Part shown: piece by piece, positions 1 to 24,638 of the stretch
Position numbering within the stretch: the stretch's first letter is position 1
Layout of the letters: the number at the start of each line of letters is the position of its first letter
DNA from: a virus
Virus record (IMG/VR): IMGVR_UViG_3300037493_001973
Span: 1 to 24,638 of that record
Reading direction: 5' to 3' (one strand)
DNA length: 24,638 nt
Position numbers and translations under genes: made by a program
Notes under the pieces: generated by a model
Databases searched by the model: none
What the model saw: the letters and a program-made list of their open reading frames with translations, nothing else
Told to the model about the DNA's origin: nothing

Positions 1-2224
1 CCCGGTCGTCGGTGTGTGGATTAATTATATCCATCGGACCATAAACATCCTTAAACACAGAAACAAAAAGGCTGCCGTTATCGTCAACAACTGGCCTTGG
101 AGTGTAAATCTCTAATAGCTGGCCAAAAAGGTTTCCTAAACTCAAAGTCAAATCGTCTTCAATGGATCCTGTATCAAATAGAGTCACAAAAATACGCTGT
201 CTCGGAACTCCATCTGAAATAGAACCATTGATATCAAAATCCAAAACTTCAAGCTCAATATACGGCAAGTACTCAAAGGTACTCATGTTAACTTGGTCAC
301 CCTCTGGTCTTTGACGTATAAATCTGACCCTGTCTCCCTTCTGTATTTGATGGGCGATATTTACCCCTAAGTTCTTTCTTTGGTAGTAATTGTCAATCTC
401 TATTATGTACCTGTTATTTACGCTGCTATCAAGAGTAATTGCCGAACCATACGGAACGGCATTGGTTACCGTGTAGTGGCCAAAACTTAAAATTTCAGTC
501 GCTGGCTGAGCCACAATCCAATACTTCGTAGCCCATACAGGTGGTTGGTGGTTGATCGTTATTCTAGGTAATACCGTAAATGGATTCTGAGGGTTGTTAA
601 AAAGACTCCTATCTATATCTTCAAACCACGGAACGAAAAGATTCATGGAATCATTTGTCAATACAGTTCCGTCACGATATGCCCTGTCCCCATAAACAAT
701 ACCGAACCTATGGGTGGCGCCCGCCTTTAAGGATGGTCGTGGATTAGTTTGACGTGTGGTTCTTATTGTGGGGTCTAAAGGTCCGTTTTGATTATTATCA
801 AGGCTAGTAAAACTGTATAGAACCGCATTACCAAATGGGGTTGCTGATCCTGGAGCGTAGCCTAATTGATTCATAAATGAATTGCCAATTATCTGCACAA
901 TGGCAACATTCTGATCCATTATGGTGGCTCCCGCTAGAGCAATAGCAATATCCTCGCTGCTAATTTGATACGTCAGTTGACCATACCCGGCACTTGTGGG
1001 TGATGGTCCCCAGAAAACCATTCCAACTGAAAACGGGAACAGAACATTTGCGTTAAACTGGGCTGTGTCTGTAGTAAAACTAGCTGGGCCGGCTATGGCT
1101 GGGTAATTCAAATCAAAACTTACCGCCGCAAATGGATTGTTCTCTATTTCAGTAACACGATAATCCAACTCAACATCAATCGCTATCTTATCGTAACCCT
1201 CCCTAAAGTTAACATATGTCAATTGATTTGTGGGTAGGTACTCCTGGCAATCTGCTACCACCGGAAGTCTGTCGTAGTTCTGAAAAATATTCGGTACAGG
1301 TTTGGTTGACACATCCCCGTAATAAACTACACTATAAAAAAAACCATCCGCTATACCATCAATGCTTTTATCAAGCTCAAGGAACACGCCAAATGGTGGT
1401 TCTCCACCTAAAACAGAAGGGTCGTACTGCTGAACAGCAAGGTTGAACTTTCTTATTATTTTAGGCCCAGCATTGAAAGTTATCCTAATACCGTTATCGT
1501 TATTAAGAAACATGAAGTTTGTACCAGTAACAAGCTCTGATACAATTGGTAACTCCAATGATGTGTACATGGACCAAACACCCGGCTCATTGTTCTCGTA
1601 TATGGGCTGGATAGAAAACCTAAATAGTTTTTTTCTCAGCTTGTTATCATTCCTTGTGTCGTCAGTGATATACTCAAGCCTTGGTGGGTCCATTGGCCAC
1701 TTGATCGCGTCAATGGTTCTAAGGTCAATTCCATTGTAGTATCCATCAATGGCCCTCTGAAGATTTATTTGATATGGAGGGTTGAATAAACGATTCCCAT
1801 CCACATCATACATCTGAGCATCCCAACGGCCATCAGTCCACTTTAAAATATCATCGATTACATTAGCGTGAAAGATAGGCCAGTCTCGGCTAAAGTTAAG
1901 TACGCTATTCTGTACAACAAGTGTATGAGTCTGATTATCAATACTGTAAGACCATATCTCATGAATAGAAGTAGACTTGTAAACGAAATATACAATTGAA
2001 TTGGTTTTTTGCCATTGGGTAGCGCCCAACACCTTATCGGCTTCAGTGATGCCGTTATTGATGATGTGTACAGTACCCTTTGATGTTACAACAGCAAAAG
2101 CATTACCGGAGTTATAACCAAGTCGGCAATACGAGAAGTCTCGGTAATCGCCTTTAGGCATACTTTGCGGTGTATCATCCGTATTCAGGCCACCTTCAAA
2201 AGTTATGATTTCGTTGAAACTCAT
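1..2224 (-). CDS. Large tail protein, crAss-like 'stabilization'/tail-muzzle type (partial, C-terminus missing)
   Basis: This reading frame starts with ATG at 2224 and stays open to the left edge, giving at least 741 residues. The start overlaps the stop of the upstream gene (TAATG), so translation is probably coupled. The N-terminus carries GGLNTDDTPQSMPKGDYRD, a pattern (N-x-D...P-x-GDY-x-D) I recognise from the large tail 'stabilization' proteins of crAss-like and other Bacteroidetes podoviruses. The rest is rich in aromatic residues, Asn and Asp, with predicted beta structure and no membrane segment. Its position after three connector-like genes fits a tail-barrel or muzzle component. The family assignment comes from the motif and gene order, not from a search; it could be another kind of tail or receptor-binding protein. 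Confidence 0.6.
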   Translation of the reverse strand, partial: MSFNEIITFEGGLNTDDTPQSMPKGDYRDFSYCRLGYNSGNAFAVVTSKGTVHIINNGITEADKVLGATQWQKTNSIVYFVYKSTSIHEIWSYSIDNQTHTLVVQNSVLNFSRDWPIFHANVIDDILKWTDGRWDAQMYDVDGNRLFNPPYQINLQRAIDGYYNGIDLRTIDAIKWPMDPPRLEYITDDTRNDNKLRKKLFRFSIQPIYENNEPGVWSMYTSLELPIVSELVTGTNFMFLNNDNGIRITFNAGPKIIRKFNLAVQQYDPSVLGGEPPFGVFLELDKSIDGIADGFFYSVVYYGDVSTKPVPNIFQNYDRLPVVADCQEYLPTNQLTYVNFREGYDKIAIDVELDYRVTEIENNPFAAVSFDLNYPAIAGPASFTTDTAQFNANVLFPFSVGMVFWGPSPTSAGYGQLTYQISSEDIAIALAGATIMDQNVAIVQIIGNSFMNQLGYAPGSATPFGNAVLYSFTSLDNNQNGPLDPTIRTTRQTNPRPSLKAGATHRFGIVYGDRAYRDGTVLTNDSMNLFVPWFEDIDRSLFNNPQNPFTVLPRITINHQPPVWATKYWIVAQPATEILSFGHYTVTNAVPYGSAITLDSSVNNRYIIEIDNYYQRKNLGVNIAHQIQKGDRVRFIRQRPEGDQVNMSTFEYLPYIELEVLDFDINGSISDGVPRQRIFVTLFDTGSIEDDLTLSLGNLFGQLLEIYTPRPVVDDNGSLFVSVFKDVYGPMDIINPHTDDR

Positions 2225-2955
2225 TATCCAAGATTAAATTCTGATGCCTGTGCAAGAGCGTCAATCATTTCACTGAGTCGTGGAGCCTTGACAAGCAAGT
2301 TAGCGCTCCATTGTGCAGCTTCGTATTGAATCTGCAACTCCTTATACTTTGCCCTATCTTCGCCATTCCCTTTATGGAAACAGTATTCACTCATCAAATA
2401 CAAGCGGAAAGGCTCCGAGTAAGCTGTATCAATCAATGTATTCTCATTCACATCCGCGCCGTTTGAGAAGTACTCAATGATCAATTGCCCGTCAGGAATG
2501 TTGTGACTGAAAATAATGTTATTACCATCTACACGGTAATAGTTTTCATTTCGTCCCCCACCAACGGTGTAGCTAGGGAAGTTGTTAAAATACCCAAAGT
2601 ATCCAGTAGGGAAAAAGCCATCCAAAACAACATCATCACTCTTATCGCTTTCGCACTGGAAGAATTCCTCTGGGTATGTCAAAGAAGTATCTGGGGTTAA
2701 TGTCCAAATACGGCGACCGGACTTCAATCCAATCTTAGAAATTCTCATACAATCCCCAGGCATGGTAAACACCCGTGCGCCAGTATCAATCTTAGCATAG
2801 ATTGTCTTGAGAGATACGTTACCATCCAATGGAGACTTCTCACTCAAGTAGTCGATGGCCACCTGCGTCATCCACGTCAGCTCACGCCCAACGGGGTTTT
2901 TGCCAAGTCGATACAGGGCTGAGGTAGCAATATATTTTATGTTCTTGATCGTCAT
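2224..2955 (-). CDS. Tail tubular / ring-type connector protein
   Basis: A 243-residue protein. An N-terminal helical part (about 1-45: IKYIATSALYRLGKNPVGRE) is followed by a beta-rich part containing MPGDCMRISKIGLKSGRRIW. This is the 'LPxDC-hR-hxKhG' pattern seen in gp11-like tail tubular and ring proteins of podoviruses. A helical C-terminus (about 190-240) follows. It is the third of three consecutive connector-like genes; its start overlaps the stop of the upstream gene by 4 bp (2952-2955) and its stop overlaps the next start by 1 bp, so the set is probably translationally coupled. Such proteins form the rings between portal and tail. A role in the virion tail is likely; the exact ring position cannot be read from sequence. 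Confidence 0.6.
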   Translation of the reverse strand: MTIKNIKYIATSALYRLGKNPVGRELTWMTQVAIDYLSEKSPLDGNVSLKTIYAKIDTGARVFTMPGDCMRISKIGLKSGRRIWTLTPDTSLTYPEEFFQCESDKSDDVVLDGFFPTGYFGYFNNFPSYTVGGGRNENYYRVDGNNIIFSHNIPDGQLIIEYFSNGADVNENTLIDTAYSEPFRLYLMSEYCFHKGNGEDRAKYKELQIQYEAAQWSANLLVKAPRLSEMIDALAQASEFNLG

Positions 2956-3572
2956 CCGTTACTGTATAATCTTGATGTATCTCTCGCAAGTGCTTGAATG
3001 TCAATTCCGTCGTTATTCAGATCGTCCTGGAATTGTTGTGACATCAGAACCTGCATACACATTTGGAACAACATCATCTCACCCTTGCCCGTTTCGTCGC
3101 TTGGGATAATCAAAACATCATCGTCCTCCATCTGGTATACGTTAGGGACCATAGTCACTGTCACATCTCCGGTTGGCTTTTTATTGAAACGCAGTTTATC
3201 CTTAAAAAGGATTGCCGCAGAGTTGTTTCCTCCACGCAGCACATTGAGCGCGTTTGATTCCGCCTTGGTTTGCACCGAGTAGGCATTGAATCCTGATGAC
3301 TGGTCCTCTACGCTAAATATAGCCATTGTCCCCGCAATAGGCTGCGGAGTTAAGGTTATATAGTAACCATTTGCGTCATTAGCCGGGGTAAAGGTGTAAG
3401 GAACGGCCATGTCGCTTGCCTCGTAAGGATTGCGTGATACCGTATCGGCAAGGGCCAAGTTCAATACCCGTGAGATAATTGAACGTGGGTACAAGCGGCG
3501 CAAGTCTTCCGGGGTGTCCCCGCCAGTCAACCTGTGCTGTATTAATTCTATGGCCTGACGCTTGGTTATCAT
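2952..3572 (-). CDS. Putative head-tail connector / ring protein
   Basis: A 206-residue protein with a helical N-terminus (MITKRQAIELIQHRLTGG), a beta-rich middle and a helical C-terminal segment (EMMLFQMCMQVLMSQQFQDD). Many Bacteroidetes podoviruses have a similar small gene between two connector genes. The start overlaps the preceding gene by 4 bp and the stop overlaps the following gene by 4 bp. No catalytic motif is visible. Assignment as a ring or connector rests on order, size and alpha-beta-alpha pattern; treat it as a structural protein of unproven role. Confidence 0.5.
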   Translation of the reverse strand: MITKRQAIELIQHRLTGGDTPEDLRRLYPRSIISRVLNLALADTVSRNPYEASDMAVPYTFTPANDANGYYITLTPQPIAGTMAIFSVEDQSSGFNAYSVQTKAESNALNVLRGGNNSAAILFKDKLRFNKKPTGDVTVTMVPNVYQMEDDDVLIIPSDETGKGEMMLFQMCMQVLMSQQFQDDLNNDGIDIQALARDTSRLYSNG

Positions 3573-4324
3573 ACTTTACTTGGCATTTGAGTCTGAATAT
3601 TCCACTGGTTTTCGTTACCAATTCCAACATAAGTCTTAATCATGTCGGTCAAGTGGTCTACACAGCTTTCTGGATACTCAAATTCAACGCTCAAACTTGG
3701 AGAACCAGCTGCTTGTACAGTACCGTTAACGTGAACCTCTCCCGGTGGTAAATATACGGGAATTCCGTTAATAATGTCGTAGTCAAATACAGGTTGAATT
3801 GGCTCTCGTATGTAAGTAAAGGTTATCCGTGGCATATACGGATAGATAAAATATCGATCGTTTCGTGTTACCAGGATCGGGTCGTTCTCCTGTGGGTTGT
3901 CAACCGGGCTTGTAATTGAGTTACGCATCTTGGCGTCAAACTCGTGTTGGCTTACAAACTCAACGCTTCTGTAGTTTGTATCATACGAACACTCCTTATT
4001 CAGTATCTCAAGGAAACTTGCAGTTGCCTGATACCAAATGTCAGCAGGAATGGTTGCGTACCCACCGCGCTCAGGACGCCCCTGTAATACCGGGGTGAAT
4101 GACAATGCTGGATACTGCGGTGAACCTAGGGTTTTAATAAACGTCTGAAGGTCACTTGTAATCTCTCGGTCCTTTTCAAAGTTGTCTACAAGCGTGTTTA
4201 AGTAACGCTGGTTAACAATCTTAATCCCCCGATTGAAATCATCGGGCGTGATGTAGCCGCCCCTCAGGTCCTTTCCGGCTCTGAAGAGAAGCTCGTCATA
4301 TATTTGACCGAGGTTAGTGATCAT
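3569..4324 (-). CDS. Putative connector/ring structural protein
   Basis: A 251-residue protein. The N-terminal half is helical (LGQIYDELLFRAGKDLRGGY, then a region ending in LVDNFEKDREITSDLQTF). It is followed by GGYATIPADIWY, which matches the 'LPxDY' type element of this family, and by EFDAKMRNSITSPVDNP...DPILV, a signature I recall from structural proteins of Flavobacteria and crAss-like phages. A second region, RYFIYPYMPRITFTYIREP, also fits. The start ATG overlaps the stop of the fibre gene by 1 bp (TAATG). It is the first of three tightly linked connector genes leading to the large tail protein, so a neck or tail-barrel role is the best inference. Confidence 0.6.
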   Translation of the reverse strand: MITNLGQIYDELLFRAGKDLRGGYITPDDFNRGIKIVNQRYLNTLVDNFEKDREITSDLQTFIKTLGSPQYPALSFTPVLQGRPERGGYATIPADIWYQATASFLEILNKECSYDTNYRSVEFVSQHEFDAKMRNSITSPVDNPQENDPILVTRNDRYFIYPYMPRITFTYIREPIQPVFDYDIINGIPVYLPPGEVHVNGTVQAAGSPSLSVEFEYPESCVDHLTDMIKTYVGIGNENQWNIQTQMPSKV

Positions 4325-6651
4325 TATGGGTAAATTTCAATTTTAACAATTGCTCCATTAATCAAGGCATCATTATATCCCGCAAACCCACTTGATGATG
4401 TTACAACACATTCAGTTGTACTTGAAACCGCTCCTAACATTATAAATGGATTGGTTCCAGAAGGAGTAGCGTAAATAGCTGTTTTATCTGTTGTTAACAC
4501 TGCTGAAGCAGCGGTAACTCTGTAAATCCCAGGTACAACGTATGACCAAGAGAACGTAGTCCCCGTAGTATTAGCAATAACTGTTTCTGTAGGAGCAGAC
4601 ACTCCAGTTTGAGTAATTCTAGCCACATAAACCAGTGGCCCGCTAGATGGTGTTTCTATGACGTTTCCACTTGAGTCAACAGATAGATTATACACCGCTG
4701 TTCCAGGAAATGCAGATGGCGTTTGGCCATATTCGTTTAAGGTAAGAGAGCTATTTGGATTTAATGTTAAACCCACACTCTCAGTACCCCCAAGTTTAGT
4801 AGTAAGTTGGACATTTGAATTTCCTATTGCCGCATCAACCCATGTGCTTATGATTTTACCGGCGGTTGCCATAGCTCCAAGCGCATCTTGCGCTCTTAAC
4901 CAAATAGCAGCACCTATACCGTTTGCTCCAGCACCCCCTGTAGTAGTCGTCTCAATCAAAAGATTTCCCGCAACAGTATTTGTAGAGGCTTGTTCAACCG
5001 TCATGCGTGATGCGGGGCCGTCTATTGTTTCTATGTTCAAGGTCAAACCGGCGCCAATAAGAGTTAAAGCACCATTGCTACAATTAATGGTTGTAGCGGC
5101 ATCAAGCACTCCGCCCAGTCTAACGTCATTACCAACTTTATTCAATCCGTTGATACCATCGAATACAGCTAGGGTCTCTACCTCATCAAGTTGTCCTTGA
5201 ACATTGTTTGCCGTCAAAAAGTTTGCGCTAGGAACAGCAGTAACATCAGCAGCAGCAACAACACCAGGACCAAAAAACTCTTCCCAAACAGCTGCCCCTT
5301 CAGTGTTATCCGTGCAACGGTAAATGATGCCTGTATTGAAATCTTGCCACAAAGCGCCAATTTGAACACCTTGAGTAACATCTTCAGTATCAGCAGGAAT
5401 TCCGTCATAGAGCCGAAATTGAAATGACTGGACCAAACTGTCAATGACAGATACTCCAGAGTTATTTGAAACAAAGTAGTATACATTGTCATCGCAACAA
5501 GCACACTCACATCCCGAAGAGTCAAGGTTCTGCTTGATCAGTTCAAGTGTGGCCCTGTAGTTAGCTGTGTCACCACAAGCTCTGTAGTTCTGTGCTTCTG
5601 CATAGTACAGAAGGACGTTATCTACAAATACCTGATACTTTGAAATTCGGTTACGGTGCAACTCATTGGCATGAGCTACACGAAGACTTTCAATACACGG
5701 AGTAAGTCCGCAAAGACTTCCCGAACAGCTTACCACAAACTCTTGAATAGTAGACGTTGAGTACTGAAGAATCAAGCCGTCTGTTTGAGTTTGCAGAATC
5801 TGCTGAGTCAAAGAAACCGTATAAGTTCCGGTTGCTAGTGGAGTCGGAGTGTTCGGAGCGCTTGGATATGGAAGAGAAGTAAGTACAACCTGTGGGTTAA
5901 ACGTAGGCGTAAGCGCAGTCCAAGAAGGATAACTTACGGTACAGTTTAGCGTCGAAATAACTTCGTTTGAAGCTAGTGTAGTTGTGTTTGCTACAGCCCA
6001 AGATCCACTGTCTCCTACTTCACAGTCATATGTAAACGATACATCTGCTGTGGTTTGTGTACATCCAGAATATGTAAATACTCCGCTAAACTGAAGATTT
6101 GTTAAATCAAACGTAGCGTCTCCGTCGACGTCATTTTGAAGGCCAGACAAGGTAAGCGTGTACTCACCTCCCGCCTCAGGGCCAACCGAAACAATAGTCA
6201 CAACGTCACCACTAGGAACCATTGTCAATTCATTACCAACTTCAAAGAAGTCAACGTAAGGAGTTCCGTCAGTAAGAGCTGTGCTTGGTAGTGTGATTGA
6301 TATAAATGCAATATTGCTATTCAGACGTAATGAATATTCAAACGTGTAAACACCATTAGCCACATTGTCATTCAAGTCCAATTCCAATGGGAAATAAAAA
6401 ACTGGGGTTTGCCCAGGATTGAGCGTACCCCAGTTTTCAAGATCGATAATGGGATTTATAATTGTGTTTCTATCAACAATTATATCCCCATTAAAAGTAA
6501 TAACACCTAACCCCTTTGCTTCCGTGGTCAAAAGGTCTATGCCTAAACCAGCATAATCGGTTGAATCTGTTACGATACCTCTTGGTTCTAACGCCCCTGT
6601 TGCTGGGTTTCTGTACGTTAAATCGAACGTAAGGGTTACGGTGCTAATCAT
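4324..6651 (-). CDS. Phage fibre protein (head or tail fibre) with Cys-rich helical module
   Basis: A 775-residue protein rich in Thr, Ser, Gly and Asn, as in beta-structured fibres. Residues 1-305 are beta-rich repeats. Residues about 306-390 form a separate helical Cys-rich module: C309, C314, C319 and C359, then a cluster at C381, C383, C385 and C386. Residues about 480-495 contain NVQGQLDEVE, a common element at the base of phage fibre shafts. Residues about 550-660 are low-complexity shaft. Residues about 672-775 look like a C-terminal globular beta domain (VYVARITQTGVSAPTETVI... IVKIEIYP), a type I recall at the tips of fibres in Flavobacteria phages. It lies between a capsid-associated gene and the connectors, so it may be a capsid fibre rather than a tail fibre; the sequence cannot decide. 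Confidence 0.65.
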   Translation of the reverse strand: MISTVTLTFDLTYRNPATGALEPRGIVTDSTDYAGLGIDLLTTEAKGLGVITFNGDIIVDRNTIINPIIDLENWGTLNPGQTPVFYFPLELDLNDNVANGVYTFEYSLRLNSNIAFISITLPSTALTDGTPYVDFFEVGNELTMVPSGDVVTIVSVGPEAGGEYTLTLSGLQNDVDGDATFDLTNLQFSGVFTYSGCTQTTADVSFTYDCEVGDSGSWAVANTTTLASNEVISTLNCTVSYPSWTALTPTFNPQVVLTSLPYPSAPNTPTPLATGTYTVSLTQQILQTQTDGLILQYSTSTIQEFVVSCSGSLCGLTPCIESLRVAHANELHRNRISKYQVFVDNVLLYYAEAQNYRACGDTANYRATLELIKQNLDSSGCECACCDDNVYYFVSNNSGVSVIDSLVQSFQFRLYDGIPADTEDVTQGVQIGALWQDFNTGIIYRCTDNTEGAAVWEEFFGPGVVAAADVTAVPSANFLTANNVQGQLDEVETLAVFDGINGLNKVGNDVRLGGVLDAATTINCSNGALTLIGAGLTLNIETIDGPASRMTVEQASTNTVAGNLLIETTTTGGAGANGIGAAIWLRAQDALGAMATAGKIISTWVDAAIGNSNVQLTTKLGGTESVGLTLNPNSSLTLNEYGQTPSAFPGTAVYNLSVDSSGNVIETPSSGPLVYVARITQTGVSAPTETVIANTTGTTFSWSYVVPGIYRVTAASAVLTTDKTAIYATPSGTNPFIMLGAVSSTTECVVTSSSGFAGYNDALINGAIVKIEIYP

Positions 6652-6655
6652 CTTT

Positions 6656-7585
6656 TTATAATTTTCTTAATTTATCTAACAATTCACTATTTACCTTGAG
6701 GTGATCAATCAACGCAAATGCAGCCTCGCTACCAGTCTGAGTTGACTCAAAAAATGGTGATTTCAACCACTTTGTTCCATCGCCTCTACGGTCGCGAATA
6801 TACCACAAACCGTCTTCATTTTTGATAAAATTCTCACTCAAAAGTCGGTTTACCATCTCATGGATGCTTTCGCCTTCTGCTGACTGGGGTTGAACCGGCT
6901 TTGATGCGTTGAGGATTTCAAAAGCATTCTTCTTGAATGTATCGCTACCATTCTTGATTGCATCATGCAGCATTACGCGAGTCTCGTCTTCTGTGTAAAG
7001 AGGAGCCATGCCCAAGCCGTCAATCGCCTTCAAGATGGTCTTATAGTCAGTATCGAAGTAAATGAGGTTCTCAAGATTGCGAGCAGCTCTTGCTACACCA
7101 ATTTTAGTCTTCGCTTCAACATCTTTCTTCTCATATTCGTATTTTACACCCTGAGATTTTTGCAAAGATTTGTTTCCATCTACGATTGGGCAAATGTAAT
7201 GCACGTAGAAAAGAAGGTCTTTTTGATGTGGTTGAATTGTAAATCCATCCCCTATTTGAACCCTTGTATTTTGATAAGTAAAGGAACCACCAATATTGCT
7301 TGGTGCTGAAGTGGTGTACATCAAAGTATATTCTGACTCCGTTTCCTGGTCATAAAAATTACCCCTTGATTTAATCGATGTTGCCCCAGGAGTACTGATC
7401 ATTAATATTGGATCAGAATCCGTATTGTTTGTTGGAACCTTATAGGTTTTCAATTTATGTTCGTCTTTCACGCGTAAAACCACTGGACGCTTTTCATTGA
7501 AAAAATACGGAAATTCATTTCTTAATTCCTGCTCTGCCCATTCTGGAATGTCTACAGGAGAGTTGTTGCTTAGATCAAATAACAT
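6656..7585 (-). CDS. Capsid-associated structural protein of unknown role
   Basis: A 309-residue protein next after MCP. The N-terminal part (about 1-140) is beta-rich and contains a conserved-looking stretch of hydrophilic strands (RPVVLRVKDEHKLKTYKVP, then MISTPGATSIKSRGNFYDQ). The second half (150-309) is helical and charged, with KYEYEKKDVEAKTKIGVARA and a C-terminal region ending in LDKLRKL. No enzyme motif is seen. A terminator lies between MCP and this gene, so its expression probably depends on read-through. Position suggests an auxiliary capsid or DNA-associated virion protein. I do not recognise a named family. Confidence 0.55.
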   Translation of the reverse strand: MLFDLSNNSPVDIPEWAEQELRNEFPYFFNEKRPVVLRVKDEHKLKTYKVPTNNTDSDPILMISTPGATSIKSRGNFYDQETESEYTLMYTTSAPSNIGGSFTYQNTRVQIGDGFTIQPHQKDLLFYVHYICPIVDGNKSLQKSQGVKYEYEKKDVEAKTKIGVARAARNLENLIYFDTDYKTILKAIDGLGMAPLYTEDETRVMLHDAIKNGSDTFKKNAFEILNASKPVQPQSAEGESIHEMVNRLLSENFIKNEDGLWYIRDRRGDGTKWLKSPFFESTQTGSEAAFALIDHLKVNSELLDKLRKL

Positions 7586-7607
7586 ATCGTTTTATTTTTT
7601 GTTTGTG

Positions 7608-7631
7608 AAAAATAGGGAGAAGTTTCCCCCT
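7608..7631 (-). terminator. Intrinsic terminator after the MCP gene
   Basis: On the minus strand the RNA reads AGGGGGA-AACT-TCTCCCT followed by ATTTTT. This is a 7-bp stem with one G-U pair, a 4-nt loop and a U-run. It lies 23 nt past the MCP stop codon and 23 nt before the next start. It probably attenuates transcription downstream of MCP so that capsid protein is made in excess. No promoter-like box follows it, so the downstream structural genes would be read through. Confidence 0.7.
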
Positions 7632-7653
7632 CCCCATTTTGAATTTACTAAGA

Positions 7654-9108
7654 TTAGGCTGTGAACAGACCGTACTTGTTAGAGTTTACAAACTTGTAAG
7701 CTACTTCAGATACGATGTGAACACCAAGCTGCCAGATGTCGGTCTTGTTAGCTGCCGCACGACCACCTGTTTGCCACATGTTCATGAATGCACCTGGCTT
7801 GTGGCATACGCGGATATATTTACCCATGTTACCCATGCCATCATCAACACCTCCGTTAGTACTCAATGGAATGAAGAACGCATAGTTTTTCCAAGCGTTA
7901 TCAGCACTAGTAGCACCAACACCAAACATGGTTGGGTTGTCGAAGATACCCATACGAACAAAACCGAAGTTCTTGTTGTTGAACACGAGGTTGTTGAATG
8001 AGAATGTACGGCTCATCAAGTCAGCGTAAGCGCCCTCACCCCAGAAGGTTTTCTCCATCTGAATCTTGTTAACGCTTATGTTGTAGTTCAACGGGTTGTT
8101 GCTTGACGTTGTTGTGTTTTGGAAAAGACTTTGTTCCATCAAGGCTTGCATATAACCACTAGCCCAAACCATGTAGTTCTTTACAGAGCCATCTTGTGAG
8201 GTCAAAGCAGCTTCCATTGCATAGAAATCAGCCGTATCAGGAGTTGCACCTGTTGGAATAACAGTGCTTATACCACCGCCATTGCTACCGGACTGATTAG
8301 TACGAATTGCGTTCTCCAAACCTTGAGTGGTTTGAAACGAAGTAGTACTAATATTCGGGTTAGTAGTAGCAGCACCAGTAAAGAATGTATTTACAAGAGC
8401 AACTTGGTGTTCACGCTGCAAGTAGATGATGTCGCGTGAGTTAGAGTATGGAGTCTGAACTCCGTTCTCCAACTGTGAGTACCAAAGTTGGTTGTAAAGC
8501 GCCTCTGAACTAGAAGTAGTATCGTTACGGAAAGTCTGCAAGAAAGAAGTCTTTACTGTATCGAAAGTAAACTTAGAAGGATACGAACCTCCGTTTTCAG
8601 GAGCTGAGTTACCAACGTAGTACATCAATCCGTTAGGAGCAGCTGAACCAGCCGTAACCAATGGAACCATTGTAAGGATAAGGGCTGTAACGTCTTTAGC
8701 TGTAATTTGATACAACTCACCACTGGTTGCGTCTTTCCAAATGTCACCCACGTTAGGCCAAGAATAAGCTATGCCACCAACTGCCGGTATAGTCTGTGAT
8801 CCACCAGTCATAGTTACCGTGTATGGACCAGGGGCTGCACCAACACCAGTTACGGTAATTGGAGCCTCCATACGAGTCAATTCAAACCAACGAACACGAG
8901 GGTTCTTCGCGATTTCGCGGTTACCTACTGCGTTCATGATTTGGTTCATCGCATCGAAATACTCATCACCAAAGGGAAGATATGCTACTGCATCGAAGTC
9001 TTCCATGATAGCATCCCAGTTATTCTGGATGCCACCGAATGTCATGCCACCATTATTCGCGTTCGATATCGATAACGGGTTAATGGTGGGACTCTGTACA
9101 AATGCCAT
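7654..9108 (-). CDS. Major capsid protein (HK97-fold, crAss-like type)
   Basis: A 484-residue protein between a scaffold-like protein and a capsid-associated gene. The length matches crAss-like capsid proteins (about 490). The N-terminus is extended and flexible (MAFVQSPTINPLSISNANNG). Residues about 80-190 form a Gly/Thr-rich beta insertion. After it come the charged helix region (YLQREHQVALVNTFF) and the domain toward the C-terminus with NIWQ/WGEGAYADLMSRTFSF-like strands and GFVRMGIFDNP. No separate protease is visible nearby. Its gene is followed by an intrinsic terminator. The HK97-fold call rests on size, order and composition. Confidence 0.75.
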   Translation of the reverse strand: MAFVQSPTINPLSISNANNGGMTFGGIQNNWDAIMEDFDAVAYLPFGDEYFDAMNQIMNAVGNREIAKNPRVRWFELTRMEAPITVTGVGAAPGPYTVTMTGGSQTIPAVGGIAYSWPNVGDIWKDATSGELYQITAKDVTALILTMVPLVTAGSAAPNGLMYYVGNSAPENGGSYPSKFTFDTVKTSFLQTFRNDTTSSSEALYNQLWYSQLENGVQTPYSNSRDIIYLQREHQVALVNTFFTGAATTNPNISTTSFQTTQGLENAIRTNQSGSNGGGISTVIPTGATPDTADFYAMEAALTSQDGSVKNYMVWASGYMQALMEQSLFQNTTTSSNNPLNYNISVNKIQMEKTFWGEGAYADLMSRTFSFNNLVFNNKNFGFVRMGIFDNPTMFGVGATSADNAWKNYAFFIPLSTNGGVDDGMGNMGKYIRVCHKPGAFMNMWQTGGRAAANKTDIWQLGVHIVSEVAYKFVNSNKYGLFTA

Positions 9109-9135
9109 TTTATTAAATTTTTTTAATAGTTAATA

Positions 9136-10206
9136 TTACTTTATCGTCTGTGATGGCAAAGGAATTCCGCGCTCCATGAGATCTCTTTGAGCAGCGGTTA
9201 GACCTTTTTGATCAACAGCCGTTTTGCCTACACGGTTCGGCGTTTTAGGCTGACCGTTGTAGACTTCTTTTACCACCCTTTTTTCGGTTTCTGCGATCAG
9301 TGACTTAGCTATTTGAACTCCTAGATCCCCAGACTGAACCTTATGAATGAGGATTTGGTTCGATAGCCACTCACGCACCGCTTGCTTCCCTTCCTTTGTA
9401 GTAGTATCAAAGGCTTGACCTAAATAACCTGCATACTGCGACTTCAAAATCGAATCGACCTCTTCGTTTGAAACTTTTAACGAAACTTCCGAATCGCCGA
9501 ATTTGTAGGGGACCTCCTTTAGCTGCTTGGCGTAGGACTCTGCCTCGGCAAGTGCTATAGTTTGTCTTTCCGCAATCTGTCTTTGATTTTGGCTCTTTAG
9601 CTCTTTTGCAAAGGTAAAGGGATTTTTAACGGTTTCAACATCTTTTTTAGTCTTTTCAATCATTTCTATTGCGTCGATTGCATCAGACTTTAAAAGAGCT
9701 GTAGCGTAATACTCGCCTTCACCTAAGTTGTATTTTTCGCGAATGGCTTCCTCGATAGTCGATTGGCCAAGACGCTTGAATTTATCTGGGTTCTTAACAG
9801 CCTCTGCAAGCACTAGGGCTTTGAGAGGGTCTTGCATTAAACTTTCTTCATTAGAAGAAATGATTTGATTTGCAACTGAAGCACTCAATCCCTTCTTGCC
9901 AAACGCAACGAGATTGCGAGCTTCTTCATTTCCACCAAAAGGATCATCAGCCTCTTGAAGAATAGCAATGCCTTCTTCAATGTCTTTTTTTCTCTCCTCA
10001 AGCTCAGAGGCTAATTCCTTATATGATTTCAATTGCTCAAACTCACTTTTAAATGAATCCTCGCTTTCATAACCATAAGCAGAAAACCACGGAGAATTTA
10101 CCGGGCTAACTTCTTCGTTCACTTGTTCGTTTACTTGTTCGGCTACTTGATCGTTTGCTTGATCGTTCACTTGTTCGTTTTGATTTTCTAATTCGTTCGT
10201 TTCCAT
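9136..10206 (-). CDS. Scaffold-like / internal structural protein between portal and MCP
   Basis: A 356-residue, acidic, strongly helical protein. The N-terminus is a run of six tetrapeptide repeats of the (N/A)(E/D)(Q/E)(V/A) type (about residues 10-33), followed by a helix-rich body with Lys/Glu heptads (SYKELASELEERKKDIEEGI; EMIEKTKKDVETVKNPF; NQRQIAERQTIALAEAESYA). There is no signal peptide or membrane segment. Placement directly between portal and MCP, plus coiled-coil character, fits an assembly scaffold or the conserved structural protein found at this place in crAss-like phages. The gene begins 5 bp after the portal stop codon. Confidence 0.6.
   Translation of the reverse strand: METNELENQNEQVNDQANDQVAEQVNEQVNEEVSPVNSPWFSAYGYESEDSFKSEFEQLKSYKELASELEERKKDIEEGIAILQEADDPFGGNEEARNLVAFGKKGLSASVANQIISSNEESLMQDPLKALVLAEAVKNPDKFKRLGQSTIEEAIREKYNLGEGEYYATALLKSDAIDAIEMIEKTKKDVETVKNPFTFAKELKSQNQRQIAERQTIALAEAESYAKQLKEVPYKFGDSEVSLKVSNEEVDSILKSQYAGYLGQAFDTTTKEGKQAVREWLSNQILIHKVQSGDLGVQIAKSLIAETEKRVVKEVYNGQPKTPNRVGKTAVDQKGLTAAQRDLMERGIPLPSQTIK
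10109..10180 (-). repeat. Six 12-bp tandem repeats inside the scaffold-like gene
   Basis: Six in-frame copies of a 12-bp unit close to ACTTGTTCGTTT (plus strand) follow each other without gaps, starting at 10109, 10121, 10133, 10145, 10157 and 10169. Each encodes one tetrapeptide such as NEQV, NDQA, NDQV or AEQV. Copies differ by one to three bases, so the array is old or under selection for the peptide. Copy number could vary between related phages by slippage. Confidence 0.85.
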
Positions 10207-10211
10207 ATGTT

Positions 10212-12608
10212 TTATACTCTACCTGTGATTTCGTTTCCTAATTGTGATTCCAGTTGTGCTTCCAGTTGTATCTCCTGCAACGCTTGTTGACCCTTGAGGA
10301 GTTGAACTTGGTAGTTTGAGTCAGCCTTAATTTTAGCAAGCTGTTGTTCCTTCATCAGTTCCATATTAGCCATCTCGCGCTGCTTCATGATTTCGATCTG
10401 GGCAAGCTGCATTGCGGTTTCGCGCTTGGCTTGTTCGGTCATCATGGCTGATTGCTGCTGACCCTGAATTGTCTGCTGCATCATCATCTGAGCGTGTTGC
10501 TCCTCGCGCTGACGGGCTTCTGTCTCTTCTGTTGCCATGAACCACAGCGCCTCATCTACGTCTCCGTTTTTCAGCAATTGAGCCACTCGCTCTACGCTTG
10601 AAGGACTTAACAGAACAGCACCATCTTTGGTTGGCATCTGTGACATCTGCATGGCGCGTTGAAGTATTGCCCCCTTCTCCTTTTCATTTGGCAAAACTTT
10701 GCAAGTTATAGCAAGCTGATCTAGTGATAGACCCTCTATGTCATCCAATGCGGTAACCATGTTCTTGCCTATTATACTTTCGTAAAAATCGCGAATCTTC
10801 GGGTCGTACTCAATATCTATGCGGGCCTGGTGAATAATTCTCTCACCAAGTTTCTGTTTGAATTGGCGTTCAGACTCACGAAGTGGCCAGTTGGCGTGGT
10901 TACCAGCAACATAGTCAGCTTCCATTACTCCCACCAAACGCTCGGCTGATTGATCTGGACTAGCGGCCATCGCGTCCGGGATACCCATCAAGTCCTTAAT
11001 CATCATTTGTAGATTTGCAATCTGAGCAAGCCATTCCTGACCTTGTGGGCCAAGACCGTTATCCATTTCTGATAATGGCTGAGACACGTACTTACCTGTC
11101 GCCGCGTTAAACTTAGTTGCGACAATCTGAATACCGTTCTGGCGGTGGATGTGCATGAGGTCGAACAAGTCGTACTCTACACCTCCAATCTTGATGTTAG
11201 CGGCCTCTCCGACATCAATTCTATATCCCTTTGGAGCAGCTGCCCAAACAGCTGCGCGTAACTTCAATACAGCAAACATCAAATCATCAAGCAAACCCTT
11301 CACGCTGCGTGTGGGGGACTGACCGTTGATACGGTGAATAACATACGAACTCATCGGAGACAAACCCTTTTGCATTTGGTTTGGTTTCTTTTTCCATTCG
11401 TAAACCTTATCTTGACCTGTACCAGAAATAATGTAAGAACCCTCGTACCAGTAGTTACAAGAGACCTCGTCATAGGTGTCGTTTGGATTCTTTTTCTTCT
11501 CGTCTACCGGCTTATTGTTTCGGATATAGTTACCGTATCCCTGCTTGTTTACGCGCTCTACATACTGCTTATAGTCTGTAGACAAGTATTCAAACTTTAA
11601 CACGTAAACCTTAAAGTCCATCCAAACCCAACGGTTAGTGGTTGAGTCTTTACGTTCAAAAGCCCATTGTGGAATCGTTGATACGCTTGTTTGATAGGGA
11701 ACGTAAGACTTGGCCATTGCTTGAATCTGAGCCTCTGTAAAGCCTGCGTCTATTAGTTTATCATAAATAGACTGAACTGTTTCTGCTTCAATGTGACCAA
11801 TTGCCACTGGCTCATCTTGGTTATCCTCGTTCCATAACATAACCATGCGGGCTGGGTCGATGTAATTAAACTTAACCTGCCCAGTGATGGGATCGTTGTA
11901 AATCTTGGCAGCACGGAAGTGGAAGTCAATAGCATCACGATTAAACTCCATGCGTTGACCCCCCCAATTCGAAGAACGGAATCCCGCCTCGGCGAGTTTT
12001 TCTAGCGCGACCTCATACTTAGTCTTAAAGAAACCAAGGCGATCTGCCATCTCTAGCATCGTCTCGTCCTTGGGGACAAATGGCAATTTAAACTCAGTAA
12101 GCCCAAGCTCCTTTAATAAAGGATTCGTATAATTTGCTTTAGCATAGATATCATACTTGCTGCGCTTCTTTTTATTGATGATATTTTTATCAAGAGAAAC
12201 ACAGTCAAGTTTATAATCGTTATCTGCAAGAATTGATAGAAGAACATTCGATAGTTTTCGCATGGGAGAGAAAATGTCATAGCTAACATTAGCCATAGCC
12301 TTTCTTTGAGCCTTGCTCATCCCCCTTGTGTTAGCGGTAGGATCTCCCTGGACCACTCCCCTTGTGCCAATAGGTGATCCATTGGTGAACCAGTTTTTGT
12401 ATTTTTCCTGAGACTGATTACCAGCTCCATAATTTCTAGTTTCCTGCATTTCAGGAACTTGGCTATATGTAAAGTATGTACCACCAGCGCAAAAACGAGT
12501 ATATAATGCTCTCGCGCAACGCAGCCCAAACTCAGGCTTTAACTTGTCAACCTCAGGTATGTTGTCGTTTGGAAACAACATACTGCCAAGTATTTGTGGC
12601 AATATCAT
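10212..12608 (-). CDS. Portal protein
   Basis: A 798-residue protein directly downstream of TerL; the size is close to crAss-like portals (about 790-800). The N-terminal half contains a segment of the portal body (IDPARMVMLWNEDNQDEPVA) and later PMSSYVIHRINGQSPTRS, LLDDLMFAVLKLRAAVWAAA and IANLQMMIKDLMGIPDAMAA, which fit the portal wing/stem/crown layout. The last roughly 110 residues are Gln/Met/Glu-rich coiled coil (EARQREEQHAQMMMQQTIQG; KQREMANMELMKEQQLAKIK), matching the long C-terminal barrel or coil of these portals. The portal forms the dodecameric DNA channel at the capsid vertex. Confidence 0.8.
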   Translation of the reverse strand: MILPQILGSMLFPNDNIPEVDKLKPEFGLRCARALYTRFCAGGTYFTYSQVPEMQETRNYGAGNQSQEKYKNWFTNGSPIGTRGVVQGDPTANTRGMSKAQRKAMANVSYDIFSPMRKLSNVLLSILADNDYKLDCVSLDKNIINKKKRSKYDIYAKANYTNPLLKELGLTEFKLPFVPKDETMLEMADRLGFFKTKYEVALEKLAEAGFRSSNWGGQRMEFNRDAIDFHFRAAKIYNDPITGQVKFNYIDPARMVMLWNEDNQDEPVAIGHIEAETVQSIYDKLIDAGFTEAQIQAMAKSYVPYQTSVSTIPQWAFERKDSTTNRWVWMDFKVYVLKFEYLSTDYKQYVERVNKQGYGNYIRNNKPVDEKKKNPNDTYDEVSCNYWYEGSYIISGTGQDKVYEWKKKPNQMQKGLSPMSSYVIHRINGQSPTRSVKGLLDDLMFAVLKLRAAVWAAAPKGYRIDVGEAANIKIGGVEYDLFDLMHIHRQNGIQIVATKFNAATGKYVSQPLSEMDNGLGPQGQEWLAQIANLQMMIKDLMGIPDAMAASPDQSAERLVGVMEADYVAGNHANWPLRESERQFKQKLGERIIHQARIDIEYDPKIRDFYESIIGKNMVTALDDIEGLSLDQLAITCKVLPNEKEKGAILQRAMQMSQMPTKDGAVLLSPSSVERVAQLLKNGDVDEALWFMATEETEARQREEQHAQMMMQQTIQGQQQSAMMTEQAKRETAMQLAQIEIMKQREMANMELMKEQQLAKIKADSNYQVQLLKGQQALQEIQLEAQLESQLGNEITGRV

Positions 12609-12614
12609 ATCTTA

Positions 12615-12641
12615 CAAATTTAGTTTACCAGCACAAATGTA
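12615..12641 (-). promoter_or_regulatory. Candidate promoter region for portal-to-tail genes (two -7 boxes)
   Basis: In the 63-bp gap between TerL and portal the minus strand holds two exact TAnnTTTG boxes: TACATTTG at 12641-12634 and TAAATTTG at 12622-12615, the latter 6 nt before the portal ATG. Neither has a clear TTG at the usual 19-20 bp upstream, so one or both may be weak or need a phage factor. This is the only sizeable gap in the minus-strand arm, which fits a second transcription start. Confidence 0.45.
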
Positions 12642-12671
12642 GTAAAATTTTTATTAAATAGTTGAAAACAA

Positions 12672-15134
12672 TCACTCTACATCAAACATTGCAAAGCCAC
12701 CTTTGATCTCTATTGGTTGATAAACCTCCTTGTAAAGATCTGGCATCCTGCTCTTTATGGCCCTCATGCACCAACCGGTTGCGGCACACAAGTCATGGTT
12801 TGTCAAGTCATCGAGACCCCTCATTTGACTCCACTCCTCTACTATCTCCCACATTTTCACGTACTTAACATTGTTGTTAAAAAACGTCATGATGTCTCCG
12901 GCCATTTCGTTTTTCTCAGCTTCACCAGCCCATACCCCAGGTCTTGCATCTTGCTTGCCGTCCGATCCCATATCCTTCAAAAGGTATCCGTCAAATCCAT
13001 TATCTCTAAAGTATTCCACAAGAGCTTCTCCGTCTGGCCACTCAGGGTACACATAAGCACCAAGGAATACAGCGGCCTTCAACCACTCTTCGTGGTACTC
13101 AGCCTTATCCTCTGTCTGTCTGTTGTAAATTAAGATCCAATCATTACTAACCCACTCACTTCTTGGCTTTGTGTCTGAATCGACTTGGCTATCTCGTTTG
13201 TAGAAAACCGCTGCCGCCGCGTTAGATTTCTTTTTACCCACCGTGTTTCGTTTGTGGAATTTTACCGGGTCACAGCATAGGAAATACTTGTTCATCACCG
13301 ATGGGTCGGGGGCGTAAATTGGCCCTCTTTCTTTTGGAGATATGTATCCCTCTTCAGCGGTTACAATCGTTCGCCTGTTTCTTTGTTCTTGTGGCGGAAG
13401 GTAGGTCATGGTCCAACTACCCTTGGGATCGTTGTCCACATATACATCCCCTCCAAACTTATCACCAGCCCACTTGAAGTTTATCTTGGTGCTGATTGGT
13501 GTTCGTGAGAACTTGAGTTCTGAGATACGATCACGCATCTTCTCGATAGGCATACCCATATCCTTGGGGATTACAGCGAATGCTTGCTTCCAGCTCATTG
13601 GGAAGTTCTGCTGCAACTTAATCAGCTTTTGCCATTCACGCTTGCGCTCGAAGTAGTCTGCCTGGTTCAGCAGGTATGACTTGGCCCCCTTGGTAATCCA
13701 CTTACCCTCGTTGGACATAACCGGTTCCTTAGGGTCGTCAATAATGCTTGCGCCGTACTCGTCAATGTATCCCTCTACCGCGTAGTAACCGGGAAGGAAG
13801 AAGTTGATGAGTCCAGACGGCGTGGTTCCATTCTCGTTGCGATCAGAGAAGTGCGAGTCGTTAGCAATGTCAAAGAACTGCGCTCCACCCCCTGTATCCA
13901 TATCACCTACGGTAGATGGCATGATACAGAATCCTCGGATATTTTCCCCGCGCTCGATAGCTGGTTTCATTGTGTTGTACCACCACGTCGGGATGTTTTG
14001 GTCAGCCGCCTTCGCGTCCGTCTTCTTTGCCGGCTCGTCACGATAGACAAATGCGATTTCAGCCTCACCGTCCGCCGCTTTCTCCGTCGAAGGCAACGGC
14101 GTGATGAAGCACTCCATTTGTTCGGGGACGATTCCGGCCCTTGCCGCTGACGCTATTGCTCCTTCATACTGGAAACGCAAGCCCTCCTTTGCTTCTATCC
14201 TACCCCTGTAATAGGGCCGGAAGAAGAAAGGAAGTTTGCTTACAGGTGTTTGAATTTGTTTGATAAATATCTTATTGACTGCCTGGTCCTCGTTCATCGC
14301 CTGGATGATAAAGGTTTGGTCGGGCATATTGAGTGTCCCCCACGTGCAGAAGCAACAAGCGATAGCTGTTTTAGCGATACGGCGTCCAGAAACAAAGTTT
14401 ATTCCATGCACAGTCCTCTTGCCCCTTCCAACAGTCATGTTTACGTTAGGTTCCATGAAATACTCAACACCCATCTCATTCATATCCTCCACCACGTTCT
14501 TCACGTCTTGGTTTGAGTACTTTGTTTTCACCACGCCATCTTCCCGGTATATAACCTTGTGCTTGTAGAACGCATCCTCTGTCGTGTAAGCATACATGAA
14601 TAGATGGAACATCTTGCGCTGGTAATCACGATAGTCAGGGCGGTTGTTGTTCTTGCCAAAGTTTTTTACCGTCCAGAAGTTTAGGAAGAAGTAGTTGGCG
14701 CCATTCAAGTATACTGGTTTGCCTTTAATGAAACACCAATAGCCTACGTACCTGCGTTTGATTTGGAGCTTGATCCACTCAATCTCCATAGCGTAATACT
14801 TCTGATTGGACTCGACCTCCTCGTAAATGTCCTCAAGGCGGACGTCTCCTACCTCCTTGTACTTAGACTTATTGGTTGCGTGTTTTTTATTGAACACGAC
14901 CTCGTAAATCAACTTTATCTTCTCTGGAATCTCTTGGTATTGTAATTTTTGGTCTTTTGGAGCAAGGCCATACCCATCCACATATGTAAGAGCCTCTTCC
15001 CTTGTAACCTCTCGCTTCAAATGGTGAGAGTACCATTTCTCAAGTCGAGGAAGCGGAATACGAATCGTATCCAACTCATCGTCATCCTCGTGAAAGGAAA
15101 CGAACTCATCCTCTTCTAAGTATTCGTACTTCAT
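12672..15134 (-). CDS. terL: Terminase large subunit (TerL)
   Basis: An 820-residue DNA-packaging motor protein with ATPase and nuclease parts. A long N-terminal region (1-240) precedes the ATPase. The Walker A-like segment is SGRRIAKT (residues 249-256), with Ala in place of the last Gly, a variation seen in some terminases. The Walker B is AFVYRDE (361-367; D366 and E367 catalytic). The nuclease domain begins with FLCCDPVK (D622), continues with YLLKDMGSDG, and ends with TNHDLCAATGWCMRA (D781), the expected last acidic residue. The start overlaps the preceding gene by 4 bp (ATGA-type coupling). Portal follows after a 63-bp gap. Confidence 0.9.
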   Translation of the reverse strand: MKYEYLEEDEFVSFHEDDDELDTIRIPLPRLEKWYSHHLKREVTREEALTYVDGYGLAPKDQKLQYQEIPEKIKLIYEVVFNKKHATNKSKYKEVGDVRLEDIYEEVESNQKYYAMEIEWIKLQIKRRYVGYWCFIKGKPVYLNGANYFFLNFWTVKNFGKNNNRPDYRDYQRKMFHLFMYAYTTEDAFYKHKVIYREDGVVKTKYSNQDVKNVVEDMNEMGVEYFMEPNVNMTVGRGKRTVHGINFVSGRRIAKTAIACCFCTWGTLNMPDQTFIIQAMNEDQAVNKIFIKQIQTPVSKLPFFFRPYYRGRIEAKEGLRFQYEGAIASAARAGIVPEQMECFITPLPSTEKAADGEAEIAFVYRDEPAKKTDAKAADQNIPTWWYNTMKPAIERGENIRGFCIMPSTVGDMDTGGGAQFFDIANDSHFSDRNENGTTPSGLINFFLPGYYAVEGYIDEYGASIIDDPKEPVMSNEGKWITKGAKSYLLNQADYFERKREWQKLIKLQQNFPMSWKQAFAVIPKDMGMPIEKMRDRISELKFSRTPISTKINFKWAGDKFGGDVYVDNDPKGSWTMTYLPPQEQRNRRTIVTAEEGYISPKERGPIYAPDPSVMNKYFLCCDPVKFHKRNTVGKKKSNAAAAVFYKRDSQVDSDTKPRSEWVSNDWILIYNRQTEDKAEYHEEWLKAAVFLGAYVYPEWPDGEALVEYFRDNGFDGYLLKDMGSDGKQDARPGVWAGEAEKNEMAGDIMTFFNNNVKYVKMWEIVEEWSQMRGLDDLTNHDLCAATGWCMRAIKSRMPDLYKEVYQPIEIKGGFAMFDVE

Positions 15135-15784
15135 GGTATTACCTCCGGGAATATTTCTTTCTTCTCACGCCACACTCGCGAATAGTGTTCTGGCTGTATG
15201 CCAAGGTTCTCAGCACGTACAGAGAAGGTAATTGCTTTCTGTAGTGTGATGCTAACCTCGTCGTTCATTATTCTGCTGCGGGCATCTACAAGGGTCTGCC
15301 TCCAACTCTCAAGTCCAGCTTGGAAGTTCTTGTCATCATTAGATCTGTCGACAGGTTGTGTCAACAACGCTCTCTGCAAGGCGGCTATTCGGATATCGGC
15401 AGTACACATAATTGAATAGTCCTCAGAGCATTGTAGGCGCGTGAAGGTGATGTAACGCTCCACCGCCCAGTCCACATTCATCATGCAGAGCTGGGCGTAC
15501 CCATTGTCTGGATCCGTGTCATCAACCATGATGTTCAGTTTGTTCAGAGTGTATCGTTTGCGCTGGTTGATGTCCGGATACGCATCCTTAACGGGTGTAC
15601 CTGGAGCGAACATATATATGAGATATCGAACAACCTTGTCGGCGCTAACCCCTTCAGGAAGGTCGTCAGACCTATCGAGAATATGGGCTTGACTGGCCAG
15701 GTCCGAGAAACGGTATGCTACCGCCTCGTCATCCGGGATGCCTTCAATGTTGTAGGATATTTTACTAAAGTCTAGTTTTATCAT
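15131..15784 (-). CDS. Unknown protein upstream of TerL; possible small-terminase equivalent
   Basis: A 217-residue protein, acidic in the N-terminal half and helical toward the C-terminus (ADIRIAALQRALLTQPVDRS; DARSRIMNDEVSITLQKAIT). It has 4-bp overlaps with the genes on both sides, so it is translated together with TerL. In many phages the gene just before TerL is the small terminase, which recognises DNA, but I see no clear helix-turn-helix here. Small-terminase function is only a positional guess; a structural role is also possible. Confidence 0.45.
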   Translation of the reverse strand: MIKLDFSKISYNIEGIPDDEAVAYRFSDLASQAHILDRSDDLPEGVSADKVVRYLIYMFAPGTPVKDAYPDINQRKRYTLNKLNIMVDDTDPDNGYAQLCMMNVDWAVERYITFTRLQCSEDYSIMCTADIRIAALQRALLTQPVDRSNDDKNFQAGLESWRQTLVDARSRIMNDEVSITLQKAITFSVRAENLGIQPEHYSRVWREKKEIFPEVIP

Positions 15785-16584
15785 CTTTCGTAAGCCATTA
15801 TAACTCGTGGTTGGAAACGGACATACTCAGTTGTTTTAGCGAGCGTAGGGTCTAGTTTGGTGGCAAACACGTTTCTTACACAAACCACATCTCCCTTTTT
15901 AACATCTGTATTAGTCCACACGTCTGGACTTGCATATCTAGGTATTCTCGCATTTGGAACTACTACTTCTACTCTACATACGTCGTTATCTGGAATGTGA
16001 ATAGATCCAAACTTGCGTTCATTACCAAGCATTTTACCGATGATGTATCCATTTAGACTGAATATTTCATCACCACGCTTGGCAGCATAGATTGATTTTT
16101 TCGATATGGTCAAATATACCTTACCATCAATTATACATCCTCCTTCTCCTTCCGTAATCATTTCGCGTGTAAACGTAGCATCGAACCAAACATCATCACC
16201 TTCTACCGCGTCAAATTCGCAATCGTAATCCCAGCCTTGATAAGCCAAGTCTTTTACGGCTATTCTAACAATTTTACCGCGTCTTACCGCTTGTTTGCCT
16301 TGAATATCTTCTTTATCTGGATCAGCCTCTCTGTTTGCCTCTCCAGCCATTATCTCGTACTCCTTTAAGAGTTGCTTGTCCTTGTATGCCGATTTCTTCA
16401 ATGCCTTTACAATACCAATCATTTCATCATCATCTACTTCAGAAATGTAATTTTTGATTTTGTTTACAATCTTCAGCTTACCCCCATTAAAGTTAATTTC
16501 GTCTTCAGTCAAAGAATGAAGCTCAATAATGCATTCTCCGTTGATGAGCTTTATCTGCTCTAAGTCTATTCCAGATAGATTCAT
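15781..16584 (-). CDS. Candidate tandem GroES-like co-chaperonin
   Basis: A 267-residue protein that reads as two beta-barrel halves of GroES type. Half 1 (about 15-172) has NGGKLKIV, then a charged helical insert (about 44-95), then GKIVRI, VEGDDVWFD and GKVYLTISKKSIYAAKR. Half 2 (about 175-267) has NGYIIGK, FGSIHIPD, a strand of Val, VKKGDVVCVRN and a terminal YVRFQPRVIMAYE. In GroES the same order is a 'GG-I-hP' mobile loop, 'GxVhxhG', 'VKxGDxVhF' and 'VhxxDIhA'. The neighbouring 71-residue protein ends in a similar way. Phage co-chaperonins (T4 gp31) help fold the capsid protein. This is a pattern match by eye; gene order only says it is a morphogenesis-arm gene. Confidence 0.4.
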   Translation of the reverse strand: MNLSGIDLEQIKLINGECIIELHSLTEDEINFNGGKLKIVNKIKNYISEVDDDEMIGIVKALKKSAYKDKQLLKEYEIMAGEANREADPDKEDIQGKQAVRRGKIVRIAVKDLAYQGWDYDCEFDAVEGDDVWFDATFTREMITEGEGGCIIDGKVYLTISKKSIYAAKRGDEIFSLNGYIIGKMLGNERKFGSIHIPDNDVCRVEVVVPNARIPRYASPDVWTNTDVKKGDVVCVRNVFATKLDPTLAKTTEYVRFQPRVIMAYER

Positions 16585-16838
16585 TTGTTTGCTAATTTTT
16601 GTTCGTAAATTTCAAGCACCTGTTTCTGTTTGTCAAAGTTCTTCTTTCCAATCGGAATCTTATTCTTGAGTTTATTCACGCATCTTCGAAGGGAGGAGTA
16701 GCTACCAAAAACCATAACAGCATCCCAGTCGGACATCAATCCCTCAACCTTCACCGGATCGACGTTTTCCCGGCGGATGTAGTATTCGTATACCTCTATG
16801 ATTTTGAGGTAGTTATTTTTTGTCTTTGTTCTGATCAT
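16581..16838 (-). CDS. Small basic protein of unknown function
   Basis: An 85-residue, Lys-rich, helical protein (MIRTKTKNNYLKIIEVYEYY; LRRCVNKLKNKIPIGKKNF). The ATG at 16838 is preferred over an upstream ATG at 16946, because the longer form would overlap the preceding gene by 134 bp and its added 36 residues look like an out-of-frame shadow (Arg/Leu/Ser-rich). With this start the overlap is 26 bp. It ends with a 4-bp overlap to the next gene. Helical and positively charged, it could bind DNA or be a small-terminase fragment, but no family is recognised. Confidence 0.55.
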   Translation of the reverse strand: MIRTKTKNNYLKIIEVYEYYIRRENVDPVKVEGLMSDWDAVMVFGSYSSLRRCVNKLKNKIPIGKKNFDKQKQVLEIYEQKLANK

Positions 16839-17115
16839 AATGCTCTTGCAGTGTTTTGAAGAATGAAGAACGCTTAATGCGCGTCTCCACCTTTGTTTTA
16901 GAGATCTCATCAAGAGTCTCCCTATATCTACGTATAGCCTTTTCAACTTGATCCAGATCCTCTGATGTGATTGCTGGGTCGCAATACAGAAGTTTCCGGC
17001 GAGACTTGGTGGCCATTGGGGTAAAAATCCTCATGACCTCGTATATCTCGATCTTCTCATCAATCATTGTATTGAGAAGAAGAATAGCTCTGCTCCAGTT
17101 TTGTTGGTTATTCAT
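16813..17115 (-). CDS. Small helical protein of unknown function
   Basis: A 100-residue, charged and largely helical protein (AILLLNTMIDEKIEIYEVMR; SEDLDQVEKAIRRYRETLDE). It overlaps the upstream gene by 8 bp and the downstream gene by 26 bp, consistent with a coupled cluster read from the divergent promoter region. No motif or membrane segment. It resembles a small helical DNA-packaging or adaptor protein only in size and position. Confidence 0.55.
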   Translation of the reverse strand: MNNQQNWSRAILLLNTMIDEKIEIYEVMRIFTPMATKSRRKLLYCDPAITSEDLDQVEKAIRRYRETLDEISKTKVETRIKRSSFFKTLQEHYDQNKDKK

Positions 17116-17323
17116 ACACCATTACAATATATCGCTCATGCACAGAATACTCCGTTACATCTTGCAGTTCAACCTTATCTACCTTCCCAACAATACAAAC
17201 ACGCTGACCCACTTCAAATGGGCAAAAGTTACCAACCTTGGTTATAACCGCATCAATCTGCTTGTCGGTTTTGTTTTCTATCTCAACAAATACCCGGTGG
17301 TCGGGTGGAAATAAATTACTCAT
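17108..17323 (-). CDS. Small beta-rich protein, possible GroES-like or OB-like fold
   Basis: A 71-residue protein, first gene of the minus-strand arm. The sequence is strand-rich: DHRVFVEIENKT, then DAVITKVGN, then VGQRVCIVGKV, and a last strand HERYIVMVYE. The 'RVhVEh...GxxVxhhG...hhM-YE' order resembles a compact GroES-like barrel and its end resembles the end of the 267-residue protein two genes downstream. Its ATG sits 4 nt after a TATATTTG box, so the mRNA is probably leaderless. Function unknown; the fold guess is weak. Confidence 0.5.
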   Translation of the reverse strand: MSNLFPPDHRVFVEIENKTDKQIDAVITKVGNFCPFEVGQRVCIVGKVDKVELQDVTEYSVHERYIVMVYE

Positions 17324-17327
17324 ACTG

Positions 17328-17357
17328 CAAATATACAGAAAAATAACACTGTGTCAA
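17328..17357 (-). promoter_or_regulatory. Promoter for the minus-strand (packaging) arm
   Basis: The minus strand has TTG (17357-17355), a 19-nt spacer, and TATATTTG (17335-17328), an exact Bacteroidetes -7 box. The start codon of the 71-residue gene begins 4 nt after the box, so transcription probably begins at or next to the ATG. The promoter mirrors the one for the plus-strand arm. Confidence 0.75.
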
Positions 17358-17388
17358 GTTCTTGCTTGGAAATAAGATTAAACAGTGT
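17346..17388. promoter_or_regulatory. Dyad ACACTGT / ACAGTGT across the divergent promoters (candidate operator)
   Basis: A perfect 7-bp inverted repeat, ACACTGT at 17346-17352 and ACAGTGT at 17382-17388, 36 bp apart centre to centre. The left arm lies in the spacer of the minus-strand promoter and the right arm abuts the -7 box of the plus-strand promoter. A second small dyad, CAAG-TT-CTTG (17355-17364), sits near the centre. A dimeric or looping regulator bound here could control both arms; the protein is not identified. Confidence 0.5.
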
Positions 17389-17395
17389 AAATTTG
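17366..17395 (+). promoter_or_regulatory. Promoter for the plus-strand (replication) arm
   Basis: TTG (17366-17368), a 19-nt spacer, then TAAATTTG (17388-17395), an exact TAnnTTTG box. The next start codon is at 17400, 4 nt after the box, matching the spacing of the opposite promoter. The transcript is probably leaderless. Confidence 0.75.
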
Positions 17396-17399
17396 CGCT

Positions 17400-17591
17400 A
17401 TGTTTATCGTTTCAATCTTATTGGTTTTATTCTGCCTTACGTTCATGATCAAGAACTCCATATATGGCTGTGGCAAAAGATGTTACAAGACTCGAAAGGA
17501 GGCTCAGGACCACTGTGACCATGATCAGAAAGTGTATATGTGCTGGGAGTGTGAGACATGGCATATAAAAAATAATCAAGAAAATCCTTGA
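17400..17591 (+). CDS. Small membrane-anchored zinc-ribbon-like protein
   Basis: A 63-residue protein, first gene of the plus-strand arm. Residues 1-17 are hydrophobic (MFIVSILLVLFCLTFMIKN), a likely membrane anchor or signal. The rest has C24-x3-C28, then YKTRKEAQDHC, then C48-x2-C51-x3-H55 in MCWECETWH. The ending resembles the 'CxxCxxWH' zinc-ribbon end found in many small phage proteins after a 'YxsKxeA' element. Binding partner unknown. It is expressed first from the divergent promoter, so an early role at the host membrane is possible, but this is inference. Confidence 0.6.
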   Translation: MFIVSILLVLFCLTFMIKNSIYGCGKRCYKTRKEAQDHCDHDQKVYMCWECETWHIKNNQENP

Positions 17592-17618
17592 CAACCTCGC
17601 GTGGTTGTTTTATGTTTG
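17588..17618 (+). promoter_or_regulatory. Promoter for the leader RNA / initiator gene
   Basis: TTG (17588-17590), a 20-nt spacer, then TATGTTTG (17611-17618), an exact Bacteroidetes -7 box. It overlaps the stop codon of the previous gene. A weak hairpin (ACAACC/GGTTGT, 17591-17608) lies in the spacer and could act as a terminator for the upstream gene. Transcription should start near 17624. Confidence 0.65.
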
Positions 17619-17623
17619 TCGAA

Positions 17624-17729
17624 ATATTTCACTCCTCGTTTGCTACGAACCACAGTAAACGAGGGTTGGATAGGTATAATTACTTACCAATTCAAAAGCT
17701 CGCAAAGTGGTTCTTGCGAGTTTTTTTTT
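17624..17729 (+). ncRNA. Candidate structured RNA of about 105 nt upstream of the initiator gene
   Basis: A promoter at its left and a strong terminator at its right define an RNA of about 105 nt with no plausible ORF. It contains hairpin A (CCTCGTTT at 17634-17641 pairing AAACGAGG at 17657-17664, 8 bp, loop of 15 nt) and the terminator hairpin B (17699-17720). Loop A contains GAACCAC (17647-17653) and loop B contains GTGGTTC (17707-17713); these are exactly complementary over 7 nt, so a loop-loop (kissing) contact is possible. It may be a stand-alone RNA or an attenuator leader of the initiator mRNA. The transcription start is inferred from the promoter box. Confidence 0.5.
17699..17729 (+). 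terminator. Strong intrinsic terminator directly before the initiator start codon
   Basis: CTCGCAA (17699-17705), loop AGTGGTTC, TTGCGAG (17714-17720), then nine T's (17721-17729). The ATG of the initiator gene begins at 17733, so the hairpin and T-run occupy the place of a ribosome-binding region. Expression of the initiator must then depend on read-through or antitermination, or be limited on purpose. Confidence 0.8.
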
Positions 17730-17732
17730 ATT

Positions 17733-18410
17733 ATGAACACAGGACAAATTGTTAAGGGGAAGCGCAAGCACGACTTTGCTATTATCCCCAACGAAATCGC
17801 GCAATCTAAGGACTTGACAATGGAAGAGAAGGGTATGCTATGCTTCCTTCTTTCGCTTCCGGAGAATTGGGTTCTGTACAAAAAAAATCTTTACGATCAA
17901 ATGCCAGATGGAAAAAACGCAGTAGATAGGGTGTTCAAGTCCCTGCAACAGAAGGGGTATGTTTTAAGCTGCCGTCAAATAGATCCAGCCACAAACAGAA
18001 TGGTGGGTTGGAACCATATTGTGTATGATTCACCTCAACTTTCCCAAGATATGGATTTCCCGATATCGGGATTTCCCGACGTCGGGGATTTCCGTCAGTC
18101 GGAAAACATCGATATATATAAAGAAACAAACATCTACAAAGAAACAATAACATACAAATACGCATTTGAGGATTTCTGGCTTGCTTACGATAAGAAAGTT
18201 GACAAGAAGCAAACACTTGCTGTATGGAACAAACTATCTGATGAGGATCGCATACTTGCAGTAGAAGGCGTGGGTAACCACAAATCGGGTCGCGATCGAA
18301 AGTACTGGAAGGACCCGGTAAGATATCTTCGAGATAGAAGATGGGAAGACGAGACACAAAACAAAACAATAAAACAAACACCTATTCAAGATGACAATAA
18401 CACATGGTAA
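17733..18410 (+). CDS. Replication initiator with winged-helix N-terminus and DnaT/DnaD-like C-terminus
   Basis: A 225-residue protein. The N-terminal part (about 10-98) is a winged-helix-type domain (FAIIPNEIAQSKDLTMEEKG, then the recognition-helix region DQMPDGKNAVDRVFKSLQQK, then a wing VLSCRQIDPATNRMVGW). Residues about 103-140 are a low-complexity linker with repeats of FPxxG and IYKET. The C-terminal part (about 143-207) has YAFEDFWLAYDKKVDKKQTL and YWKDPVRYLRDRRWEDE, which matches the 'FW..Y..K..K..A...W...P..YL...RW' pattern of phage primosome and DnaT-like proteins. The ATG at 17733 is chosen over 44 upstream in-frame codons because those cross the terminator. It overlaps the next gene by 20 bp. 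Its linker carries the iterons described separately. It likely recruits the primase-helicase to the origin. Confidence 0.7.
   Translation: MNTGQIVKGKRKHDFAIIPNEIAQSKDLTMEEKGMLCFLLSLPENWVLYKKNLYDQMPDGKNAVDRVFKSLQQKGYVLSCRQIDPATNRMVGWNHIVYDSPQLSQDMDFPISGFPDVGDFRQSENIDIYKETNIYKETITYKYAFEDFWLAYDKKVDKKQTLAVWNKLSDEDRILAVEGVGNHKSGRDRKYWKDPVRYLRDRRWEDETQNKTIKQTPIQDDNNTW
18041..18106. repeat. Four tandem palindromic iterons, candidate replication origin
   Basis: Four copies follow each other with TTCC at 18041, 18057, 18073 and 18090 (steps of 16, 16 and 17 bp). Copy 2 is TTCCCGATATCGGGAT, whose TCCCGATATCGGGA core is a perfect palindrome. Copy 3 holds the perfect palindrome CCCGACGTCGGG. Copy 4 is TTCCG-TCAGT-CGGAA. 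Copy 1 (TTCCCAAGATATGGAT) is the most degenerate. They lie inside the linker of the initiator gene (codons about 103-125). The initiator's own N-terminal domain is the obvious ligand. The arrangement is that of the lambda origin, whose iterons lie in gene O. Confidence 0.7.
18107..18170. other. A-rich repeat next to the iterons, candidate DNA-unwinding region
   Basis: Directly after the iterons the sequence is A-rich and nearly free of G, with ATATATA at its left end and two copies of AAAGAAACAA at 18120-18129 and 18138-18147 (18 bp apart), which encode the repeated peptide IYKET. In lambda and in many iteron origins an easily melted A/T-rich stretch lies at this side. Assignment as an unwinding element is inference. 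Confidence 0.5.
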
Positions 18411-20331
18411 GGTATCAATCTACAAAGACTTCAACGACCTGCAAGGACACACAATTACTGTGTTGGGCGCACTTGAACGAATTCGGACTGGAAAATCAAA
18501 GGTTCTTGTCCAGCAGGCGAGGGAAGCCAAGACCAAAAAAGAGGCGGACGAGTTAAAAAAGAAACTTCCTGCCGTTTGTTTTAGCGGGACCTTTTCCAAA
18601 AGAAAGGACTCTGAACTGCTCGAACACTCCGGATACATCGTGCTTGATTTCGATAATGTGACAAATATTGCCCAAAAGAGAAATGAATTGTCACTTATAA
18701 GTTACATTACGGCTGTTTGGGTGTCACCTTCTGGCAAGGGATTAAAGGCTTTAGTACAAATTGAGTGGAAAACCAAACATAAAGAGCATTTTGATTGCTT
18801 GTTGAATGATTTCCCAGATATCGACAAGACTGGACGGAATGTTTCTCGCCTGTGCTTTGAGTCTTATGACCCTGAACTTTACTACAACCCGAATGCAGAA
18901 GTCTACTCCAAGTTGCCGGTAAAGAAGGCTGACCGCAGGTTGCCCCAAAGTACAACTACGGAGACGATCAGCGACGACGACAAGATATTCCAAAACCTGT
19001 TGACTTGGATGACATCTAAAGGGGATGCGTTCCGCGAGGGGGAAAGGAATCACTTTGTATTTAAGTTGGCTGCAAGCTGCTGCCGGTTCGGGATGCTTGA
19101 GGAGACCTGCTACAACATGATGATGACCTACGTTGTGCCTGATGCTAGTTTCAGCCAACGCGAGTGCAGACAGGCTATTCGTAGCGCGTACAGGGCCAAC
19201 ATGAATCAGTGGAATACCGCTGAGTTTACCAAGGATCAGTTGGTTAGTAAAGGTAACCGACTGGAGGTTGACATCGTAATCACCGCAGAAGATGCGGAGA
19301 ATATTGCGGCGAATGACGTGATTTATGCGGAGGAAGTTATTGAACAGGCGTCCGACATTTACCTCCACGGATACAGGTCCGCTCAACCACTTGGGGTTCC
19401 ACAACTCGACAAACACTTCAAACGCGTCAAGGGTGATTTAACAATTGTTTCCGGAATTGGAAACTATGGTAAGTCCTCGTTCATGAAGTGGGAGATGGTG
19501 TTCCGTATCGTGAAATTTGGAGAAAAAGTAGCCATTTTCACGCCAGAAGAATTACCGGCAGAGCAGTTCTACCATGACCTTGTGGAGATCTATTTTGGGA
19601 AGGACTGTACTCCAAACAATCCTAACCGCCCTCCATACGAACTGTACATGAAGGTGTACAAGATGATTGGCGAACATATCTTCATGGTCTATCCCAAGAG
19701 TGTAAGCCCTACTCCCGAATACGTTAAGGAGGTATTCCTTACCCTCATCGTCAAGCACGGAGTAGAACGAGTTGTCATCGACCCATTCAACCAGATGGCA
19801 AATGATTACACGAAGGGAGGAGGACGAAGCGATAAGTACCTGGAGACATTCCTGTCCGATTGTACAAGGTTTGCCCGAAAGAACAACGTGTACTTCGACA
19901 TCGTGGTTCACCCGCACAAGATGAGGAAAGGGGATGACGGCAACTACCCATGTCCGGAGGTATTTGACCTTGCCGATGGTGCGATGTGGAATAACAAGGC
20001 CGATAACATCCTCATATACCACCGTCCGTTCGCTCAGACGGCCCCAGAAAGCCCTATCTGTGAGTTTCACAGTAAGAAGATACGCCGGCAGAAGATCGTG
20101 GGTATAAAAGGCTCCTTTGAGTTCCAGCTACAGAGGAACACTCGCAGGTTTACGTTCGATGGAGTAGACTACCTGCAACAGGCGATTGACGGCAAGTATG
20201 TACAAGCGACAATCGAGGAACCAAAGCCATCAGTCATCCGCCCAAACAGGAACTGGACCGACTCTAAGGAGGCCAAGGAATGGAATGAGGATATTCAACA
20301 CCCGAACGGGTATAAAGAGGCTTGGGAATAA
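18391..20331 (+). CDS. Primase-helicase (AEP/VirE-N-like domain fused to a RecA-like helicase)
   Basis: A 646-residue protein. Residues 1-175 resemble the VirE-N / BT4734-like primase family: the opening HGKVSIYKDF, SGYIVLDFDNV with D86 and D88 (candidate metal ligands), VSPSGKGLKALV (111-122) and RLCFESYDPELYYNP. Residues about 195-270 form a helical primase C-terminal domain (EGERNHFVFKLAASCCRFGM). Residues about 330-600 are a DnaB/Twinkle-like RecA domain: Walker A SGIGNYGKSS (354-363), EELPAEQFYHD, Walker B VVIDPFNQM (D464), VVHPHKMRKG (505-514) and a C-terminal FHSKKIRRQKIVG. It would prime and unwind DNA in one chain. It overlaps the initiator by 20 bp, supporting a replication operon. 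Confidence 0.85.
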   Translation: MTITHGKVSIYKDFNDLQGHTITVLGALERIRTGKSKVLVQQAREAKTKKEADELKKKLPAVCFSGTFSKRKDSELLEHSGYIVLDFDNVTNIAQKRNELSLISYITAVWVSPSGKGLKALVQIEWKTKHKEHFDCLLNDFPDIDKTGRNVSRLCFESYDPELYYNPNAEVYSKLPVKKADRRLPQSTTTETISDDDKIFQNLLTWMTSKGDAFREGERNHFVFKLAASCCRFGMLEETCYNMMMTYVVPDASFSQRECRQAIRSAYRANMNQWNTAEFTKDQLVSKGNRLEVDIVITAEDAENIAANDVIYAEEVIEQASDIYLHGYRSAQPLGVPQLDKHFKRVKGDLTIVSGIGNYGKSSFMKWEMVFRIVKFGEKVAIFTPEELPAEQFYHDLVEIYFGKDCTPNNPNRPPYELYMKVYKMIGEHIFMVYPKSVSPTPEYVKEVFLTLIVKHGVERVVIDPFNQMANDYTKGGGRSDKYLETFLSDCTRFARKNNVYFDIVVHPHKMRKGDDGNYPCPEVFDLADGAMWNNKADNILIYHRPFAQTAPESPICEFHSKKIRRQKIVGIKGSFEFQLQRNTRRFTFDGVDYLQQAIDGKYVQATIEEPKPSVIRPNRNWTDSKEAKEWNEDIQHPNGYKEAWE

Positions 20332-20347
20332 ATTAACAATTTTTTTC

Positions 20348-20378
20348 TTGCACAAAAGAAACACATATGCTACATTTG
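20348..20378 (+). promoter_or_regulatory. Promoter for the SSB operon
   Basis: TTG (20348-20350), a 20-nt spacer, TACATTTG (20371-20378). Transcription should begin near 20384, giving a leader of about 27 nt before the SSB ATG at 20411, with the A-rich AATTAATTAATCAAAAAA typical of Bacteroidetes translation starts. No terminator hairpin is seen between the helicase stop and this promoter. Confidence 0.75.
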
Positions 20379-20410
20379 CAGATATAACCAATTAATTAAT
20401 CAAAAAATCT

Positions 20411-21043
20411 ATGGGATTAAATCAAGGTGGTTCATCAAACCGTACTTACCTCAGTATATCTGGCGGTAAGATTGCCAAGCGTGTCGCAGAAGGCACAGCC
20501 GGCTCAATTAAGTGTAACAGTAAAGACGGAACCAAGGTTTGGTTCGAGGAGCGTTACGCGTCTCTTTCGGGTTACATCACAGACGTTTTCAAGCGCGTGT
20601 CTGAACAGGGCTACGGCGACCAGCTCTGTGTTGTTCTGAAGGATGGGGACAACGAGTACCAAATCCAAATGCCGTGGAGTTCACGTTACTCGTCTGGATT
20701 CTTTTTGTCAATGCCTAACATCGATGCCGGTAAGGAGATTACTCTTACTCCGTGGTCAAAGGAAATTGATGGAAAGACCCGTACAATGTTGTATCTCCGC
20801 CATGGCCAGGAGGATGTTAAGTGGGGTTGGACCAAGGACAACCCAGGCAATATGCCTGAAATGAAACAGATCAAAGTAAAGGGGCAGGTTGTGTGGGATG
20901 ACTCAGAGCGCCAAGAGTTCTTTGAGAAGCACCTCAACGACATCTTCCTACCACAAGTTAAATTGGTGGGAGCCGTAAAAAAACTAGATTCACACGCCCC
21001 CCAGGTGGTTGAGGATCCGGACGACGACGGATTACCATTCTAA
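20411..21043 (+). CDS. ssb: Single-stranded DNA-binding protein
   Basis: A 210-residue protein ending in DDDGLPF, the acidic tip by which SSB proteins recruit replication partners. The body (about 10-170) is strand-rich with aromatic residues as in an OB fold (GSIKCNSKDGTKVWFEERYA; YQIQMPWSSRYSSGFFLSMP; EVD-free loop GKTRTMLYLRHGQEDVKWGW). It coats single-stranded DNA made by the primase-helicase. It is longer than bacterial SSB, as is common in Bacteroidetes phages. It has its own promoter, separate from the helicase gene. Confidence 0.8.
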   Translation: MGLNQGGSSNRTYLSISGGKIAKRVAEGTAGSIKCNSKDGTKVWFEERYASLSGYITDVFKRVSEQGYGDQLCVVLKDGDNEYQIQMPWSSRYSSGFFLSMPNIDAGKEITLTPWSKEIDGKTRTMLYLRHGQEDVKWGWTKDNPGNMPEMKQIKVKGQVVWDDSERQEFFEKHLNDIFLPQVKLVGAVKKLDSHAPQVVEDPDDDGLPF

Positions 21044-21054
21044 TTTTAACCAAT

Positions 21055-21097
21055 GCCGTGGCGGGGGATTAATGCAAGCGAACTCGCCACGGCTTTT
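21055..21097 (+). terminator. Long-loop hairpin with short T-run after ssb
   Basis: GCCGTGGCG (21055-21063) pairs perfectly with CGCCACGGC (21085-21093), 9 bp and GC-rich, with a 21-nt loop, followed by TTTT. It lies 11 nt after the SSB stop codon and 16 nt before the next ATG. The stem is strong but the loop is unusually long and the T-run short, so it may be a partial terminator or a site for protein or RNA control of the next gene. Confidence 0.6.
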
Positions 21098-21109
21098 AAA
21101 CAAACGAAC

Positions 21110-21595
21110 ATGAGATATACATACAAAGACCTAGTAAAAATGGTGGCTCCGGCAAGAAGGGCTGAGTTCACAATTATATATGAGTACCTTCACAAAATAG
21201 AGAACCCACAGGACAACGATTTGATGTCAAAGATTAGCAAGCACTTTAGGGTGTCTCCGTCTGACATCAAAAGCAGCAATAGGGTTATGGAGGTTGTGCT
21301 GGCAAGACAGATGTACATGACAGCCGTAAAGGTTTGTTCGACCAAGACCCTTGCCGAAGTAGCCAGAACAATCAACAAGGATCACGCTACAGTCTGTCAT
21401 GCCATGAAGGTAATGAAAGGAGACTATGCGTTTAACACGGTCCGCAGAAATAAGATACGTCAATTCATAGCTGACTTAGAACCAGAACAACAAGAACTTT
21501 TATTAGAATTTTTCGATGAACGGAATCCCGATATACTTGCCACCTACGCCGCCGACTCTAACCGAGTTGCAGCACCTGCGGAATTTGAGGCATAA
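21110..21595 (+). CDS. DnaA domain-IV-like DNA-binding protein (no AAA+ domain)
   Basis: A 161-residue protein. Residues about 35-105 match the C-terminal DNA-binding domain of DnaA: ISKHFRVSPSDIKSSNRV, then VLARQMYMTAVKVCSTKTLA, then ARTINKDHATVCHAMKVMKG with the DH-x-TV element at residues 91-95. The AAA+ ATPase and domain I of DnaA are absent. An ATG at 21053 would add 19 residues but it lies in the hairpin just after ssb, so the start at 21110 is preferred. It may bind DnaA boxes to control or block host initiation, help the phage origin, or act as a transcription factor. It overlaps the next gene by 80 bp. Confidence 0.65.
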   Translation: MRYTYKDLVKMVAPARRAEFTIIYEYLHKIENPQDNDLMSKISKHFRVSPSDIKSSNRVMEVVLARQMYMTAVKVCSTKTLAEVARTINKDHATVCHAMKVMKGDYAFNTVRRNKIRQFIADLEPEQQELLLEFFDERNPDILATYAADSNRVAAPAEFEA

Positions 21596-21782
21596 GCTCC
21601 TCGCTGACGACATGGAATACCCTAAGATGGGTGTATATAAACCCATGGGTAAATACAACCGAGATCAGAAGATAATGCGGTTAATCAACACGCGATTGTA
21701 CGAGCTTACTGGGAATGATATGTACCTTTGGATCAGTGGTCACTTTAATGAACTAAATAAAATAGAAAATGGGCAGAATTGA
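21516..21782 (+). CDS. Small protein of unknown function
   Basis: An 88-residue protein. With the ATG at 21516 its first 80 bp overlap the end of the DnaA-like gene in another frame; the added residues (TLTELQHLRNLRHKLLADDM) look like a true helix, so the long form is kept, but an internal ATG at 21612 (MEYPKMGVYKPMGKYNRDQK) is possible and would remove the overlap. It overlaps the next gene by 14 bp. The body is helical and basic in the middle. No family recognised. Confidence 0.5.
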   Translation: MNGIPIYLPPTPPTLTELQHLRNLRHKLLADDMEYPKMGVYKPMGKYNRDQKIMRLINTRLYELTGNDMYLWISGHFNELNKIENGQN

Positions 21783-22047
21783 AATTAAAGACGCAAGACG
21801 GACGGTTGATGGTAAAAAGATCAACGCCTACCGCGTAAGAACAATTGGAGAGAACAATGAGATCTTACAGACCTCAGAGATACTCAACACTACTGAAGCC
21901 GTAAAAAAACACATTCGCGCAATGGCTTTGGCCTGGGACAGCAACGGAGAGTGTGAGGTTGTTGACTGTACCTACCGTGGGAAATTCGAAGGAAAGCCGA
22001 TCGAGCTTGATCAATACGACAAGTTAAACTACGGACTTATTTCTTAG
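21769..22047 (+). CDS. Small alpha/beta protein, weakly DUF1508 (YegP)-like
   Basis: A 92-residue protein with IKDARRTVDGKKINAYRVRT, then GENNEILQTSEILNTTEAVK and KHIRAMAL. The 'Y-h-h...NxEIL-SE-h......h..I' order recalls the YegP/DUF1508 fold, but the match is weak. It ends in convergent overlap (11 bp) with the minus-strand gene to its right. Function unknown. Confidence 0.5.
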   Translation: MGRIEIKDARRTVDGKKINAYRVRTIGENNEILQTSEILNTTEAVKKHIRAMALAWDSNGECEVVDCTYRGKFEGKPIELDQYDKLNYGLIS

Positions 22048-22327
22048 AAGACTTACCATTATGCCCATTCCTAGCCCGATTAGACGACTGTTTTTCCTTA
22101 ACCATCTTACCAGATTTAGTGTGAGACATATCCTTTCCGTCGCCATTACCGTAGGTTCCGGCCTTGCGGTTGGCGCGGTTAAGGGATGCTCGATAGCTCT
22201 TTCTTTCCTCGGTAGAATGGTACTTTTTATCGTACTCAGCTTTTTTTTCTTTGGCTTCTGGTTTGCTTGCGTAATATTTAGCAGACCTGGACTTACCCAA
22301 AGAGCGACCGGCAAGTTTGTTTCTCAT
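22037..22327 (-). CDS. Very basic small protein, isolated on the minus strand
   Basis: A 96-residue protein rich in Lys, Arg and Ser (LGKSRSAKYYASKPEAKEKK; ERKSYRASLNRANRKAGTYG; NGDGKDMSHTKSGK). The RANRKAGTYGNGDGKDMSHTK region is a pattern I recall from small conserved proteins in marine phages, of unknown function. The ATG at 22327 is preferred over 22345 because the latter lies inside the promoter box. A long plus-strand frame on the same bases (22061-22351) is judged its shadow. Its charge suits DNA binding or packing in the virion, consistent with late expression on the same strand as the packaging arm. Confidence 0.7.
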   Translation of the reverse strand: MRNKLAGRSLGKSRSAKYYASKPEAKEKKAEYDKKYHSTEERKSYRASLNRANRKAGTYGNGDGKDMSHTKSGKMVKEKQSSNRARNGHNGKSSKK

Positions 22328-22342
22328 GGCTATCAATTTCAG

Positions 22343-22350
22343 CAAAGATA
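22343..22350 (-). promoter_or_regulatory. Candidate -7 box for the isolated minus-strand gene
   Basis: TATCTTTG on the minus strand is an exact TAnnTTTG box, 15 nt before the ATG at 22327. No TTG is found at 19-20 bp upstream, so it may be weak or activator-dependent. It explains how a single minus-strand gene inside the plus-strand arm could be transcribed. Confidence 0.45.
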
Positions 22351-22351
22351 A

Positions 22352-22498
22352 ATGAAAATCATCGAAGCTGTTACCTACGAAAGGTTTGCTTGGAGCGAAG
22401 AATCTACTGAAAGATATGTTTATATTTGTGTCCCCGTAACTTTATTGATGATGCAGTACGGAGGCAAAACCCAAACACAATTTATATTTTGGAACTAA
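22352..22498 (+). CDS. Possible 48-residue protein
   Basis: An ATG frame of 48 codons (MKIIEAVTYERFAWSEESTE, ending QFIFWN). It begins 2 bp from the -7 box of the divergent minus-strand gene. From about codon 26 another frame with equally protein-like sequence (CPRNFIDDAVRRQNPNTIYI) is open and leads into the next membrane gene. It may be a real short gene, or the 5' part of a longer gene split by a frameshift. Confidence 0.35.
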   Translation: MKIIEAVTYERFAWSEESTERYVYICVPVTLLMMQYGGKTQTQFIFWN

Positions 22499-22518
22499 AA
22501 AAATCATTTATTCGCTAT

Positions 22519-22725
22519 ATGTTGGAGCTTCCCAACATTACGCTTACTTCATTCCTTGTTGCATTTGTTATTGCTTTTGCACTTTCTATTGTGCAACATA
22601 ACTACGCAAGTGCAATAGGATGTTTTCTAACAGTTGCCACAATTCTTCCCATAAAATACATGATATGGAAGAAGCAACCGGCTGGAAATAAAAAGCAAAA
22701 AGTCATCGTAATCAAAAGAAAATGA
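22519..22725 (+). CDS. Small membrane protein
   Basis: A 68-residue protein from the first ATG of a frame that is open further upstream (to about 22426). Residues about 8-48 hold two close hydrophobic segments (LTSFLVAFVIAFALSIV; SAIGCFLTVATILPIKYMIW), followed by a Lys-rich tail (KKQPAGNKKQKVIVIKRK). This is the layout of a small inner-membrane protein with a cytoplasmic basic tail; holins share it, but nothing nearby indicates a lysis cassette. It overlaps the next small gene by ATGA. Confidence 0.5.
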   Translation: MLELPNITLTSFLVAFVIAFALSIVQHNYASAIGCFLTVATILPIKYMIWKKQPAGNKKQKVIVIKRK

Positions 22726-22811
22726 ACCACCTAAAAAGGTTTGTGGATACATTTGCTGAGTTGCGTTTCATAGCGCAAGTTCAGTTTGTTTTATTCATTT
22801 CGTTTGTGTGA
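22722..22811 (+). CDS. 29-residue microprotein coupled to the membrane protein gene
   Basis: ATG at 22722 overlaps the TGA of the preceding gene (ATGA), the frame runs 29 codons (MNHLKRFVDTFAELRFIAQV, ending QFVLFISFV) and its TGA touches the terminator stem. The peptide is basic/amphipathic first and hydrophobic last, so it may insert in the membrane. The tight fit between coupled start and terminator argues for a real gene, but short frames arise by chance. Confidence 0.4.
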   Translation: MNHLKRFVDTFAELRFIAQVQFVLFISFV

Positions 22812-22839
22812 ACCGCTCCTGATTAGGGGCGGTTTTTTT
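22811..22839 (+). terminator. Intrinsic terminator
   Basis: AACCGCTCC (22811-22819) pairs with GGGGCGGTT (22826-22834), 9 bp with one G-U pair, 6-nt loop, followed by a run of T's to 22839. It ends the small membrane-protein genes and separates them from the metallophosphoesterase gene. Confidence 0.85.
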
Positions 22840-22853
22840 CCGGTGATGGTGAT

Positions 22854-22861
22854 TATATTTG
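22854..22861 (+). promoter_or_regulatory. Promoter box for the metallophosphoesterase gene
   Basis: TATATTTG is an exact -7 box, 15 nt before the ATG at 22877. The -33 region would fall in the T-run of the terminator just upstream (TTT at 17-18 bp), so the -33 element is poor. A leader of about 10 nt is expected. Confidence 0.55.
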
Positions 22862-22876
22862 CAACATATCAACCAA

Positions 22877-23899
22877 ATGAGAAATAACGTACAAAGCTAT
22901 CGCAACATCTTAAAGGACTCGCGAGATCTAAGCCAAAACAAGAAGATTGAAGAGGAGTGGAACGGTATTGAGACCGGAGCCGCTCTTGAATCTTTTAAAC
23001 GAGGTTTTCTGGCTTGGAAAAAAAAGAATTCACACAAAGAACCGGCAAAGAAAGCCCGGATCAAACCACAGACAATAGTAAATGCGTTCGAGGATATCAT
23101 TAATGAGCTGATGCCCGAAAGTAATCCCCTAGGTCTTCCAGACTCAAGGGAAAATAAATACAGCCCGTATAAATTTCCAATTAATCACAATGATATCCTT
23201 TTTCTTACCGACATTCACGTACCATACCACAACATTCCTGCGCTCACAGCGGCGCTCAAGTACGGACTCGAAAACGAAGTCAACACCATCTACATCAACG
23301 GGGACCTCGTTGATTTCTATGCCATTAGCCGTTTTCAAAAAGATCCTCGCAAGAGGGACCTCGCGGCTGAGGTCTACATGGCGAGAGATTTCCTCTACAC
23401 CCTGCGACGACTGTTCCCTACACAAGCAATATACTTCAAAGCAGGAAACCACGACATCCGATGGGACCACTACCTCATAAATAACGCCTCGGATCTTGTT
23501 GGAATTGAAGAGTTTTCCCTACAATCCATCCTGCATTTGGAAAAACTGAAAATTACCTTCATCCCAGACAAGCAGCTTGTTAAAATGGGCAAGCTGGTAG
23601 CACTTCACGGCCACGAGTTTGGATCAAGTATGTTCAGCCCGGTAAACATCGCCCGTGGTCTTTACCTCAGAGCAAAGGACAACGCAATCTGCGGACACCA
23701 CCACCAGACATCGGAGCATACCGAGCCAAATATCAATGGTCGGGTTACAACCTGCTGGTCGGTAGCTTGTCTTTGCGAACTACACCCGGATTATATGCCA
23801 ATCAACAAGTTTACCCACGGTTTTGCACACGTCAAAGTGTTTGATAATGAGGAGTTTGAGGTTACAAACTACCGAATTGTAGAGGGTAAAATAAAATAA
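22877..23899 (+). CDS. Calcineurin-like metallophosphoesterase
   Basis: A 340-residue protein. Residues 1-100 are a helical, basic region unlike the catalytic domain. The catalytic domain has all motifs in order: D112-x-H114 (TDIH), G142-D143...D146 (NGDLVD), G190-N-H-D193 (AGNHD), H244-G-H246 (ALHGHE) and G273-HHH (CGHHHQ). These bind two metal ions and hydrolyse phosphoesters. Members of this family are protein phosphatases, nucleotidases or DNA nucleases (SbcD/Mre11); the substrate cannot be told here. The start ATG at 22877 is chosen because upstream in-frame codons lie in the promoter box. It is transcribed alone. Confidence 0.85.
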   Translation: MRNNVQSYRNILKDSRDLSQNKKIEEEWNGIETGAALESFKRGFLAWKKKNSHKEPAKKARIKPQTIVNAFEDIINELMPESNPLGLPDSRENKYSPYKFPINHNDILFLTDIHVPYHNIPALTAALKYGLENEVNTIYINGDLVDFYAISRFQKDPRKRDLAAEVYMARDFLYTLRRLFPTQAIYFKAGNHDIRWDHYLINNASDLVGIEEFSLQSILHLEKLKITFIPDKQLVKMGKLVALHGHEFGSSMFSPVNIARGLYLRAKDNAICGHHHQTSEHTEPNINGRVTTCWSVACLCELHPDYMPINKFTHGFAHVKVFDNEEFEVTNYRIVEGKIK

Positions 23900-23902
23900 C
23901 TC

Positions 23903-23934
23903 TTGTAACATTTTTGTGCGTGTTTTTGTTACAA
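23903..23934. promoter_or_regulatory. Inverted repeat TTGTAAC / GTTACAA before the HExxH gene
   Basis: TTGTAAC (23903-23909) and GTTACAA (23928-23934) form a perfect 7-bp dyad with an 18-nt T-rich spacer, just upstream of the 80-residue gene. Downstream, TATTTTG (23955-23961), one base short of the usual -7 box, lies 4 nt before the ATG at 23966. The dyad may be an operator; as an RNA hairpin it would be weak. Confidence 0.4.
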
Positions 23935-23965
23935 AGCGTGTCAAAATTTTTCTGTATTTTGCAAT

Positions 23966-24208
23966 ATGGAGAACCCGAGGATCAAATATCGGAAGTTGGG
24001 AAGGGAAAAGGCTCGTGGCCTTTACCATGAAGATGGATTGATAGAAATTGATCCACGACTCCCGGCAAAGGAACATCTTGAGGTTATTATCCACGAATAT
24101 CTTCACCATGAATTCAAGCATTGGGATGAATCGTATGTTGAAGAATATGGGATAAAAATCTCAGACTTCCTTTGGGCGCTTGGTTACAGACGAGTAAATT
24201 TGGACTAA
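23966..24208 (+). CDS. Mini HExxH metallopeptidase-like protein
   Basis: An 80-residue protein with IIHEYLHHEF (H43-E44-x-x-H47-H48), the HExxH zinc-binding and catalytic motif, preceded by a strand (GLIEIDPRL) and followed by acidic residues (D54, E55, E59, E60) one of which could be the third ligand. This core resembles SprT- or ImmA-like zinc peptidases but is much shorter than either, so it may be a minimal domain that works with another protein. The ATG is 4 nt after a -7-like box, so the mRNA may be leaderless. The next gene begins 1 bp after the stop. Confidence 0.6.
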   Translation: MENPRIKYRKLGREKARGLYHEDGLIEIDPRLPAKEHLEVIIHEYLHHEFKHWDESYVEEYGIKISDFLWALGYRRVNLD

Positions 24209-24209
24209 T

Positions 24210-24464
24210 ATGCTGAGAATCATACTCCCCGTGGTGGCTGACACCGATGAGAAGAGGATCGCAGATCTGGTTGGAGCAACTCCGGACAGGTTTGAGTGTG
24301 AGCCTGCAATATTCTACAGGATAGACAATATTCGACCGTACCAGAACTTCAAGAATCTTTGCATGGTAAGTTCGGGCGGGGATGACTTTATCGTGGGTCT
24401 TTCCATGGAAGACGTGGACGATATGATCATGAGCGATGTCAGCTTTATGTTTAGCGCAAATTAA
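24210..24464 (+). CDS. Small acidic protein of unknown function
   Basis: An 84-residue, acidic protein (MLRIILPVVADTDEKRIADL; GLSMEDVDDMIMSDVSF), starting 1 bp after the HExxH gene and so co-transcribed with it. The N-terminal hydrophobic stretch is short and not a clear signal peptide. No family is recognised; a partner of the HExxH protein is possible from the tight linkage only. Confidence 0.55.
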   Translation: MLRIILPVVADTDEKRIADLVGATPDRFECEPAIFYRIDNIRPYQNFKNLCMVSSGGDDFIVGLSMEDVDDMIMSDVSFMFSAN

Positions 24465-24475
24465 TGTTAAAATTC

Positions 24476-24506
24476 TTGCATTAACTTCTCTCGTGTTGTA
24501 TATTCG
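24476..24506 (+). promoter_or_regulatory. Promoter for the last gene
   Basis: TTG (24476-24478), a 20-nt spacer, TATATTCG (24499-24506), one mismatch to TAnnTTTG. The TTG lies between the arms of a 6-bp dyad, TTAATG (24461-24466) and CATTAA (24479-24484), which could be an operator. The next ATG is at 24524. Confidence 0.55.
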
Positions 24507-24523
24507 CCACCTAATTAAACGAA

Positions 24524-24638
24524 ATGAACGATCTCGAAAGAAAAAAACGCCTGATTGTGACCGCATTGGCCTCACAACAAATCTATGCCCAGTGTCACGA
24601 TGAGTGTGTAGACATGAATTTCTTCAAGCATGACCTGA
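24524..24638 (+). CDS. Unknown gene, partial (C-terminus missing)
   Basis: ATG at 24524 opens a frame of at least 38 codons to the right edge (MNDLERKKRLIVTALASQQI, then YAQCHDECVD). A promoter and an A-rich leader precede it. It starts helical and charged; nothing more can be said from this fragment. Confidence 0.55.
   Translation, partial: MNDLERKKRLIVTALASQQIYAQCHDECVDMNFFKHDL

Follow-up and report, generated by a model that had tools for sequence, protein, structure and literature searches.

What does a virus do with the DNA-binding domain of DnaA on its own, and is that domain directed to phage or to host DNA? The question is raised by a short gene (DnaA-C) in a window of 24,638 bases. 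The window is an entire IMG/VR virus record; as relatives reach 57-70 kb, it is probably a fragment. The plus strand encodes, in order, an HTH_36 initiator, a BT4734-like primase/DnaB-like helicase, an SSB-like protein and DnaA-C, followed by two small genes and a phosphoesterase; the head genes lie on the minus strand (Table 1). This order is kept in 18 loci of the DnaA-C subfamily as far as the contigs reach, although some loci lack a few small genes. TTG/TAnnTTTG promoters are of the Bacteroides type, and together with the BT4734-like primase they suggest a Bacteroidota host. In one scan of genome contigs no prophage or host relatives were found.

Table 1. Replication module of the window: features, positions and supporting evidence.
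Feature	Position	Strand	Evidence or remark
HTH_36-type phage replication initiator	17733..18410	+	ATG 17733 in frame 17601-18410; phrog_270 replication initiation protein, 5.3e-18
Iteron cluster, three repeats of about 16 bp, putative phage origin	18053..18102	+	inside initiator gene
A+T-rich tract beside iterons, putative unwinding region	18103..18165	+	
Primase-helicase (BT4734-like_N + PriCT + DnaB-like)	18391..20331	+	family matches
Putative ssDNA-binding protein with SSB-like C-terminal tail	20411..21043	+	tail and synteny
Conserved hairpin in DnaA-C 5' leader, 11-bp stem 21055-21065/21083-21093	21055..21093	+	pair conservation
DnaA-C, stand-alone DnaA domain IV protein, 161 aa	21110..21595	+	Pfam PF08299; synteny in 18 loci; AlphaFold2 and Foldseek
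Bac_DnaA_C (domain IV) coding stretch	21221..21409	+	
Small conserved ORF overlapping the DnaA-C 3' end, same operon	21516..21782	+	in nearly all relatives

The DnaA-C frame is open as far as 21053. A start at that position was rejected, as its ATG is altered in three relatives (L002-L004) and the ATG at 21110 is kept. Pfam assigns residues 38-100 of the product to Bac_DnaA_C (E = 2.7e-15; 56.6 bits, above the cut-off of 31.5), a family that is also matched by all 15 aligned DnaA-C family members with E of 0.01 or better. The KDHATV motif, from which the sequence-only reading had recognized a domain IV pattern, spans residues 90-95. Neither an AAA+ module nor any further domain is matched by Pfam over the whole 161 residues, which bears out the proposed lack of an ATPase; the AAA+ domain III of a full DnaA initiator is missing from this short protein. 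The first PDB match found by phmmer is E. coli DnaA domain IV (1j1v, E = 4.5e-4). The AlphaFold2 model, built from 15 syntenic homologues, is all-helical with a mean pLDDT of 78 (about 81-92 for the domain). Foldseek identifies 3pvp and 1j1v, both DnaA domain IV with DNA, as its closest PDB structures (probability 1.0, E 0.005-0.01), and the middle part aligns with them at an rmsd of 1.5-1.6 Å and a TM score by target of 0.79-0.82. Domain search and structure prediction, the checks proposed in advance, therefore both returned domain IV and not a different fold, which would have counted against it; together they show that the protein has the predicted fold of DnaA domain IV without the ATPase. 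The domain is flanked by extensions of about 37 residues at the N-terminus and 60 at the C-terminus, which are conserved across the subfamily.

Wherever the contig reaches, the same gene stands directly upstream of DnaA-C. Its product is very conserved (84-99%) and ends in the acidic tail DDDGLPF, of which LPF is kept in 11 relatives. It matches no SSB/OB family and no solved structure, falls into phrog_19605 (function listed as unknown), and its AlphaFold2 model has a pLDDT of 40. It is perhaps a member of an unrecognised family of ssDNA-binding proteins. The earlier claim that DnaA-C adjoins ssb is thus correct as to adjacency, while the SSB identity is only likely, the acidic LPF tail being the single feature behind it. 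The small ORF that overlaps the end of DnaA-C matched no family.

The residues by which DnaA reads its box are known from E. coli, where TTA is read by Arg399 in the minor groove and TnCACA by helix 434-451 in the major groove; the R399A and T435M mutants are defective (PMC5742627). DnaA-C holds the equivalents of R399, R407, Q408, D433, H434, T436 and H439, with Ala at the position of T435, and the residue equivalent to 423 is not Pro. Its helix KDHATVCHA is identical in all subfamily relatives compared, and the R399 equivalent is Lys in some subfamily members. In 16 of 16 named phages, the R399, R407, H434 and T436 equivalents are Arg, Arg, His and Thr; that of D433 is kept in 14, with Asn in two near-identical Cellulophaga phages, and that of H439 is variable. 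The matches listed in a motif scan (see below) fall into 40 clusters when grouped at 50% identity, and 36 of the 38 readable ones have Arg as the equivalents of R399 and R407; these two positions lay outside the motif by which the clusters were collected. Beside these core readers, residues 397, 398, 400, 401 and 423 are unlike those of E. coli and variable. Binding of DnaA-C to DNA is what we infer from these residues, and binding to the DnaA box is a well-supported expectation.

Proteins of this kind are common. A scan of viral contigs with back-translated K-D-H-A-T-V-x-H-A listed at least 120 matches, among them 111 complete short ORFs and 9 more cut by contig ends. The short ORFs among the matches listed span 50-230 residues, all but one of 110 or more, and these matches include no full-length DnaA and no ORF over 300 residues. 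Several human-faecal "phage" hits proved to be full-length DnaA of cellular origin on contigs without annotation, and were not taken as phage DnaA-C. Named phages with a DnaA-C infect Flavobacterium, Cellulophaga, Olleya, Tenacibaculum and Leeuwenhoekiella, as well as Pelagibacter, Rhizobium, Bradyrhizobium, Sulfitobacter, Aurantimonas and Microcystis, and many of these copies are annotated as DnaA or DnaA C-terminal domain. A Leeuwenhoekiella phage protein search gave no confirmed relatives. Two larger architectures were seen. The protein of L062 (match 8615-8640) has 230 residues, DnaA-C plus an unassigned 120-residue N-terminal part; the latter looked nuclease-like by eye, and a nuclease fusion was discarded as Pfam gives DnaA_C alone. 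In Aurantimonas phage AmM-1 (L235, 702-1808) DnaA-C is the N-terminal part of a protein of over 368 residues. A "replication initiation protein DnaA" was reported for Polaribacter phages in 2015 (PMC4615864). Our literature search found no functional study of a stand-alone DnaA domain IV phage protein. Being common, and carrying annotations in many phage genomes, these proteins form a known, uncharacterised kind, to which the present gene adds one member.

The residue at position 435 follows the host phylum. It is Ala in 6 of 6 Bacteroidota phages and in 76 of 76 readable Bacteroidota DnaAs. Of 10 phages of Proteobacteria and Cyanobacteria, 9 have Thr, the sole exception being Bradyrhizobium phage ppBeUSDA76-2 with Ala. 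The hypergeometric chance of drawing six of six Ala among 7 Ala and 9 Thr, calculated by hand, is 7/8008, or 6/3003 with the two Cellulophaga phages counted once. The host-side comparison covered the DnaAs of Bacteroidota. The Ala/Thr pattern may merely mirror descent from host dnaA, from which the same distribution is expected as under selection.

The box itself can be sought in host and phage genomes. In B. xylanisolvens XB1A, TTATCCACA occurs 99 times vs 42 for the mirrored word (2.4-fold), and in P. vulgatus ATCC 8482 116 times vs 37 (3.1-fold). From this excess in two Bacteroides/Phocaeicola genomes, the host box is probably TTATCCACA, and the usual box probably also serves a DnaA with Ala435. 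On the phage side, TTATCCACA/TTWTNCACA is near or below shuffled expectation and unclustered in the window, in L002-L004 and in five complete named DnaA-C phage genomes. Three long relatives (G001-G003, 57-70 kb, two of them closely alike) contain no DnaA-box clusters; their one-mismatch boxes, against the mirrored word as a weak control, number 17 vs 9, 18 vs 15 and 10 vs 7, respectively, those of G001 being about twice the control but dispersed. The replication-module promoters of the window and its relatives hold no conserved DnaA box; one box-like site coincides with the -33 TTG element and varies among relatives. The only near match in the window mentioned by the sequence-only reading is probably TGTGGATAC at 22742, and it is lost in 7 of 10 relatives. 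The phage-genome scan that it called for gave neither enrichment nor clusters in the window, its close relatives and the five named phages, as expected of a target outside the phage, and leaves room for a non-canonical site.

The phage appears to own a lambda-O-like initiator. Repeats within the initiator gene followed by an A+T-rich tract are the arrangement of lambda O/ori, and by this likeness the iterons would form the origin. Neither they nor their flanks contain a DnaA box; DnaA-C does not have the cognate sites clustered at the phage origin that mark a phage-origin initiator. Among relatives, the iterons are of three unrelated sequence types: TTTCCCGAYRTCGGG, with variants CCGAYRTCGG, in the window, L002-L004, L044, L054 and L073; ACGGAAAGCGG at 15 bp in L046, L104 and L109; and ACCCCTGCTCAAAAA at 22-23 bp in L082 and L126. 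In the latter two types the initiator is 39-57% identical to that of the window. Origin-initiator specificity appears to have been exchanged inside an otherwise collinear phage group (L046, L082, L104, L109, L126). As the iterons change while the DnaA-C recognition helix is constant, DnaA-C is unlikely to be the iteron-specific factor.

Several non-coding elements accompany these genes. The hairpin between the SSB-like and DnaA-C genes keeps 99% of its pair cells over 12 distinct sequences, mostly via G-U changes, and lacks a long T run; it is possibly an RNA control or processing element. In the initiator leader (17619-17735, plus strand), the hairpin loop GAACCAC is complementary to GTGGTTC, the loop of a second, terminator-like hairpin immediately preceding the ATG, and both loops change together to GAGCAAC/GTTGCTC in L002, L082 and L109. 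Across 11 sequences, 26 pairs keep 99% of their cells; in 7 pairs both sides have changed, and 2 of these pairs belong to the loop-loop helix. This count leans towards the structure because the structure was drawn from the same sequences, and the joint loop changes are the stronger part of the evidence. The leader is a candidate for kissing loops or an attenuator. Rfam gives nothing in the window at E of 0.5 or better. An imperfect palindrome, AACCTCGCGTGGTT (17590-17618), falls within the initiator gene's conserved promoter and is an operator candidate.

Of the three functions offered by the sequence-only reading, the occupation of host DnaA boxes is the one we favour, at somewhat short of an even chance, because boxes are not enriched in the phage genomes that were scanned and Ala435 is host-like. 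The loading of a phage origin fares worse. As a replication accessory, DnaA-C would bind the phage origin region and aid opening or helicase loading by the HTH_36 initiator, or form a bridge to host DnaA or helicase. Throughout the subfamily the operon runs from the initiator through primase/helicase and the SSB-like gene to DnaA-C, which is consistent with this. So is the position of DnaA-C in Leeuwenhoekiella phage Arctus_1 and Tenacibaculum phage Gundel_1, where it adjoins genes annotated "DNA replication protein" or "replication protein", but in other phages DnaA-C is not beside annotated replication genes. The phage has its own initiator with iterons inside the gene, no boxes are found there or in the flanks, and the iterons exchange completely while the recognition helix remains identical, which makes such a role unlikely. 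If DnaA-C were the functionless remnant of a dnaA fragment captured from a host, it would be clear why a single DnaA domain is left; this is highly improbable given that frame, length and recognition residues are kept in relatives up to 38% different in protein sequence and that the kind recurs in many unrelated phages.

The third function, regulation of phage genes, is possible if somewhat doubtful. Domain IV would here act as an HTH protein that represses or activates transcription from a small number of phage sites departing from the canonical box. Small HTH proteins of early operons are usually regulators, the named phages place the gene in an early or DNA-metabolism context, and the residues flanking the core readers are variable and unlike those of E. 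coli. However, a regulator acting on phage sites could drift freely, yet the box-reading residues are kept across very divergent proteins; position 435 tracks the host phylum, and apart from the variable site at the -33 TTG element no conserved box-like site is present in the module promoters. A changed specificity of DnaA-C, to which the occasional Lys at the R399 position and the lack of Pro423 may point, could likewise account for the missing canonical boxes, and a part in replication or regulation on phage DNA would agree with its location within the replication operon.

Under the favoured targeting of host DnaA boxes, DnaA-C would be a small early phage protein, domain IV with short helical extensions, that binds DnaA-box-like DNA the way host DnaA does. 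Without AAA+ it should be unable to oligomerise with ATP, to open DNA, or to recruit helicase via DnaA domains I and III. It would act in trans at host oriC and at DnaA-controlled promoters, competing with host DnaA, and host initiation would be blocked or DnaA-controlled host transcription altered. The phage itself would meanwhile replicate from its iteron origin, using an initiator, a primase-helicase and a putative ssDNA-binding protein of its own. More broadly, and more tentatively, stand-alone domain IV proteins may be a widespread, unrecognised host-takeover class that occupies host DnaA boxes by the host recognition code (Ala435 in Bacteroidota, Thr435 elsewhere) to stop or re-time host initiation, with the phage itself replicating from an unrelated origin. 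Phages of at least three bacterial phyla carry such proteins, which are routinely labelled "DnaA" or "replication initiation" although they are incapable of initiation in the manner of DnaA. If they are DnaA-box competitors, phages possess a simple and general way to stop host initiation, and the annotation is misleading.

DnaA-C shares with the bacterial domain IV of E. coli (1j1v) and M. tuberculosis (3pvp) the fold, the HTH and the equivalents of R399, R407, Q408, D433, H434, T436 and H439. It differs in the absence of domains I-III, in its extra N- and C-terminal helices, in Ala at 435, as in Bacteroidota DnaA, and in the missing Pro423. The proteins annotated "DnaA protein" or "DnaA C-terminal domain" in Cellulophaga phi46:3 and phi18:3, Olleya Harreka_1, Flavobacterium Muminvirus, Pelagibacter HTVC and Sulfitobacter phiGT1 are likewise stand-alone domain IV proteins of the early gene region with the same DNA-reading residues, but they have other operon neighbours and, for the ones aligned, an overall identity of 17-27%. 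With the initiation inhibitors E. coli YfdR and B. subtilis SirA, which act on DnaA, DnaA-C shares the proposed outcome of lower host initiation; YfdR and SirA bind the DnaA protein, whereas DnaA-C would occupy the DNA boxes instead.
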